In this document: in pieces, positions 1-64,000 of the stretch
Layout of the letters: each line of letters opens with the position of its first letter
How positions within the stretch are numbered: the first letter of the stretch is position 1
Origin: an uncultured Prevotellaceae bacterium
GTDB lineage: Bacteria; Bacteroidota; Bacteroidia; Bacteroidales; Bacteroidaceae
NCBI GenBank assembly: GCA_900319225.1
Contig: ONNV01000010.1
Location: 155,237-219,236 of the forward strand
Direction of reading: 5' to 3'
DNA: 64,000 nucleotides
Translations under genes and position numbers: made by a program
Notes under the pieces: generated by a model
What the model saw: only the letters and a program-made list of their open reading frames with translations
What the model was told of the DNA's origin: nothing
The model's database searches: none

Positions 1-3000
1 GAGGTAACTGAGAAGAAGGTACGTCGTGAGCGTATGGGACATATCCAGTTGGTAGTTCCCGTAGCACACATCTGGTACTTCCGTTCACTCCCCAACAAGA
101 TAGGTTACCTGCTGGGTATTCCTACCAAGATGCTTGATTCAATCATTTACTACGAGCGCTACATCGTCATCAACAAGGGTCAGTGGGATGATCCCCTCAA
201 GGATTCACGCAAGGCCGATGAGCCTATCCTCCTGACTGAGGATGAGTACCTGGATATCCTGGACAAGCTGCCCAAGGAGAACCAGATGCTTGATGACAGT
301 GATCCCGATAAGTTCGTTGCCAAGATGGGTGCCGAGGCTATCTATGACCTGCTGTGCAAGCTGGATCTGGACAAGCTCTCATATCAGCTCCGTGAGAAGG
401 CAAACGACGAGAAGACCACAATGCAGCGTAAGACTGAGGCTCTGAAGCGCCTTCAGATCGTGGAGTCATTCCGTTCATCACGTGATGTGAACCGTCCCGA
501 GTGGATGATTCTCAAGGTGGTTCCGGTTACTCCTCCTGAGCTGCGTCCTCTGGTTCCCCTGGATGGCGGACGTTTTGCCACATCAGATTTGAACGAGCTT
601 TATCGCCGTGTAATCATACGTAACAACCGTCTTAAGAGACTTATAGAGATCAAGGCTCCTGAGGTGATCCTGCGTAACGAGAAGCGTATGCTGCAGGAGG
701 CCGTAGACAGCCTGTTTGACAACAGCCGTAAGGCCAGCGCAGTGAAGAGTGAGGCTAACCGTCCGCTCAAGTCACTCTCTGACTCACTCAAGGGTAAGCA
801 GGGTCGTTTCCGTCAGAACTTGCTCGGTAAGCGTGTTGACTACTCAGCACGTTCAGTTATCGTTGTAGGTCCTGAGCTTAAGATGGGTGAGTGCGGTATA
901 CCTAAGCTGATGGCTGCCGAGCTCTACAAGCCGTTCATCATACGTAAGCTCATTGAGCGTGGTATCGTAAAGACCGTTAAGTCTGCCAAGAAGATTGTTG
1001 ACCGCAAGGATCCTATTGTATGGGATATCCTGGAATATGTAATGAAGGGTCACCCCGTTCTCCTGAACCGTGCTCCTACACTGCACCGTCTGGGTATCCA
1101 GGCATTCCAGCCCAAGATGATCGAGGGTAAGGCTATCCAGCTGCACCCGCTTGCATGTACCGCTTTCAACGCTGACTTTGATGGTGACCAGATGGCTGTT
1201 CACCTCCCGCTCAGCAACGAGGCCATACTTGAGGCTCAGATGCTCATGCTCCAGTCTCACAACATCCTGAACCCTGCAAACGGTGCTCCTATCACAGTGC
1301 CTGCACAGGATATGGTACTTGGTCTGTACTACATCACCAAGCTCCGTCGCTCAGTAAAGGATGCCGATGGCAACTATATTGAGAAGGTTAAGGGTGAGGG
1401 TCTGACATTCTACGGACCTGAGGAGGCTCTGATCGCATACAATGAGGGTAAGGTTGATATCCATGCCGTTGTCAAGGTTGTAGTAAACGACGTAGACGAG
1501 CAGGGCAGCCCCATCACTCATCTGGTTGAGACATCAGTAGGCCGTGTCATCGTGAACGAGATCGTTCCTGATGAGGTTGGCTTTGTAAACTATATCATAT
1601 CAAAGAAGACTCTGCGTGACCTCATTTCTGAGGTTATCAAGAAGGTCGGTGTTGCCCGTGCCTGCGAATTCCTGGATGGAATCAAGAACCTGGGTTACAA
1701 GATGGCCTTCCAGGGTGGTCTGTCATTCAACCTGAACGATATCATCATACCTAAGGAGAAGCAGGAGCTTGTTGCCAAGGGTAATGAAGAGGTTGAGGGC
1801 ATCATGGCCGAGTATAACATGGGTCTTATCACCGATAACGAGCGTTACAACAAGGTTATCGATGTTTGGACACACGTTAACGAGGACCTGTCAAAGGTGC
1901 TGATGAAGACCATCTCAAATGATGACCAGGGATTCAACTCAGTATATATGATGCTTGACTCCGGTGCCCGTGGATCTAAAGAGCAGATCCGTCAGCTGTC
2001 CGGTATGCGTGGTCTGATGGCCAAGCCTCAGAAAGCCGGTGCCGAGGGTGCACAGATCATTGAGAACCCTATCCTTTCTAACTTTAAGGAGGGTCTGTCA
2101 GTGCTGGAGTACTTCATCTCTACACACGGTGCCCGTAAGGGTCTTGCCGATACCGCTCTTAAGACAGCCGATGCCGGTTATCTGACACGTCGTCTTGTTG
2201 ACGTATCACATGACGTGATCATCACTGAGGAGGACTGCGGTACTCTGCGTGGTCTGGTTTGCACCGCCCTTAAGGAGAATGAGGAGGTTGTTGCATCTCT
2301 CTATGAGCGTATCCTGGGTCGTGTATCAGTACACGATGTAATCCATCCTACTACCGGTGAGCTTCTGGTTGCCGACGGTGAGATGATTACTGAGGAGATT
2401 GCCAAGAAGATAGATGAGTCACCTATAGAGAGTGTTGAGATCCGTTCAGTACTCACCTGCGAGAGCAAGCGCGGTGTATGCGCCAAGTGCTACGGACGTA
2501 ACCTGGCAACAGGCCGTCTGGTTGAGAAGGGTGAGGCCGTGGGCGTTATCGCAGCCCAGTCAATCGGTGAGCCTGGTACACAGCTGACACTGCGTACATT
2601 CCACGCCGGTGGTACTGCTTCTAACATCGCTGCCAACTCACGTCTGGTTGCCAAGTATGACTGCCGCATTGAGTTTGAGGAGCTGCGTACTGTAGAGGCT
2701 CTCGCTGAGGATGGCGTAAATAAGGTTCAGATTGTAGTAGGTCGTCTGGGTGAGGCCAAATTCATCGATGAAAACACCGGAATTGCTCTCTCCAACCACA
2801 ACCTGCCTTACGGTTCAAAACTCTATGTAAAGAACGGCGCAACCGTTAAGAAGGGTGACCTGATCGCTACATGGGATCCGTTCAACGCCCTTATCATCAC
2901 TGAGGTTGCCGGTAAGGTTAAGCTCACTGACGTAATCGCAAACGTAACATACAAGATCGAGTCCGATGAGGCTACCGGTCTTGAGGAGATCATCATAATT

Positions 3001-4089
3001 GAAACCAAGGATCGTACCAAGATTCCTTCAGCCGATATCATCGGTCCCAAGGGCGAGGTTCTGCGTTCCTACAACCTGCCTGTAGGTGGCCACGTTGTCA
3101 TCAAGGACGGTCAGGAACTTGCAGCCGGTGACATTCTTGTAAAGATTCCGCGTGTACAGGGTAAGGCTGGTGATATCACCGGTGGTCTGCCTCGTGTTAC
3201 CGAGCTCTTTGAGGCCCGTAACCCGTCCAACCCGGCAGTCGTATCTGAGATTGACGGTACCGTACACATGGGTAAGATCAAGCGTGGTAACCGTGAGATC
3301 TCTGTAGTTTCACGTACTGATGACGAGCGTAAGTATCTGGTTGCCCTGTCCAAGCAGATCCTGGTACAGGAGGGTGACTATGTACGCGCCGGAACACCGC
3401 TTTCTGACGGTGCCATCACTCCGAGTGACATCCTTGCCATCAAGGGTCCCACAGCCGTACAGGAGTACATCGTGAACGAGGTTCAGGATGTATATCGTCT
3501 GCAGGGTGTAAAGATCAATGACAAGCACTTTGAGATCATCGTACGTCAGATGATGCGTAAGGTAGAGATTGACGAGCCGGGCGATACCCGCTTCCTGGCA
3601 CAGCAGGTCGTTGACAAGCTGGAGTTCATGGAGGAGAATGACCGTATCTGGGGTAAGTATGTAGTTACCGATGCCGGTGACTCTGAGAACCTCTTTGCAG
3701 GTCAGATGGTAACCGCACGTAAGCTCCGTGACGAGAATTCAATGCTCAAGCGTAAGGACCTCAAGCTGGTTCAGGCTCAGGAGGCACGTCCTGCTACATC
3801 AACTCAGATCCTGCAGGGTATCACACGTGCTGCATTGGCTACTCAGAGCTTTATGTCAGCCGCATCATTCCAGGAGACCACCAAGGTTCTGAATGAGGCT
3901 GCCATCAACGGTAAGAGCGATAGCCTGCTGGGTATGAAGGAGAACGTTATCTGCGGTCACCTGATTCCTGCCGGTACCGGTCTCAGAGAGTTCGAGAAGA
4001 TTATCGTTGGTGACAAGGAGGAGTACGAGCGCCTCCAGGCATCACGTAACAACTTCCTGGACATGGATCTCCCTACTAGAGAAAATTGA
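1..4089 (+). CDS. rpoC: DNA-directed RNA polymerase subunit beta' (5' end outside window)
   Basis: Largest catalytic subunit of RNA polymerase. The frame is open from base 1 and continues through the Met at position 34, so the true start and the N-terminal zinc finger lie upstream. The first visible residues ([15 protein letters not shown]) match the region just after that zinc finger. The catalytic Mg-binding motif NADFDGDQM is at 1168-1194. The bridge-helix/trigger-loop region contains [17 protein letters not shown] near 1963-2013. The second zinc site is formed by a Cys in DCGTL and the cluster [11 protein letters not shown] near 2458-2490. The C-terminus shows the usual conserved helix ([14 protein letters not shown]). 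About 1363 residues are visible, as expected for a nearly full-length bacterial beta'. rpoB would be expected immediately upstream. Identity is certain. Confidence 0.98.
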
Positions 4090-4104
4090 TTATACTTGAT
4101 AGTG

Positions 4105-4147
4105 AGAATGGGGTGGCTGCATAGTCGGTCACCCCATTCTTTTTTTT
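4105..4147 (+). terminator. Rho-independent terminator of the rpoC operon
   Basis: A perfect 11-bp stem (agaatggggtg at 4105-4115 pairing with 4130-4140) encloses a 14-nt loop and is followed by eight T residues (4140-4147). It sits 16 nt after the rpoC stop, so it closes the rpoC unit and separates it from the sigma factor gene. Confidence 0.9.
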
Positions 4148-4220
4148 ACCTGTTTTTCTTGCTTAACGGACGTATTTGGAGTAACTTGCCGTTTATAAAC
4201 TGAAAAACCCTGAGAGGGTT

Positions 4221-4790
4221 ATGAGAACTGAATCCTTTTCTGAACGTGATCTGGCTTCCCGTTGTGCTGTAAATGACAGGGATGCGCAAGGTGAACTGTA
4301 TGCACGGTACGCAGCCAGACTGTACGCCCTTTGTTTCCGATATGTAGGTGACAGGGAGGAGGCTCAGGATCTCATGCATGACTCTATGATAAAGGCAATG
4401 GGCAGTTTCAGGTTATTCAGCTACAATGGTGAGGGATCGCTCTACGCATGGCTTCGGCGTCTTACGGTAAATATCGTAATTGACAGGCTGCGCAGTATGA
4501 GCAAACTGCGTATGGTGCCGTTGGATACTACGATGGAATGGGATGTTCAGGACTCAGCCGGTGATGAGGATGTGGAGAGTATCCCTGCATCTGTCCTGCT
4601 TGAGATGGTGGCATCGCTGCCGTCAGTTAAACGTGCGGTGTTCAATATGTACTGCATCGACGGTTTCTCACACAAGGAGATTGCCGCAGCCATGAACATA
4701 TCGGAGAAAGGTTCTGCGTCAATACTTGCCAAGTCACGTGCCCAGTTGAGGGAAACCGTTAAGGACTATCTAAAAAGGAACGGAAGATGA
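4221..4790 (+). CDS. ECF-type RNA polymerase sigma factor
   Basis: Sigma-70 family factor of 189 residues with only regions 2 and 4, the extracytoplasmic-function layout. Region 2 lies around residues 25-95 (LYALCFRYVGDREEAQDLMHDSMIKA and a WLRRLTVNIVIDRLR helix). Region 4 lies around 130-185 (LPSVKRAVFNMYCIDGFSHKEIAAAMNISE, a helix-turn-helix). The gene overlaps the next by ATGA at 4787-4790, so the two are probably translationally coupled. That neighbour has a cytoplasmic N-terminus and one membrane segment, which fits a cognate membrane-bound regulator. The target promoters are not evident. Confidence 0.9.
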   Translation: MRTESFSERDLASRCAVNDRDAQGELYARYAARLYALCFRYVGDREEAQDLMHDSMIKAMGSFRLFSYNGEGSLYAWLRRLTVNIVIDRLRSMSKLRMVPLDTTMEWDVQDSAGDEDVESIPASVLLEMVASLPSVKRAVFNMYCIDGFSHKEIAAAMNISEKGSASILAKSRAQLRETVKDYLKRNGR

Positions 4791-5785
4791 AACAACTGGA
4801 AGATATAATCAAGGATCGTCTGGATGACTACGAACTGAAACTGCCCTCCATGGACCAGCAGTCTTTCTGGAGCACCAAGGCTGTCCGTGAACGCGCCGCC
4901 AAACGTCGCCGCTCATATCTGGGGGTTGCGGTAGGTCTGCCTGCCGCCGCCGCAATCCTGTGTGGAGTTTTACTTAGTATCCATTTAATGAAGCCTACTG
5001 AGCCTTCTAAGATAATAGGCGGTATTCCTCCTTCTGTCATGGGACTGCCAGAGTCATACAATGACCTTGATATAATATACAATCTGGCATCCGAAATACC
5101 GGAATTAAGTCAACTGCCGGTATCTGCAGGTGATTGTGTAACCGGACTCATCCATAGATTGTATCAGGATGAATATAAACCCTTCAAAGGTGTCAATGTG
5201 GATGAATTTGACAGTTCCGGCAAGATTGTGAACCACACATTGACCGATGAGAACGGTTATTTTTCCATCAGCATCAGCAATCCTGCAGACAGTATCCTGA
5301 TACATGCCGACGGGTATGAACCGATGAAGTTTGAAATCTTCCGTACTGACGGCCAGATAGCTGGTTTCATTCTTGCAGAAACAGATGAGGTCTCTTTGAT
5401 CGTATCTGATGCACCTGAGTTCCCGGGAGGTACACAGGCCCTTCAGAAATTTATCACAAGCAATATGGAATATCCCTCCGATGCTCTCAGAGACAGCATA
5501 AAGGGTCGTGTATTGGTTCAATTCACCGTTGAAAAAGACGGTTCCATCACCGATATTGAGGTGTTGAAACACGTACATCCGTTGCTTGATAAGGAGGCCG
5601 TAAGGATAGTTTCCGGCATGCCCCGATGGATTCCCGGAAAACATTTCGGGTTCCCAAGAAGGGTAAGATATACCATACCTGTCACTTTCAGACTGGACAA
5701 CAGCACAAAACCGGGTCCGGCTGTAACTGATAATGATAGAGTTGAAGAGGATATCCTGGCTGACCCCAACGACAAGACCTTCTGA
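4787..5785 (+). CDS. Membrane protein with TonB C-terminal domain, candidate anti-sigma factor
   Basis: 332 residues in three parts. Residues 1-43 are cytoplasmic, charged and rich in Arg/Lys just before the membrane. Residues 45-66 form one hydrophobic transmembrane helix. Residues about 115-185 resemble a carboxypeptidase-regulatory-like beta-sandwich (GKIVNHTLTDENGYFSIS). Residues 211-303 are a TonB C-terminal domain, with the FPGG start, a YP motif, GRVLVQFTVEKDGSI and a final YTIPVTFRL strand. The Pro/Lys-rich spacer of classical TonB is absent. The 4-nt overlap with the ECF sigma gene and the N-in topology suggest it restrains that sigma factor; this is inference, since no known anti-sigma motif is clear. 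Its stop codon abuts the stop of the convergent ugd gene. Confidence 0.75.
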   Translation: MKQLEDIIKDRLDDYELKLPSMDQQSFWSTKAVRERAAKRRRSYLGVAVGLPAAAAILCGVLLSIHLMKPTEPSKIIGGIPPSVMGLPESYNDLDIIYNLASEIPELSQLPVSAGDCVTGLIHRLYQDEYKPFKGVNVDEFDSSGKIVNHTLTDENGYFSISISNPADSILIHADGYEPMKFEIFRTDGQIAGFILAETDEVSLIVSDAPEFPGGTQALQKFITSNMEYPSDALRDSIKGRVLVQFTVEKDGSITDIEVLKHVHPLLDKEAVRIVSGMPRWIPGKHFGFPRRVRYTIPVTFRLDNSTKPGPAVTDNDRVEEDILADPNDKTF

Positions 5786-7057
5786 TCAGTCGCGGCGGAA
5801 AAGGTCACGGGTGTAGACCTTATCCTGGACATCGTCCAGACAGGAGTCGTATCGGTTTGCTATGATTGCGTTGCAGCGGCTCTTGAACTCAGAGAGGTTG
5901 TTTACTATCTCACTTCCAAAGAATGTATCGCCGTCCTTGAGTGTGGGCTCATAGATGATTACCTTGGCACCCTTGGCCTTTACACGTTTCATGACTCCCT
6001 GTATTGAACTCTGGCGGAAATTGTCAGAGTTGGATTTCATAGTAAGCCTGTATACACCTACGGTAATGACCTTCTCCGATGCCTCGTTCCATGCGCTGTT
6101 GGCGGTGTAGTAGCCGGCTTTTTCAAGCACGCGGTCCGCGATGAAATCCTTACGGGTGCGGTTGCTGTCCACAATGGCCTGGATAAGGTTCTCAGGTACG
6201 TCATTGTAGTTGGCCAGAAGCTGCTTGGTGTCCTTAGGCAGGCAGTAGCCTCCGTAACCGAATGAGGGGTTGTTGTAATGGTTGCCTATGCGGGGATCCA
6301 GACCTACGCCGTCAATGATGGCGCGGGTGTCAAGACCTTTCATCTCAGCATATGTGTCCAGCTCATTGAAGAAACTCACGCGCAGTGCCAGATAGGTGTT
6401 GGCAAACAGCTTTACAGCCTCGGCCTCGGTGGTTCCCATATAGAGAGTGTCTATGTTCTCCTTGATGGCTCCCTCCTGCAGCAGACGTGCAAAGGTATGT
6501 GCGGCCTCCTCCAGACGCTTTACATTTTTATCGAATCCAACGATGATTCTGGAGGGGTAGAGGTTATCATAAAGGGCCTTGCTCTCACGCAGGAACTCAG
6601 GTGCGAATATGATATTGGGTACAACCACCTTCATGGTTCCGTCCTGCAGGCGCTCGCGATATGAGAACTTTTCACGTACGCTCTCCGTATATCCTACCGG
6701 AATGGTTGACTTGATTACCATTATGGCATCGGGATTGACCTTAAGTACCAGGTCTATCACCTCCTCTACATGACTTGTATCAAAGAAGTTTTTCTTGCTG
6801 TCATAGTTGGTGGGGGCGGCGATAACAATGAAGTCTGCATCGGAATAGGCCTTTTCACCGTCCAATGTGGCGGTCAGGTCCAGGTTCTTCTCTGCCAGAT
6901 ACTGCTCAATATAATCATCCTGTATGGGTGATTTCCGGTTGTTGATAAGGTCAACCTTCTCTTTTACTACATCAACGGCTGTCACATGGTTGTTCTGTGC
7001 CAAGAGTGTGGCCAGAGATAGTCCTACGTAACCTGTTCCTGCTACTGCAATCTTCAT
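5786..7057 (-). CDS. ugd: UDP-glucose 6-dehydrogenase
   Basis: Oxidises UDP-glucose to UDP-glucuronate with two NAD+, supplying precursor for capsule or other surface polysaccharides. The 423-residue protein starts with a Rossmann motif ([12 protein letters not shown], residues 5-16), has the EFLRE substrate loop around 154-158, and the catalytic Cys272 in [10 protein letters not shown]. It lies 15 nt downstream of the UpxY-like gene on the same strand, the order seen at the start of Bacteroides capsule loci. Here no further capsule genes follow; the next gene is convergent. A related UDP-N-acetyl-sugar dehydrogenase cannot be fully excluded. Confidence 0.9.
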
Positions 7058-7072
7058 AAGCTATATAATTGT

Positions 7073-7624
7073 TCAGTTATTCACTAATTCTATGTACGAG
7101 AGCGGAAGTTCAATCCTGGCCGACCCCAGAACACCCAAACCTACCGCTACACACTTCTTGCTCGATACCTCTACCAGTTCACACTCCCTGTCTATGAGGG
7201 GGCCGCATTTTACACGCACACGGTCACCGGGTGAGAACTTGCCGGAATCAATCGTGACAGGGATGTCCTCATACTCTACCATCAGTCTGAAAGTCTCCAG
7301 ATCATTGTCACGTATGACCGCAGGCTGTTTCTGGTCACGATCCATCATGAAACCGGTAATGCTGCGAACACGCTCCAGGATGGGCACTCTCTCCGAGTTC
7401 TTGCAATGAATGAAAATGTATCTGGGCAGAAGCAGCACCTGTACCATCTTGGTCCTGTCGCTCCATTTGCGTTTGACTGTCTGCTGGGGTAGGAAATACT
7501 CAACATTCATCTCCTTTAGCAGATCGGCCACTTTCCACTCATGGCAATATTTTACTCTGCCAATGAACCACTGAGGCTTGGTAAAAAAATCCGGTATTTG
7601 AGTCCCTACGGGAAATAAAGGCAT
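7073..7624 (-). CDS. UpxY-like NusG-family transcription antiterminator
   Basis: 183-residue NusG paralogue. The NGN domain starts at KPQWFIGRVKY and contains FLPQQTVKRKW and LLLPRYIFIHC. A C-terminal KOW segment follows (GDRVRVKCGPLIDRECELVEV). I chose the ATG at 7624 because the longer open frame runs back over the promoter region and encodes non-homologous residues. In Bacteroides, UpxY proteins load on RNA polymerase in the 5' leader of their own capsule operon and prevent premature termination. Here the only co-transcribed gene is ugd, and no UpxZ partner is present. The 5' leader contains a hairpin at 7647-7669. Confidence 0.85.
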   Translation of the reverse strand: MPLFPVGTQIPDFFTKPQWFIGRVKYCHEWKVADLLKEMNVEYFLPQQTVKRKWSDRTKMVQVLLLPRYIFIHCKNSERVPILERVRSITGFMMDRDQKQPAVIRDNDLETFRLMVEYEDIPVTIDSGKFSPGDRVRVKCGPLIDRECELVEVSSKKCVAVGLGVLGSARIELPLSYIELVNN

Positions 7625-7646
7625 ACAGTCCGTTTTAATGTGAGTA

Positions 7647-7669
7647 GAGCTCACCTTATTTGTGAGCCC
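7647..7669 (-). promoter_or_regulatory. Leader hairpin upstream of the UpxY-like gene
   Basis: On the minus strand an 8-bp stem (gggctcac pairing with gtgagctc, one G-T wobble) encloses a 7-nt loop. It lies between the candidate -7 box (7680-7687) and the ATG at 7624. No T-run follows, so it is not a plain terminator. By analogy with UpxY-controlled leaders it could be a pause or recruitment site; that role is inference. Confidence 0.45.
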
Positions 7670-7679
7670 GGCTTTAACG

Positions 7680-7687
7680 CAAAGATA
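7680..7687 (-). promoter_or_regulatory. Candidate -7 box for the UpxY-like/ugd unit
   Basis: On the minus strand this reads TATCTTTG, an exact match to the Bacteroides -7 consensus TAnnTTTG. A second match (TATTTTTG) is at 7700-7707 on the same strand. No well-spaced TTTG -33 element was found for either. A leader of roughly 50 nt would precede the ATG at 7624. Confidence 0.45.
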
Positions 7688-7710
7688 AAGGATTTGTGAC
7701 AAAAATAGGT

Positions 7711-7718
7711 TACCTTTG
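7711..7718 (+). promoter_or_regulatory. Candidate -7 box for the cyclophilin/phosphatase unit
   Basis: TACCTTTG matches TAnnTTTG and lies 18 nt before the ATG at 7737, predicting a very short leader. It supports starting the protein at 7737 rather than at an upstream TTG. It faces away from the minus-strand boxes at 7680-7707, so this short region holds divergent promoters. Confidence 0.45.
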
Positions 7719-7736
7719 TCAAAAAGAAAGAGACTC

Positions 7737-8585
7737 ATGATGAAATATAAACTAATAGCATTACTACTGATGGCAGCAACAATCAATTCCTGTGGAGCAC
7801 GTTCTTCACAGAACGTAAATGCTCAGACGTCCGATAATGAGACCAAGGTTCTCATCAAGACCTCTGCAGGTGACATTACAATCAAGCTTTACAATGGAAC
7901 TCCCTTGCATAGGGATAATTTCATAAAACTTGTCGAGGAACACTACTATGACAGCGTGCTGTTTCACCGCGTCATAAAGGATTTCATGGTACAGGCAGGT
8001 GATCCAGACTCCAAAAATGCCGATAAAAACGCTCAGTTAGGAGCAGGAGGTCCTGATTATACCATTCCCGCAGAGTTTGTGTTCCCCAAGTATTACCACA
8101 AACGCGGTGCGCTGAGCGCTGCACGTCAGGCTGACCAGGTTAACCCCGAGCGCAGGTCATCCGGTTCACAGTTCTATATCGTTACCGGTAAGAAATACCG
8201 TAAGTATGAACTCCAGGAATTTGAGGAGCGTCTGGCACATAACCAGGGCCAGAGAATCTTTGAGGACCTCTGCATGCAGAACCGCGACAGCATACTTTCC
8301 ATGCAGAGCAAGGGTGACAATGAAGGTCTGAGAAAACTGTCTGTTGAACTGAATGAGGCAACAATCAGGAAACAGAAGGAGGTAGGTCCTTTAAAGTTCA
8401 CTGAGGAACAGGTGAAGACTTATATGGATGAGGGCGGAACACCTTTCCTGGACAATGACTACACAGTATTCGGCGAGGTTATTGACGGAATGAAGGTGGT
8501 TGACAAGATTGAATCAGCCGGAACTGACATGTTTGACCGTCCGCGCAAGGACATCCGCATAATCACGATGGAGATAATCAAATAA
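7737..8585 (+). CDS. Cyclophilin-type peptidyl-prolyl isomerase, lipoprotein
   Basis: Predicted periplasmic or outer-membrane-anchored proline isomerase of 282 residues. A short signal peptide ends in the lipobox INSC (Cys19). The cyclophilin fold has the FHRVIKDFMVQAGDP core (residues 76-90, catalytic Arg78) and GSQFYIVTG (143-151). A charged, helical insertion of about 80 residues (152-232) interrupts the fold before its last strands (LDNDYTVFGEVIDG). Such insertions are common in Bacteroidetes cyclophilins. Start: ATG at 7737, with ATG at 7740 equally possible. It is 20 nt upstream of the alkaline phosphatase gene, so the two are probably co-transcribed. Confidence 0.9.
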   Translation: MMKYKLIALLLMAATINSCGARSSQNVNAQTSDNETKVLIKTSAGDITIKLYNGTPLHRDNFIKLVEEHYYDSVLFHRVIKDFMVQAGDPDSKNADKNAQLGAGGPDYTIPAEFVFPKYYHKRGALSAARQADQVNPERRSSGSQFYIVTGKKYRKYELQEFEERLAHNQGQRIFEDLCMQNRDSILSMQSKGDNEGLRKLSVELNEATIRKQKEVGPLKFTEEQVKTYMDEGGTPFLDNDYTVFGEVIDGMKVVDKIESAGTDMFDRPRKDIRIITMEIIK

Positions 8586-8605
8586 ACCGACTATATTACT
8601 GACCT

Positions 8606-10006
8606 ATGAAAAGAAAATTTACGCTTATCATGGCCATGATGCTGCTGGTACTTACGGCATCGGCCAAGAAGGGACCCAAGTATGTCTTCTACTTTATCGG
8701 TGACGGTATGGGCACCAATCAGGTGATGGGAGTCCAGTACTATCTGCAGGATGTAGAGGGTAAATACGGATTCAAGCCGTTGTGTTTTACACAATTCCCC
8801 TATACAGGTCTTGTGGTAACCTATTCTGCCAACAGTGATGTTACAGACAGTTCTGCTGCCGGTACCGCACTTGCCAGCGGACAGAAGACCAACAACAACT
8901 ACCTGGGCGTACTTCCGGACAAGACTACCCCTGTAACCACTATTGCCGAGATGGCTCATAAGAAGGGAGTTCGTGTAGCCATAGGCACATCTGTTTGTAT
9001 AGACCACGCAACTCCAGGTTCTTTCTACGGACATCGGCCGCACCGCAACCAGTATCATGAGATAGGAGCCCAGCTTGCTGAGTCAGGTTTTGACTTCTTT
9101 GGCGGAGCTGATTTCCACAGTCCGTTCACAAGTGACAACAGCGATGAAGGTAATTATGCCCAGGCTGAGAAAGCCGGATATACTATAGTCCATGGTTATG
9201 ACGAGTACAAGCAGAAAGCTGCATCCACCGATAAAATCATCCTTTTTGACAAGGAGCCTAACAGTGACCACTATCTCTCATACGCCATTGACCAGAAAGA
9301 GGGAGACCTTAAGCTCTCTGAGATAACGGAGGCTGCCATTGATTTCATGATGAAGGATCCCAAGAAGGGTTTCTTCATGATGATGGAGGGCGGACGTATA
9401 GACCAGGCTTGCCATGCCAATGATCCCGGAGCTTATGTCCGTGAGATGCTGGATTTTGATGAGGCCATCAAGGTTGCATATGAATTCTATCTCAAACATA
9501 AGAAAGAGACTCTTATCGTAATTACCGCAGATCATGAGACCGGTGGTCTGGGACTTACAGCCGGTGACTATCGTACCAATCTCAAAGTGCTGCAGTACCA
9601 GAAGATGAGTAAGGGCGCTTTCTCTGCTCATCTGGAGAAGATGGGACGTGAGATAGGTGATATCCTTACCTGGGAAGAGGTAGAGCAGGAACTCAAGGAG
9701 AACTTTGGTTTCTGGGATAAGGTAGAGCTTACCGACAAGCAGACTGACAGGCTTAGGAACGTCTATGTCGAGACATTCGGTATGGGTCCCGGAGAGCTCA
9801 AGGAGGGTGAGTATTTCAATGTTGACAAGCTGACAGATGAGGCTGCACGTATCATGACCGAGGCTGCCCAGATCAGTTGGGCTGCAGGTTGTCATTCAGG
9901 CAGCTATGTTCCTGTATTCGCCATCGGTGCGGGTGCTGAGCAGTTCACCGGTCAGATGGACAATACTGAGATACCCGTCAAGATCAAGAAACTTGCCAAC
10001 TACTGA
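8606..10006 (+). CDS. Secreted alkaline phosphatase
   Basis: Phosphomonoesterase of the alkaline phosphatase superfamily, exported by a signal peptide (residues 1-20, cleavage after ASA). Family motifs are FIGDGMG (30-36, metal-binding Asp33), VTDSSAAGTALASG (79-92, probable nucleophile Ser82) and ADHETGG (metal ligands, second half). At 466 residues it has the family's usual size. It should release phosphate from organic esters in the periplasm. It follows the cyclophilin gene closely and probably shares its promoter. Its last 7 bases overlap the end of the convergent helix-hairpin-helix gene. No phosphate-response site was recognised. Confidence 0.92.
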   Translation: MKRKFTLIMAMMLLVLTASAKKGPKYVFYFIGDGMGTNQVMGVQYYLQDVEGKYGFKPLCFTQFPYTGLVVTYSANSDVTDSSAAGTALASGQKTNNNYLGVLPDKTTPVTTIAEMAHKKGVRVAIGTSVCIDHATPGSFYGHRPHRNQYHEIGAQLAESGFDFFGGADFHSPFTSDNSDEGNYAQAEKAGYTIVHGYDEYKQKAASTDKIILFDKEPNSDHYLSYAIDQKEGDLKLSEITEAAIDFMMKDPKKGFFMMMEGGRIDQACHANDPGAYVREMLDFDEAIKVAYEFYLKHKKETLIVITADHETGGLGLTAGDYRTNLKVLQYQKMSKGAFSAHLEKMGREIGDILTWEEVEQELKENFGFWDKVELTDKQTDRLRNVYVETFGMGPGELKEGEYFNVDKLTDEAARIMTEAAQISWAAGCHSGSYVPVFAIGAGAEQFTGQMDNTEIPVKIKKLANY

Positions 10007-10746
10007 TTCACGCTGAAATCAAGATAAGGCACCAGACGCTCAAGGTCCTGGGTGGTGAACTCCTCAAATAGAGTCAGCTGCTCAGGACCTTTTATATTGC
10101 CCCTGTCACGGCGGAACTCCACTATTGAGCGTGCCTGGTAGAAGTTGATATAGGGATGACGCCTCAGCTCATTTACCGTCTCCCTGTTTATCCGGATCCG
10201 TCTTAAGGGTACGGTGTCAGTGATAATGAACCATTCCATCAGTGAATCGGGCAGACCGTTTATCTCAAGCAGCTGCCCGGTGCCTGTAAAACCGCCCAAC
10301 TGCTGTCTGTAACGGATGATGCGTGATGCAAATACAGGGCCTATTCCGGGCAGGCTTATGAGCTTGATGCTATCGGCTGCGTTAAGGTCTACCGGGGCCG
10401 ACGGGCGCTGTTTGCGGGGATATCGGTCTGGTCTTACAGTATCCTTCCTTACTGAATCTACGCTATTATGTGTGTTCTGCCGGCTGTATCTTGCGGTGGA
10501 ACGGGCGGTTTCCCTCTTAGGGTACTCCCTGCGGGTGCTGTCCTTGGGGTATGAGCGCGTGCTCCTGGGCCTGACCGTAGGATTGTTTTCACTGACGGAT
10601 GTGGTATCGGAAGGAATAATATCAGGTTCTCCGTCACTGGGGTTACTCATGGGCGTACGCACCAGGCATGTAATGATGATTACGGCCAGCAGGATCAGTG
10701 CTACAATCCTGTCAGTGCGGTTGAAATAGAAATAATCCTTTGACAT
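10000..10746 (-). CDS. Helix-hairpin-helix (ComEA-like) membrane-anchored protein
   Basis: 248 residues. A short cytoplasmic start (MSKDYFYFNRTDR) is followed by one transmembrane helix (about 13-31) and a long Ser/Thr/Arg/Pro-rich linker (about 35-118). The C-terminal half has two or three helix-hairpin-helix units: VDLNAADSIKLISLPGIGPVFASRIIRYR, and a later INRETVNELRRHPYINFYQARSIVEFR. HhH units bind DNA non-specifically; ComEA proteins use them in DNA uptake. The linker and single anchor fit a DNA-binding protein held at the membrane. No competence genes are nearby, so a role in DNA uptake is only possible. Confidence 0.82.
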   Translation of the reverse strand: MSKDYFYFNRTDRIVALILLAVIIITCLVRTPMSNPSDGEPDIIPSDTTSVSENNPTVRPRSTRSYPKDSTRREYPKRETARSTARYSRQNTHNSVDSVRKDTVRPDRYPRKQRPSAPVDLNAADSIKLISLPGIGPVFASRIIRYRQQLGGFTGTGQLLEINGLPDSLMEWFIITDTVPLRRIRINRETVNELRRHPYINFYQARSIVEFRRDRGNIKGPEQLTLFEEFTTQDLERLVPYLDFSVNQ

Positions 10747-10770
10747 ATTATGGTATTATGGCTATTTTTG
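10739..10770 (+). promoter_or_regulatory. Strong Bacteroides-type promoter for the VanZ-like gene
   Basis: TTTG at 10739-10742, a 20-bp spacer, then TATTTTTG at 10763-10770 match the -33/-7 consensus closely. The ATG at 10775 is only 4 nt after the -7 box, so transcription should begin at or next to the start codon. The -33 element lies beside the start codon of the divergent HhH gene (10744-10746). Confidence 0.7.
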
Positions 10771-10774
10771 CGGC

Positions 10775-11161
10775 ATGGTCAAGTACATCTGCAAATATCC
10801 GTTCTCACTGCTTGTCATAGCGGCGATACTCTTCCTGTCACTGTTCAATCCGCCTAAGACCAGGCTGGACGATGTGACATTCATTGACAAGATTGCCCAT
10901 GTCTGTATGTACGGTGGGCTGGAACTGATAATCTGGGTGGAGTACTTGCGGCTTCATGCTGATCTAAACAAGGTAAAATTCATATTATTGGGTATTGCCG
11001 CTCCCATTGCGCTTGGAGGAATCATGGAGCTGGCTCAGATGCTGCTTACAGTAAACCGCAGCGGAGAGTGGGCTGACTTTATAGCCGATACTCTGGGTGT
11101 ACTGGCAGGTGCGGCTGCAGGTCTCTTTATCCTGAGACCTCTTATCTGGAGAAAGAGATAA
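10775..11161 (+). CDS. VanZ-like family membrane protein
   Basis: Small integral membrane protein (128 residues) with four predicted membrane segments, at about 10-24, 45-60, 72-92 and 104-122. Sequence features of the VanZ-like family include DKIAHVCMYGGLELI near 38-52, a GGIMELAQ stretch after the third helix, and EWADFIADTLGVLAGAAAG. VanZ itself gives low-level teicoplanin resistance, but most family members have no known function, so I do not infer resistance. It is monocistronic: the next gene is convergent and ends 2 nt away. Its mRNA is predicted to be leaderless. Confidence 0.82.
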   Translation: MVKYICKYPFSLLVIAAILFLSLFNPPKTRLDDVTFIDKIAHVCMYGGLELIIWVEYLRLHADLNKVKFILLGIAAPIALGGIMELAQMLLTVNRSGEWADFIADTLGVLAGAAAGLFILRPLIWRKR

Positions 11162-11163
11162 TA

Positions 11164-11643
11164 TTACTCTTTATCCCAGGTCTTATAGGGGTTGGTGGCA
11201 AGGTAGGCGTTGTAATAACGGCGGTCACCAGTAACCTCCTTACCGATGAAATCGGGCTTTACGAATGACTCGCTTTCAGAGTTAAGTTCAACCTCGGCCA
11301 TTACAAGACCTTCATTTTCACCGTGGAATTCATCCACTTCAAACACGTGAGGACCACTGTGTACAAGGTAACGGCGCTTCTCTATGGCTCCGCTCTGGTG
11401 CAACTCAAAGAGTTCACGGGCATCCTCTACAGGTATGACATGATTCCACTCGTAGCGGCTCATGCCCTTGCTGTCTGACGGGCCCTTGATGGTAAGGATA
11501 GCCTCCTTGTCCGTAATGCGTACGCGCACCGAACGGCCGTTTTCATGGGCTATATATCCCTGCAGGATATCATAATAGCTGAAAGCCTGTGTGCGGTAGG
11601 AGTCATTCCTGACCAGAAACTTACGTTCAATCTCAATAGACAT
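11164..11643 (-). CDS. CYTH domain protein (triphosphate tunnel metalloenzyme)
   Basis: 159 residues forming one CYTH domain. The signature EIERKFLV (residues 4-11) carries the ExExK metal/triphosphate motif. Charged strands follow (RVRITDKEAILTIKG, YEWNHVIP, KRRYLV, FEVDEFHGENEGLVMAEVEL), typical of the tunnel walls. Close bacterial relatives hydrolyse inorganic triphosphate or nucleoside triphosphates; class IV adenylate cyclase and thiamine triphosphatase belong to the same superfamily, so the substrate is not settled by sequence. It is 25 nt downstream of prfB on the same strand. Confidence 0.87.
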   Translation of the reverse strand: MSIEIERKFLVRNDSYRTQAFSYYDILQGYIAHENGRSVRVRITDKEAILTIKGPSDSKGMSRYEWNHVIPVEDARELFELHQSGAIEKRRYLVHSGPHVFEVDEFHGENEGLVMAEVELNSESESFVKPDFIGKEVTGDRRYYNAYLATNPYKTWDKE

Positions 11644-11668
11644 AGTATTAGTGCGGTTATGTAGTTTA

Positions 11669-12793
11669 TTACATCTTCTGTTCCTGTGACTCGGCGAATG
11701 ACATCAGATAGGACTTGATGAATCCGTCTATATGTCCGTCCATGACGCCGTTCACATCAGATGTCTGGAAACCGGTACGGTGATCCTTTACGCGGCGGTC
11801 ATCAAACACATATGAACGTATCTGTGATCCCCACTCAATCTTTTTCTTACCGGCCTCTATCTTCTCCTGCTCTGCCATGCGGTGCTGCAGTTCCTTGTCA
11901 TACAGTATGGAACGCAGGTGCTGCAGGGCACGCTCCTTGTTCTTGGGCTGGTCACGGGTCTCGGTGTTCTCAATCAGGATTTCCTCCTCAACTCCGGTAT
12001 AGGGATCCTTGAACTGGTAACGCAGACGTACGCCTGACTCAACCTTGTTCACGTTCTGACCGCCGGCGCCGCCGCTGCGGAACGTATCCCAGCTCATGAG
12101 TGCGGGATTTATGTCAACCTCAATGGAGTCATCAATAAGCGGGGTTACAAATACGCTGGCGAATGATGTCATACGCTTACCCTGAGCGTTATAGGGCGAT
12201 ACGCGTACCAGACGGTGAACGCCGTTCTCACCCTTTAGGTAACCGTATGCAAACGGTCCCTCAATCTCCATTGTCACCTGTTTGATTCCGGCTTCATCGC
12301 CCTCCTGCAGGTTGGCAACGGTAACCTTGTATTTGTTGTCCTCACCCCAGCGCATATACATACGCATGAGCATGGATGCCCAGTCCTGACTCTCGGTACC
12401 GCCGGCACCTGAGTTGATTTTGAGTACGCAATCCATCTGATCTGCCTCCTCGCGCAGCATGTTCTTGAGTTCCAGGCCCTCAACAGCCTCCAGGGCCTTG
12501 GCGTAGTTCTCATCAACCTCCTGCTCGGTTACCAGCTCTTCCTTGTAGAAATCCATGGCCAGCTGCAGCTCATCGGTCAATGCCTTGACCTGCTTGTAGC
12601 CGTCAATCCAACTCTGCAGGTCCTTGACCTTTTTCATCTGGGCCTCGGCCTTCTTGGGGTCATCCCAGAATCCGGGAGCCTGGGTACGCAACTGTTCCTC
12701 CTCTACCTGAATGAGTTTGGAATCAATGTTCAGATAGCGTTTAAGGGCCTCTGTGCGGTCAATTACGTCTTTGAGTTGTTCTGCTGTGATCAT
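11669..12793 (-). CDS. prfB: Peptide chain release factor 2
   Basis: Releases finished proteins at UGA and UAA codons. The 374-residue protein has the catalytic GGQ loop (SGGAGGQNVNKVES) and the stop-codon recognition region, which reads SPYNAQGKRMTSF. The tripeptide is therefore SPY instead of the SPF of E. coli RF2. The gene is one continuous frame: at the position of the usual programmed +1 frameshift (after RYL) the sequence is CTG AAC, with no in-frame stop, so RF2 autoregulation by frameshifting is absent. It lies between the CYTH gene and the EnvC-like gene on the same strand. Confidence 0.96.
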   Translation of the reverse strand: MITAEQLKDVIDRTEALKRYLNIDSKLIQVEEEQLRTQAPGFWDDPKKAEAQMKKVKDLQSWIDGYKQVKALTDELQLAMDFYKEELVTEQEVDENYAKALEAVEGLELKNMLREEADQMDCVLKINSGAGGTESQDWASMLMRMYMRWGEDNKYKVTVANLQEGDEAGIKQVTMEIEGPFAYGYLKGENGVHRLVRVSPYNAQGKRMTSFASVFVTPLIDDSIEVDINPALMSWDTFRSGGAGGQNVNKVESGVRLRYQFKDPYTGVEEEILIENTETRDQPKNKERALQHLRSILYDKELQHRMAEQEKIEAGKKKIEWGSQIRSYVFDDRRVKDHRTGFQTSDVNGVMDGHIDGFIKSYLMSFAESQEQKM

Positions 12794-12838
12794 AAAGATT
12801 GGATTTGGACTGCAAAGGTACTGAAAATTCTGCTATTA

Positions 12839-14032
12839 TCAACGCCTGAGCCAATCCGAAGGATTCAGGCGGGTGCTTTCCTTATGCAGCTGGAAATGGA
12901 GGATAGGTGTTCCGTCCTCAGATGTCTGCACGTTTCCCACTATGTCCGATGTCTTGACCTTGTCACCCTTCTTGAGGCGGGTCTCGCTAAGATTGCAGTA
13001 TACGGATATGTAGGAGCCGTGACGTATGAGCACGCCAATCTGGCCTTTTCCCTGCTGGAATATGGATGATACGGTGCCGTCAAACACCGCGCGGGCCTGA
13101 GCGCCCTCCTGTCCCTGTATATCTATTCCCAGATTGTTCTGCTTGACATCTTTCATGCCGGCTACATTCTGGACTCCGTACTCACCCACCACCAGATAGG
13201 CGCCGGTTATAGGCATGGGCAGCTTACCTTTGTTGCTCTCAAAACTGCCGGACAGTTTCACATCCTCCTGCGGCTGCTGCTTTCCCTTGTTTTTCTGCTG
13301 CTCCTCCTTGATGGCAAGCTGTATCTGACGTTCAATCTCCTTGGACAGGTCATTCATCTTTTTCTGCTGGGCCGCAATCTCTTTCTTAAGGTTGGTGCGT
13401 TTGTTCTTGAGCTGGTTCACAAGCGACTTCTGCTGTTTCTCCTCCTTGCGGGCCTCCTCCTCATTTTTCTGCTGTATTTTCTGCAGTTCCACTTTCTCAT
13501 TCTTAAGCATCTCCACCTGTGCCTTACGGTCCTCAAGGGTATCCTTTTTCTGGCTGATTTCATCGGCCATTTCACGCAGTGAACCGGAGTACTCGCTCAC
13601 ATAACGGGCACGGCGGCTCATCTCTCGGAATGACTCGGTGGCAAGAATGAATGTGAGCTGGTTGTTGTTGGCGTTCTGATGCTGGTAGAATCGGCAGGCA
13701 TCGGCGTAACGCTCCTTGCACTGCTCATGCTCCTTTTCCAGCTGTTTTATCTCTTTCTCAAGACGGCTTGACTCACGGTCCAGAGAGCGTATCTCATTGC
13801 GGGTATTGTCAAGTATCTTGGTTCGCTCCTTGAGCTTGGCGGTAACAACGTTCAGATTCTTTACCTGGCTGGTGATATCGGACTCAGTTGATGTAAGTAT
13901 CTTCTCCTGACGTGCAATCTGCTCCTCCATCTGGGCACGCTCACGGCGCATCCTTTCAATCACGGAGTTGGTCTGTCCCTGCACAAGGGCGGGGGCAAGA
14001 GCCAGCAGAATAATCACAAATTTCTTTTTCAT
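12839..14032 (-). CDS. EnvC-like murein hydrolase activator (degenerate M23/LytM domain)
   Basis: 397-residue exported protein: signal peptide 1-19, a long charged coiled coil (about 20-255) and a C-terminal LytM/M23 domain (about 300-397). In active M23 enzymes the first metal motif is HxxxD; here it is NNLGIDI, with Asn for His. The tail reads LHFQLHKE rather than a clean HxH zinc motif. This matches EnvC/NlpD proteins, which do not cut peptidoglycan but activate amidases during cell separation. The gene overlaps the DUF4292 gene by ATGA (14029-14032), so it ends a coupled unit of dut, TPR, DUF4292 and this gene. Confidence 0.88.
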   Translation of the reverse strand: MKKKFVIILLALAPALVQGQTNSVIERMRRERAQMEEQIARQEKILTSTESDITSQVKNLNVVTAKLKERTKILDNTRNEIRSLDRESSRLEKEIKQLEKEHEQCKERYADACRFYQHQNANNNQLTFILATESFREMSRRARYVSEYSGSLREMADEISQKKDTLEDRKAQVEMLKNEKVELQKIQQKNEEEARKEEKQQKSLVNQLKNKRTNLKKEIAAQQKKMNDLSKEIERQIQLAIKEEQQKNKGKQQPQEDVKLSGSFESNKGKLPMPITGAYLVVGEYGVQNVAGMKDVKQNNLGIDIQGQEGAQARAVFDGTVSSIFQQGKGQIGVLIRHGSYISVYCNLSETRLKKGDKVKTSDIVGNVQTSEDGTPILHFQLHKESTRLNPSDWLRR

Positions 14033-14829
14033 AGATTCAGATTGTCCAACAGTTCATCAAGAGTCACCTGTTTCATGCGGCGGGTTACCGGTGTACGGTC
14101 TGACCAATTCTTGTTGTCAGTCTGTACCGATGACATCTTTATCGCCGCGTTTACATCGACCTTTGTGGTTATTACGTCAATGGATAGCCCCAACGGGAAT
14201 TGCCATTTACCTGATAGGGCGGTGAAATCAGTATATTTCATGTTGAAACGGAACGTGCTGCCGGTTTTGCTTACCGCATCCAGACGGCTCTTTCCGTCAG
14301 TAAGGAACGTATATCCGTACTCCTTATCCTTGATTGATATAGTGCCGTCCTGGGCAACCGGCTGCAAGCGCAGGTTTGATACGGCATCATTCATGCTTTC
14401 ACTTCCAGGTGAGAATATCCTGTTCCACAACAGCGCCTGGACAACCTCAAAGTCAAGGCCCAGCTCATTGCGGTAGGGGATATCGGCATAATGGCAGACC
14501 GAGTAGAGGTTGTGCACGCGGTCCATTACCACCACCATATCGGGCAGGAACTCGATACGTGCCACCTCCATCAGGCCAAGCATGCTGGCGCTGATCTGTA
14601 TGCTGCGTCCGCGACGCATACGGAGCTGGCCGCTTACCTTGGTTCCCTGCAGGTTGAATGAGAGCGATGCCGTGAGCTCATTTACCGGCGGGGCCTCCAT
14701 GAGAGTATGCACCAGGCGGTCGCTCTCCTCCTGCCGGTCTTTCTCTTTCCTGGCGGTGGATATGGTCCGGCAACTGCTTAACAGCAATGCAGCGGTCAAA
14801 AGGGGTAATATGTATCTCAGGGCTCTCAT
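14029..14829 (-). CDS. DUF4292 lipoprotein
   Basis: 266 residues with a lipoprotein signal peptide (lipobox LSSC, Cys20). The rest is a beta-rich domain recognisable as DUF4292 (VSGQLRMRRGRSIQISASMLGLMEVARIEF). The fold class resembles LolA/LolB-like lipid-handling barrels, but that is inference. It overlaps both neighbours by ATGA (TPR gene upstream at 14826-14829, EnvC-like gene downstream), a conserved Bacteroidetes arrangement. The function is unknown; the neighbours suggest envelope assembly. Confidence 0.82.
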   Translation of the reverse strand: MRALRYILPLLTAALLLSSCRTISTARKEKDRQEESDRLVHTLMEAPPVNELTASLSFNLQGTKVSGQLRMRRGRSIQISASMLGLMEVARIEFLPDMVVVMDRVHNLYSVCHYADIPYRNELGLDFEVVQALLWNRIFSPGSESMNDAVSNLRLQPVAQDGTISIKDKEYGYTFLTDGKSRLDAVSKTGSTFRFNMKYTDFTALSGKWQFPLGLSIDVITTKVDVNAAIKMSSVQTDNKNWSDRTPVTRRMKQVTLDELLDNLNL

Positions 14830-16172
14830 TCCAGATATTTCTCCTCGCGTATCTTACGGTCAAGTGTTGTTGAACTGCTGTTCATTCGTTTGGCCTTATG
14901 CCAGTTCTCCAGAGCCTTCTCTTTCTCTCCGCACATATAGAGCACGTCTCCGTAGTGCTCATATATTTCCGGATTGTCAGTGTCCAGATAACGCAACGCT
15001 TTCTCCAGATACTGCAGCGATTCGCTGTACCGTTTCATCCTGAACAGGATCCAGGCGTATGTATCCAGGTAGGTGGCGCTGAGCGGCTCGGCCTCAAGGG
15101 TCTTTGCGCTCATGCTGAGAGCTTTCTTAAGGTCACGGTCATCGAGTGACATGAAATAGGCGTAGTTGTTGAGTACGTTTATGTTGTCAGGCTCGTAATA
15201 GAGGGTTGAATCATAATCGGCGTACATCTGTGCCTTCTGTCCCAGGGTATGATAGAAATCTCCCCTCAGGTTGAACAGCACCGCCTTGTCCGATGCGGTC
15301 TCAACATTACCCAAACCTTTTGTGAGCACGTCCAACGCCTCATCATTCTGTCCCATCCAGAAATAAGCCACTGATTTCTGCTTGTACGGCTCGGCCAGCT
15401 GCGGCTCATACTTGGATACCACGTCGCAGAAATTCATGACAAGGTCCAGCAGAGAACGGCATCTGAGCTTGTCCAGCTGGCTCTGGGCGTTCTCAATCAT
15501 GTCACGGGTGGTATTCATGAGCAGCTCAATTATCTGTCCGGGGTTGTCAGCCTCATAATAGGCCGAATCCAGTTCATTCATCTGCAGGTAACAGGCAAAT
15601 CTCTGGAACTTGAGTTCATCGGCCACATCCTCCAGCTTTCCGTAGCGTTTAAGTACACGCAGCTCTTTCTCAAATTCACCGGCGTCATCGTAAAGACTGG
15701 CCAGTGTCAGGAGCACCTCGGTATTGCCGGGAAAACGGCGGGTCATATCCTCATACTGGAGTATGGCCTCGGCCTGACGTCCCTGGCGCATATAGTTCAT
15801 GGCCAGCAGACGGCGGTACCAGTAGTTGTCGGGTTCCAGATGTACGGCACGTTGCAGGAGAGACTCTGCCTTGCCGCTGTATTTCTCAAGCAGTACTCTG
15901 TCATGCATGGACATATAGTACTGCGCCAGATTGTAACAGGTGGCTGCCGATGCGGTATCATATTCCAGTGAATGGGCCATCAGGTCCATAGCGGCATCAT
16001 ACTGCTCCTCATTGTACATCTTGATGCCCTCCATGAAGAAATGGTCATGAGCGTAACTGTCCAGTTCCTGCTTTGAAACAGGATCCGGCGCTGCATGACG
16101 CAGAGTGCCGCATGATACCAGCACTGCCATGGATGCAAGGATGGATGTAAGTGTGGAGATGCCTCTTTTCAT
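14826..16172 (-). CDS. Tetratricopeptide-repeat lipoprotein
   Basis: 448 residues. I start it at the ATG at 16172 because an earlier in-frame Met lies inside dut and the signal peptide begins here (MKRGISTLTS); the lipobox is LVSC. Many TPR units fill the protein, for example at YNLAQYYMSMHD, LLAMNYMRQGRQAEAILQYED, YFWMGQNDEALDVL and YGDVLYMCGEKEKALENW. TPR solenoids scaffold protein complexes, so this lipoprotein may assemble partners at the inner face of the outer membrane. It is 7 nt downstream of dut and overlaps the DUF4292 gene by 4 nt. Confidence 0.87.
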   Translation of the reverse strand: MKRGISTLTSILASMAVLVSCGTLRHAAPDPVSKQELDSYAHDHFFMEGIKMYNEEQYDAAMDLMAHSLEYDTASAATCYNLAQYYMSMHDRVLLEKYSGKAESLLQRAVHLEPDNYWYRRLLAMNYMRQGRQAEAILQYEDMTRRFPGNTEVLLTLASLYDDAGEFEKELRVLKRYGKLEDVADELKFQRFACYLQMNELDSAYYEADNPGQIIELLMNTTRDMIENAQSQLDKLRCRSLLDLVMNFCDVVSKYEPQLAEPYKQKSVAYFWMGQNDEALDVLTKGLGNVETASDKAVLFNLRGDFYHTLGQKAQMYADYDSTLYYEPDNINVLNNYAYFMSLDDRDLKKALSMSAKTLEAEPLSATYLDTYAWILFRMKRYSESLQYLEKALRYLDTDNPEIYEHYGDVLYMCGEKEKALENWHKAKRMNSSSTTLDRKIREEKYLE

Positions 16173-16179
16173 GGGTATA

Positions 16180-16611
16180 TCAGATTCCGCTGTGTCCAAA
16201 ACCTCCGGCGCCGCGCTCCGTCTCGTCAAGAGTCTCAACCGGAATCCACTCGGCCTGCTCGTGGCGTGCTATAACCATCTGGGCTATGCGCTCACCGTCA
16301 TTCACGGTAAAATCATCCTGTGAGAGGTTGATGAGTATCACGCCTATCTCGCCACGGTAATCGGCATCGATGGTACCGGGAGTGTTCAGTACGGTAATTC
16401 CCTTCTTTATGGCAAGTCCGCTGCGTGGGCGCACCTGTGCCTCGAATCCTGCGGGGAGTGAAATGAACAGGCCCGTTGGGATAAGGCGGCGCTCCATAGG
16501 TTTCATCACTACTGGCTCATCCAGATTGGCTCTCAGATCCACTCCGGCAGACTGTACTGTGGCGTACTCGGGCAGCGGATGGTGTGAACGGTTTATGATC
16601 TTGACTGTCAT
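16180..16611 (-). CDS. dut: dUTP diphosphatase
   Basis: Hydrolyses dUTP to dUMP and pyrophosphate, keeping uracil out of DNA and providing dUMP for thymidylate. The 143-residue trimeric-type enzyme shows all five family motifs: [29 protein letters not shown] (catalytic Asp), ERIAQMV and [10 protein letters not shown]. The start at 16611 (MTVKIINRS) is preferred over the longer frame, which would add 16 non-conserved residues and run toward the divergent dgt promoter. It heads the coupled unit with the TPR, DUF4292 and EnvC-like genes. Confidence 0.95.
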
Positions 16612-16687
16612 AAGCGTGATTTTTGTTTTGTTCAGCGAAAATAGCAAATATACCGCCAACTAAAGCAGAAATAATCTGAAAAACCAC

Positions 16688-16695
16688 TAATTTTG
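16688..16695 (+). promoter_or_regulatory. Candidate -7 box of dgt
   Basis: TAATTTTG matches TAnnTTTG, 20 nt before the dgt ATG at 16716. No clear -33 TTTG at the usual spacing. Confidence 0.45.
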
Positions 16696-16715
16696 AGACA
16701 AAGAGATTCTAGGAA

Positions 16716-18053
16716 ATGAACTGGGAAAGACTACTATCCGCCAAACGTCTGGGAATGGAGGGCATCGAGTCGGCTCATAAAGATGACCGGTCGGCGTTCC
16801 TGCGTGATTATGACCGCCTTATATTCTCGGCTCCGTTCCGCCGTCTGCAGAACAAGACGCAGGTGTTCCCCCTGCCGGGCAGCGTATTTGTGCACAACCG
16901 TCTTACACACAGCCTGGAGGTGGCCTGCGTGGGCCGCTCTCTTGGAAACAACGTGTCACGCGGCATCCTGCAGCAGCATCCGGAACTGGCCGATACCTAC
17001 CTTTCGGAGATAGGTAACATTGTATCGGCCGCATGTCTTGCTCATGATATGGGTAACCCTCCGTTCGGTCACTCGGGCGAGAAGGCGATTTCGGCCTATT
17101 TCACCGAAGGAAAGGGCCAGATTCTTGAAAAGGAGTTCGCATCCAACCCCGGTCAGTGGACCGATATCATAAACTTTGAGGGTAACGCCAACGCTTTCCG
17201 TCTGCTGGCACACCAGTTCATCGGACGCCGTAAGGGAGGTTTCGCAATGACATACTCCACGCTGGCGTCGATAGTGAAATATCCCTATGCATCGATACTT
17301 GCCAACGGTAAGCACAAGTTCGGTTTTTTTGACAGTGAGGCCCCCATTTTTGCCCAAATAGCCGATGAATTGGGCATTATCCGCAAGTCAGCTCCCGGAG
17401 AGCCTCTCAATTATGTGCGCTATCCGCTGGTATTCCTGGTTGAGGCTGCCGATGACATCTGCTATCTGCTGATGGACCTGGAGGACGCTCACAAGCTCAA
17501 GCTGCTTTCAACTGAGCAGACCATCGGGCTGATGATGGATTTCCTCAAGCCTCAGGAACAGGAACATGCCAAGAGCATAATAGGCATGGTAACCGATGTC
17601 AACGAACAGGTCTCATACCTGCGTTCCAAACTGATAGGACTACTCGTTGAGGAGTGTACAAAAGTCTTCCTTGAGAACGAGCAGTCTATCCTGGACGGTC
17701 AGTTTGAGGGCTCACTGATAAAACATATCAGCCAGACTCCAAGGGATGCTTACCGCTGCTGCGCAGAACTCTCCAGGGAGAAGATCTACCGCTCACATGA
17801 TGTACTTGAGGTGGAACTGGCCGGTTTCCGCATCATAAGCACCCTGCTTGACCTTATGGTAGAGGCTGTGCTCAATCCCAAACGTGAGTATTCAATACTT
17901 CTCATAGACCGTGTATCTAGCCAGTATGACATAAACGCATCAGACATATACAACCGTCTGCTTGCCGTTCTGGACTACATAAGCGGAATGACCGATGTCT
18001 ACGCACTGGACATCTACCGTAAAATAAACGGTAACAGCCTGCCCGCAGTGTGA
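16716..18053 (+). CDS. dgt: Deoxyguanosinetriphosphate triphosphohydrolase-like protein
   Basis: HD-domain enzyme of 445 residues that cleaves dNTPs to deoxynucleosides and triphosphate. Motifs in order: FRRLQNKTQVFPL (dNTP site, about residues 39-51), NRLTHSLEVA with the first HD-fold His, and AACLAHDMGNPPFGHSGE (the HD pair and the downstream conserved His). It is divergent from dut; both genes act on dNTP pools, so a shared regulatory region is plausible. Which dNTP is preferred cannot be read from sequence. Five bases after its stop, a very long hairpin begins. Confidence 0.92.
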   Translation: MNWERLLSAKRLGMEGIESAHKDDRSAFLRDYDRLIFSAPFRRLQNKTQVFPLPGSVFVHNRLTHSLEVACVGRSLGNNVSRGILQQHPELADTYLSEIGNIVSAACLAHDMGNPPFGHSGEKAISAYFTEGKGQILEKEFASNPGQWTDIINFEGNANAFRLLAHQFIGRRKGGFAMTYSTLASIVKYPYASILANGKHKFGFFDSEAPIFAQIADELGIIRKSAPGEPLNYVRYPLVFLVEAADDICYLLMDLEDAHKLKLLSTEQTIGLMMDFLKPQEQEHAKSIIGMVTDVNEQVSYLRSKLIGLLVEECTKVFLENEQSILDGQFEGSLIKHISQTPRDAYRCCAELSREKIYRSHDVLEVELAGFRIISTLLDLMVEAVLNPKREYSILLIDRVSSQYDINASDIYNRLLAVLDYISGMTDVYALDIYRKINGNSLPAV

Positions 18054-18057
18054 TTCA

Positions 18058-18126
18058 ATGACCCAAAAGGGACAGTCCCCCTGTGTCATCTTGCATGGCA
18101 CAGGGGGACTGTCCCTTTTGGGTTAT
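18058..18126. repeat. Long perfect hairpin in a convergent gap (palindromic element A)
   Basis: The arms 18061-18085 and 18099-18123 are perfectly complementary over 25 bp. Counting one G-T pair, the stem extends inward to 29 bp around a 5-nt loop (18090-18094) and outward for three more pairs. The core reads AAAGGGACAGTCCCCCTGTG (18066-18085). It fills the gap between dgt (ends 18053) and the convergent aminotransferase (ends 18132). It can act as a bidirectional terminator, but the stem is far longer than needed. The core resembles that of the element at 43493-43592. Confidence 0.9.
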
Positions 18127-18131
18127 GCTTT

Positions 18132-19457
18132 TTACTTGTGTGCCTCGTTGAACAGGCGCAGACGCTCTTCAAGTACGGGGAACTGGTCGTCGCGGATGTT
18201 TGATGCGCAACCGCGGATACCCTGACGGGTGCTGCCGGTTGATGAGAGCACGATTCCGCTTATTCCGTAGTAGAGCAGCTCATGCAGCAACTGGCCTCCC
18301 TCCATGGGTGTGCCGTCGGGCAGGTTGTAACCGAATGTAAAGAAGAATCCGTTGCTTACAGGCTCTTCCAGGTCCTTGTCATAGGTGATGTTGAATCCGT
18401 TGCGCAGCAGGGCAGCCTTGATCTTCTCGGTGCGGCGTGCATACTCGCGGATATCCTCACGGAACTGGTACTCACCGTCACAGGCGGCCTTGAGCATTGC
18501 AGCCATGGCGCACTGTACCGAGTGGGTTACGCCCGATGACATTGCGTAAAGCATATCATATGCGTAGACGGCACCAAAACGGGAAATGTTGTAACGTTTC
18601 TGCAGAGTCTCAAAGTGACGCTCGTAGAGTTTGTCCGATATGCATGCAACGGCGATACGCTCGCCTGCGTAGCTGAATATCTTACTGCCGCTGAGCATCA
18701 TGATGTAGTTATCGGTGTAGTGCGATACGCTCACCTGATAAGGCTCCTTGAATGGGATGCCCAGACCCTCGCGGCGGAAATCCATTGTCATGTAGGCCAG
18801 GTCCTCAAGTATGATGGTGTCATATTTTGTGGCCAATTCACCGATGGTTTTGATCTCACTCTCGGTAAGACACATCCAACTGGGGTTGTTGGGGTTACTG
18901 TAGACTATGCAGCAGATGTTGCCGTTCTTGAGGTAACTCTCCAGCTTGGGTCCCAGCTTCTCGGCGCGGAAATCGGCCACGTCAAACTGGGCGGTCTTTA
19001 CACCCATTACCTGAGCCTGCATCTTCTGTACGGGGAATCCGGGATCGATGTAGAGAATGGTATCCTTCTTGGGATCGATCTGTGAGCACAGAAGGAATGC
19101 GGCAAACGTGCCCTGCATGGCTCCGCAGGTGGGAGTGCAGTGACCGGGCTCGATGTCTGTGTTGATGAATGCCTTTACAAAACGTGCAGCCTGCTCCTTG
19201 AGTTCGGGGATACCCTCAATGTTGGGATACTTGGAAGCAACACCGCGGTCAAGTGCCTCTTTCTGGGCTTTTACACCTACGGCCGATGGCGGTATGCCGG
19301 GTACACCCATCTCAAAATGGATGAACTCCTGTCCGGTTACTTTCTCGGCATTCAGCTCACATGCCAGCACCTGGCGGATGGATGCCTTGTTGAGGTCACG
19401 TACCTCTATTTTCTCAAGATAATCGTCAATGACGTTTGCAGGAATCAGCGTTTTCAT
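18132..19457 (-). CDS. PLP-dependent aminotransferase, class I/II (probably aromatic)
   Basis: 441 residues with the fold-type I aminotransferase layout. Visible motifs are the substrate-loop start (GVPGIPPSAVG), a cofactor-binding stretch (TPTCGAMQGTFAA), NPNNPSW, EDLAYMTMDF and the PLP lysine region SGSKIFSYAGER. Located 9 nt downstream of iorB and in the same orientation as iorAB and an aryl-CoA ligase, it most likely interconverts aromatic amino acids and arylpyruvates. Substrate assignment rests on context. The gene ends 6 nt from hairpin element A, which probably terminates transcription. Confidence 0.88.
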   Translation of the reverse strand: MKTLIPANVIDDYLEKIEVRDLNKASIRQVLACELNAEKVTGQEFIHFEMGVPGIPPSAVGVKAQKEALDRGVASKYPNIEGIPELKEQAARFVKAFINTDIEPGHCTPTCGAMQGTFAAFLLCSQIDPKKDTILYIDPGFPVQKMQAQVMGVKTAQFDVADFRAEKLGPKLESYLKNGNICCIVYSNPNNPSWMCLTESEIKTIGELATKYDTIILEDLAYMTMDFRREGLGIPFKEPYQVSVSHYTDNYIMMLSGSKIFSYAGERIAVACISDKLYERHFETLQKRYNISRFGAVYAYDMLYAMSSGVTHSVQCAMAAMLKAACDGEYQFREDIREYARRTEKIKAALLRNGFNITYDKDLEEPVSNGFFFTFGYNLPDGTPMEGGQLLHELLYYGISGIVLSSTGSTRQGIRGCASNIRDDQFPVLEERLRLFNEAHK

Positions 19458-19466
19458 CAGTGTTTT

Positions 19467-20039
19467 TTATTCACAGTTACGGCCAATCTCGAGGGCCTTT
19501 ATGTTCATTTCTACTATTGCATCACCTTTGGCACCGAATATGGTACGTACGCTCTGGCACAGCTTGTCAAAGCTTATGCTCTTGAGGGCCTTTGATGCGG
19601 CACCCAGCAATATCATGTTCACTGCCTTGGGCATCTTGTTCTCCTTACCCAGCTCATCGGTGTCAATAAGGATTACGTTACCCAGTTCCTTGAGCTCATC
19701 AATAATTGCCTTCTGATCGGGGTAATTGCCTATGTTGATGAAGGGGTTGGATGATGTGATTACCCATCCGTCCGTGCTTAGGTACTGCTTGTAACGCAGT
19801 GCCTCCATGGGCTCCATGGCTATGATGATATCGGCCTGGCCAAGTGATATGAGGTCACTTGCAATGGGCTGGTCCGATATGCGCAGGTTTGACTGTACGT
19901 CACCGCCGCGCTGACTCATTCCGTGAACCTCGGCCTGCTTGATGTAGAGATCCTCCTCAAGGGCGGCCTGACCTATGACTGTGGCGATTGAGAGGATACC
20001 TTGTCCTCCTACGCCTGCAAGAATTATATCTGTTTTCAT
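19467..20039 (-). CDS. iorB: Indolepyruvate oxidoreductase subunit beta
   Basis: Gamma-type domain of a 2-oxoacid oxidoreductase, 190 residues. The N-terminus has GVGGQGILS (nucleotide-binding-like Gly loop), then AEVHGMSQRGGDVQSNLR and ADIIIAMEPMEALRY, all characteristic of IorB. Together with IorA it converts arylpyruvates (indolepyruvate, phenylpyruvate, hydroxyphenylpyruvate) plus CoA to arylacetyl-CoA and CO2, passing electrons to a ferredoxin. Its ATG overlaps the iorA stop (ATGA at 20036-20039), consistent with a stoichiometric complex. Confidence 0.94.
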   Translation of the reverse strand: MKTDIILAGVGGQGILSIATVIGQAALEEDLYIKQAEVHGMSQRGGDVQSNLRISDQPIASDLISLGQADIIIAMEPMEALRYKQYLSTDGWVITSSNPFINIGNYPDQKAIIDELKELGNVILIDTDELGKENKMPKAVNMILLGAASKALKSISFDKLCQSVRTIFGAKGDAIVEMNIKALEIGRNCE

Positions 20040-21640
20040 TTCTGTGCGGCTTTAGCTTTTGCCTTACGGGCAAGTGTCTGGATACATTCACGGCGCGGTA
20101 TGATTACCGACAGACCCTGATACTCAATCTCCTCACGCAGCGTGCGTGTGATCTCCTCCATATTCTGGGGCAGCGGAACAACCACCTTAAGATGGTCGGG
20201 GTCAACGCCGATACCGCGGCAGATGGCCTCAAACTTGTTGGTTCCGGCACTGTCCTGTCCGCCGGTCATACCGGTGGTGAGGTTATCGGAGATTATGATT
20301 GTGATGGGAGAGTTCTCATTAACGGCATCCAGCAGACCGGTCATACCGGAGTGGGTGAATGTGCTGTCACCTATGATGGCGACTGCGGGGAACACGCCCG
20401 CATCGGCGGCACCCTTGGCCATGGTGATGCTGGCACCCATATCTACGGTGCTGTCAAGAGCCTGGAAGGGAGGCAGGGCACCCAGTGTATAGCAACCTAT
20501 GTCACCGAACACCTTGGCATCCTTGTAATCCTTGAGCACCAGGTTGATGGCCTCATATACGCTGCGGTGACCGCAACCCTGGCATAGGGCGGGCGGACGT
20601 GCCACAACGTTCTTGGCAACCTCAGGATGCGGCAGCGGAGCCAGACCCAGGGCGGCCTTAACTATATCGGGGTTGAGCTCTCCCTGACGGGGCAATTCGC
20701 CGGTCAGACGGCCGATAATCTTGCAGTCAGAGGGGAGAATACCTGCAACCTGCTCCTCAACAAAAGGCTGTCCGTCCTCAATTACCATGATGGAGTCACA
20801 CTGCTCGGCCATGGTACGGATGGTCTCGGAGGGTATGGGGTACTGTGAGATCTTGAGTACGGGGAAGGGTATGCCCTCAGGGTAGCACTCTGAGAGGTAG
20901 TTGTATGCGTTACCGCATGCAATGGCACCCATCTTGAAACGCTTGGCCTGGGCCTTGAAGCTGTTGAACGGTGACTCTACAGAGAGACGCATGATCTCAG
21001 GCTGACGCTCCAGCAGTGAAGCGTAACGGCGCTTGGCGATAGCGGGCAGCAGAACCCAGTCACGAACTCCGCTTACGGGGTTGAGAGCGTTCTGGGCACG
21101 CTTCTCCTTGAGAGTAACCACGGCACGTGAGTGGGCCAGACGGGTAACGGTACGCATCAGGACCGGGAGCTTGAGAGACTCTGACAGGTCATATGCGTAT
21201 GACATCATATCATAAGCCTCCTGCTGTGTTGACGGCTCCAGCACCGGAATGAGAGCGAACTTACCGTAGAAACGGGTGTCCTGCTCATCCTGTGATGAGT
21301 GCATTGAGGGGTCATCGGCCACAAGAACCACGATACCGCCGTTCACACCGGTAATGGATGAGTTCACGAACGGATCGGCAGCTACGTTCATACCTACGTG
21401 TTTCATGCAGACCAGAGCGCGCTTTCCGGCAAATGACATACCCAGAGCAGCCTCCATGGCTGTCTTCTCATTTGTGCACCAGCGTGAGTGGAGCTTCTCA
21501 GACGGATTCTTCCTGCAGTATCCCTGGATATATTCTGTTATCTCGGTGGAAGGGGTGCCGGGATAGGCGTAAACACCGCTCAATCCGGCATCGATGGCAC
21601 CTTGTGCTATGGCTTCATCGCCAAGTAAAAGCTTTTTCAT
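20036..21640 (-). CDS. iorA: Indolepyruvate oxidoreductase subunit alpha, without C-terminal ferredoxin domain
   Basis: 534-residue thiamine-diphosphate subunit. The N-terminal pyrimidine-binding domain begins at LLGDEAIAQGAIDAG with GVYAYPGTPSTEI. The C-terminal TPP domain has CQGCGHRS, GDIGCYTLG and GDSTFTHSGMTGLLDAVNE. Many archaeal and bacterial IorA proteins exceed 600 residues and end in two 4Fe-4S clusters; this one stops at RRECIQTLARKAKAKAAQK, with no CxxCxxC motif, so its electron route must differ. Short forms may be normal in Bacteroides. A -7-like box lies 31 nt upstream (21671-21678), so iorA-iorB-aminotransferase could have its own promoter. Confidence 0.93.
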   Translation of the reverse strand: MKKLLLGDEAIAQGAIDAGLSGVYAYPGTPSTEITEYIQGYCRKNPSEKLHSRWCTNEKTAMEAALGMSFAGKRALVCMKHVGMNVAADPFVNSSITGVNGGIVVLVADDPSMHSSQDEQDTRFYGKFALIPVLEPSTQQEAYDMMSYAYDLSESLKLPVLMRTVTRLAHSRAVVTLKEKRAQNALNPVSGVRDWVLLPAIAKRRYASLLERQPEIMRLSVESPFNSFKAQAKRFKMGAIACGNAYNYLSECYPEGIPFPVLKISQYPIPSETIRTMAEQCDSIMVIEDGQPFVEEQVAGILPSDCKIIGRLTGELPRQGELNPDIVKAALGLAPLPHPEVAKNVVARPPALCQGCGHRSVYEAINLVLKDYKDAKVFGDIGCYTLGALPPFQALDSTVDMGASITMAKGAADAGVFPAVAIIGDSTFTHSGMTGLLDAVNENSPITIIISDNLTTGMTGGQDSAGTNKFEAICRGIGVDPDHLKVVVPLPQNMEEITRTLREEIEYQGLSVIIPRRECIQTLARKAKAKAAQK

Positions 21641-21670
21641 ATAAAAAGTGTCTTCAATTTTTTAAGAACA

Positions 21671-21678
21671 CAAAAGTA
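21671..21678 (-). promoter_or_regulatory. Candidate -7 box upstream of iorA
   Basis: On the minus strand this reads TACTTTTG, matching TAnnTTTG, 31 nt before the iorA ATG. No good -33 TTTG at proper spacing, so it is tentative. Confidence 0.35.
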
Positions 21679-21679
21679 C

Positions 21680-23266
21680 TCATTTTTTCACTTCATCGGC
21701 ATCCATAAGAGAGGTCGATGCATGAACGGTAACCTGACGCTCGTAGCAACCGAACATCTTGTCAACGCTATCCTTCTCCTTAACCTTTGAGAAGAGGCTT
21801 ACAATGGGTACGATAACCAGACCGGCAACCATTGACAGCACGCCGGCGTTGATGGGTGAGCTGAAGAACGGGCTGATGAATGTGGTCTTGGTGAATGTAC
21901 CGTACATGCAGCCGCACATGATAGCTACGCCAACTATGAAGCTGGCCCATACAGAAGCCTTGGTGGTCTTCTTCCAGTAGAGTCCGTACAGGAACGGAGC
22001 AAGGAAAGCACCTGCCAGAGCGCCCCAGCTGATACCCATGAGCTGAGCTATGAATGTAACGGAGCTCTTGGCCTGGACGATAGCCAGTATTGATGATACT
22101 GCAATGAAGAATACAACCAGCAGACGTATTGAGAGCAGCTGTGACTTCTCACTCATGTTCTTGCCGCCCTTGGCCATAGCCGGCTTGATGATATCCAGTG
22201 TAAGTGTTGAACCCGATGTAAGAACCAGTGATGAGAGGGTTGACATGGATGCTGAGAGCACCAGAATGATAACCACACCGATCATGAGGTCAGGCAGGGT
22301 CTGGAGCATGGAGGGAACGATGCTGTCATAAACGGGGTTGCCGTTGGCACCGAACTCAATCACATTACCGTACAGACGGCCAAAACCGCCCAGGAAGTAG
22401 CAACCGCCAGCCACGATGATTGCAAAGAAGGTTGAGATGAATGTACCCTTACGTATGGCGGCCTCGTCACGGATAGCGTAGAACTTACCTACCATCTGGG
22501 GCAGACCCCACGTTCCGAGTGATGTGAGTAGTACCACACCCAACAGGTAGAGAGGCTGCGGGCCGAAGAATGATACAAAGGCACCGTTGAGTGCAGGAGC
22601 GGTCTCGCTCTGTATCTGTGACATCTTCTCAATCGCTGCGGTGAAACCGCCGTTTCCGTTCAGTACTGATATGATGACGGCAACGATACCTACCAGCATG
22701 ATCATACCCTGAATGAAGTCATTCACGGCAGTAGCCATGTAACCGCCCACCAGCACGTAGATACCGGTCAGTATAGCCATTCCAAGCACACACCAGCTGT
22801 AATCGATACCGAATGAGAGTCCGAATAGACGTGACAGACCGTTATACAGTGATGCGGTATAAGGTATAAGGAATATGAATACGATTACTGATGCGGCAAC
22901 CTTGAGAGCCTCGGAGTTGAAACGCTGACCAAAGAAATCAGGCATTGTGGCGCTCTTGAGGTACTGGGTCATAAGGCGGGTGCGACGGCCCAGGATTCTC
23001 CAGGCAAGGAGTGAACCTATCAGGGCGTTACCCAGACCGATCCAGGTTGCTGAAAGACCGTATTTCCAACCAAACTGACCGGCGTATCCTACAAAGATTA
23101 CGGCCGAGAAGTATGATGTACCGAATGCAAAGGCGGTGAGCCATGAGCCAACCTTACGGTCACCAAGCACAAATCCCTGCACATTGGCAGCGCTCTTGCG
23201 GCAATAAATTCCTACGCCAATCATTACGGCGAAGAAGATTATCAGAATGAGAATTTTAAGAAACAT
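21680..23266 (-). CDS. Sodium:solute symporter (SSS family)
   Basis: 528-residue permease with about 13 hydrophobic segments. SSS family sequence is clear: a GxYxR-like start (GVGIYCRKSAANVQGFVLGDRKVG), GTSYFSAVIFVGYAG, and a GGYMATAVNDFIQG signature in the middle. It couples import of an organic solute to Na+. The position between the aryl-CoA ligase/ACT genes and iorAB suggests an aromatic acid (such as phenylacetate or indoleacetate) or aromatic amino acid as substrate; the family does not show this by itself. A terminator precedes it (23301-23334), and no good promoter is visible in the 34 nt between, so expression may depend on readthrough. Confidence 0.88.
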   Translation of the reverse strand: MFLKILILIIFFAVMIGVGIYCRKSAANVQGFVLGDRKVGSWLTAFAFGTSYFSAVIFVGYAGQFGWKYGLSATWIGLGNALIGSLLAWRILGRRTRLMTQYLKSATMPDFFGQRFNSEALKVAASVIVFIFLIPYTASLYNGLSRLFGLSFGIDYSWCVLGMAILTGIYVLVGGYMATAVNDFIQGMIMLVGIVAVIISVLNGNGGFTAAIEKMSQIQSETAPALNGAFVSFFGPQPLYLLGVVLLTSLGTWGLPQMVGKFYAIRDEAAIRKGTFISTFFAIIVAGGCYFLGGFGRLYGNVIEFGANGNPVYDSIVPSMLQTLPDLMIGVVIILVLSASMSTLSSLVLTSGSTLTLDIIKPAMAKGGKNMSEKSQLLSIRLLVVFFIAVSSILAIVQAKSSVTFIAQLMGISWGALAGAFLAPFLYGLYWKKTTKASVWASFIVGVAIMCGCMYGTFTKTTFISPFFSSPINAGVLSMVAGLVIVPIVSLFSKVKEKDSVDKMFGCYERQVTVHASTSLMDADEVKK

Positions 23267-23300
23267 GGTTAATGTTGTATTAGGTGTTAATAATTATTCC

Positions 23301-23334
23301 AAAAAAAAGGTCGGGAACCGTTATTCCCAACCTT
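23301..23334 (-). terminator. Terminator/attenuator overlapping the ACT gene stop codon
   Basis: On the minus strand an 11-bp stem (aaggttgggaa with ttcccgacctt, one G-T pair; 23324-23334 and 23307-23317) surrounds a 6-nt loop and is followed by eight T residues (23301-23308). The ACT stop codon (23321-23323) is in the loop and the last sense codons form the first stem arm. It lies 35 nt before the symporter ATG. Confidence 0.85.
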
Positions 23335-23737
23335 GTATAAGAGTAAGACCTTTCTCTTTAGCCACACGTTCTGCTATTTCCAGATTGGCAGGACGGATTA
23401 TGAGCACCAGTTTGCCGTCTTTATGGAATGTGTAGAGGTAGCTGATGGAGCAACCGCCCGATGTGAGTGCGTCCACTGCATCGGCAAAAGATGCGGTATC
23501 GGGCTCAACCTGGATGGCAAGCACCTCATTGATGTTTACCAGATGTCCCTTCTCGGCCAGCAGGGCTGATGCCTTTTTCTGGTCCGATGTGATGAGACGC
23601 AGTATTCCGTACTCTGTGGTATCGGCTACGGATGCAGCCTGGATCTCTATGTTCTGGTCCTTGAGGGCGGTAAGGATGTCACTCAGCTTGCCACGCTGGT
23701 TCTCAAGGAATATGGAAATCTGTTTGATTGTCTTCAT
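23321..23737 (-). CDS. Tandem ACT-domain protein
   Basis: 138 residues made of two ACT-like modules (about 1-70 and 71-138): IKQISIFLENQRGKLSDILTAL begins the first, and GCSISYLYTFHKDGKLVLIIRP lies in the second. ACT domains usually bind amino acids and regulate a linked enzyme. Stand-alone ACT proteins like this often accompany phenylacetate-CoA ligase and IorAB genes in anaerobes. It lies 12 nt after the ligase gene. It probably senses an aromatic amino acid, which is inference from context. Its 3' end doubles as a terminator arm. Confidence 0.85.
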   Translation of the reverse strand: MKTIKQISIFLENQRGKLSDILTALKDQNIEIQAASVADTTEYGILRLITSDQKKASALLAEKGHLVNINEVLAIQVEPDTASFADAVDALTSGGCSISYLYTFHKDGKLVLIIRPANLEIAERVAKEKGLTLIQGWE

Positions 23738-23749
23738 AATGTCCTTTTA

Positions 23750-25051
23750 TTAATGGTTGTGACGCAAATCATTTACTCTCTTGGCCTTGCCGTCTGACTG
23801 CGGGATTACGCCCTTGCCTACCAGCTTAACCTTAGGAGTGAGCAGTATCTCATCCTTGAGGCGGCGGGTAATCTCCTTGGTCAGGTTCTGCAGCATGCCA
23901 AAGTCATCGGTAGCCTGTGCCAGCTCTGCCTCGACGGTCATCTCATCATTGTCACCAACAGTCTCAATGGTGATGAGGTAATCACTTGCCAGCTCGGGGA
24001 ACTGCATCAGGATCTTCTCAATCTGGATAGGATAGATGTTTACACCCTTAACGATCATCATGTCATCCGAGCGGCCCTGGAAACGTGCCAGACGTACATG
24101 TGTACGGCCGCAGGGGCAGTCACCCGGGAGGATGCGTGTAAGGTCACGGGTACGGTAGCGGAACAGCGGCATGGCCTCACGGTTCAGTGTGGTAAGAACC
24201 AGCTCACCCAGTTCACCCTCCGGAACGGGCTCCAGAGTCTCGGGATCAAGGATCTCAACTATGTAATTGTCTTCCCAGATATGCATTCCGTTCTGCTCCT
24301 GGCACTCGATTGCTACGCCGGGGCCGCACATCTCACTCATACCGAAGTTGTTGTATGCCTTGGCACCCCAGATCTCCTCAATACGCTTGCGCTGTGCCTC
24401 TGAGTGGGGCTCTGCGCCGATGATGAGGGTCTTTACGGTAGTGTCACGCGGGTCTATGCCCTCCTCCTGGAATGCAGCGGCCAGACGGGTTGCATATGAA
24501 GGTATGCAGTGAAGTGCTGTGGTACCGAAGTCAGTGATGAACTTTACGTGACGCTTGCTGTTACCGGCACCTGCAGGAACTGTCATGGCTCCCAGACGCT
24601 CGGCAGCATACTGAATGCCCAGACCGCCGGTGAACATACCGTAACCGGATGTATTCTGGATAATATCCGTGTTACGCAGTCCTATACAGTACATGGAACG
24701 GGCCATGGCATCGGCCCACTGGTCAAGGTCTCTCTGGGTGTGCAGGATAACGGTGGGGTTACCTGTAGTTCCGCTTGATGAGTGCAGACGTACTACCTTC
24801 TCCAGAGGTACGGACTTGATGCCGAAGGGATAAGTGGCACGCAGGTCATTCTTGGTTGTAAACGGAAAGCGCTTTATGTCCTGGACGGACTTGATGCTAT
24901 CGGGTGTAATGCCCAGTTCCTTGAATTTGGGAGCGTAGAATTCGCTGCCCATTGCAATCTCCACGGTTTTCTTGAGACGCTCCACCTGAAGCTGTTCAAG
25001 CTGCTTGCGGGGCATTGTCTCAATCTCCTCGTTCCAGTATTTACTGTTCAT
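23750..25051 (-). CDS. Phenylacetate-CoA ligase family (AMP-forming aryl-CoA ligase)
   Basis: 433-residue adenylate-forming enzyme of the PaaK type. Motifs: SSSGTTGNPTVI (P-loop-like ATP site), GYGMFTGGLGIQYAAERLG, NNFGMSEMCGPG, and YRTRDLTRI, followed by a small C-terminal domain (MMIVKGVNIYPIQIEKIL). It activates phenylacetate or a related arylacetate with ATP and CoA. Together with IorAB and the aminotransferase it gives a path between arylacetates and aromatic amino acids. No aerobic phenylacetate ring-cleavage genes are present. It starts the aromatic group, 33 nt downstream of a lipoprotein gene. Confidence 0.92.
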   Translation of the reverse strand: MNSKYWNEEIETMPRKQLEQLQVERLKKTVEIAMGSEFYAPKFKELGITPDSIKSVQDIKRFPFTTKNDLRATYPFGIKSVPLEKVVRLHSSSGTTGNPTVILHTQRDLDQWADAMARSMYCIGLRNTDIIQNTSGYGMFTGGLGIQYAAERLGAMTVPAGAGNSKRHVKFITDFGTTALHCIPSYATRLAAAFQEEGIDPRDTTVKTLIIGAEPHSEAQRKRIEEIWGAKAYNNFGMSEMCGPGVAIECQEQNGMHIWEDNYIVEILDPETLEPVPEGELGELVLTTLNREAMPLFRYRTRDLTRILPGDCPCGRTHVRLARFQGRSDDMMIVKGVNIYPIQIEKILMQFPELASDYLITIETVGDNDEMTVEAELAQATDDFGMLQNLTKEITRRLKDEILLTPKVKLVGKGVIPQSDGKAKRVNDLRHNH

Positions 25052-25083
25052 TTTATGCGTTGTTTTTTAATCAGTTGGCAAAT

Positions 25084-25806
25084 TTACATTATTTTGGCGA
25101 GTTCTTCAAGCAGATAATCCTGACCTTTGTCGCTAATACCTACATAATAGCTCAGAGGTTCGTCACTTTGAACTCCTCTGGAGACAAAAATGCGGCCATC
25201 GGACTCATCATACTGTTTATCCTGCATATCGGGCATGATGATTATGGCAGTCACGCCGTTTGAGTACTCCACCAGGTAGCCTTTCTCCAGTTCCTTCACC
25301 GTGCCAGCCTTGGCGGCTGATATTTCCGCTGCTACGTTAAGCAGGTCAAAAGCGCCGGTGTAGTAATCTATGACATTCATTATGGGGCTATCCTTATACA
25401 GGGTAATCTGTTTGTCAAGCGTAATGGGCTCGTCATAAATTGGCCATGCGTCATGATGCAGACGTATTATCATCATCTCATCGGTCTTAAGCATGGTTTC
25501 GGCCAGGCTGTATCCGTTATCCGGAGTGTACATTCCCGATGTTCCCATAGGGAATGATGCTCCATATCCCAATGTATGGGAATCAGACGGTAGCTGGATC
25601 TCTCGGCCACTACTGAGCCTGAGGTATGCCTTGAATCCGGTATAGTCATGCCTTTTGCCTTCTGAGTCCATATCTGTCTGGAATCTTATGGTGCCGTTGG
25701 TCCATGAGATTTTGTTCTTGCGGACACTGAGTTCCAGCCCGGCAGGGGTGTTGTTGCAGCCGGCAAGCGTAAATAGAGCCAATAAAAGAATCAGTATCTT
25801 TCTCAT
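25084..25806 (-). CDS. Lipoprotein of unknown function
   Basis: 240 residues with a clear lipoprotein signal peptide (lipobox LAGC, Cys16). The mature part looks beta-rich (KISWTNGTIRFQTD, QITLYKDSPIMNVIDYYTG) and could relate to DUF4861-like proteins of Bacteroides, but I am not sure of the family. It overlaps sufE by ATGA (25803-25806), so it is co-translated with the sufE and M28 genes. No enzymatic motif was recognised. Confidence 0.7.
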   Translation of the reverse strand: MRKILILLLALFTLAGCNNTPAGLELSVRKNKISWTNGTIRFQTDMDSEGKRHDYTGFKAYLRLSSGREIQLPSDSHTLGYGASFPMGTSGMYTPDNGYSLAETMLKTDEMMIIRLHHDAWPIYDEPITLDKQITLYKDSPIMNVIDYYTGAFDLLNVAAEISAAKAGTVKELEKGYLVEYSNGVTAIIIMPDMQDKQYDESDGRIFVSRGVQSDEPLSYYVGISDKGQDYLLEELAKIM

Positions 25807-26219
25807 TTCTGTGAGTATGCTAATGCGTATGTCTTGATCTGTTTGAGCATGGACAGAAGGCCGTTGCTGCGGGTGGGTGACAGGTGCTGGGTGAGTCCTA
25901 TGGCATCTATGAAATGCACGTCACTTTCCAGTATCTCCTGCGGAGTATGGTCTGACAGTACCCTGATGAGCAGGGCAATCAGGCCTTTTGTTATGATGGC
26001 GTCGCTGTCTGCCTCAAAATGAACCAGTCCGTCAACCATCTGTGCATGGAGCCACACACGGCTCTGGCAGCCCTCAATGAGGTTGTCCTCAGTTTTGTAG
26101 GCGGGGTCTAAAGCCGGCTGTTCATTACCCAGGTCTATGATCATCTGATATTTGTCCATCCAGTCGTCAAATGCGCTGAACTCATCTATCACCTCTTCCT
26201 GAATCTGTTCTATGGTCAT
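25803..26219 (-). CDS. sufE: SufE-family sulfur acceptor
   Basis: 138-residue cytosolic protein. SufE accepts sulfane sulfur from the cysteine desulfurase SufS onto a conserved Cys and passes it to the SufBCD scaffold for Fe-S cluster assembly. The acceptor Cys is in NLIEGCQSRVWL (about residue 51), and the family pattern continues with ITKGLIALLIRVLSDHTPQEI. No other suf genes are in the window. The upstream ispG enzyme and IorAB are Fe-S dependent, which makes the location unsurprising. It overlaps both neighbours by ATGA. Confidence 0.9.
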   Translation of the reverse strand: MTIEQIQEEVIDEFSAFDDWMDKYQMIIDLGNEQPALDPAYKTEDNLIEGCQSRVWLHAQMVDGLVHFEADSDAIITKGLIALLIRVLSDHTPQEILESDVHFIDAIGLTQHLSPTRSNGLLSMLKQIKTYALAYSQK

Positions 26220-27241
26220 TGTTTTTCATTATATATGACGCTGATGAGTGTCTTTCCGACAGCCTCAAGAACGTTTTTGTCAATGTTATCTATATTATCC
26301 GATGTGGTGTGCCATGTAGGTCCGAATGAACTTGCATCGCACTCCGGGATATGCGGCACGATGTCTATGGCGGGGATACGTGCTATGGTGTTGATGAAAT
26401 AGTGGTCATCAGTTACGTAGTAGCCGTCAGCCTGACGGAACAGTGATGAGTATCCCAGTTTTGCGGCTGCGTTCCAAACCTTGTCCACATACTGTTTGCC
26501 ATACATCACGGAGTATTTTTCGCGGTAGAAAGTGGCTCCCTTGCCGCCCACCATATCCAGCAGGATGGCATAACGGGCCTTGTATCCCTTGATATGGGGG
26601 TTACGGGCCCACTCCTGTGTTCCCAGTCCCCACCATGTCTCCAGGTGCTGTCCCTTATAGTCATCTCCCGGTCCCCAGTCCTCGGCATCCAGGAATATGC
26701 AGTCAACACCTATCTGCGGTGCCTGTTTCTGCATCTGGCGTGCTATCTCCAGTATCACGGCCACACCGCTGGCACCGTCATTGGCGGCATCCACCGGAGT
26801 CTTGTGCTTGGAGGGGTCGGGGTCATTATCGGCCCATGGACGGCTGTCCCAATGTGAGCATAGAATCACGCGGGTGGGGCACTCCGGGTTGAAACTGCCT
26901 ATGATGTTAAGGCATTTCAGGGTGTTGCCGTCAAATGTCCTGGCATCAAAGTTCTGCAAGTGAACCTTGTCTGCTCCAAAACTGGCCAGTTTGGCTGCAA
27001 GCCATATTCCGCAGTCGTCATGAGCCTTTGTGTTGGGTACACGCGGACCGAAATCCGTCTGTTTCCTTATGTAGTTGTAGGCACTGTCGGCGCAGAAAAC
27101 GGGCAGTGGGCTGGCTTGAGCCACGGTTGCAGGTGCATCCTTGACAGGTGCTGCGGCCACTGTGCTCACATTTGCAGCCTTGCGTCCTGAGCATGACAGG
27201 GCCAGTATGGCAAGCAGAACGGGATATGTAAGGAGTCTCAT
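26216..27241 (-). CDS. M28-family zinc hydrolase, possibly glutaminyl-peptide cyclotransferase, lipoprotein
   Basis: 341 residues with a lipoprotein signal peptide (ALSC, Cys17). The M28 fold shows zinc ligands in SHWDSRPWAD, NDGASGVAVILEIA, FLDAEDWGPG and a late ITTDDHYFIN-type segment (VTDDHYFINTIARIPAIDIV). The tryptophan-rich first motif and overall arrangement resemble glutaminyl cyclases, which form N-terminal pyroglutamate on exported proteins. In Bacteroidetes many lipoproteins and periplasmic proteins begin with Gln after signal cleavage, which would give it substrates. Aminopeptidase activity remains possible. It is joined to cysS by a TGATG overlap at 27239-27243. Confidence 0.83.
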   Translation of the reverse strand: MRLLTYPVLLAILALSCSGRKAANVSTVAAAPVKDAPATVAQASPLPVFCADSAYNYIRKQTDFGPRVPNTKAHDDCGIWLAAKLASFGADKVHLQNFDARTFDGNTLKCLNIIGSFNPECPTRVILCSHWDSRPWADNDPDPSKHKTPVDAANDGASGVAVILEIARQMQKQAPQIGVDCIFLDAEDWGPGDDYKGQHLETWWGLGTQEWARNPHIKGYKARYAILLDMVGGKGATFYREKYSVMYGKQYVDKVWNAAAKLGYSSLFRQADGYYVTDDHYFINTIARIPAIDIVPHIPECDASSFGPTWHTTSDNIDNIDKNVLEAVGKTLISVIYNEKQ

Positions 27242-28716
27242 CAGCGGTTCAGTTTCCAGGTTGCACCGTCCTTGGTATCCTTGATCTCAAATCCAAGTGC
27301 GGTGAGCTCATTACGTATCTTGTCACTGGTAGCCCAGTCCTTGTTTGCCTTTGCAATGGCACGCTGTTCCAGAAGCATGTCCACAACCTTGCCGAATGCC
27401 TCCTCGCGGCCGCTGCCACCACCCTCTTCGGCCTTGATTCCAAGAATGTCAAAGAGGAATGTGTCAAACAGAGACTTAAGCTCTGCAACATCAGCTGCGC
27501 TGAGTTTGGCCTTACCGTCTACAGCCTGGTTGATAACCTTGGCGGCATCAAACAGATGGCTTATCACGATAGGTGTGTTAAGGTCATCGTCCATGGCCTC
27601 GTAGCACTTGGTCTTGAACTCACTTACGCTTACGCTGCTGTCGGTGGCGGGCTGTATGCGGCCTATTGCGTTGTATGCCTCCATGAGTCGGCCCATGGCC
27701 TTCTCGGCAGCCTGCAGGGCCTCATTGCTGAAGTCTACGGTACCGCGGTAGTGGGCCATCAGTATGAAGAACCTTATGGTCATGGGGCTGTAAGGCTGGG
27801 TGAGCAGCTTGTGACTGCCGGTAAAGAACTCATTCAGGGTGATGAAATTACCCAGGGACTTACCCATCTTCTGTCCGCCTATGGTAATCATGTTGTTGTG
27901 CATCCAGTAGTGGACTATGTCATGACCCTGGCTGGCAACGGCCTGTGCAATCTCACACTCGTGGTGCGGGAATATCAGGTCCATGCCGCCTCCGTGTATG
28001 TCAAAACGCTCTCCCAGATACTTGCGGCCCATGGCGGTGCACTCGCAGTGCCAGCCGGGGAATCCGTCGCTCCAGGGTGAAGGCCAGCGCATGATATGCT
28101 CGGGCTGGGCTTTCTTCCACAGCGCAAAGTCAGCCGGGTTGTGTTTCTCTTCCTGACCGTCAAGCTCACGGGTGGTATTGAGCACATCATCCAGGTTACG
28201 GCCTGAGAGTATGCCGTAGTGATGGTCCTTATTATATTTGTTAACGTCAAAGTAGATGCTGCCCTGGCTCTCATATGCGTAGCCGTTGTCCAGAATCTGC
28301 TTTACAAGCTCAATCTGCTCAATGATATGGCCCGATGCGTGCGGCTCGATGCTGGGCGGCAGCACGTTAAGGGCATCCATTGCCTTGTGATAACGCAGGG
28401 TGTAGTACTGGACTACCTCCATGGGCTCCAGCTGCTCCAGACGGGCTTTCTTGGCAATTTTGTCCTCACCCTCATCGGCATCATGCTCCAGGTGGCCTAC
28501 ATCGGTGATGTTACGCACGTAACGAACCTTGTAGCCCAGGTGCTGCAGGTAGCGGAACAGTATGTCAAATGTGATGGCGGGGCGTGCGTGACCCAGATGC
28601 GGATCACCATATACGGTAGGACCGCACACGTACATGCCTACGTGCGGCGGGTTCAATGCTTCAAACAACTCTTTCTTGCGTGTCAGGGTGTTGTAGATGG
28701 TCAGTTTGTTTTCCAT
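27241..28716 (-). CDS. cysS: Cysteinyl-tRNA synthetase
   Basis: Charges tRNA-Cys. Class I synthetase of 491 residues with the HIGH-type motif in [16 protein letters not shown] (zinc-binding Cys in the same segment), further zinc ligands in the [10 protein letters not shown] and HHECEIAQ segments, and the KMSKS loop as KMGKSLGN. I start it at the ATG at 28716 (MENKLTIYN), one base after the ispG stop (TAATATG); the longer frame would begin inside ispG. It ends with a TGATG overlap with the M28 gene. Confidence 0.97.
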
Positions 28717-28717
28717 A

Positions 28718-30094
28718 TTACTTGTGTAAAGTTTCTTCAATTAACTTGAGGAGTCTGTCCACTGCATTCTCCTCGGGGATATTTTTCTCTATGCACTCCT
28801 TGCCTTTGTAAAGGCTTATACGGCCGCGGCCTGCGCCTACATAACCGAAATCGGCATCGGCCATCTCACCCGGTCCGTTCACGATACAGCCCATGATGGC
28901 TATCTTGACTCCCTTAAGGTGGCCAGTGGCGGCTTTTATGCGTGCAATCGTTTCTTCAAGATTGTAAAGTGTACGTCCGCAGCCCGGACAGGATATGTAC
29001 TCCGGTTTGGTAAAGCGGATACGTGCTCCCTGCAGTATGGCATCCTCAGTTGAACGGATCAGGTCTGCAGATATATTGGGGTTGCTCAGTTTCAGGTCTT
29101 TTGCCTTGCCGTCTATAAGCAGTGCACCCGCATCCATGGCAGCGTGCAGCTGGAAATCCTCAAGACTCTTGTCATCATATGCCAGTTGCAGCACTCCATC
29201 CACAATCGTGGCCGATGCACGAACCTGCGCGCTGGCAGCTGCATAATCAACCAGCTTGCGTGCCACGGGAATCTCGCGCTCGGGAGCCTCGGACAGCGAT
29301 ACGCGTATGGTATCACCTATGCCCTCGGCCAGCAGTGCACCAATGCCTATGGCGCTCTTTATGCGTCCGTCCTCACCCTCACCGGCCTCAGTCACTCCCA
29401 GATGTATGGGGAATGCCATACCTTCACGCTCCATCTCCTTTACCAGCAGGCGTACGGTCTCAATCATGACAACCGTGTTGCTGGCCTTGATGGATATGAC
29501 CACGTTCATGTAATCCTGCTCCACGCATATGCGCAGGAACTCCATGCAGCTCTCCACCATACCGGCGGGGGTGTTGCCGTAACGGCTCATGATGCGGTCC
29601 GACAGGGATCCGTGGTTTACGCCTATGCGTATGGCGGTACCATGCTCACGGCAGATATTAAGGAACGGTATGAAACGGTCACGTATACGCTGAATCTCCT
29701 GTGCATATTCCGTATCTGTATACTCCAGATGCTTGAACGTGCGTGCGGGATCCACATAGTTGCCGGGGTTGATACGCACCTTCTCCACAATACGTGCCGC
29801 CACATCGGCCACAGCGGGGTTGAAGTGTACGTCGGCCACAAGCGGGGTGTCGTAACCGCGTGCCCTCAGGCCATCGCGGATAAGGCGCATGTTCTCGGCC
29901 TCACGGGTGCCCTGTGTGGTCATGCGAACCAGCTCTCCGCCGGCATCAATGATACGGATAGCCTGCTCTATGCAACCTGCGGTATCCATGGTGGATGCCG
30001 TGGTCATAGACTGCAGACGTATGGGGTTGTCGCCGCCTATCGCGGTGTTGCCCACGTGTACCGGTACCGTTTTCCTGCGGGTGTAAACGCTCAT
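28718..30094 (-). CDS. ispG: 4-hydroxy-3-methylbut-2-enyl diphosphate synthase, compact plant-type form
   Basis: Fe-S enzyme of the MEP isoprenoid pathway converting MEcPP to HMBPP. 458 residues: a TIM barrel (1-280), an extra segment of about 80 residues (281-360), and the 4Fe-4S domain with Cys369, Cys372 (SCPGCGRT) and Cys403 ([11 protein letters not shown]). E. coli IspG has about 370 residues without the extra segment; the plant/Bacteroidetes type has a much larger insert and about 600 residues. Here only part of that insert remains ([29 protein letters not shown]), so the gene looks like a shortened plant-type version. It overlaps purE by one base (TGATG). Confidence 0.94.
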
Positions 30095-30600
30095 CAGTTG
30101 GTCTTGAAGTTATATTTTACCTGGCTCAGTTCAGCATTGGCTTTCTCAATCTTCTCCTTGAGACCCTCCTTATGGGCGGCCAGACGGGCGGCCAGGTCGC
30201 TGTCTGCAACAGCCAGTATCTGAGCGGCCAGGATGGCGGCGTTCTGGGCTCCGTTCACACCAACGGTTGCCACGGGGATTCCGGGGGGCATCTGTATGAT
30301 TGAGAGCATGGCGTCCAGACCGTCAAGCATACCCTTGATAGGCACACCGATTACGGGAACGCAGGTGTTTGCGGCAATCACGCCGGGCAGGGCGGCTGCC
30401 ATGCCGGCTGCTGCGATGATAACCTTGATGCCACGTGCCTGTGCACCCTTGGCAAACTCCTCAACTGCCGCAGGTGTGCGGTGTGCGGATAATGCGTTCA
30501 TCTCAAACGGAACCTGGATGCTGTCCAGAAAGGCAGCGGCCTTTTCCATAACGGGCAGATCAGATGTACTGCCCATGATAATGCTTACTACTGGTTTCAT
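30094..30600 (-). CDS. purE: N5-carboxyaminoimidazole ribonucleotide mutase
   Basis: Purine biosynthesis enzyme moving the carboxyl group of N5-CAIR to form CAIR. 168 residues, with the MGSTSDLPVM phosphate loop, ALSAHRTP (catalytic His region), AAAGMAAALPGVIAA and GVPIKGMLDGLDAMLSI, all typical of class I PurE. The C-terminal 25 residues are charged and less conserved. No purK is nearby. It lies 10 nt after rpoN and overlaps ispG by one base. Confidence 0.96.
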   Translation of the reverse strand: MKPVVSIIMGSTSDLPVMEKAAAFLDSIQVPFEMNALSAHRTPAAVEEFAKGAQARGIKVIIAAAGMAAALPGVIAANTCVPVIGVPIKGMLDGLDAMLSIIQMPPGIPVATVGVNGAQNAAILAAQILAVADSDLAARLAAHKEGLKEKIEKANAELSQVKYNFKTN

Positions 30601-30610
30601 ATATGTCTTG

Positions 30611-32068
30611 TTAACTTTTACGCATTCTTGCTACAGGAATTCCAATCTGCTCCCTGTATTTTGCCACTGTGCGTCGAGCCACCTTGTAACCGCGCTCGGC
30701 GAGCATATCGGACAACTGCTCATCGGTGAGCGGGTTGTCATGGTCCTCGGCATCAGTAGCCTCACGCAGCAGGCGGTGTATCTCCTTGACCGATACCTCC
30801 TCACCCCCCTGGGTCTTTACGCCGTCGGTAAAGAAGGCCTTGAGCGGGAATGTGCCGAATCCGGTCTGCACATACTTTCCGCTGGTTACGCGTGATATGG
30901 TTGATATGTCATATCCGGTACGCTCGGCCACATCTTTTAGGATCATGGGCTTGAGCAGAGTCTCGTCACCCTCCAGAAAGAACGGCCGCTGCAGGTCTAT
31001 GATAGCCTGCATGGTACGTGTCATGGTCTGCTCGCGTTGCTTGAGCGCCTGGATGAACCCGCGTGCCTTGTCCAGCTTGCTCTTTATGTAGATGGCCGCG
31101 TCACGCTGGCTGCTGTTGCCGCCCTTTATCTGGTTCTCAAGCATGTCAGAGTATTCGCGGCTTATATGCAGCTGCGGAATGTTGCTGTTGTTAAGCGTAA
31201 AGTGGATCTCATCATCATAAGTGTCCAGCAGGAAATCCGGAACGATATGCTGGCGGCTGTGACCTACCGTCTCACCCAGTGAACTGCCCGGACGCGGGTT
31301 GAGCTTTATGAGCTCGGCAATAACCGCGTCAGTATCTTCACGGCTCAGCTCCAGACGGGCTGCTATCTTGTCCCAGCGCTTGTGGGTGAACTCATCAAAC
31401 ATGGTTGATATCACACGTTCCTGGTACTCCTTGCATTTGGAGTCCGGTTTGCGGCGTATCTGTATGAGCAGGCACTCCTGCAGGTTGCGGGCGCCTATTC
31501 CGGCCGGGTCAAACTCCTGTATGACCTTGAGCACCTGCTCAATCTCATCGACCGATGCATCGGTATCGTGATAGAATGCCAGGTCATCTGATATGGCCTG
31601 CAAATCCTTGTCCAGTATGCCGTCATTGTCTATCGAGCCAATGATATAGAGTGCAATCTTCATCTGGCGAGGGGTAAGGTCCTGCTCGCGCAGCTGCTCA
31701 TAGAGTATGTCATAGAATGAGCGGGTATCGGCCAGAGGGATATCTGCTACCGGATTGCCGGAGCCTCCCTGTCCGCGGTCATACCAGTCATCATCGTCAT
31801 CGTCCCAGTCATCACGGTTGCTGTCATCATATGACTCATTCTCATACTGGTCAGCATCATCACCAGCTCCATCATCCGTATCCTGCTCAGGTGACTCCTG
31901 CGGTCCTGACTCAAGGGTGGGGTTATCTCCCAGCTCGGTACGTACATGCTCCTCCAGTTCCAGGGTGTTGAGTTCAAGCAGACGCGCCTCAAGCACCTGC
32001 TGGGGCGAGAGCGTCTGGACCTGAGTCTGGGACTGGACCTGAGTCTGTATGTTACTTAAACCGGGCAT
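30611..32068 (-). CDS. rpoN: RNA polymerase sigma-54 factor
   Basis: Alternative sigma factor that recognises -24/-12 promoters and needs an AAA+ activator. 485 residues: Gln-rich region I with QTLSPQQVLEARLLELNTLELEEHV; an exceptionally acidic linker (Asp/Glu-rich, about residues 60-105, including a run of five Asp); a core-binding region (LTPRQMKIALYIIGSIDNDGIL); the helix-turn-helix (LKDVAERTGYDISTISRVTSGKYV); and the RpoN box ARRTVAKYRE near the C-terminus. No sigma-54 activator is present in the window. It sits between the nucleoside kinase and purE genes. Confidence 0.96.
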   Translation of the reverse strand: MPGLSNIQTQVQSQTQVQTLSPQQVLEARLLELNTLELEEHVRTELGDNPTLESGPQESPEQDTDDGAGDDADQYENESYDDSNRDDWDDDDDDWYDRGQGGSGNPVADIPLADTRSFYDILYEQLREQDLTPRQMKIALYIIGSIDNDGILDKDLQAISDDLAFYHDTDASVDEIEQVLKVIQEFDPAGIGARNLQECLLIQIRRKPDSKCKEYQERVISTMFDEFTHKRWDKIAARLELSREDTDAVIAELIKLNPRPGSSLGETVGHSRQHIVPDFLLDTYDDEIHFTLNNSNIPQLHISREYSDMLENQIKGGNSSQRDAAIYIKSKLDKARGFIQALKQREQTMTRTMQAIIDLQRPFFLEGDETLLKPMILKDVAERTGYDISTISRVTSGKYVQTGFGTFPLKAFFTDGVKTQGGEEVSVKEIHRLLREATDAEDHDNPLTDEQLSDMLAERGYKVARRTVAKYREQIGIPVARMRKS

Positions 32069-32081
32069 GTGATGTCATGAA

Positions 32082-33746
32082 TCAATAGTGGAAACTGCTG
32101 CCGCCTATGAACTCACGTACCAGTGATGTGGGTGGCAGGTTCTGGCTGGGTATGGTACGGAACAGCTTGAGGAAATCCTTAAGCTGGCATGCCTTGGCGT
32201 ACTCGGGGCTGTCCTCGGGAACCTCCTCCAGCAGCGGGGCCACCATATCCTTTATGACAGCAATCTCAAACATCATGGCCGAGTTGAACATGGCGTCGGC
32301 ATTCTCCTGATATGGGAATATCCATTTCTCCTCACCTGCACGTACCGACGGCCAGCGGCCTATGGTGTCCACGGCCGAGTAGCTGCGGTACTTGTGGTCA
32401 CGTGTGAGACGGCGCAGCAGGCGGTTATCGGTAGTGGGGATGTAGTTATGCTGGTCTATACGTATGCTGGTAAGTGCCGATACGTATATCAGGAAACGGC
32501 GGTCAGACGGAATCTCGGGCATAAGGTCCGGGTTGAGGGCATGGATTCCCTCTATGAGCAGAATGTCATTCTCACCCAGCGTGATAGGCGGGTCAGTAAA
32601 CTCACGTATGCCACCCTTCTTGAAATTGAATGTGGGCGGCTGTACTGTCTTGCCGGCCAGAAGGTCCTTAAGCTGCTCATTGAAATAGGGCAGGTCTATG
32701 GCGTAGAGTGACTCAAAGTCATGCTCGCCGTTCTCATCCAGCGGGGTGTGGTCACGATCCAGGAAATAGTCATCAAGTGAAATCACCTTAGGAGTAAGTC
32801 CCTGTGCCATGAGCTGTACCATAAGACGCTTGCTGAATGTGGTCTTACCCGATGATGACGGGCCCGATACCATAACCAGCTTCAAACCCTTACCCTCATT
32901 GCGGCGTGCCACAATCTGGTCAGCTATATGTACAATCTTCTGTGACTGCAGAGCCTCAGCCACGTTTATGATCATGTTGCTGCCACCCTTACGGATAGCC
33001 TCATTCAGTTCTCCAAGAGTGGAGAATCCCAGAATACCCATCCAGTCATGATGCTCCTTGAACATCTCAAACATCTTATCCTGGCGTATTATGGGTTCCA
33101 GCTGGTCGGGGTTGGCACGGTTGGGAACACGTACCAGTACGCCGCCTGCCATCAGCTCCAGCCCAAATACCTTAAGGCATCCGGTGTGGGGAGGCAGGGT
33201 TCCAAAGAACCAGTCGGGCATATCATCCAGAGTGTAGTAAGATGAGTATATGGAACCTACGCTGCGCAGCAGCCTGGCTGTATCCTCACGTCCTGCGGCG
33301 GCCATGATATCGGCCACATCCTTGGTGTGGGCTGTATGCTTTATGAACGGTACGCTGCGTCCTATGATGCTGCCCATACGCTCGCTGATGGATGTAACAT
33401 CATCCTCAGTAATCTCATGGTCCAGCTCAATGGGGCAGTAGAAACCTTTTGATATGGCGTTTGATACCCTGATCTTTCCGCCCGGAAAGAGCTCTGCCAC
33501 AGCCTTGGCCAGTACAAATACCAGTCCGTGCGTGTAACAGCGTGCACCTATGCTGGTGGTTACATCCAGGAACTCAACGTCACAATCCTCATAAACCTTG
33601 GCCTCCATATCCTGAACCTTGCCGTTGGATGTAACGCACAGGGGGACACCCTTAAGCTGCACATTCAACTTGCCGAATACCTCAGTGTAAGTCACGCCAG
33701 GGTTGAAACTCTCACTCTTCTTGCTGTTGATGCAGTAGATTTCCAT
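32082..33746 (-). CDS. Nucleoside (uridine-type) kinase with N-terminal ThrRS-like domains
   Basis: 554 residues. Residues 1-60 form a TGS-like domain, and about 60-250 resemble the second additional (editing) domain of threonyl-tRNA synthetase (YTHGLVFVLAKAVAELFPGG, NAISKGFYCPIEL), though the paired His motif of that domain is not intact. From about 285 there is a P-loop kinase of the uridine kinase/phosphoribulokinase type: GPSSSGKTTFSKR (Walker A), ISLDDYFLDRDHTP, YDL-like FESLYAIDLPYFNEQL, and LLIEGIHALNP (Walker B). Such fusions are known in Bacteroidetes and Thermotoga as nucleoside kinases. It is the first gene of the long minus-strand run. Confidence 0.88.
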   Translation of the reverse strand: MEIYCINSKKSESFNPGVTYTEVFGKLNVQLKGVPLCVTSNGKVQDMEAKVYEDCDVEFLDVTTSIGARCYTHGLVFVLAKAVAELFPGGKIRVSNAISKGFYCPIELDHEITEDDVTSISERMGSIIGRSVPFIKHTAHTKDVADIMAAAGREDTARLLRSVGSIYSSYYTLDDMPDWFFGTLPPHTGCLKVFGLELMAGGVLVRVPNRANPDQLEPIIRQDKMFEMFKEHHDWMGILGFSTLGELNEAIRKGGSNMIINVAEALQSQKIVHIADQIVARRNEGKGLKLVMVSGPSSSGKTTFSKRLMVQLMAQGLTPKVISLDDYFLDRDHTPLDENGEHDFESLYAIDLPYFNEQLKDLLAGKTVQPPTFNFKKGGIREFTDPPITLGENDILLIEGIHALNPDLMPEIPSDRRFLIYVSALTSIRIDQHNYIPTTDNRLLRRLTRDHKYRSYSAVDTIGRWPSVRAGEEKWIFPYQENADAMFNSAMMFEIAVIKDMVAPLLEEVPEDSPEYAKACQLKDFLKLFRTIPSQNLPPTSLVREFIGGSSFHY

Positions 33747-34021
33747 ACCTATAGTATTTAGACTCTCAAAATTACATCATTTTTTTGGTATACTCAGAGA
33801 GCAATCTGTAAAAATAGCTAAGATGCTCCAATGGCTTGCAATTATGTTAATTTTCTATTTTTTAGAACCTTCCAGTTTTTATTGTTCTATATTTGTCATT
33901 ATCATTCTGACTAATTATAAAGTATTATGAAAAGGACTTATAGCCGTCTATTACGGCCTGTATGTTTTTAACTCTTCAATCTGCGTTTTCCCTACTATCA
34001 TATATCAATAACAGAATTATT
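33747..34021. other. AT-rich intergenic region between divergent genes
   Basis: 275 bases, visibly richer in A+T than flanking genes. It contains a minus-strand -7 box for the nucleoside kinase (33767-33774), a plus-strand TATATTTG box (33888-33895), and a small hairpin with 5-bp arms GCCGT/ACGGC (33943-33957). No RNA gene or ORF worth calling was found. Confidence 0.6.
33767..33774 (-). promoter_or_regulatory. Candidate -7 box for the nucleoside kinase and downstream genes
   Basis: Reads TAATTTTG on the minus strand, an exact TAnnTTTG match, 20 nt before the ATG at 33746. It would drive the head of the long co-oriented gene run. The -33 element is not obvious. Confidence 0.45.
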
Positions 34022-34480
34022 ATGAATAAGTGTTTTTTTGTTTTGTCTTTTCTTCTATTGGTCTCATGTGTTGAGAAACTTGATAAGGGTATTAATGCAA
34101 TCAAAATAGTGAATAATAGTGATGATGAGATTTTTGTCTTTGCAGGAAGAGAATCTTTTTATGAAGATCCTTTTGGGAAAAGTGGTATTATATCATCAAA
34201 AAGGGAATATAATGAATTCCTAAGAGATAGATTAGTGACACCACATTCATACAAATATTATAACGAGTGGAGAATTCACTTTTCCGGATCATCCGTAATA
34301 ATAGGAGATACGGTATTTTATATGGCTGTAGTTAATAGGTTGGATTTTGATACATTATCAGACGAGGAATTCAAATCTAAAATTAATAAAGTGATCCAGT
34401 ATGAATATAAGGTAACTCCCCAATACATGATAAATCATGATTGGACCCTGGTTTATCCCCCTGAATCAGAGGAAGAGTAA
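34022..34480 (+). CDS. Small lipoprotein of unknown function, AT-rich
   Basis: 152 residues. A lipoprotein signal peptide starts at the ATG at 34022 (MNKCFFVLSFLLLVSC, Cys16); an earlier in-frame ATG at 33962 would add an unlikely N-terminus. The mature protein is acidic with many Asn, Asp, Ser and Tyr residues (IKIVNNSDDEIFVFAGRESFY, WRIHFSGSSVIIGDTVFYMAVVN), probably a small beta domain. I recognise no family. Codon use (ATA, AGA, AAT, TTT) differs strongly from neighbours such as the FKBP gene, suggesting recent acquisition or fast evolution. It stands alone. Confidence 0.7.
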   Translation: MNKCFFVLSFLLLVSCVEKLDKGINAIKIVNNSDDEIFVFAGRESFYEDPFGKSGIISSKREYNEFLRDRLVTPHSYKYYNEWRIHFSGSSVIIGDTVFYMAVVNRLDFDTLSDEEFKSKINKVIQYEYKVTPQYMINHDWTLVYPPESEEE

Positions 34481-34562
34481 TAATTACGATTATAATGGTG
34501 GCGTAATCCTAAATAATGTGGTTGATTGAAAGGGAGATGGCACAATAATTGGAAAAATACAC

Positions 34563-34570
34563 TATCTTCG
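34563..34570 (+). promoter_or_regulatory. Possible -7 box of the FKBP gene
   Basis: TATCTTCG differs from TAnnTTTG at one position and lies 43 nt before the ATG at 34614. A TATCTTCA box occurs at a similar place before the tandem esterase gene (minus strand, 58956-58963). Confidence 0.3.
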
Positions 34571-34613
34571 CAAAAATTTTCTGGAAAACAGTATTCAATA
34601 AATAAAAAAGGAA

Positions 34614-35462
34614 ATGAAAAAACTTAATGTTTTGATGGCCGTTATGGCTGTTGCAGTGCTTTCATCTTGCGGTGGCGTTGGTACCGGCAAGGTGGTTATG
34701 AAGGATGTAAAGGACACAATCTCCTATTCAATCGGTATGGGTCGTGCCGTACGCGTTTATAGTGATCAGCTCCCCTACGATATCATAGACTCAACAACAA
34801 TGAAGGATTTTGTAAGAGGTTTTGTTGATGCCGCAAAGGATCCTGAGGACAAGGCACTTCTGGCTTATGCCCTGGGTGTTGAGATAGGTAGCCAGGAAAT
34901 GAGCCAGGCTTATTCTGGTCTGAGCGAGAACCTGTTTGGTGAAGGTGAGGAGTTCAACAAGAACAACTACGTTCAGGGTTTCAGCGATGGTCTGCTTGAA
35001 AACTGGAAGATCATGTCTTTTGATGAGGCCGATGAGACTTCATCACGTCTTTTCAAGCAGCTGAGCGACCTTCAGTATGAGAAGAACCGTGAGGAGGGTG
35101 AGGCTTTCCTTGAGGCTAAGGCTAAGGAGGATGACGTAGTAAAGACCCCCAGCGGCCTGCTCTATCAGGTTATCAAGCTGGGTGACGGTGGTGCCAAGCC
35201 TACCGCTACCAGTGAGGTTGAGGTTCGTTACCGCGGTGAGTACATTGACGGTACCGTATTTGATGAGTCAAAGGAGCCTGTCAGCCTGACTCTGGATGGT
35301 GTTATTGAGGGTTGGACCGAGGGTCTGCAGCTTATGAGCGTAGGTGACAAGTTCCGTTTCTTCATCCCTTACCAGCTGGCTTACGGCGAGGATGGCCACA
35401 GCACCATCAAGCCTTACACCGCTCTTGTATTTGAGGTTGAGCTTGTTAAGATCAACAAGTAA
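34614..35462 (+). CDS. FKBP-type peptidyl-prolyl isomerase, lipoprotein
   Basis: 282 residues. Signal peptide with lipobox LSSC (Cys19), an N-terminal helical dimerisation region of the FkpA/Mip type (about 30-150), and a C-terminal FKBP domain (about 165-281) with VEVRYRGEYIDGTVFDES, GVIEGWTEGLQLMSVGDKFRFFIP and LAYGE. It is probably a periplasmic or outer-membrane folding helper. The gene is monocistronic: it is followed by its own terminator. Codon use is of the highly expressed type (CGT, GGT, AAG). Confidence 0.93.
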   Translation: MKKLNVLMAVMAVAVLSSCGGVGTGKVVMKDVKDTISYSIGMGRAVRVYSDQLPYDIIDSTTMKDFVRGFVDAAKDPEDKALLAYALGVEIGSQEMSQAYSGLSENLFGEGEEFNKNNYVQGFSDGLLENWKIMSFDEADETSSRLFKQLSDLQYEKNREEGEAFLEAKAKEDDVVKTPSGLLYQVIKLGDGGAKPTATSEVEVRYRGEYIDGTVFDESKEPVSLTLDGVIEGWTEGLQLMSVGDKFRFFIPYQLAYGEDGHSTIKPYTALVFEVELVKINK

Positions 35463-35482
35463 GAAATATTATCCCGCAGTTT

Positions 35483-35517
35483 AAGAGGGGGCCTTTGGGG
35501 CTCCCTCTTCTGTTTTT
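35483..35517 (+). terminator. Rho-independent terminator of the FKBP gene
   Basis: An 11-bp stem (35483-35493 with 35499-35509, one G-T pair) has a 5-nt loop and is followed by TTCTGTTTTTG. It begins 20 nt after the stop codon. Confidence 0.85.
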
Positions 35518-35527
35518 GTCATTTTGT

Positions 35528-35563
35528 TAGGCAAAAAGAGACAATGGTATGATATTTTGCCTA
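35528..35563. promoter_or_regulatory. Inverted repeat upstream of the Lrp/AsnC gene, candidate operator
   Basis: TAGGCAAAA (35528-35536) and TTTTGCCTA (35555-35563) are perfectly complementary 9-mers separated by 18 nt, so their centres are about 27 bp apart. The right arm abuts and overlaps a -7-like box, TATTTTTG (35562-35569), about 40 nt before the ATG at 35609. The arrangement fits an autoregulatory site of the Lrp-type protein encoded next. No T-run typical of a terminator follows directly. Confidence 0.55.
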
Positions 35564-35608
35564 TTTTTGGTGCAAATTATTGCTTGATAACAAAAATCAC
35601 TTTACAAT

Positions 35609-36091
35609 ATGAACGCTAAAAAGCCTAATCCGTCAACTGACAGAATGGATTCACTTGACAGGAAAATCCTGGGAATCATATCACAGAACGCACGTATACC
35701 GTTCCGTGACGTAGCACTGCAGTGCGGCGTGTCACGTGCCGCAATACACCAGCGTGTTCAGCGTATGTTTGATGACGGCGTGATAACGGGTTCCGGTTAT
35801 CATGTAAACCCCCGCAGCATAGGTTACAACACCTGTACATATGTTGGTCTTACTCTGGAGAAAGGCTCCATGTACCATCAGGTAGTGGCAGAGCTGGATC
35901 AGATACCTGAGGTGGTTGAGAGCCATTTCACTACAGGCCGTTACACCATGATGATTAAGCTTTACGCACGTGACAACTCACACCTGATGGAGCTTATCAA
36001 CGGCCGTATCCAGGAGATTAAGGGCGTGACAGCTACAGAGACTCTTATCTCTCTTGATGAGAGCATTAAGAAAGAGATTCCAATAGAGTAA
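35609..36091 (+). CDS. Lrp/AsnC-family transcriptional regulator
   Basis: 160 residues: an N-terminal winged helix (about 14-62: MDSLDRKILGIISQNARIPFRDVALQCGVSRAAIHQRVQRM) and a C-terminal RAM/AsnC ligand-binding domain (about 75-150: YVGLTLEKGSMYHQVVAELDQIPEVVESHFTTGRYTMMIKLYA). Such regulators form octamers that bind amino acids. Its stop is 2 nt before the start of the peptidase fusion gene, so the two are coupled, and it may respond to amino acids or peptides released by that enzyme. A perfect inverted repeat lies just upstream. Confidence 0.92.
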   Translation: MNAKKPNPSTDRMDSLDRKILGIISQNARIPFRDVALQCGVSRAAIHQRVQRMFDDGVITGSGYHVNPRSIGYNTCTYVGLTLEKGSMYHQVVAELDQIPEVVESHFTTGRYTMMIKLYARDNSHLMELINGRIQEIKGVTATETLISLDESIKKEIPIE

Positions 36092-36093
36092 TC

Positions 36094-37923
36094 ATGAATA
36101 AGGCAGACTGTCTTGAATCCGGGCTCCGCAAATTGGATTCCGGCATGGAGGTGTTGGGGTACAGTAACCCGGTGATTGGTATAAGCGGTAATTTCCGTGA
36201 CGGAGACTGCACTCTTGCACAGGGATACTACATGTCCGTGCTTGAGGCTGGTGGAACGCCGGTTATCATACCTCCATATGATGATGAAAAAGCACTTGTA
36301 TCAATTCTTGACAGTCTGGACGGCATAGTCCTTTCAGGTGGTGCCGATATAGACCCTGAGTACCTGCACGAAGAACCTCTGGACTGTATCTCCATTAACC
36401 CCCGTCGCGACGCCCAGGAACTCATGCTGGTACGTATGGCAGTGGACCGTCAGATACCTGTACTGGGTATTTGCAGGGGTATCCAGATGCTGACCGCCGC
36501 ACTTGGGGGAAAGTTATACCAGGATATAAAAACTCAGCATGACAGGGAGTGCATAGAGCACAGTCAGACAATAGCCCGCCCACTGCCCTCGCATGAGGTA
36601 ACTCTTGATAAAGACTCACTTCTCTACAGGTTGTTTGGAAAGGAAAGGCTGGCTGTAAACTCTTTTCACCATCAGGCGGTAAAAGAGGTGCCTGCCGGAT
36701 TCCGTGTAACCGCGGTTGCACCGGACGGTATCATTGAGGGAATTGAGTCTACGGCATTCCGTCCGATACTTGGAGTCCAGTGGCATCCCGAGTGTTTCCT
36801 GCTTGGGAATGACCGTACCATGATGCCCATATTCAACTGGCTCATGGAGCAGGCATCACTGTTTAAACGCGCCAAGCAGCTGCATCAGAGAACCATAATA
36901 CTGGACAGCCACTGTGACAGCCCCATGTTCTTTGACAAGGGCGCTCATTTCTACCAGAAGGATCCGGGTGTTACGGTTGAGTATGAATATGTAGGTGAAC
37001 CGTCACCTGACGGCAGCCCCACATTCAGTTACAATCCGCTGGTTGACCTGCATAAGATGATCGCAGGACGTCTGGATGCCAGTTTCATGGTGGCTTACCT
37101 GCATCAGTATGACCGTGATGCGGAGTCACTCAAGGCAGCCATAGCCAAGGCAGACCGTCTGCTTACGCTTATTGATGAGCGCATTGGTGAGTGCAGTGGT
37201 TATGCAGCCATAGCTACTACTCCGCAGAAGTTGTGGCAGAATAAGAGTAAAGGCATAAAATCTGTAGTAAAAGGCATTGAGAACGGCTATGCCGTGGGCT
37301 TGGATATAGATAATGTAGACAGGTTCCGCAGCCGTGGCGTGGCATATATGACCCTGTGCCACAATGGTGATAATGATATCTGTGACTCACATAAGGGTAA
37401 CCATGAGCATAACGGCCTGTCGGAGTTTGGAAAGCAGGTGGTAGCACGCATGAACAAGGTGGGTATGATGGTTGACCTGTCACATGCATCGGAGAAAAGT
37501 TTCTGGGATGCGATGGAGTGCAGCTGCAAACCTATCATATGCTCACATTCATCGAGCCGTGCCCTGTGTGACCATACCCGCAACCTGACAGATGAGCAGA
37601 TGCGTGCCCTGGCAGCATCAGATGGCGTAGCTCAGGTATGCCTGTACAGCGGTTTCCTTAAGAAAGGAGGTAATGCTACCGTAGAGGATGCCGTACGCCA
37701 TATCATGCACATGATTGATGTCATGGGCGTGGAGCATGTGGGTATAGGATCTGATTTTGACGGTGGCGGCGGGCTGCCCGGTCTGGAGGATGCCTCCTGG
37801 TTCGTATCGCTTACGGAGCGTCTTATGGCCGAGGGGTTGAGTGACAGTGACCTTTCACTCGTCTGGGGTCTCAATTTCCTGAGGGTCTGGAACCTCAACG
37901 CTGACGGTATCTGCCGGCTCTGA
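36094..37923 (+). CDS. Fusion of a C26-type glutamine amidotransferase-like hydrolase and an M19 dipeptidase
   Basis: 609 residues. The N-terminal domain (about 20-250) is a class I glutamine amidotransferase-like peptidase C26: LSGGADIDP, GICRGIQML (nucleophile Cys), and VQWHPE (His/Glu). Relatives cleave gamma-glutamyl bonds, as in gamma-glutamyl-GABA. The C-terminal domain (about 265-600) is a renal/membrane dipeptidase, with DSHCDSP (zinc His/Asp), MVDLSHAS, CSHSSSRALCDHTRN and VGIGSDFDGGG. No signal peptide is seen, so it should be cytosolic. It could remove gamma-glutamyl caps and then split dipeptides. The last 69 bases overlap the 3' end of the convergent Ig-like gene. Confidence 0.88.
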   Translation: MNKADCLESGLRKLDSGMEVLGYSNPVIGISGNFRDGDCTLAQGYYMSVLEAGGTPVIIPPYDDEKALVSILDSLDGIVLSGGADIDPEYLHEEPLDCISINPRRDAQELMLVRMAVDRQIPVLGICRGIQMLTAALGGKLYQDIKTQHDRECIEHSQTIARPLPSHEVTLDKDSLLYRLFGKERLAVNSFHHQAVKEVPAGFRVTAVAPDGIIEGIESTAFRPILGVQWHPECFLLGNDRTMMPIFNWLMEQASLFKRAKQLHQRTIILDSHCDSPMFFDKGAHFYQKDPGVTVEYEYVGEPSPDGSPTFSYNPLVDLHKMIAGRLDASFMVAYLHQYDRDAESLKAAIAKADRLLTLIDERIGECSGYAAIATTPQKLWQNKSKGIKSVVKGIENGYAVGLDIDNVDRFRSRGVAYMTLCHNGDNDICDSHKGNHEHNGLSEFGKQVVARMNKVGMMVDLSHASEKSFWDAMECSCKPIICSHSSSRALCDHTRNLTDEQMRALAASDGVAQVCLYSGFLKKGGNATVEDAVRHIMHMIDVMGVEHVGIGSDFDGGGGLPGLEDASWFVSLTERLMAEGLSDSDLSLVWGLNFLRVWNLNADGICRL

Positions 37924-40050
37924 TGTGGCGGCCTTGGCCTCCTTGCGGGCCTTGGCATTTGCCCTTATCTGGCGGTATTTCTCCTTATTCTTTTCACGGC
38001 GCTGCTTACGCTCGGCGCGCTGGCGTTCCTTTTTCTTCTTGTCAGACTCGGCTTTCTTGGCCTTGTTCTGCAGACGGTCCAGATTCTTCTTATGGGTGTC
38101 AACCTCCTTCTTCTTGGTCTTTTCCTTAAGGAGCTTGTCAGGTTTCTGCTGTGTAAGAGGAGTGTTATCGACAACCCACTCATCGGTCTCATGGGTCCAG
38201 TCCTGCTTGAGGTTCCATGGCCTGTTTATGTACCACACACTCTCAGCATGACGTTTGGATTCATATTCTCCCGTATCCCACTTGCCGTTACCGTTCTCAT
38301 CATTGAACATGGATATGTAATACTCTGCCGGGGATAGCAGGAAGAAATCAACGCTTCCGTTCTCTAGTGTCTCGGTGCGAACTACACTGCCGGAGTTGTT
38401 ATGCAGCCTTACGGTATATCCAGGTTGGGGATTGGCTACGTTCACGGTAAGTGTGCTGTACTGGTTGAGGGCGTTGAACCTGAGTGTTGACTCAATGGGC
38501 TGGTTATGCAGTCCGTACAGGCCCTGGATACTTGCAGAGTCTATGTTTATGCGGAACGTCTCGCCGGGTCTCCACTCACCGTATATGTAATAACGGAGTA
38601 TGTTTATGGTGTCATGCTCTATCTCATAAGGTACTGATTCCCATAGGGAGTCCACCTTATGATAAAGGTGAATGGCCGTATCAGACAGGAATGTGACGGG
38701 CTCCTTGAAGGTGAGTGTCACGTCCGACAGTATGCTCATTGACGAGCCCGATGTAAGGCTTGCGCTTATAAAGTCAATCTTGGGCTCAAGCAGTTTGGCT
38801 ATGCCGGCAGAGTCACCTGCACGTTCCAGACGGCGCAGCTTCTTTTCAAACTCCTTCTGGTCATCCTCGGCCTTACGGGCCATCTCCTTGAGGATCTTCT
38901 CACGGCTCTTCTTGGGCGAGAGGTTAAGGGTATCGGTAGTGGGAACCAGCACGCTGTTGGTATCGGATGCCATATAGGTTATGGCAAGTGAAAGGGTGTC
39001 CATGTAATAGACCGACGTATCTTTCATCCAGAACAACAGTGTGTCATAACGCTCGCTGTGCTGTACTATGTAGGCGTCTTTCTCATCAAAGTTAAGGCCT
39101 TTGATGGTGGGCATGGAGTCTAACGGCAGAGCAAATCTGATAGAGAATTTCTCATGATTGGGGCGCTCGGCTCCTGTCATGTATTGTTGTACCGGCTCAG
39201 GTGTGAAAGCCAGCATGATGATGTCATCGGGAAGGAATCTGGTATATGATACCAGTAATGTGGTGTCCAGACTGCCGTCGGCTGCAAAAATGGAATCCTC
39301 ACGGTAGCTGATCTGGGTTGTGGGAACTATTACCGAGTCCATCCAGGCTATCTTCTCATTGCGCTGAGAGTAGCTGAATGACTGGTCCATGTCCATTACG
39401 GCATATGCCCTGTATGTGCCGGGAGCGATGCCGCGTATGGTAAAGTGTCCGTAAGCATCAGTACGTGACACTCTCTCAAACTGTTTGGTTGTGAATGCTG
39501 AGTCTGACAGGTCACTGTGCAGACCCACGGTTATACCCTTGACGGGTTCCAGGTCCTGGGCGTCAAGCACGTAGCCCGATACCTCAAGAGTGTCAATGGC
39601 ATCGCCGGTACTGAAACGGAAACAGTAGTCTCCAAGCGGGTTGCCCTCATTGTTGTCAACAATGCCATCGGCAAAATCAATGGAGTAGGTGGTGTTGTCT
39701 CTGAGTGAGTCAAAAAGTTCTATCTGGATTTTCTTGCCTACCACCTTTATTTCAGGCTGTTCCAGCTGCGGCGGTGATACCACGACCTTCTCGGCGGCAT
39801 TCTCAATCTTGATGAATTCATTGAAATCAATGGTGATCTTGCGGTTTTTTACGCCTGTGGCACCATTCTCAGGGTGGCTGCCTGTTATACGGGGTGGGGT
39901 TTCGTCATAAGGGCCGCCGTCAGGATTGCCTATGGCCGCACAACCCGACAATGCGGCAAAGGCCAGTATAGCCGATGCCGCATTGAAAAGTGTACGGGTT
40001 ATTTCGCTGAAGCGATTGCTCAATCCTTGAACTTTTTGAAAATGACGCAT
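37855..40050 (-). CDS. Ig-like (Big_5) lipoprotein with basic C-terminal tail
   Basis: 731 residues. A signal peptide ends at lipobox LSGC (Cys37 from the ATG at 40050). A TTG at 40023 overlapping the fabF stop (TTGA) would give a shorter, more usual leader; I keep the ATG but am unsure. The first domain is a Big_5/SbsA Ig-like fold (PPRITGSHPENGATGVKNRKITIDFNEFI), followed by a carboxypeptidase-regulatory-like repeat (VSGYVLDAQDLEPVKGITVGLH, DAYGHFTIRGIAPGTYRAYAVMD). A charged coiled coil lies at about 385-430, a second Ig-like part follows, and the last 90 residues are extremely rich in Lys, Arg and Glu. It is probably surface or periplasmic; the role is unknown. Confidence 0.82.
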   Translation of the reverse strand: MRHFQKVQGLSNRFSEITRTLFNAASAILAFAALSGCAAIGNPDGGPYDETPPRITGSHPENGATGVKNRKITIDFNEFIKIENAAEKVVVSPPQLEQPEIKVVGKKIQIELFDSLRDNTTYSIDFADGIVDNNEGNPLGDYCFRFSTGDAIDTLEVSGYVLDAQDLEPVKGITVGLHSDLSDSAFTTKQFERVSRTDAYGHFTIRGIAPGTYRAYAVMDMDQSFSYSQRNEKIAWMDSVIVPTTQISYREDSIFAADGSLDTTLLVSYTRFLPDDIIMLAFTPEPVQQYMTGAERPNHEKFSIRFALPLDSMPTIKGLNFDEKDAYIVQHSERYDTLLFWMKDTSVYYMDTLSLAITYMASDTNSVLVPTTDTLNLSPKKSREKILKEMARKAEDDQKEFEKKLRRLERAGDSAGIAKLLEPKIDFISASLTSGSSMSILSDVTLTFKEPVTFLSDTAIHLYHKVDSLWESVPYEIEHDTINILRYYIYGEWRPGETFRINIDSASIQGLYGLHNQPIESTLRFNALNQYSTLTVNVANPQPGYTVRLHNNSGSVVRTETLENGSVDFFLLSPAEYYISMFNDENGNGKWDTGEYESKRHAESVWYINRPWNLKQDWTHETDEWVVDNTPLTQQKPDKLLKEKTKKKEVDTHKKNLDRLQNKAKKAESDKKKKERQRAERKQRREKNKEKYRQIRANAKARKEAKAATSEPADTVSVEVPDPQEIETPDE

Positions 40051-41294
40051 GAGTTGTGTCCGCCGAATCCGAACGTGTTGGACAGTCCGGCGCGAACCTC
40101 TCTTTTCTGCGCTTTGTTAAAGGTAAAGTTCATGCGGTAGTCAATCTGCTCGTCCTCATCACCATCTTCATGGTTGATTGTGGGCGGTACAATGTCATTC
40201 TTGACGGCAAGTACGGTTGCAATTGCCTCAATGACACCGGCACCACCAAGCAGATGGCCTGTCATGGATTTGGTAGAACTCAGGTTCATGTCATAGACAT
40301 GATCGCCGAATACTGACTTGATGGCCTTGCACTCTGCAATGTCACCAAGAGGAGTTGATGTGCCGTGCATGTTCACGTAATCAATATCCTCAGGTTTCAT
40401 TCCGGCATCATCAAGTGCCTCCTGCATTACACGTGCTGCTCCGCGGCCTTCGGGCTCAGGTGCTGTCATGTGGTATGCATCGGCGGTAGCACCCCATCCG
40501 GCAACCTCGGCGTAGATCTTGGCGCCGCGTGATATGGCGTGCTCATACTCCTCAAGTATAAGGATTCCGCCTCCCTCACCCAGAACAAATCCGTCGCGGC
40601 TGGCGCTCATGGGGCGTGAAGCCGTCTCGGGTGAGTCATTACGGGTTGAAAGTGCGTGCATCACTCCGAATCCGGTTACACCGCAGTCACCAAGTGCGGC
40701 CTCGGCACCACCGGTAACGATGGCGTTGGCCTTACCCAGACGTATCAGGTTCACGGCATCAATGATGGCGTGAGTGCTGGATGCGCAGGCTGATGATGTT
40801 GCATAGTTGGGGCCTCTGAGCTTGAACATGATGGATATCAGTCCGGCTGCAATGGATCCCAGTATGCGCGGTACGAAAAACGGAGTTACCTTAAGTTCCT
40901 GACCTGCTTTCTTCTGTTCGTGGATGGCATCTATGCCCTCTTCAAAGGAGTCAACACCGCCAATACCGAAACCAAGGACTACACCTATGCGGTCCAGGTC
41001 CTCTTTCTCAAGGTCAAGAGCTGAATCCTTGATGGCCTGAACTGCAGATGCAATGGCAAAATGACTGTATTTGTCAAGTTTGCGTGCCTCTTTGCGGTCC
41101 ATATACTCGGTAATGTCAAAGTTCTTGACCTGACATCCGAATTTGACCTTGGTCTGTATGGCCTCAGTGTCAAAATTGGTAATAGGAGCGGCACCGCTCA
41201 CACCCTTGATGGCATTATCCCAGAATTCAGGGATAGTATTACCAAGAGGGTTGACGGTACCGAGTCCGGTTACGACAACTCTTTTAAGATCCAT
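40020..41294 (-). CDS. fabF: Beta-ketoacyl-ACP synthase II
   Basis: Condenses malonyl-ACP with acyl-ACP in fatty acid elongation. 424 residues with the thiolase-fold catalytic triad: Cys170 in SSACASSTH, His in NMHGTSTPLGD and His in KSMTGHLLGGAG, plus a C-terminal NTFGFGGHN. It lies 24 nt downstream of acpP, a classic pairing, and overlaps the following Ig-like gene. Confidence 0.97.
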   Translation of the reverse strand: MDLKRVVVTGLGTVNPLGNTIPEFWDNAIKGVSGAAPITNFDTEAIQTKVKFGCQVKNFDITEYMDRKEARKLDKYSHFAIASAVQAIKDSALDLEKEDLDRIGVVLGFGIGGVDSFEEGIDAIHEQKKAGQELKVTPFFVPRILGSIAAGLISIMFKLRGPNYATSSACASSTHAIIDAVNLIRLGKANAIVTGGAEAALGDCGVTGFGVMHALSTRNDSPETASRPMSASRDGFVLGEGGGILILEEYEHAISRGAKIYAEVAGWGATADAYHMTAPEPEGRGAARVMQEALDDAGMKPEDIDYVNMHGTSTPLGDIAECKAIKSVFGDHVYDMNLSSTKSMTGHLLGGAGVIEAIATVLAVKNDIVPPTINHEDGDEDEQIDYRMNFTFNKAQKREVRAGLSNTFGFGGHNSCVIFKKFKD

Positions 41295-41318
41295 CTTATG
41301 TGGAAGAAGATTGCTAGT

Positions 41319-41564
41319 TTACTTTGTAGCTGCCTGGCTGATGAGCTCGATAGCCTCACCTACGGTTGTGATCTTCTCAGCCTGATCATCGGGAATTGAG
41401 ATACCAAACTCCTTCTCGAACTCCATGATGAGCTCTACGGTATCCAGTGAATCTGCACCCAGGTCAGCTGCGAAGCTTGCCTCAGGAGTAACCTCTGATG
41501 CCTCAACACCAAGTTTGTCAACGATGATAGCCTGAACTCTCTCTGCAATCTGTGAATCTGCCAT
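41319..41564 (-). CDS. acpP: Acyl carrier protein
   Basis: 81-residue acidic four-helix protein that carries acyl chains on 4'-phosphopantetheine. The attachment site is Ser39 in [13 protein letters not shown]. It is followed by fabF, the expected fatty acid synthesis partner. A good promoter is visible upstream on the minus strand (41602-41633). Confidence 0.97.
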
Positions 41565-41601
41565 AATTGTAAAATTTAGTTTTAAAAAATGAATTTGGGT
41601 G

Positions 41602-41633
41602 CAAAGAAACCCATTTTAGGTGGGCGTCACAAA
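41602..41633 (-). promoter_or_regulatory. Promoter of acpP-fabF
   Basis: On the minus strand TTTG (41630-41633), a 20-bp spacer and TTTCTTTG (41602-41609) resemble the -33/-7 pair, with one mismatch in the -7 box. It is 37 nt upstream of the acpP ATG. Confidence 0.5.
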
Positions 41634-41706
41634 TAATGAAAAAACAAAACGGGTGCCGGATGCACAAATGACCTAAGTGTGTGTAATATTGTTTTGAGCC
41701 TAATGG

Positions 41707-41737
41707 TTGGCTATTCAGAAAAATACCGCTAATTTTG
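41707..41737 (+). promoter_or_regulatory. Promoter of the DUF4254/GT9 unit
   Basis: TTG (41707-41709), a 20-bp spacer and TAATTTTG (41730-41737) match the Bacteroides -33/-7 consensus. The ATG at 41765 is 27 nt downstream. Confidence 0.6.
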
Positions 41738-41764
41738 CACCATCAATATTGAACATTCGTTGTC

Positions 41765-42379
41765 ATGACATTCACTCAGCAAAGTTTTGAGATTTTTGAC
41801 CGTGCAATAGCCGATTACCATAAGACGGATAATGTAGATACCCCTATATCCAATCCCTACAAGGAGAAAACAATAGAGTTCTATCTCTATCTCAAGAACT
41901 GGATTGATACCGTTCAGTGGCATCTGGAGGATATAATCCGTGACCCGCAGATCGATCCCGTTGAGGCATTGGCCATCAAGCGTCGCATAGACCGTTCAAA
42001 TCAGGAGCGTACTGACCTGGTTGAACTCATTGACAGCTATTTCCTGGAAAAATACAGCAAGGTGCAGACTCTGCCCGATGCTACAATCAATACTGAGAGC
42101 CCCGCATGGGCTGTAGACCGTCTTTCAATCCTGGCACTCAAGATTTTCCACATGAAGATTGAGGCCGACCGTACCGATACCCCGGCCGATCAGCAGCAGC
42201 GTTGCCGCGAGAAACTGGCCGTGCTTATGGAACAGAAGAAAGATCTCTCTCTCGCCATCGACATGTTGCTTGACGATATGGCCGCCGGACGTAAGTTCAT
42301 GAAGGTGTACCGTCAGATGAAGATGTACAACGATCCTACACTGAACCCTGTTCTTTACGGGCAGAATGGCTCAAAATAA
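41765..42379 (+). CDS. DUF4254 family protein
   Basis: 204 residues, all-helical, cytosolic, with no signal peptide. The DUF4254 family is recognisable from the pattern IEFYLYLKNWIDTVQWHLEDIIRDP, RIDRSNQERTDLVELIDSY and LSILALKIFHMKIEADR. The biochemical role is unknown. It usually sits beside a glycosyltransferase family 9 gene in Bacteroidetes, as here, hinting at a role in lipopolysaccharide core synthesis. Confidence 0.85.
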   Translation: MTFTQQSFEIFDRAIADYHKTDNVDTPISNPYKEKTIEFYLYLKNWIDTVQWHLEDIIRDPQIDPVEALAIKRRIDRSNQERTDLVELIDSYFLEKYSKVQTLPDATINTESPAWAVDRLSILALKIFHMKIEADRTDTPADQQQRCREKLAVLMEQKKDLSLAIDMLLDDMAAGRKFMKVYRQMKMYNDPTLNPVLYGQNGSK

Positions 42380-42461
42380 GACTCCAAAATACAAAAACGT
42401 TTTCGTTAAGCCAGACGAACAGAGGGAGTTTACTCACTCTGTTGTGGCGAGAAAAGGTCGG

Positions 42462-43484
42462 ATGAAATCCAATGTACTCTTGATACGCTTCTCCGCAATA
42501 GGAGACGTGGCTATGACCGTTCCCGTGATTCATTCATTGGCTACGGCTTACCCCAGTGTGCGTTTCACCATGCTCACAAACGTAAAGTTTGCCCCATTCT
42601 TTGAGCATCTGCCCGCCAACGTGGAATTCCTGGGCGTGAACCTGAAACAGGATTACCATGGATTCGGAGCAATGCTGCGTCTGTACCGCATGCTGCGTAA
42701 GAGACGTTTCGATGCTGTGGCCGACCTGCACGGTGTGCTGCGTACATCGGTCCTGTCATTCTATTTCCGTCTTGCGTTCAGGAAGGTGTGCCGCATAGAC
42801 AAGGACCGCCGCTCCCGTAAGCGTCTTACCAGGCTCAAAAACAAGGATCTTACTCCGCGTCTTACATCATTTGACCGCTATAAGGCTGTTCTGAACGGAT
42901 TGGGATTCAACTTTGATATCAACTTCAACTCAATATTCGGCAGCGGCAAGGGTGATCTCTCCAAGATCAGTTTCATTGGTGAGAAAGACTGCCCGTGGAT
43001 AGGAATCGCTCCTTTTGCAGCGCATAAAGGTAAGATCTATCCTCTCTACCTTATGGAGGATGTCATAGCTCAGCTTGACTCTGCCGGTATCTGCCGTCAG
43101 TTCGTGTTCGCTTATGGCCGTGAGGTTGTGCAGATTGAGGAGTGGACCAAGAAATACCGCTCTGTTGAGCTGGTTGACAACCGTTTGGGAATACAGGGTG
43201 AACTGATACTTATGAGTCATCTGAATGTGATGCTGGCTATGGATTCGTCAAATATGCATATGGCATCACTCACGAATACTCCGGTTGTATCAGTCTGGGG
43301 CGCCACACATCCGGTTGCCGGGTTCAAGGGATTCGGCCAGAAGGATGAGGACTGCGTCCAGCTGGATCTTCCGTGCCGTCCCTGCTCCATCTACGGCAAG
43401 AAGGAGTGCATCTACTCCGATTACCGCTGTCTTACCGGTATCGATCCTGATACCGTCTTTGCCAAAGTCAAAAAATATCTCTGA
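42462..43484 (+). CDS. Glycosyltransferase family 9 (heptosyltransferase-like)
   Basis: 340 residues from the ATG at 42462 (MKSNVLLIRFSAIGDVAMTVP, the usual N-terminus of the family). An in-frame ATG at 42366 would add 32 polar residues and overlap the DUF4254 stop; I consider it less likely. The C-terminal half has the GT-B acceptor/donor signature (WIGIAPFAAHKGKIYPL, ELILMSHLNVMLAMDSSNMHMASL, TPVVSVWGATHPV). It should add a heptose-like sugar to lipid A core or another glycolipid from the cytosolic side. A second hairpin element follows its stop. Confidence 0.88.
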   Translation: MKSNVLLIRFSAIGDVAMTVPVIHSLATAYPSVRFTMLTNVKFAPFFEHLPANVEFLGVNLKQDYHGFGAMLRLYRMLRKRRFDAVADLHGVLRTSVLSFYFRLAFRKVCRIDKDRRSRKRLTRLKNKDLTPRLTSFDRYKAVLNGLGFNFDINFNSIFGSGKGDLSKISFIGEKDCPWIGIAPFAAHKGKIYPLYLMEDVIAQLDSAGICRQFVFAYGREVVQIEEWTKKYRSVELVDNRLGIQGELILMSHLNVMLAMDSSNMHMASLTNTPVVSVWGATHPVAGFKGFGQKDEDCVQLDLPCRPCSIYGKKECIYSDYRCLTGIDPDTVFAKVKKYL

Positions 43485-43489
43485 TTTGC

Positions 43490-43605
43490 AGAGGGGCACA
43501 AAGGGGACGGTTCTATCTGTGCCCTTATTTTATATTCTGCTATTTTGAAGATATCGTTAAGGGCACAGATAGAACCGTCCCCTTTGTGCCCCTTTGTGCC
43601 CCTCT
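43490..43605. repeat. Long perfect hairpin in a convergent gap (palindromic element B)
   Basis: Arms 43493-43527 and 43558-43592 are perfectly complementary over 35 bp, with a 30-nt AT-rich loop. The right side carries a 10-bp tandem duplication (CCTTTGTGCC at 43581-43590 and 43591-43600), so the left flank (from 43490) can also pair with 43589-43605. It starts 5 nt after the GT9 stop and reaches the stop codon of the convergent WbqC gene (43604-43606). Its CAAAGGGGACGGT and CTGTGCC segments resemble element A at 18061-18123. Confidence 0.92.
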
Positions 43606-44200
43606 AAAGGTAGAGGGGGAATTCGGGTCCCATATTGAAGAGGAGGTCTACCGCGCTCAGGTTGGGCTGGAATCCGTATTTCTGTTTGAAAACCTGCCAA
43701 TAGGGGCGGTTTTGTGATGTCTGTTGCGGGTCTATGAGCTGGCGCAGGTCATTGATGCCCGTGGAGAGTCTTGAATAGGACTCCGTGAGTTTTATCTTCT
43801 TGTCCATACCCGCCAGCTTGAGAATGAGCTCTGTCAACTGCGTGTTGAAATCTATCAGGAACTCTATCCTGCGCTCATAGAACGGGCGGAAATCATCCTG
43901 GTAGTACATAAAGAACGGGCTGTTCATGTAGGCCGATTCCAGTGCGTTCCAGTGCTGGCGGCGCCAGTCACCATGGTCACTGATACGCACGTCTTTCATC
44001 AGCTGCTTTGGGCTGTCGGACTTTACTACCGGTATGGTAAGGGTCTGTATGCCACCTGCCGTGGCAATACGGCAACGGTTGCGGTAGGTCTGCTTGCAAT
44101 AGTTGTCATACTGCTCTATAAGAACATCACCGCCACTTTTGATGACGGTGAAGAAGTTTACAGGTGGCAGATATGCCGAGCAGAGCAGCGTATTATCCAT
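43604..44200 (-). CDS. WbqC family protein
   Basis: 198 residues. WbqC-like proteins occur in O-antigen and surface glycan loci; their activity is unproven. Features are CSAYLPPVNFF at the start, YDNYCKQTYRNRCRIATAGGIQTLTIPV, and DWRRQHWNALESAYMNSPFFMYY. The ATG at 44200 overlaps the lepB stop (TGATG); an in-frame TTG one codon earlier is ignored. Its stop codon is inside hairpin element B. Confidence 0.86.
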   Translation of the reverse strand: MDNTLLCSAYLPPVNFFTVIKSGGDVLIEQYDNYCKQTYRNRCRIATAGGIQTLTIPVVKSDSPKQLMKDVRISDHGDWRRQHWNALESAYMNSPFFMYYQDDFRPFYERRIEFLIDFNTQLTELILKLAGMDKKIKLTESYSRLSTGINDLRQLIDPQQTSQNRPYWQVFKQKYGFQPNLSAVDLLFNMGPEFPLYL

Positions 44201-45657
44201 CAATTGTATTTCTTGACTGCGCGGAACAGACGGTTCCAGCGGATCTTGCCTTTCTGTCCCCAGTGCTTGTCCTGGTCAAGTGACAGCCAGATGAATACCG
44301 GACGGCCCACAATATGGTCCTCTGGTACATAACCCCAGTAACGTGAGTCAAGGCTGTTATGGCGGTTATCGCCCATCATCCAGTAGTAATCCATCTTGAA
44401 GGTGTAGCTGGTAGCCTTCTCTCCGTTAATTAGTATGGTTCCGTCATGTTCCACCTTGAGGTCATTGGACTCATATACCCTGATGATACGCTCGTAGAGA
44501 GGCAGGTTCTCAAGACTGAGTTGAACGGTTTCTCCCTTGGCCGGAATCCAGATTGGTCCGTAATCATCCACAGTCCAGTGGTGATTCATGTTATGCGGGA
44601 ACATCCAATCAGATTCTGCCTTATCCCATGTACGTCGTGCTATGGTATCGGCTATATCCTTGCGCTTCTCCAGAATCTCCAACGCCTTAGCGGTAAGAGG
44701 AATCTCAACTATTCCCTTGCGGTTATATGAAGGTTTGAGACCGTCACTGCTCAGGTCCATTTTTTCCCTCAGCTCATCAGGTATGGGTTTGAGCAGTCTT
44801 ACCATATAGTTGTGCTGAACTGCGTCCGGCTGTTTGTTGGCAACTCCGTCCAGATAGATTATTCCATCCTTTATCTCAAGTGTCTGTCCGGGCAGTCCTA
44901 CACAACGTTTCACGTAGTTCTCACGGCGGTCTACAGGTCTTGTTATGACCTTTCCGAACAGGTTCTCGTGCTGCAGTATGATCTGGCGTCCAAGACTGTA
45001 GTAATAGTCATACAGGCGGCGCTGCTGTAGTACTGAGAGGGTATCGGGATCATAATACTTGTGCAGCATGTTGTTACTGTAATCCCGTCCCTCCTTGTAG
45101 GCCTGAATATAGTAGTCTATTACCTGTGTGTTGGTTACGACCGTATCGCCCGACGGGTAATTGAATACCACTATGTCATTCAGCTTTATCTTGCCAATTC
45201 CCTTTACGCGGTCATACGGCCATTGGGGCTTGTCAAAATAGCTCTTGCCGCCACCGGGGAACGTGTTCTGTGTGAGGGGCATGGTAAGCGGGGTCATGGG
45301 CTTGCGCGGACCGTAGGCCACCTTGCTTACATACAGATGGTCACCTATGAGCAGGGATTTTTCAAGTGATGAAGTAGGTATAGCGTAGTTCTGGAACAGG
45401 AATATGTTTACAAAGTATACTGCAACCAATGCAAATACAATTGCATCTATCCATTCAAATATCTGATACAGGGTCTTGTTCTTAAGGCTTTTCCACCATT
45501 TCCAGTTAATGATGCGTGTAACGAATGCATCAAAGATTAAAGGTATGAGTATAATTCCAAGCCAGCTTCTGACCCATATCAGGAACAGAACGTACAGGAT
45601 AAGGTAAACAGTTGCCTTGATCCAGTTCTTACGGCTAACCTCCTTCAGATTTTTCAT
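44200..45657 (-). CDS. lepB: Signal peptidase I
   Basis: Membrane protease that removes signal peptides. 485 residues, longer than E. coli LepB (324). Three N-terminal hydrophobic segments (about 14-30, 32-48, 70-88) precede the catalytic domain. Box B is IPTSSLEKSLLIGD, with Ser97 at the nucleophile position. The general-base Lys is in ENYVKRCVGLPGQ and the C-terminal box is GDNRHNSLDSRYWG. Insertions between boxes account for the extra length and are common in Bacteroidetes. It is upstream of WbqC by a 1-nt overlap and downstream of dapB. Confidence 0.94.
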   Translation of the reverse strand: MKNLKEVSRKNWIKATVYLILYVLFLIWVRSWLGIILIPLIFDAFVTRIINWKWWKSLKNKTLYQIFEWIDAIVFALVAVYFVNIFLFQNYAIPTSSLEKSLLIGDHLYVSKVAYGPRKPMTPLTMPLTQNTFPGGGKSYFDKPQWPYDRVKGIGKIKLNDIVVFNYPSGDTVVTNTQVIDYYIQAYKEGRDYSNNMLHKYYDPDTLSVLQQRRLYDYYYSLGRQIILQHENLFGKVITRPVDRRENYVKRCVGLPGQTLEIKDGIIYLDGVANKQPDAVQHNYMVRLLKPIPDELREKMDLSSDGLKPSYNRKGIVEIPLTAKALEILEKRKDIADTIARRTWDKAESDWMFPHNMNHHWTVDDYGPIWIPAKGETVQLSLENLPLYERIIRVYESNDLKVEHDGTILINGEKATSYTFKMDYYWMMGDNRHNSLDSRYWGYVPEDHIVGRPVFIWLSLDQDKHWGQKGKIRWNRLFRAVKKYN

Positions 45658-45669
45658 TTGAGTCTTTTG

Positions 45670-46428
45670 TTACAGGGAGTTCATAAGATCATCCATCTTG
45701 AGGAATCCCTTATGGTTTACTGTGTATTCTGCTGCAAGCACAGCTCCAAGTGCCAGACCGCTGCGGTCCTTGGCATAATGGATAATCTTTATGAAATCTG
45801 CACTTGAATCATAGGTTATCTCGTGGATTCCTGCAATCTCGCCCTCGCGAATGGAGTCTACGCGTATGTTCTGGGGCTCACATTCGGTACTGCCGCTTAC
45901 AGTCCCGTCAGGATTGAGCAGAAGACCCTTGCTCCAGCCTGTCTTGCGGTCCAGCTGGCTGATGATACCCTCGGCAAGCGTGATGGCTGTACCGCTGGGT
46001 GCATCCAGCTTATGGATGTGGTGAGTCTCGGACATGCTGACCTCATACATGGGATAGCTGTTCATGAGCTTGGCCAGATATGTGTTGATTTTGGCAAACA
46101 GAGCCACGCCGATGCTGAAGTTGCTGGACCAGAACAGAGTCTTGCTGCCGTCCTTGCAGAGGTCCTGCATCTCCTGGCAGTGGTCTGCCATCCATCCGGT
46201 ACTGCCGCTTACTACCTTGACTCCGTGCTCAAAGCATTTGAGAATGTTGCCATAGGCCTGTGTGGGAGCGGTAAACTCTATTGCCACATCAGCGCTCTTG
46301 AACTCGGGGCTGTCAAAGTCCTGGGGGTTGTCAATATCTATCTTGCAAACTACGTTGTGACCGCGTGACAGAGCTATCTTCTCTATCTCGTGGCCCATCT
46401 TACCATATCCAATTAGAGCTATCTTCAT
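45670..46428 (-). CDS. dapB: 4-hydroxy-tetrahydrodipicolinate reductase
   Basis: Lysine/diaminopimelate pathway reductase using NAD(P)H. 252 residues: Rossmann start MKIALIGYGKMGHEIE, GSTGW, SSNFSIGVALF, and the catalytic region ETHHIHKLDAPSGTA. It supplies peptidoglycan precursor. It is located 3 nt after the Spy-like gene and 12 nt before lepB, so the three are probably one unit. Confidence 0.96.
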   Translation of the reverse strand: MKIALIGYGKMGHEIEKIALSRGHNVVCKIDIDNPQDFDSPEFKSADVAIEFTAPTQAYGNILKCFEHGVKVVSGSTGWMADHCQEMQDLCKDGSKTLFWSSNFSIGVALFAKINTYLAKLMNSYPMYEVSMSETHHIHKLDAPSGTAITLAEGIISQLDRKTGWSKGLLLNPDGTVSGSTECEPQNIRVDSIREGEIAGIHEITYDSSADFIKIIHYAKDRSGLALGAVLAAEYTVNHKGFLKMDDLMNSL

Positions 46429-46431
46429 AGA

Positions 46432-46959
46432 TTAAAACATGCTTTGAGTATTATCCTTGACGTGCTGCAGAATGCTGCTGAACTTGTTGTCCATGGTTGT
46501 ACCGGGCAACTCCTTCCATTTTGCATACTGGTCTTCATTAAGTGCCTTCTTGTAACGCTTGTCAAATTTCTCAATGATCTGGTTATAAATCTTGCGGGCA
46601 CCCTCAGTATCAAACTTGACCTCTGTCTCTGGCTGAGCTGCCATCATGCCACGGCCGCGGAAACCGCCGTTCTGCATCATCTGGTACTCTCTTACAGACA
46701 TCTGGAGGTTGCGGCAAAGCTCCTCAAACTCCTGAGCGTACAGTTTGATAACCTTGTCAAACTGCTTCTCTGTCAGGTCCAGATAACCTGCTACATCCTG
46801 AATACGGGCGTTTGCTATAGAGTCTGACTCAAGCTCATAGAAAGGTTTGTTGGCTCCTCCCATGGGCATACGGCCTCCCATAGGACGTCCGCCCATGGGC
46901 TGTGCTGTTGCAATTACTGCCACAAGGCAAGCTGCAATTGTAAAAAGTAATTTCTTCAT
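46432..46959 (-). CDS. Spy-like periplasmic protein
   Basis: 175 residues with a signal peptide (cleavage after ATAQ-like ATA, about residue 19). The mature N-terminus is a Met/Gly/Pro/Arg repeat (PMGGRPMGGRMPMGG). The rest is helical and charged, with LDLTEKQFDKVIKLYAQEF and ALNEDQYAKWKELPG, resembling LTxxQ-motif Spy/CpxP-type chaperone or metal-sensing proteins. It precedes dapB and lepB. The function is uncertain; Spy-like chaperone activity is inferred from the motif. Confidence 0.7.
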   Translation of the reverse strand: MKKLLFTIAACLVAVIATAQPMGGRPMGGRMPMGGANKPFYELESDSIANARIQDVAGYLDLTEKQFDKVIKLYAQEFEELCRNLQMSVREYQMMQNGGFRGRGMMAAQPETEVKFDTEGARKIYNQIIEKFDKRYKKALNEDQYAKWKELPGTTMDNKFSSILQHVKDNTQSMF

Positions 46960-47002
46960 TGTTATGTGTTAAAAATATTTGGTAGTAAAAGCTTTAAAGC
47001 AA

Positions 47003-47039
47003 AGATACTCTTTCCAGTTATGCGCCGGAAAGAGTATCT
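47003..47039 (-). terminator. Terminator after pckA
   Basis: A perfect 13-bp stem (47003-47015 with 47027-47039) has an 11-nt loop, 22 nt after the pckA stop on the minus strand. The following tract (TTGCTTT) is weakly T-rich, so termination may be partial. Confidence 0.7.
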
Positions 47040-47061
47040 CTAAAATATGTAAGTCTAATTA

Positions 47062-48675
47062 TTAGAGCTTCGGTCCAGCTGCAACGAGAGCCTTACCAGC
47101 CTCATTACCCTCATACTTCTTGAAGTTCTTGATGAAGCGGCCAGCCAGATCCTTAGCCTTCTCCTCCCACTCTGAAGCGTTGGCGTAAGTGTCGCGAGGA
47201 TCAAGGATTGCAGGATTTACGTTAGGCAGAGCTGTGGGAACCTCAAAGTCAAAGAAGGGGATCTTCTTGGTCTGAGCCTTGAGGATGCTGCCATCCAGGA
47301 TAGCGTCGATGATACCACGGGTATCAGGAATTGAGATACGCTTGCCTGTGCCGTTCCAACCGGTGTTAACCAGGTAAGCCTTGGCACCGCTCTTCTCCAT
47401 CTTCTTAACCAGCTCCTCAGCATACTTGGTAGGATGCAGCTCAAGGAATGCCTGGCCGAAGCAAGCTGAGAATGTGGGAGTGGGCTCGGTGATACCGCGC
47501 TCAGTACCAGCCAGCTTAGCTGTGAAACCTGACAGGAAGTAGTACTTGGTCTGCTCGGGAGTCAGGATTGATACAGGAGGCAGAACGCCGAATGCATCGG
47601 CTGACAGGAAGATAACGTTCTTAGCGTCAGGACCTGCACTCTTGCCGTTTACCTTCTGGGCAATCTTCTCGATGTGGTCGATAGGATATGATACACGTGT
47701 GTTCTCAGTAACGGTCTTGTCAGCGAAGTCAATCTTACCGTTCTTATCAACAGTTACGTTCTCCAACAGAGCGTTACGCTTGATGGCACCGTAGATGTCG
47801 GGCTCGTTCTCCTTGCTCAGGTTGATAACCTTAGCGTAGCAGCCGCCCTCCAGGTTGAATACGCCCTCATCATCCCATCCGTGCTCGTCATCACCGATGA
47901 GCAGACGCTTAGGATCAGTTGAAAGAGTGGTCTTACCAGTACCTGACAGACCAAAGAATATAGCGGTGTTCTTACCCTCCATGTCAGTGTTGGCAGAGCA
48001 GTGCATTGAAGCGATACCCTGCAGAGGCAGATAGTAGTTCTGCATTGAGAACATACCCTTCTTCATTTCACCACCGTACCATGTGTTGATGATAACCTGC
48101 TGACGTGACTTGGTGTTGAAAGCAACGCAGGTGTCTGAGTTCAGACCCAGCTCCTTGTAGTTCTCAACCTTTGCCTTGCTGGCGTTGAAGATAACAAAGT
48201 TGGGCTGGAACTTCTCCAACTCCTCTGCTGAAGGCTGGATGAACATGTTCTTGATGAAGTGAGCCTGCCATGCAACCTCAACGATAAAACGTACTGCAAG
48301 ACGGGTAGCCTCGTTAGCGCCGCAGAATGCGTCAACTACATAAAGCTCCTTGCCGGAAAGCTCCTTGATGGCAATCTCCTTAACCTTTGCCCAAACCTCC
48401 TCGGTCATGGGGTGGTTATCATTCTTGTACTCATCAGAGGTCCACCATACGTTGTTGTGACTCTCGTCGTTGTCAACAATGTACTTGTCCTTAGGAGAAC
48501 GACCGGTAAATACGCCAGTCATTACGTTAACTGCGCCAAGCTCGGTCTCCTGACCCTTGTCATAACCGGTCAGACCAGCCTTGGTCTCCTCTTTGAACAG
48601 TTCCTCATAAGAAGGATTGTGTGCAATCACGGTTGAACCGTTGATTCCGTACACGCTTAAATCGATTTTTGCCAT
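47062..48675 (-). CDS. pckA: Phosphoenolpyruvate carboxykinase (ATP)
   Basis: Interconverts oxaloacetate plus ATP and PEP plus CO2 plus ADP. 537 residues with the substrate Arg segment [12 protein letters not shown], the P-loop [11 protein letters not shown], the metal site [16 protein letters not shown] and the late [12 protein letters not shown]-type motif ([15 protein letters not shown]). In gut Bacteroidetes it often runs toward oxaloacetate, fixing CO2 on the way to succinate/propionate. It is monocistronic, with its own promoter and terminator. Highly biased codon use suggests strong expression. Confidence 0.97.
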
Positions 48676-48757
48676 TGTTTTGTATGAATTTATTGTTGAA
48701 CACTCTCAAAATCTGTGGTTTACGTGCCCGTTTTAAAGCACCCTTGTAAACCGGCTA

Positions 48758-48786
48758 CAAAATTACTCTGTTTTCAGCTAACCAAA
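48758..48786 (-). promoter_or_regulatory. Promoter of pckA
   Basis: On the minus strand TTTG (48783-48786), 17 bp and TAATTTTG (48758-48765) resemble the -33/-7 pair, giving a leader of about 75 nt. No riboswitch-like fold was recognised in the leader. Confidence 0.5.
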
Positions 48787-48861
48787 AACTCCAGACCGCC
48801 TTTTTACGTGCGTATGCACATTATTTAATATTTGATAACAAAACTGCCTACCATACATTAC

Positions 48862-48892
48862 AAAAAAGAAGGCCGGATTTGATCCGACCTTC
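48862..48892 (-). terminator. Terminator of the BspA-like/fasciclin unit
   Basis: An 11-bp stem (48868-48878 with 48882-48892, one G-T pair) with a 3-nt loop is followed on the minus strand by six T residues (48862-48867). It lies 25 nt after the BspA-like stop. Confidence 0.88.
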
Positions 48893-48917
48893 CAATTAAT
48901 GGTTCAAACAGGGCAAA

Positions 48918-51900
48918 TTACCTTATCATGAACGTAATGCCGTTGATGATGTACAGACCCGGTGAGAGTTGTTCAATGGATTCAGCATCAACTATGCGTC
49001 CCATAGAATCGTAGATTATCATTTTATCGGTAATATCTATGTCAGTATCCAAACGTATGGGTTCCACAGATGTATCGATTGCAATGTTCTTGAACAGTTT
49101 CCATCCATTAGCATCTTGATAAGTCCCAACTGACCCATCGGGTACATAAAGAGTTGCATTGTTGAACACTTTCTCCGAGAATGGTCCTGCATATGCCTGT
49201 TCTGGGAACTCATCTCCTATAGGCTCAAAGAATAGCTGGTCAAGCGCCACCTTTTTTGTGATACCGTTTCCTTTTATAGTAGTTATCCGTACAGTCACGC
49301 TAAGACATTCAGGAATATTCAGAGTGTTGGGTATGAATACAGAATCATAATCAGCTGCTCCCGTCTCAAAACTAATTCTTGTTGATCCTTTCCTGCCCGA
49401 ATAAATAGTAACATTTCCATCAGAAGTATTCGCAATTACTTGGAAACTGATTTTGTTTGGTAACTCATCACTGTTGGGAACTACTCCTACTCCGATTCTG
49501 TATGAACCGGCCGGAATGTAATTGGAAACAAAATCATAAGTCCAGGTTGAAGACTGGTGAGATATTTCGGTGACATACCGGTTTAGTTTAGAATTTTGAA
49601 TTCTGTTTACAATAAAGTTGTCGTCTGCAATGATGAAATCATTGAAACTAACTGCTATTGTTTGTGGAACATCATACAAGTTCATCAAACCGGGAGTTGG
49701 AGTATGAGCCGCAACACTGCTGATATTGTTGCATTTGTTGAAAGCATTTTTACCTATCTCGGGCGATCCTTCAAAGGTAACCCATTCAAGTCTGTTACAG
49801 TTTTCAAATGCCCTTTCTCCTACTATTTCTACACTGGTTGGTATTTGGATGAATCTTAGATCTGTGCAATCCTTAAATGAGAAGTCGGAGACTTTTGTAA
49901 CTGATGAAGGTATATAGTATCCTCCCTTGTGGGCTGTAGGGCATATTATGAGAGTGGTGCAATCCTTGTTTAGCAATACTCCGTCAACAGAGGCATAGTG
50001 AGTATTACCGTTTAATACTGTGATACTCTCTAATTGTGATTCCATGGAATATGATCTTGGCCTTGGAATATAAGTGTCGTTATAGGAAGGGTTAATGAAG
50101 TAGTAACGCTCAACTAATGTATCGTAAGGAGTAAAGAAGAAAACCCCGGAGTCTATATAGTTTACATATTCCGATACTACAACTTCCTTTATACCTTTTG
50201 TCAGGATATTCTTTAAATTGTTTATGGAATCATCCAGAATGGTGACGCTACTAATGTTGTTGCATTTGTACAGGTTGAAATCAATAGGAGACTCCTTGTA
50301 TATGTATGTTACAGTGTCATATTGATTTGGCTCTGGAGCCTCCAAGTCTCGCCACAGTTGCATCAGTTTGGTTTCCTTGAATGAAACTGCCACTGATTGC
50401 AATTTATCACAACCATCAAATACGGAGCTGATATATCCTGCTTCATAACTAGGGTTCTGGGGGCTGCTTGTTCTTATTCCCGTTCCGGAATAATCAGGTT
50501 CCTGCTGATAGTCGTATCTTCCACTTGGATAGTCGCATTCATATACAGCTTTCACTGTTCTTGGAATATAAACGGTTTCAAGATTGCTTAAACCCCGGAA
50601 AGCGTTGGCCGGTATTGTATCCCAATCAAACTCGTAATTGTAGCCTCCTCCCTTTGGACCGGCGGTCTTAAGGGCGTCACATCCTTCAAAATGATCAAGA
50701 AGGTAACTATACCAATTATAATAATCATATTCGTTAGACCTGGTTATTTTGTTAACTGTTGACGGTAAAGACAGGTATGAAAGGGAGTTGCAATCATAGA
50801 AGGTGTTGAAATAGATGGTGGTAACACCTGATGGAACAATTATTGACTTCAAGGAACTGCATCCGGCGAATGCATATTCACCTATGCTGTCAACCTTTGA
50901 AGGTATGTTTATTGATTCAAGACTGCTGCATCCTTCAACCAGATGAGGTGCGATATAACTGATTCCTGAAGGTAGTGTCAATGACGTAAGACTGCTGCAA
51001 TTTGAAAATGCGTAATCCCAGATTTCTGATACGCCAGCCGGTATGTTGATTGATGGAAGACTGCTGCAGCCAGAGAAAGCACCAGACATGATAGTGTCAA
51101 CACTTGAAGGGATGGTAACTGATGTCAAACTTAAGCAACCACTGAAAACGCCTCCTTCTATTGTTGTAACACCAGAGGGTATGTCAATCGAGGTTAAACT
51201 GCTGCAACCTGAAAAAGCGGAGTTTTCTATTCGTTTAATACCGGAGTGAAGGTTGACTGTCTTTAATCCGATGCAATCCATAAAAGAACACCAACTGATA
51301 CTGGTAATACTCTCCGGGATTGTTATTGACTCCAAGCCGGAGCAACCGTAAAATGCAAATGAACCGATGCTTATAACATTTGACGGAATATCAATAGATG
51401 TCAAACCACTACATCCGGAAAATGCATAATAACGTATGTCGGTTACGTCTTGGGGTATAATCGTGTTTTTGCATCCTGAAATCAAAGTGTTGTTTTTGGT
51501 ATGAATTATTGCGTTACAACCATATCGGCTGTCATAGACTGAATTGTCAGGGTCTACTGATATGGAATTTAAACCAATACATCCACTAAAAGGATTGCCC
51601 TCAATAGTATTGACACTTGATGGTATTACTATAGAGGTCAATATTGTATTACCGGAAAAGGCGTTACCCGTTATAGCCGTTACAGTGTTTGGAATGAATG
51701 CGTTACCGGATCCGTATACCAAACGGTCCTTTTTTAGATGATAATACTCTCCACTATAGTAACGGTTAGATGTAGCACTTTGATCTTCATCTGATTCATA
51801 CCAGAATACTCCATCAACGGATTCAATTATAGCGTTGCAGTTGTCTCTGCTGTCAAAAACCGGATTGCCGGGATTAACTGATATTGATTCCAAATTTGTG

Positions 51901-53006
51901 CAATAGTTGAATAGATAATGGTCAAGACAAGTTACAGCATCGCCAATGACAATTGTCTTTAATGTGTATCGGGAATTCTCAATGAGTCGGATTCTGTCCA
52001 ATGATACGTTGGCATTCCAATTCAGTGTTTCAATAGAGTACAGACGATCAAAAGATCTGCGGTTAATAGTCTTTACACTGGCGGGGATTGTGATTTCTTT
52101 TAATCTGGTGCAGTTATAGAAAGCTCCGGTATATTCAATTCCAGTAACATCATTGCCAAAGATTAATGCTTCAGGTTGCGCCTTTTCCAATATGTCTTTG
52201 GGTGAATTGTTGGAATTCCAATACAAGGTCTTGATTCCAGCGATAGAATAATCGCTCATGGTAGGAATAATGGCCGGTAATTGTAAAGTCATACTATTGC
52301 AACCATAAAATGCACACTCTCCTATAGAAGTTATGCTTGATGGAATCTCTACTGTGGTTAAGGCGGTGCAACCCTGGAAAACGCCGTCTTCAATGCTTGT
52401 CATGCTTTCCGGTATGGCTACCGATAACAGCCCCGTACAATCAAGAAAAGCCCATTTACCAATACTGTCAATACTGTAAGGCAGATTAATGCTTGTCAAT
52501 CCGGAACAGCCGTAGAACGCGCATTCTCCGATGCTTGTAGCAGTGACAGGTGTGACAGTATTCTTACAACCGGCTATAAGTGTGTTTGTTGCTTTCTTCA
52601 TTACTGCGTTGCAGTTGTCGCGACTATCATAGACATCGTTGTCTGGTGATACCTTTATTGATTCCAGGCTGTTACAGCCATAAAACGCTCCGGCGGGTAT
52701 CTGTATTACGCTTCCTGGAATGCTGATAGAGGTGAGTTGCTTACAGCACTTAAAGGCCATATCAGATATGGCTTTTACGTCATAATTGTTTCCATTATGT
52801 GTTATGGAGGATGGAATGGATACCTCTCCCTGGTAATGATCAGTATTACCCAAGGTGGTTACAACTGCCATTAGGTTATCCCCGTTTCCACTTAGAGTGT
52901 CTGGCATAAGGCGGTAATAAATACCATTCACATCAAATATCTGCGATTGGGCACAAATAGCTGTTATGTAGATCAAAGCCCAAATTGATAGTATTATCCT
53001 TTTCAT
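48918..53006 (-). CDS. BspA-like leucine-rich-repeat surface protein
   Basis: 1362 residues from the ATG at 53006 (MKRIILSIW signal peptide, cleavage near ICAQ). Most of the protein is tandem LRR_5/BspA repeats of about 23 residues with the pattern FxGCSxLTSIxIPSxVTSIG. Between them recur modules with VYDSRDNCNAI and TLIxGCKNTxIP (at least three copies). A non-repeat domain near the C-terminus (SYRIGVGVVPNSDEL, ISFETGAADYDSVFIP) looks like a beta-sandwich. The last 35 residues (YDSMGRIVDAESIEQLSPGLYII) resemble a short Por-secretion-tail-like motif. Such proteins mediate adhesion. It is AT-richer than neighbours and 27 nt downstream of the fasciclin gene. Confidence 0.9.
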   Translation of the reverse strand: MKRIILSIWALIYITAICAQSQIFDVNGIYYRLMPDTLSGNGDNLMAVVTTLGNTDHYQGEVSIPSSITHNGNNYDVKAISDMAFKCCKQLTSISIPGSVIQIPAGAFYGCNSLESIKVSPDNDVYDSRDNCNAVMKKATNTLIAGCKNTVTPVTATSIGECAFYGCSGLTSINLPYSIDSIGKWAFLDCTGLLSVAIPESMTSIEDGVFQGCTALTTVEIPSSITSIGECAFYGCNSMTLQLPAIIPTMSDYSIAGIKTLYWNSNNSPKDILEKAQPEALIFGNDVTGIEYTGAFYNCTRLKEITIPASVKTINRRSFDRLYSIETLNWNANVSLDRIRLIENSRYTLKTIVIGDAVTCLDHYLFNYCTNLESISVNPGNPVFDSRDNCNAIIESVDGVFWYESDEDQSATSNRYYSGEYYHLKKDRLVYGSGNAFIPNTVTAITGNAFSGNTILTSIVIPSSVNTIEGNPFSGCIGLNSISVDPDNSVYDSRYGCNAIIHTKNNTLISGCKNTIIPQDVTDIRYYAFSGCSGLTSIDIPSNVISIGSFAFYGCSGLESITIPESITSISWCSFMDCIGLKTVNLHSGIKRIENSAFSGCSSLTSIDIPSGVTTIEGGVFSGCLSLTSVTIPSSVDTIMSGAFSGCSSLPSINIPAGVSEIWDYAFSNCSSLTSLTLPSGISYIAPHLVEGCSSLESINIPSKVDSIGEYAFAGCSSLKSIIVPSGVTTIYFNTFYDCNSLSYLSLPSTVNKITRSNEYDYYNWYSYLLDHFEGCDALKTAGPKGGGYNYEFDWDTIPANAFRGLSNLETVYIPRTVKAVYECDYPSGRYDYQQEPDYSGTGIRTSSPQNPSYEAGYISSVFDGCDKLQSVAVSFKETKLMQLWRDLEAPEPNQYDTVTYIYKESPIDFNLYKCNNISSVTILDDSINNLKNILTKGIKEVVVSEYVNYIDSGVFFFTPYDTLVERYYFINPSYNDTYIPRPRSYSMESQLESITVLNGNTHYASVDGVLLNKDCTTLIICPTAHKGGYYIPSSVTKVSDFSFKDCTDLRFIQIPTSVEIVGERAFENCNRLEWVTFEGSPEIGKNAFNKCNNISSVAAHTPTPGLMNLYDVPQTIAVSFNDFIIADDNFIVNRIQNSKLNRYVTEISHQSSTWTYDFVSNYIPAGSYRIGVGVVPNSDELPNKISFQVIANTSDGNVTIYSGRKGSTRISFETGAADYDSVFIPNTLNIPECLSVTVRITTIKGNGITKKVALDQLFFEPIGDEFPEQAYAGPFSEKVFNNATLYVPDGSVGTYQDANGWKLFKNIAIDTSVEPIRLDTDIDITDKMIIYDSMGRIVDAESIEQLSPGLYIINGITFMIR

Positions 53007-53033
53007 AATAGTGCGCATTTTTGAGTAAAACAA

Positions 53034-55145
53034 TCAATGCCTATCCTCTGGCCCATTCTCGCCCGAATAGATTGAATAGGGGACAATCTCAAGGAAATTT
53101 AGAGGAATCATGGCATCAGAGCCATTCAGTTGTCTAAGACGCAGGTAATAATCCTTTCCTGCTTCCATGTACATCTCCGTTACGATCCTGCGGTATAATA
53201 TATCGTGGTTACGCAAACGATCACTTATTTGTGATCCCATAGCAAAGCTATCGGGATATTTCATATATCCATGACTGCGCATCAGCAGGTCATTGGCGTG
53301 GATGTTGTGTTCAGTTTCCTGATCTGTATAACCCTCAAGATCACTATCTCTGACATAACCGATTCTGGGATCTGTTGTCATTATTGTCATATCAACAGGA
53401 GTACCGTTGGGAATAAGGTCATCAGGTTCTTTGCCGGTGTAGTATAACACTGTTCCTCGCATTTTTCTAGAACGTTCTTCACTCTGCGCGTTACTTGTGA
53501 CTCTTATTTCATATATTCCGGACTCGGGAACCGGCGGTAATCGGAATGTAATGTCAGCGTGACCGCGTAAGGCTAACTCATCATGATAAAGAATATCCCA
53601 ATATTTATCCAGATATCTTACTCCCATGAATGTTTCCGGTGACCAACTTACGTTCTTGCAGTAACCATTCTTGAATGAATAAACAACAAAGGATGTAGGC
53701 CTGTCGCCATATGTTTGTCTCATTCTGCCTCTTGCTCCGCTGTTGATGAAGTCTGGAGAGAGAGTTGAGAACATAACCCTGATTCTGGTATTGAGAGCGT
53801 TCTTTGTATGCCGGTCAAACAGCAAAAGGCTGTCTACATAATAATAACCACCGTTCAAGGCATCTTGAGTATTTATCTCATACGTTTCATCCCAGTTCCA
53901 TATCCTTATACCCTCTGCCTCAAGGTTTCCGGCAGTTACCGTTCCTTTGCGGTTTATGTATACGTTCTTTCCGTTATTACCGGATAATCGGTCATACGGA
54001 GTGCTTATGCGCATAATGGCATATGGATGCATGGTCTCGTAGAAATCCTGCATATCTATTGAATCCGGGCAGGCATTTTTATAGTTCCTAATGATATATT
54101 CATCAGTATAATTCAACATATTCCTGTTCAGCCAACAGGGTAGGATGTGGTATGATATGAGTTTGTTCAGTGAACTGTTCCTATCCGTGTCAGGTAGTGA
54201 TGCGCCTTCTGGGTATACGGATATGGCCTTTGCCCTAAGGTCATCTACTGAGCGGATTCCATAAACACTTTGAAGTATGGAATCTGTTACAACAAACAGT
54301 GTATATTTGAAGTATCTTCGTTCCGGCCAGATTACCCTTTGTTGCTGGCCGTTACTGAAGCTTTCATAAGGTGTTGCATATTCCACTGCTACTCTTCCGG
54401 TTAATTCAAGACAAGCATATGTGGAGTCAAATTCCGGGGTGGGATAACTAAAATCCTGATACTGCTTGAGCGTATCTGAAAGACCGGTTAACTTAAGGGC
54501 ATCATAGAATATTGTAGCTTTGTGGCTGTTGTAAGCCCTGGTGTTGTTTTCTTTGAGATAACCAGAGAGTAGGGTGTTGTTCTCACGGATTACACCATCT
54601 ACGATATGAACATATCCATTAGCCAGGGGAATGTTTATATCTGTTATTATGGTCCTTTGGTTGATTGTTCTGATATAATCTATTGACGACTCTCCATATC
54701 TGGGTAATTGATTATACAGCATTATCTCTCCCAACAAATTTGGGAAAGCCTCATCACGATAAGCACCGGAATCTACCGGCAAGTCAAGTATCTTATCGCT
54801 AATATGAGTTCTGGCTATTGAGTCTGTAATGGAGTCAGGTAAACTCTTTACATTGTCAAAAAATAATCTTTTCCGGTAGGGATCATTTTCAGCCTCCTTT
54901 CTTTCAAGCAGATACTGTCTGATGGCAGCATTGCTTGGAGCGAAACAGGCTTGATAATAATTGGGGTTTTCTAGTTTAGTCCAAAGATCCGCTTTCTTGA
55001 GGATTGTGATGAAATCCGAGAACTCATTACCCGGATAGTCCTCCAGAAATGATGCGATGGTTTTTTCATCTTCCTGGCTCTGGGCCATCACTCCTGACGG
55101 CGCAAAAGCCAATAATACCATTACTGCGATGCTGGAAATTCTCAT
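53034..55145 (-). CDS. Exported fasciclin (FAS1) domain protein
   Basis: 703 residues from the ATG at 55145 (MRISSIAVM signal peptide, cleavage near VMAQ). Residues about 25-215 form one FAS1 domain (FSDFITILKKADLWTKL, YYQACFAPSNAAIRQYL, NGYVHIVDGVI). A second, more diverged FAS1 spans about 220-460 (TIFYDALKLTGLSDTLK, YTLFVVTDSIL, GGYYYVDSLLLFD). The C-terminal 230 residues are a beta-rich domain with YEIRVTSNAQSEER. FAS1 domains mediate adhesion or glycan binding. Related proteins occur in Bacteroidetes surface loci. It is upstream of the BspA-like gene in the same orientation, so the two may form an adhesin pair. Confidence 0.8.
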   Translation of the reverse strand: MRISSIAVMVLLAFAPSGVMAQSQEDEKTIASFLEDYPGNEFSDFITILKKADLWTKLENPNYYQACFAPSNAAIRQYLLERKEAENDPYRKRLFFDNVKSLPDSITDSIARTHISDKILDLPVDSGAYRDEAFPNLLGEIMLYNQLPRYGESSIDYIRTINQRTIITDINIPLANGYVHIVDGVIRENNTLLSGYLKENNTRAYNSHKATIFYDALKLTGLSDTLKQYQDFSYPTPEFDSTYACLELTGRVAVEYATPYESFSNGQQQRVIWPERRYFKYTLFVVTDSILQSVYGIRSVDDLRAKAISVYPEGASLPDTDRNSSLNKLISYHILPCWLNRNMLNYTDEYIIRNYKNACPDSIDMQDFYETMHPYAIMRISTPYDRLSGNNGKNVYINRKGTVTAGNLEAEGIRIWNWDETYEINTQDALNGGYYYVDSLLLFDRHTKNALNTRIRVMFSTLSPDFINSGARGRMRQTYGDRPTSFVVYSFKNGYCKNVSWSPETFMGVRYLDKYWDILYHDELALRGHADITFRLPPVPESGIYEIRVTSNAQSEERSRKMRGTVLYYTGKEPDDLIPNGTPVDMTIMTTDPRIGYVRDSDLEGYTDQETEHNIHANDLLMRSHGYMKYPDSFAMGSQISDRLRNHDILYRRIVTEMYMEAGKDYYLRLRQLNGSDAMIPLNFLEIVPYSIYSGENGPEDRH

Positions 55146-55367
55146 AAGCTTTAGTCCTTTATTACCGCTGGGTACTATGCGGAACAACAACTGCTGCTGG
55201 AAGCGTGAACCCGATAACTGTTTATGCAGAAACAGCTATACGCTTCCCTTTTTGCCATTATTACAAGGAGTTAAGTCCTTATGTGAAAGCCAAAAATACA
55301 CATATTTTTACAAAATGCAAAAAAATGTTCAAATTCTTAATTCCATGTATTGTAGGCATTTACAATT

Positions 55368-55392
55368 AAAGGCGGTCTTAACGGCCGCCCTT
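55368..55392 (-). terminator. Weak terminator of the esterase unit
   Basis: An 8-bp stem (55368-55375 with 55385-55392, one G-T pair), 9-nt loop and a short T-rich tail on the minus strand lie 18 nt after the esterase stop. Confidence 0.5.
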
Positions 55393-55410
55393 AATGATAT
55401 TCAGTTTGAT

Positions 55411-56586
55411 TTATTTCCACTTGTAGTTGTTGCGCCACAGTCCGGGCAGGAAGTGGTAGTAGAGCAGATGGCGCCAGGTTACCAGGTCATGGGCTCCGGG
55501 TGCGTCGTCGTCATACTCGTGATTCACGCCAAGCTCGGTGAGCTGGTTGTGCAGGGTGGTGTGACGGCCCATAAAGCCGGTCTCGTACTGACCGCCGCCT
55601 ACAAAGAGGTAGTCTATCTTCTTGTTGACATCTGGTTCCTTGATTGCCGGAGTCTCGTCTAGTTCTATTGCAGCGCTCAATATACCGGCCGATCCGAATA
55701 CGTCCAGATTGCGCAGTGCTACGTATTGGGTCATACGGCCGCCCATGGAGAGTCCGCTCAGTGCGCGTGCATGCTTATCCCTGATGCAGCTGTAGTGTGA
55801 CTCCACAAACGGGATGATGTTGTCAATAAGGTCCCTCTCTATCATGGGGAACGCCAGCTCCGTGTGCTGAGGGTGGCTGCGGGTTACCATCTGGTCATTT
55901 GGGAATACCACTATCATCTCACGGGCCTTGCCCTCGGCAATCACGTTGTCCAGTATCCAGTTGGCGCGTCCGTGCATGATCCAGGTCTCTGTAAGGTCAC
56001 CCGATCCGCCCATGAGATATAGTACGGGGTACTTTTTCTTGGGGTTGTAGTTGGCAGGAGTGTACACAATCAGGTCACGCAGGCCATTTGTCACGTCAGA
56101 GTAGTAGTAATGGGTTGTCCATGAACCGTGCGGTACATCGGGCTTGGGGTCATACCATGCGGGCTCGTCGCCGTGAACAAAGAGCATGCTGAACGACGGC
56201 ATTGCGGCATGTCCGGTAAACTGGTTGTTGGCATCGATGTTCTGCACTCCGTCAATTATGATGTAATAAAGGTATATCTCGGGAGCCAGAGGGCCGATGG
56301 TCAGCTCCCAGACGCCGTTATCGCCCTTGGTAAAGTTGGGGCGCTGACGGTTGTTGCCTACGAACATGGAGCCGGTCAGTTGGACAGACTGGGCATTCGG
56401 GGCGTTTACGCGGAATGTCACGGTGTGGTCATCATGCACCTCGGGTGACAGAACCCTGGCGTTATAAGGAAGTATGCCCTCAGGCTCGGTGCGCTGAGGG
56501 TCATACTGTATATTCACTCTTGACTGCTGTGCCATAAGGGGCAGAGCGGCCAGCAGCAATGTTGAAAGGAATAGTGAGCGTCTCAT
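55411..56586 (-). CDS. Secreted CE1-like esterase with N-terminal E-set domain
   Basis: 391 residues from the ATG at 56586 (TGATG overlap with the upstream gene). Signal peptide ends at MAQ. Residues about 45-140 form a CBM48/E-set-like domain (TVTFRVNAPNAQSVQLTGSM, WELTIGPLAPEIYLYYIIIDG). The alpha/beta-hydrolase domain has LMGGSGD, the nucleophile Ser280 in GLSMGG, and a late His in GAHDLVTWR. This is the layout of feruloyl/acetyl esterases of the esterase D type linked to xylan breakdown. The substrate is inferred. The neighbours are a double esterase and a GH3 enzyme. Confidence 0.85.
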   Translation of the reverse strand: MRRSLFLSTLLLAALPLMAQQSRVNIQYDPQRTEPEGILPYNARVLSPEVHDDHTVTFRVNAPNAQSVQLTGSMFVGNNRQRPNFTKGDNGVWELTIGPLAPEIYLYYIIIDGVQNIDANNQFTGHAAMPSFSMLFVHGDEPAWYDPKPDVPHGSWTTHYYYSDVTNGLRDLIVYTPANYNPKKKYPVLYLMGGSGDLTETWIMHGRANWILDNVIAEGKAREMIVVFPNDQMVTRSHPQHTELAFPMIERDLIDNIIPFVESHYSCIRDKHARALSGLSMGGRMTQYVALRNLDVFGSAGILSAAIELDETPAIKEPDVNKKIDYLFVGGGQYETGFMGRHTTLHNQLTELGVNHEYDDDAPGAHDLVTWRHLLYYHFLPGLWRNNYKWK

Positions 56587-58922
56587 CACTTGAACAGTTC
56601 CTTGACGGTGAGTTCCAGATAGTCACGGCAGTTCATCCAGGTGTGGCCGCCTTCGGGGTTGTAGAAGGTGTGCTTGAGTCCCTGCTCAGTCAGGTACTTG
56701 TCAAGGCCCAGTGACTGGGTAATCAGGAAATCGGTCTTACCGGTACCCAGGAACATGAACTTGAGTTTTTTCTGAAGGGTCTTGATGGGGGCGTAGGTGC
56801 CATTCTCAAAGTTGCCCTTGTATTCATCCTCGCTGAATATGGCGGGTGCAAAAGCTGCCACATAGTGGAACTTGTCAGGATTGCCCAGTCCGGCAGCCAG
56901 TGTCTGGCGGCCTCCCAGTGAGAATCCGGCGATGGCGCGGTTATCGGCATCCTTAAGAACGTTGTAGTTCTTCTCAATGAACGGGATAACCTCTTCCACG
57001 AACTCCTTTGTGGTGAGTTTTACATCCATAGCATCGTAAGCCTGAGCCTTGCCCTGAGCTATCATCTCGGGATAGGGGTTTGCGTAAGGCATGACCACGA
57101 TCATGCGCTTGGCCTCACCATTGGCTATCATGTTGTCCAGGATATTGTTCATCTGGCCAACCTTGAACCAGGTCTCGTAGGTATCGGTCATACCGTGAAT
57201 AAGGTACAGGACGGGGAGTTTCTCCTTACCGTTGGGGTCATATCCTGCGGGGGTATATACGCACATGGGGCGCTCTATGCCGCAAGCCTTTGAATAGTAG
57301 TAGCGGTATGCAACCTTGCCGTGAGGAACACCCTCCTGGATGTCCTGAACAGTGGGAGCCTCGCCGCGAACGTCAACCAGACTGTACTTGAAGTTCTCAT
57401 TGGGGAACAGGTGCATGTTGTTGGGATCGGCCACCTGTGTGCCGTCAATCACGAATGCATAGGGGTAGATATCTGGAGCGGGGGGAGTTACGGTGATGCT
57501 CCATACGCCGCGGTCATCCTTCTCCATAGCTGCTCTTGAGGCAAGCATCTGGCAATCAAGCTCAACCTTCTGGGCATCGGCGGCCTGGCAACGGAATGTA
57601 ACTGAGCCGTCGGCATTGTACTCCGGTGACTTTACGCCTGCGGGGAACAGGCTTGACATGAGTGATCCGGTAAGACGTGAGGGCTCTGCGCCGCCCAGTT
57701 TCTCAAGGCGTACCTTCTCAGCCTCCTCAAGGCTCATGCTCTCTGCAACGGCCTTATCTATAACTGCCTGATCCTGGAACAGCAGGGGGAATGACTTCTC
57801 CAGCCAGTAGCGGGCGTTCATCCAGGTGTGACCGTACTTGTCGTGAGTGAATACCTTTACATTCTTGATGTTGTGGCGGTCAAGCATCTGCATCAGGTCC
57901 TTGGAGTTTCCGTACAGGAAATCATCGGTGCCGATGCCCAGCCAGAACAGATGTACCTTCTTGTTGAAAGCCTCCGAGTCCTCAAACTGGCTGTCGCGAA
58001 CCTGAGTGAATGAACTGTATGAGCACAGGTATGAGAACTTGTCCAGATTGGCCAGTCCGATGGCCATACCCTGGTTACCGCCGCGTGAGAATCCGCCTAT
58101 GCCACGATGGTCGGCATCGTTGATGGTGCGGTAGTTGCTCTCAACAAAGGGCATCAGCACGTCGGTGAAATCCTGGTTGAAGTTGTAGCCTCCGCCCATG
58201 CCGAAGCCACCGCCCATACCTCCGAATCCGCCCATTCCGCCTCCCTGGCGCTGGGGTTCGCGCTCGGTCTTGAGCAGAGTGGCATTTCCGTAAGGCAGAA
58301 CCAGGATCATCTCCTTGGCCTTACCCTCTGCGATGAGGTTATCCAGGATGAGGTTCATCTTACCGACCTTGAAATATACCTCCTCAGTATCTGTGGTACC
58401 GCTTATGAGATACATCACAGGGTATTTCTTGTCCTTGTTTTTGGGATCGTCGTAGAACGGCGGGGTGTAGACGATTACCGGGATATGCATCTTGAGCCCG
58501 GGTGACCAGTAGTTCAGGTAATCCACGCTTCCGTGAGGAACGTCCTTGAGGGCGCTCAGCTTGTCGGCGCGCATGTCCAGAAGGCTGTTCTTGAAGGTCT
58601 CGTTGGGGAACCACTCGGCGCACTGGGGATCCATCACGCTGATTCCGTCTACCTCAAAATGGTAGGGGTAGATATCGGGCTCGGCCGGTCCGATGGTTGC
58701 GGTCCAGACTCCGTTTGCGCCTTTGGTCATATCCACGCTCTCGCTGAATTGGGTCCAAACCTTTACGGATTTGGCGTTGCGGTTTGAGTAGTTGAATGTC
58801 ACTGTGTTATCCGGGTTGATAACAGTTGAGGGGGCCTGTTGACCCATGCCGCCCGGTTGGGCGCTCATTACTCCTGTCATGGCTGCAGCCACAAGGAGAA
58901 GAGTCAGATTCTTAATTCTCAT
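56586..58922 (-). CDS. Secreted protein with two E-set/CE1-esterase modules
   Basis: 778 residues with a signal peptide (about 1-20). Module 1: E-set 35-120 and hydrolase 140-385, with Ser279 (GGFSRGG) and His365 (KYGHTWMN). Module 2: E-set 435-520 and hydrolase 540-778, with Ser668 (AGFSLGG) and His760 (GGHTWMN). Both triads look intact. Module 1 holds a Gly/Met/Phe-rich loop (227-245) missing from module 2. The duplicated layout matches the single-module neighbour, pointing to duplication in the gene family. Likely targets are ester-linked phenolics or acetyl groups on plant xylan. A TATCTTCA -7-like box is at 58956-58963. Confidence 0.87.
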   Translation of the reverse strand: MRIKNLTLLLVAAAMTGVMSAQPGGMGQQAPSTVINPDNTVTFNYSNRNAKSVKVWTQFSESVDMTKGANGVWTATIGPAEPDIYPYHFEVDGISVMDPQCAEWFPNETFKNSLLDMRADKLSALKDVPHGSVDYLNYWSPGLKMHIPVIVYTPPFYDDPKNKDKKYPVMYLISGTTDTEEVYFKVGKMNLILDNLIAEGKAKEMILVLPYGNATLLKTEREPQRQGGGMGGFGGMGGGFGMGGGYNFNQDFTDVLMPFVESNYRTINDADHRGIGGFSRGGNQGMAIGLANLDKFSYLCSYSSFTQVRDSQFEDSEAFNKKVHLFWLGIGTDDFLYGNSKDLMQMLDRHNIKNVKVFTHDKYGHTWMNARYWLEKSFPLLFQDQAVIDKAVAESMSLEEAEKVRLEKLGGAEPSRLTGSLMSSLFPAGVKSPEYNADGSVTFRCQAADAQKVELDCQMLASRAAMEKDDRGVWSITVTPPAPDIYPYAFVIDGTQVADPNNMHLFPNENFKYSLVDVRGEAPTVQDIQEGVPHGKVAYRYYYSKACGIERPMCVYTPAGYDPNGKEKLPVLYLIHGMTDTYETWFKVGQMNNILDNMIANGEAKRMIVVMPYANPYPEMIAQGKAQAYDAMDVKLTTKEFVEEVIPFIEKNYNVLKDADNRAIAGFSLGGRQTLAAGLGNPDKFHYVAAFAPAIFSEDEYKGNFENGTYAPIKTLQKKLKFMFLGTGKTDFLITQSLGLDKYLTEQGLKHTFYNPEGGHTWMNCRDYLELTVKELFK

Positions 58923-58985
58923 AACGTATAATTGTGTTGAAATATTTTCGGGGTTTGAAGATACCTATTTAAATCAGAATTATGG

Positions 58986-59014
58986 TTGTTTTTGAGTCAA
59001 AATATGTACTTTTG
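58986..59014 (+). promoter_or_regulatory. Promoter of upp
   Basis: TTG (58986-58988), 18 bp and TACTTTTG (59007-59014) match the -33/-7 pair. The ATG at 59061 is 46 nt downstream. Confidence 0.5.
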
Positions 59015-59060
59015 CTAGGTTCCAGACCTCCCAATTTGAACAATAACTACAAAATACAAT

Positions 59061-59711
59061 ATGGAAGTAATAGATTTTAATAAGCAGAACAGTATTCTGA
59101 ATCAGTTTATTGCCGAGATCCGTGACGTGAACATTCAGAAAGACCAACTCCGTTTCCGCCGCAACCTGGAGCGTATCGGTGAGATCATGGCCCTTGAGGT
59201 AAGCAAGAAACTTAACTATGTGACAAAGGATGTACAGACCCCGCTTGGTATATCGACCATCAATGTCCCTGAGGAGGATATAGTTCTTGGTACCGTATTC
59301 CGTGCCGGACTGCCCCTGCACCAGGGTTTCCACAACTATTTTGACCACTGCGAGAACGCGTTCGTATCGGCTTACCGCAAGTATCTGGATGAGGTGAACT
59401 TTGACGTTCATATTGAGTACATGGCATCGCCTAAACTTGACGGCAAGACCCTGATTCTGGTTGACCCCATGCTGGCAACCGGTAACAGTATGTATCTGGC
59501 ATACCGCGCACTGCTGCTCAAGGGAACTCCCGCCCGTATACACCTGTGCTCAGTCATTGCAGCTCAGGCCGGTGTTGACTATGTATGCAAGATGTTCCCG
59601 CAGGATATCACAACCCTGTGGTGTGCCGCAGTGGATCCAGAGCTCAACAGCCACGCCTACATCATACCCGGTCTTGGTGATGCAGGTGACCTTTGCTTTG
59701 GAGAAAAGTAA
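59061..59711 (+). CDS. upp: Uracil phosphoribosyltransferase
   Basis: Pyrimidine salvage enzyme making UMP from uracil and PRPP. 216 residues with the PRPP loop LILVDPMLATGNSM and the uracil-binding C-terminal segment HAYIIPGLGDAGD. The N-terminal half (RIGEIMALEVSKKL, VLGTVFRAGLPLHQG) fits the family. It lies 35 nt upstream of the GH3 gene on the same strand, with no terminator between them, so readthrough into the glycosidase gene is likely. Confidence 0.95.
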   Translation: MEVIDFNKQNSILNQFIAEIRDVNIQKDQLRFRRNLERIGEIMALEVSKKLNYVTKDVQTPLGISTINVPEEDIVLGTVFRAGLPLHQGFHNYFDHCENAFVSAYRKYLDEVNFDVHIEYMASPKLDGKTLILVDPMLATGNSMYLAYRALLLKGTPARIHLCSVIAAQAGVDYVCKMFPQDITTLWCAAVDPELNSHAYIIPGLGDAGDLCFGEK

Positions 59712-59746
59712 AACAATCATATAGTCTGATTATTAACCAAATTCTT

Positions 59747-62080
59747 ATGAAAAAAACCTTATTGACCGCCACAGCCGTGATATGCGGTGCTGTGGCGTGG
59801 GCACAGCCCAAACTAAGTGCAGACAATATTGATGAGGTGCTCAAGGCCATGACCCTGGAGGAGAAAGCTACCCTGATTGCCGGTGGCGGATGGGGAAGCA
59901 TGAGCGCCGGATCCATGACAGCATCGGATATTGCAAATGTACCCGGAGCTGCCGGTTCCACACAACCCATTGCCCGTCTGGGAATACCTAAGACCATTCT
60001 GGCCGACGGCCCCGCCGGACTGCGAATCAATCCCACCCGTCAGGGTGACAGCCAGACCTACTACTGCACCGGTTTCCCTGTAGGTACTGTTCTGGCCTGC
60101 ACATGGAATACCGAACTTGTGGAGCAGCTTACCACCGCCATGGGCCAGGAGGTCCATGAGTATGGTGTCGATGTACTGCTTGCTCCCGGTATGAACCTGC
60201 ACCGTAATCCGCTTTGCGGACGTAACTTTGAGTATTTCAGTGAGGATCCCCTGCTTAGCGGTAAGATATCGGCCGCCTACGTAAGGGGCGTTCAGAAGAA
60301 TGACGTGGGTGTATCGGTCAAGCACTTTGCCGCTAACGATCAGGAGATAAACCGAAGCGAGAACGATGCCCGTATCAATCCGCGTGCCCTGCGTGAGCTT
60401 TATCTCAAGAACTTTGAGATTACCATCCGTGAGGCCAAGCCCTGGACAGTGATGTCGTCATACAACAAGCTAAACGGCAGTTACACACAGCAGAGTCATG
60501 ACCTTCTTACCGGATTCCTGCGTGACGAGTGGGGATTTGACGGTATCGTTATGACCGACTGGGGTAACAAGGCCGGAACAGTCGATGCAGTAAAGGCAGG
60601 CAACGACCTTATGGAGCCGGGTGACCGCTCTGAGTCGCAGCGCGTTATCGAGGCCGTCAATAATGGAACTCTGGATATAGCAGACTTGGACCGTAACGTC
60701 CGCCGCATATTGGAGTATATTGTAAAGACCCCCAACTTTAAGAAGTATAAGTTCTCAAACAAACCTGATCTGGAGGGTCATGCCAAGATGGTCCGTGAAG
60801 CCGCAGCCGAGGGTATGGTACTGCTCAAGAACAGTGGCAACCTGCCTATGGAAGCTAAGGGCAGCATAGCTCTGTTTGGACTGAGTGCATACAAGTCAAT
60901 TGCCGGCGGTACAGGTTCGGGTAACGTGAACAAACCTTATATCCGCAATATCAGCGAAGGTCTTGAGGCTGCCGGATTCACACTTGATTCACGCCTTACC
61001 GATTTCTATGCAAAGCACCGTGACTATGTGGCCAGCCAGAACGCCCTGGGCATGGGTGGCGGTGGCCGCAACGTTTTGCTGGGTGAGGCTGTACTGCCCG
61101 AGGTTGCCATAAACCGTGCTGCAGTTCAGGCATGCGCACAGCGTAATGATGCAGCCGTAGTTGTTATAGGCCGTAACGCAGGTGAGGGCGATGACCGCCG
61201 TATGGTCGATGACTTTGAACTGACAGATGTAGAGCGCGCCCTGCTGCGTGACGTATGCAATGAGTTCCATAAGGTGGGTAAGAAAGTTACCGTAGTAATG
61301 AACATAGGTGGTGTAATAGAGACTGCTTCATGGAAGGGACAGCCCGATGCAATCCTGCTGGCCTGGACTCCGGGACAGGAGGTTGGTAATTCAGTAGCTG
61401 ATGTACTGACCGGCAAGTCCAATCCGTCCGGTAAGCTCTCCATGACATTCCCGGTATCATATCTGGATATTCCGTCATCGGCCAACTTCCCCTATAACGG
61501 CCAGGTTCAGCAACAGCAGGGACGTGGCGGTTTTGGCGGCCGTAACGCAGGCAACAAGGATATTGACTATACCAACTATGCCGAGGGCATCTGGGTTGGT
61601 TACCGTTATTTCAATACCGCAGGCGTGGAGGTTTCATATCCGTTCGGCTATGGACTGAGCTACACCACATTTGAGTACAGCAAGCCCACGGTAAAGGCTA
61701 AGGACGGCGGTTTTGAGGCAACCATCACCGTAAAGAACACCGGTAAGGTGGCCGGCAAGGAGGCCGTAGAGATTTACGTGAGCGCTCCCGGCGGCGGACT
61801 TGTCAAGCCCGAGTCAGAGCTCAAGGCATTCGGTAAGACCCGTCTGCTGCAGCCCGGTGAGAGCCAGACCCTGACTTTCAAGGCCGATGCATACACTCTG
61901 GCCAGCTTTAACGAGGAGGCATCCGAGTGGCAGACCGCAGCCGGCAAGTACACCGTAAAGTTCGGAGCCAGCGCAACCGATATCCGCGCCACCGCAACAT
62001 TCACCGGCAAGGCCAGAAGCTGGAAGGTTGAGAAACTCCTGCTCCCGCAGCAGCCCGTCCAGGAGATTGCAATCCGCTGA
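59747..62080 (+). CDS. Secreted glycoside hydrolase family 3 (beta-glucosidase/xylosidase-like)
   Basis: 777 residues from the ATG at 59747, where a signal peptide begins (MKKTLLTATAV, cleavage near AWAQ). The GH3 N-terminal barrel carries the nucleophile Asp271 in GIVMTDWGNK and the substrate-binding KHFAANDQEINR. The C-terminal alpha/beta sandwich starts about 350 (EGMVLLKNSGNLPM). A fibronectin III-like domain ends the protein (YSFGYG-type YPFGYGLSYTTFEYS). A Gln/Gly-rich stretch (QVQQQQGRGGFGGRNAGNK) lies before the last domain. Likely beta-glucosidase or beta-xylosidase in the periplasm; the nearby esterases favour hemicellulose, but the substrate is open. Confidence 0.93.
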   Translation: MKKTLLTATAVICGAVAWAQPKLSADNIDEVLKAMTLEEKATLIAGGGWGSMSAGSMTASDIANVPGAAGSTQPIARLGIPKTILADGPAGLRINPTRQGDSQTYYCTGFPVGTVLACTWNTELVEQLTTAMGQEVHEYGVDVLLAPGMNLHRNPLCGRNFEYFSEDPLLSGKISAAYVRGVQKNDVGVSVKHFAANDQEINRSENDARINPRALRELYLKNFEITIREAKPWTVMSSYNKLNGSYTQQSHDLLTGFLRDEWGFDGIVMTDWGNKAGTVDAVKAGNDLMEPGDRSESQRVIEAVNNGTLDIADLDRNVRRILEYIVKTPNFKKYKFSNKPDLEGHAKMVREAAAEGMVLLKNSGNLPMEAKGSIALFGLSAYKSIAGGTGSGNVNKPYIRNISEGLEAAGFTLDSRLTDFYAKHRDYVASQNALGMGGGGRNVLLGEAVLPEVAINRAAVQACAQRNDAAVVVIGRNAGEGDDRRMVDDFELTDVERALLRDVCNEFHKVGKKVTVVMNIGGVIETASWKGQPDAILLAWTPGQEVGNSVADVLTGKSNPSGKLSMTFPVSYLDIPSSANFPYNGQVQQQQGRGGFGGRNAGNKDIDYTNYAEGIWVGYRYFNTAGVEVSYPFGYGLSYTTFEYSKPTVKAKDGGFEATITVKNTGKVAGKEAVEIYVSAPGGGLVKPESELKAFGKTRLLQPGESQTLTFKADAYTLASFNEEASEWQTAAGKYTVKFGASATDIRATATFTGKARSWKVEKLLLPQQPVQEIAIR

Positions 62081-62094
62081 TAACAAACAAGCAG

Positions 62095-62129
62095 GAAACG
62101 AGGGGGCCGATTGCGGACCCCCTCGTTTC
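62095..62129 (+). terminator. Hairpin terminator after the GH3 gene
   Basis: A perfect 12-bp stem (gaaacgaggggg at 62095-62106 with 62118-62129) and an 11-nt loop. The T tract is weak on the plus strand. It lies between convergent genes and may serve both. Confidence 0.75.
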
Positions 62130-62152
62130 TATATATCGTCATTTATACGTTA

Positions 62153-62932
62153 TCATCGCTCCCATCCTTCAACTCTATATGTTTTTTCTATCAGCTTTCT
62201 GCTTTTATGGGTAATAGAATCCATAAACCAAAGTTCGATTCTTGCAACGTAATATTCACCCCATACCCCCTCATATATGGTAAAGTGTTTCTTGGGAAGT
62301 AATATATTAGCATCCACGGGACGTACAGATAGCATAGTTTGCTTCTCAATGCTATTACGGGAGAGTCTTTCGTTTTTACCAACTTCGTAGCATTCTATCC
62401 ATATTTTCCCACACAATTTTTCGTGAAGATAGACACGATAATCATACATTCCACCTTGGGAACCATTATACAAAACTATGTCATTTTGAGACTGATTATC
62501 TATTTTAGCTTCTTCAATTTTGCCATCAAGCGGAATGAGATACTCTACTCCTTCGGGTATTGGATGTCTTTGACCGAATCTATCGTACATTCCACCAGTA
62601 AATAAAATCACTACAAACATGAAGAACGTTGCGATTACACATAAAGGTAAACATATTATTACCAAATACAAAAGTTTATTGCGCCTCTCTGGAATTTCAT
62701 TATGACCTTTACAGAATACCAACACTACTATGCAGACTATCTGTGATAGGAATGCCAATACCACAATATAAAAACAAACATTTGTAAGCAATGGGCTTGT
62801 ACAGAACAAATACTCACAGGCTATGATGAATAGGCATAGAACGAGCACGACGGGATACACCCACCAAAAACGTACCATTCGCTCTATTATTGTATTCATA
62901 CTGTTTATGTTTGTTATGTAAAATTCTTTCAC
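62153..62932 (-). CDS. Membrane protein of unknown function
   Basis: Up to 259 residues. The frame starts with GTG at 62932, which overlaps the upstream stop (GTGA); an ATG at 62899 is an alternative. Three hydrophobic segments (about 24-44, 52-74, 87-110) are followed by an extracytoplasmic domain of about 145 residues with many Tyr, Glu and Ile residues. I recognise no family. Codon use is AT-rich and unlike the GH3 gene. It is coupled to the O-antigen ligase-like gene, so it may act in surface polysaccharide or cell-surface functions. Confidence 0.65.
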   Translation of the reverse strand: MKEFYITNINSMNTIIERMVRFWWVYPVVLVLCLFIIACEYLFCTSPLLTNVCFYIVVLAFLSQIVCIVVLVFCKGHNEIPERRNKLLYLVIICLPLCVIATFFMFVVILFTGGMYDRFGQRHPIPEGVEYLIPLDGKIEEAKIDNQSQNDIVLYNGSQGGMYDYRVYLHEKLCGKIWIECYEVGKNERLSRNSIEKQTMLSVRPVDANILLPKKHFTIYEGVWGEYYVARIELWFMDSITHKSRKLIEKTYRVEGWER

Positions 62933-64000
62933 TTATTTGACAACAATTGCGTAGCCGCACTCCGTATCTGTTCCACCCTGAAGGACTGAACCTTCACAGG
63001 CTTGATAATAATCTCCTCTGCCATCTCAATAGCCCTGAGTGTATCACCGTTTTCTAAATACACCGTCATCATACTCTCCAACGGCTCAAACCTGCAAGGT
63101 ATCATATCCAACGCATGTTGATATGCTCCAATAGCTTGATCAATCTGCCCTGTGTTCTCCAGATTATCTGCCAATAACATCTGTACATCATAATCATTCC
63201 ATCCCTTACGGCATTCCTCTGTTACGGCCAGGCTCTCTTCATACCTACCAATATAGTTGAGTTCCGCTGCATAATTGTAAAGGAACAGCGGGTTATGCTG
63301 CATCTGTGGTTTCATCTTCTCGTAATAGGGCAGCATACGCTCCGTATGCCCGGCAAGTGAACGCTTGGACATTTCTGCCCACTTAAGATCCAGATACATC
63401 ATACGTAATACAACCGCAAGCAATACAGAAAACAGTATTGGAAGCGTAATACGCAAGTACTTAGGTGTTTCCCATTCCTCTGTCCCTTCACTCTCCTTAA
63501 GTAAAGCAGGAATGATAGAAACTGCAGCAATGAACCATACAGCAGCATAATGGAACGGATAAGAGAACTGGCACATCACAAACACTGCTGCCGTTACAGC
63601 CAGTCCTATCACTTTGACATTCTCTCTGGAATTAAAAAGACGCTTAATCGTTAGTGCAAGCAGACATAAAGCTATAGAAAGACCAACCAGCCCATAGTTC
63701 ACGGTAAGCTTTATGTATTCGTTAAACGGATGTGTCACGTTATCGGCCAACATCACATACGGAGAATCCGGATGCACGCTGAAATATGCCGCCTGGGCAT
63801 CCATATAGTATTTTTCTATTCCTCCTATACCATATCCAAATAGAGGACGTTCCTTTATCATATCCCAACATATTGACCAGATAAACAAACGGCCATTAGC
63901 GGAACCAGTTTTAACGCGGTAAAGCAAAAAGGATAAAGCAACTGCTACTAAAACCAGTACTACCCATAACCATTTATGAGTCTTGAATAATGACAGAACC
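62929..64000 (-). CDS. O-antigen ligase/polymerase-like protein with C-terminal TPR (5' end outside window)
   Basis: The frame is open to the window edge, so the N-terminal membrane half is missing; about 356 residues are visible. The segment SANGRLFIWSICWDMIKERPLFGYGIGG matches the Wzy_C (O-antigen ligase) signature. Several membrane helices follow, then a soluble TPR-like region (YNYAAELNYIGRYEESLAV, LADNLENTGQIDQAIGAYQHAL, YLENGDTLRAIEMAE). Wzy_C proteins with TPR tails polymerise or transfer glycans, sometimes onto proteins, at the periplasmic face. It overlaps the next gene by 4 nt. Confidence 0.82.
   Translation of the reverse strand, partial: VLSLFKTHKWLWVVLVLVAVALSFLLYRVKTGSANGRLFIWSICWDMIKERPLFGYGIGGIEKYYMDAQAAYFSVHPDSPYVMLADNVTHPFNEYIKLTVNYGLVGLSIALCLLALTIKRLFNSRENVKVIGLAVTAAVFVMCQFSYPFHYAAVWFIAAVSIIPALLKESEGTEEWETPKYLRITLPILFSVLLAVVLRMMYLDLKWAEMSKRSLAGHTERMLPYYEKMKPQMQHNPLFLYNYAAELNYIGRYEESLAVTEECRKGWNDYDVQMLLADNLENTGQIDQAIGAYQHALDMIPCRFEPLESMMTVYLENGDTLRAIEMAEEIIIKPVKVQSFRVEQIRSAATQLLSNK

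Follow-up and report, generated by a model that had tools for sequence, protein, structure and literature searches.

Genomic context and structure of hairpin B

Hairpin B is located between the convergent genes of a family 9 glycosyltransferase (GT9) and a WbqC-like protein. Within the window, i.e. the whole 64-kb stretch of DNA analysed, only two inverted repeats reaching 20 nt were found at a distance limit of 300, and hairpin B is one of them. The features of the locus and the basis of their delimitation are as follows:

42366–43484, plus strand: glycosyltransferase family 9 gene (GT9, PF01075), flanking hairpin B
43490–43605, no strand: entire element (outer ends pairing as AGAGGGG / CCCCTCT; folds)
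43493–43527, plus strand: left REP, the left arm (sequence reading, repeat search, DNA fold of the arm)
43493–43502, plus strand: left-arm foot GGGGCACAAA, part of the left REP
43503–43513, plus strand: left-arm core GGGGACGGTTC, part of the left REP
after the core, within 43493–43527, plus strand: left-arm 3' part TATCTGTGCCCTTA, part of the left REP
43528–43557, no strand: spacer of 30 nt separating the REPs (repeat search)
43558–43592, minus strand: right REP, the right arm, i.e. the left REP inverted (core at 43572–43582, minus strand)
43581–43600, minus strand: tandem 10-bp duplication, a further GGGGCACAAA-type foot lying outward of the first one
43604–44203, minus strand: WbqC-like gene (PF08889), flanking hairpin B and convergent with GT9

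An earlier note on this DNA had described arms perfect over 35 bp and a duplicated 10-bp unit, and direct reading bears out both: 43493–43527 is the exact reverse complement of 43558–43592, and CCTTTGTGCC is doubled in tandem at 43581–43600. The repeat search returned arms of 39 nt (43489–43527 and 43558–43596; 97 % complementary, 30 nt apart), and complementarity extends further outward once one 10-bp unit is skipped (AGAGGGG from 43490, CCCCTCT to 43605). The stop codon of GT9 (TGA, 43482–43484) ends 8 nt ahead of the GGGG foot. That of WbqC (TAG on the minus strand, 43604–43606) has its first two plus-strand bases in common with the outermost arm; the note describes the element as supplying or abutting this stop.

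Folding of 43482–43612 yielded –86.1 kcal/mol for RNA (z –14.8, with 0 of 200 shuffles as good) and –49.8 for DNA (z –13.85), a structure far outside chance at this composition. The left arm by itself folds as DNA into a 7-bp stem (GGGCACA, 43494–43500; TGTGCCC, 43518–43524) around the core. An Rfam search of 43300–43800 (E up to 1) gave six matches, all below the gathering scores and mostly to microRNA hairpin models, which were taken as chance likeness to any long hairpin.

A dispersed family of paired REPs

The genome-wide repeat search proposed in the earlier note placed hairpin B in a large family: the exact 11-mer core GGGGACGGTTC occurs 143 times (71 + 72 on the two strands) in the host genome (2.53 Mb in 17 contigs, assembly 84.7 % complete), the reversed control 0 + 0 times. 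Correspondingly, AAAGGGGACGGTTC with at most one mismatch was found 61 + 63 times (backwards pattern 0 + 0), and the query 43480–43610 gave at least 139 matching pieces among the best 40 of 78 candidates scored. The exact AAAGGGGACGGTTC was detected in just 4 of 295 genomes of the order (3 of the 295 being other family members), with more than one copy in the host genome only; the core is hardly seen beyond the genus.

Copies for comparison were drawn from 66 fetched stretches and the window, in which 168 core matches (at most one mismatch) form 65 inverted pairs and 38 remain unpaired. Most pairs have spacings in one of several narrow classes (34, 47–56, 74–83 and 109–112), and a few lie at 139–148 and 262–332. 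According to their stems, 20 pairs including B belong to a GGGGCAC..GTGCCC class, 25 to a GG(A/G)GCC..GGCCCC class and 11 to a CGC..GCG class often built as tandem 21-bp units, and 9 pairs are mixed or of other classes. Members of the CGC class carry up to four head-to-tail 21-bp units opposite one inverted unit (C10:161065–161161, C14:72916–73012 and C7:89466–89541; L173, L190 and L149).

Each arm can be regarded as a REP in its own right, as supported by a constant core, CAAA-GGGGACGGTTC, held in a small stem whose sequence varies while its pairing is kept. Among 51 distinct left arms of the host genome, the 8-pair stem was formed in 76.7 % of cells (59.1 % when shuffled), and 75 cells were changed on both sides (40.6 when shuffled). 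The stem covariation score of 0.438, as against 0.183 for shuffled arms, was reached in 0 of 500 shuffles and was at most 0.184 when the stem was slid. In the same arms, neither the pairs with two-sided change (6, shuffled 6.4) nor the further pair types (18, shuffled 18.3) rose above the shuffles. Since these two measures match the shuffles and the arms are related, with the stem classes representing few related lineages, a single-REP hairpin is supported and independent compensatory events are unproven.

In the two main stem classes left arms agree more closely with their own right arm than with the right arms of other copies (0 of 10,000 permutations); in the CGC class own-arm matching is not significant (1764 of 10,000). 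In-place homogenisation of the two arms was considered and is unneeded, because the best-matching arm elsewhere (0.971 in the cac class, 0.961 in the cca class) is on average about as close as the own partner (0.960 and 0.922, respectively).

The 10-bp duplication in B represents a foot duplication of a kind that recurs among the REPs, and no mark of insertion. A second foot unit of at least 80 % similarity lies directly outside the first in 19 of the 168 core arms of the host genome; exact duplications occur in B, at C3:22364 and C9:83694, and in both hairpins of the transposase gene described below, and at C9:212911 and C13:110744 the outer foot belongs to another stem class than the inner one. 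AAA-GGGG is found at many foot boundaries and at the core start, and position –11 is A in 79 of 95 arms (flank counts). Slippage between such AAAGGGG-like words, or an exchange one unit out of register, would therefore suffice to generate the duplication. Two doublets (L196 at 1487–1630 and L132 around 1500) have an outer TGACCC-AA foot, as in hairpin A, outside their own foot, suggestive of feet from different families having been stacked.

Hairpin A (18058–18126 of the window) is a member of another dispersed family of palindromes, that of the GGGACAGTCCC type, with 89 matching pieces in the host genome. It is likewise located between convergent genes (ends at 18053 and 18132). No transposase gene framed by its GGGACAGTCCC-type core was found in the host genome; two related loci of the genus (L131 and L123) carry ACTGTCCCC on one side.

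Orthologous GT9/WbqC junctions

WbqC is encoded in 36 of the 37 genus genomes, the relatives being metagenome assemblies of 62–100 % completeness. Thirty WbqC loci were examined, of which 26 have GT9 adjoining. Nine of these 26 junctions are empty (L074–L080, L082 and L086), the two stop codons overlapping by 2 bp with nothing between them, and another nine hold palindromic inserts of varying type. The GGGACGGTTC core is present in six inserts (host genome, L081, L084, L087, L089 and L091), GGGACTGTCCCC in that of L085 and a degenerate core in that of L092; L090 contains only an unrelated longer palindrome, which is nested inside the REP pair in L081 and L087. The remaining eight junctions have short gaps or are unclassified. 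A palindromic element of about 200 bp (AGAACTTTTGGGGTATC...GATACCCCAAAAGTTCT) occupies the spacer of certain REP doublets (L154 around 1500–1800, L184, L151 and L178; also L081, L087 and L250) and stands alone at the GT9/WbqC junction of L090. Locus L088, from a genome close to the filled L081, shows a gap of 1 bp and a changed C-terminus of WbqC, which looks like an imprecise deletion that touched the WbqC end.

On a tree of GT9 and WbqC with several poorly supported nodes, insert presence requires 7 Fitch changes, as against a shuffled mean of 7.70 (766 of 2000 shuffles at 7 or fewer), and hence gives no indication of inheritance at this phylogenetic depth. A second convergent junction, represented by 8 two-gene loci among 30 examined, holds this core in the host genome and L250, other palindromes in L257, L258, L260 and L265, and none in L262 and L264.

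Insertion at a gene end, as suggested in the earlier note, agrees with the nine syntenic loci without insert and the 143 core copies in the host genome. From the proposed comparison with sister loci, the empty site was recovered and a clear target duplication was not: inspection by eye revealed CTT(T)A-like words at some junctions, of no fixed length and in strongly diverged interspecies DNA. The pattern named in the note as contrary to insertion, one hairpin shared by all relatives and differing by compensatory changes alone, is absent, given nine empty junctions and inserts of other types.

Placement at stop codons

The 72 core clusters of the host genome (gene calls from a crude longest-ORF script; three single one-mismatch core matches set aside as chance) comprise 24 in convergent, 39 in co-directional and 4 in divergent contexts, as well as 3 inside ORFs and 2 at stretch edges. 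Neighbouring genes in the window form 7 convergent, 37 co-directional and 6 divergent pairs, so that convergent contexts make up 24 of 67 clusters versus 7 of 50 window neighbours (p 0.0066). Clusters are flanked by 89 3' and 47 5' gene ends. For 64 two-ended clusters (those outside ORFs, starting with a plus and ending with a minus core), 63 of 81 3' ends versus 10 of 41 5' ends lie within –12 to +20 nt of a foot (p 1.7e-8), with median end-to-foot distances of 6 and 53, respectively; 15 clusters have a stop codon within this range on both sides. In 28 usable co-directional contexts (7 of 35 dropped for overlaps of more than 30 nt), the stop is the closer gene end for 23 copies and the start for 5, at median distances of 3 nt (stop) and 71.5 nt (start).

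This bias would arise in part from selection against insertion into coding sequences and promoters; true targeting of stop codons is possible. A wider scheme may be put forward tentatively and with considerable doubt: a group-5 RAYT, or single-stranded DNA at gene ends, might favour the last codon as a site for doublets, whereby genes would acquire both a stop and a 3' hairpin; one REP family might follow another at a given convergent junction; and the constant core might be the recognised word, with the stem drifting by paired changes.

The candidate transposase and its flanking hairpins

A single PF01797 (Y1/HUH) gene was identified in the host genome. On either side it has a hairpin with the core of B, the two being inverted relative to each other (85 nt, 91 % complementary), and a third copy of the core hairpin is located about 2.2 kb away. 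Its product has a Y1_Tnp domain with the motifs NHVH (HUH) and YIHQNP (Y), in agreement with the NH[LIV]H and YIH[QN]NP listed for TnpA_REP subclass 2.6 / RAYT group 5 in the available part of PMC6006769, and the protein thus fits this subclass by its predicted motifs. The NCBIfam model NF047646 (REP_Tyr_transpos) scored 52.9 bits, below its curated cut-off of 80, and no PDB match was found by sequence. Among named genomes, in which near kin may be absent, 44 loci were retrieved, the best with 35 % identity in a Lachnospiraceae MAG.

In the genus, 23 of 37 genomes have a PF01797 match. The flanking DNA of 30 among the 42 matches was inspected, and 28 of these 30 are HUH-bearing (L108 and L124, with no HUH motif found, were left out). 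The GGGGACGGT core lies on both sides of seven transposase genes from seven genomes, the host included, and on one side of two more. Other transposase genes are flanked by cores of the GGGACAGGTC, GGGGTCTGACCCC or ACTGTCCCC type, which group broadly by tree clade, the GGGGACGGT type being present in two clades and not one; none of the listed cores was found at 11 of the 28 HUH-bearing loci. In L030 (2424–2487), the transposase reading frame enters the flanking hairpin and obtains its stop codon there.

With core-rich defined as at least 14 exact copies, a cut set after the counts were seen, transposase genes with the core on both sides occur in 7 of 16 core-rich versus 0 of 21 core-poor genomes (Fisher p 0.0011). 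The contrast is weak for any PF01797 gene (13 of 16 versus 10 of 21, p 0.039), and three of the 16 core-rich genomes (G012, G028 and G034) have no PF01797 match. The hairpins framing the host transposase gene share the identical core and belong to the GG(A/G)GCC stem class, unlike B with its GGGGCAC stem; recognition of B would consequently depend on the core they have in common, or on a related gene missing from the assembly. A second transposase gene may indeed be missing, since the assembly is 84.7 % complete. B was probably mobilised by the transposase of its own genome or by a close relative of it.

Relationship to known repeat systems

The BIMEs and REPs of Enterobacteria consist of alternating inverted REPs that are located outside genes, often at 3' ends. 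The B family is similar in these traits and differs by its unrelated sequence and the absent GTAG foot.

REPINs, hairpin-forming doublets of REPs (Bertels and Rainey 2011, PMC3116915), are already known both as elements and in their folding. In the features covered by the accessible part of that study, the B family resembles them in its inverted REP pair with preferred spacer lengths and long hairpin, its association with a RAYT and its dispersal outside genes; compensatory changes between both sides are also reported there for REPINs. In distinction from REPINs as portrayed in that part of the study, the B family has no GT[AG]G foot word (in 95 arms no such guide word stands 5' of the foot and only A at –11 is common), embeds a constant core in a variable stem, lies close to stop codons and occurs in another phylum, the host order being deduced from the relatives and PMC6006769. 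It nonetheless displays the hallmarks of a REP doublet: an inverted pair forming one hairpin, a copy number far above chance and a framed RAYT gene, the flanking hairpins of which have the core of B and another stem class.

GTAG- and CGTC-tagged repeats are high-copy palindromes, the CGTC type being reported from Bacteroidetes (PMC3733652, in part). The B family shares the high copy number and palindromy, and differs in that neither tag, as given in that part of the source, is conserved at its foot (flank counts, –20 to –11).

Subclass 2.6 / group 5 occurs mostly in Bacteroidetes, and its genes are described as flanked by 'atypical secondary structures' with copies elsewhere in the genome (PMC6006769, available part). 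The host system agrees in its motifs and in flanking structures with genomic copies; consensus, doublet anatomy, cognate pairing by clade and insertion polymorphism go beyond that part of the account. An open-licence literature word search for GGGACGGTTC gave only unrelated titles among the matches listed, and no name for B's repeat family was found in searches of the open-licence PMC literature.

Origin and maintenance of hairpin B

Hairpin B is very probably a non-autonomous REP doublet (a REPIN or two-REP BIME) of two inverted REPs of about 33 nt and a short spacer, moved by a Y1/HUH transposase and surviving by stop codons, a reading derived from sequence comparison. The host's Y1/HUH transposase or a close relative would, now or recently, recognise the REP hairpins in single-stranded DNA, cut beside the foot and copy or move the doublet to new sites. 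Insertions would persist mainly by stop codons, chiefly between convergent genes, since they would break nothing there. At B, the doublet would have entered a site at which the stops of GT9 and WbqC overlapped by 2 bp, leaving both genes to end at separate stops at or near the two feet of the element; given transcriptional read-through, the hairpin would be situated at or just past the 3' end of both mRNAs.

The latter position could also mean that selection keeps the hairpin, whatever its origin, as a two-way 3'-end structure (terminator or exonuclease shield) of the convergent GT9 and WbqC transcripts. Consistent with such a role are the very stable stem, its exact siting between two stop codons, the family-wide proximity to stops, the differing hairpins found at this junction in several relatives and also at the second junction, and one weak terminator-like site on the minus strand (43493–43479). 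This site is a separate 5-bp stem and not the long hairpin, which is not itself listed by a scan covering loops of 3–8. In view of the 9 of 26 relatives without any insert, the lack of a T run directly after either arm and the absence of phylogenetic persistence, this explanation is judged rather unlikely, although not negligible.

A conventional MITE whose terminal inverted repeats are acted on by a DDE transposase encoded elsewhere in the genome would likewise be short, palindromic, dispersed and missing from empty sites; it is highly improbable here, as core hairpins frame a Y1/HUH gene in the host and six other genus genomes, the basic unit is a single REP whose own stem covaries, and a target duplication was not recognised by eye. 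An intrinsic terminator that is fixed and inherited by descent, as a strong hairpin at convergent gene ends might suggest, is excluded for practical purposes because orthologous sites are empty in 9 of 26 relatives, others hold non-matching inserts, more than 100 core copies exist elsewhere in the genome and the T run that follows the GC-rich stem of such terminators is absent directly after either arm.

Hairpin B is thus attributed to a REP doublet, and the family to which it belongs is well defined, of a known kind, polymorphic at an orthologous junction and with a group-5 RAYT as probable partner. The core and stem anatomy of the partner of this subclass, the series of empty and filled sites and the nearness to stop codons are new here. 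The partner of subclass 2.6 / group 5, termed 'atypical' and given no consensus in the available part of PMC6006769, now has a constant core, a covarying stem and an inverted doublet form, and its core type can be traced by transposase clade. Through the close association with stop codons, targeting and selection can be tested against each other, and the range of naturally empty and filled sites reveals turnover of such doublets between related species.
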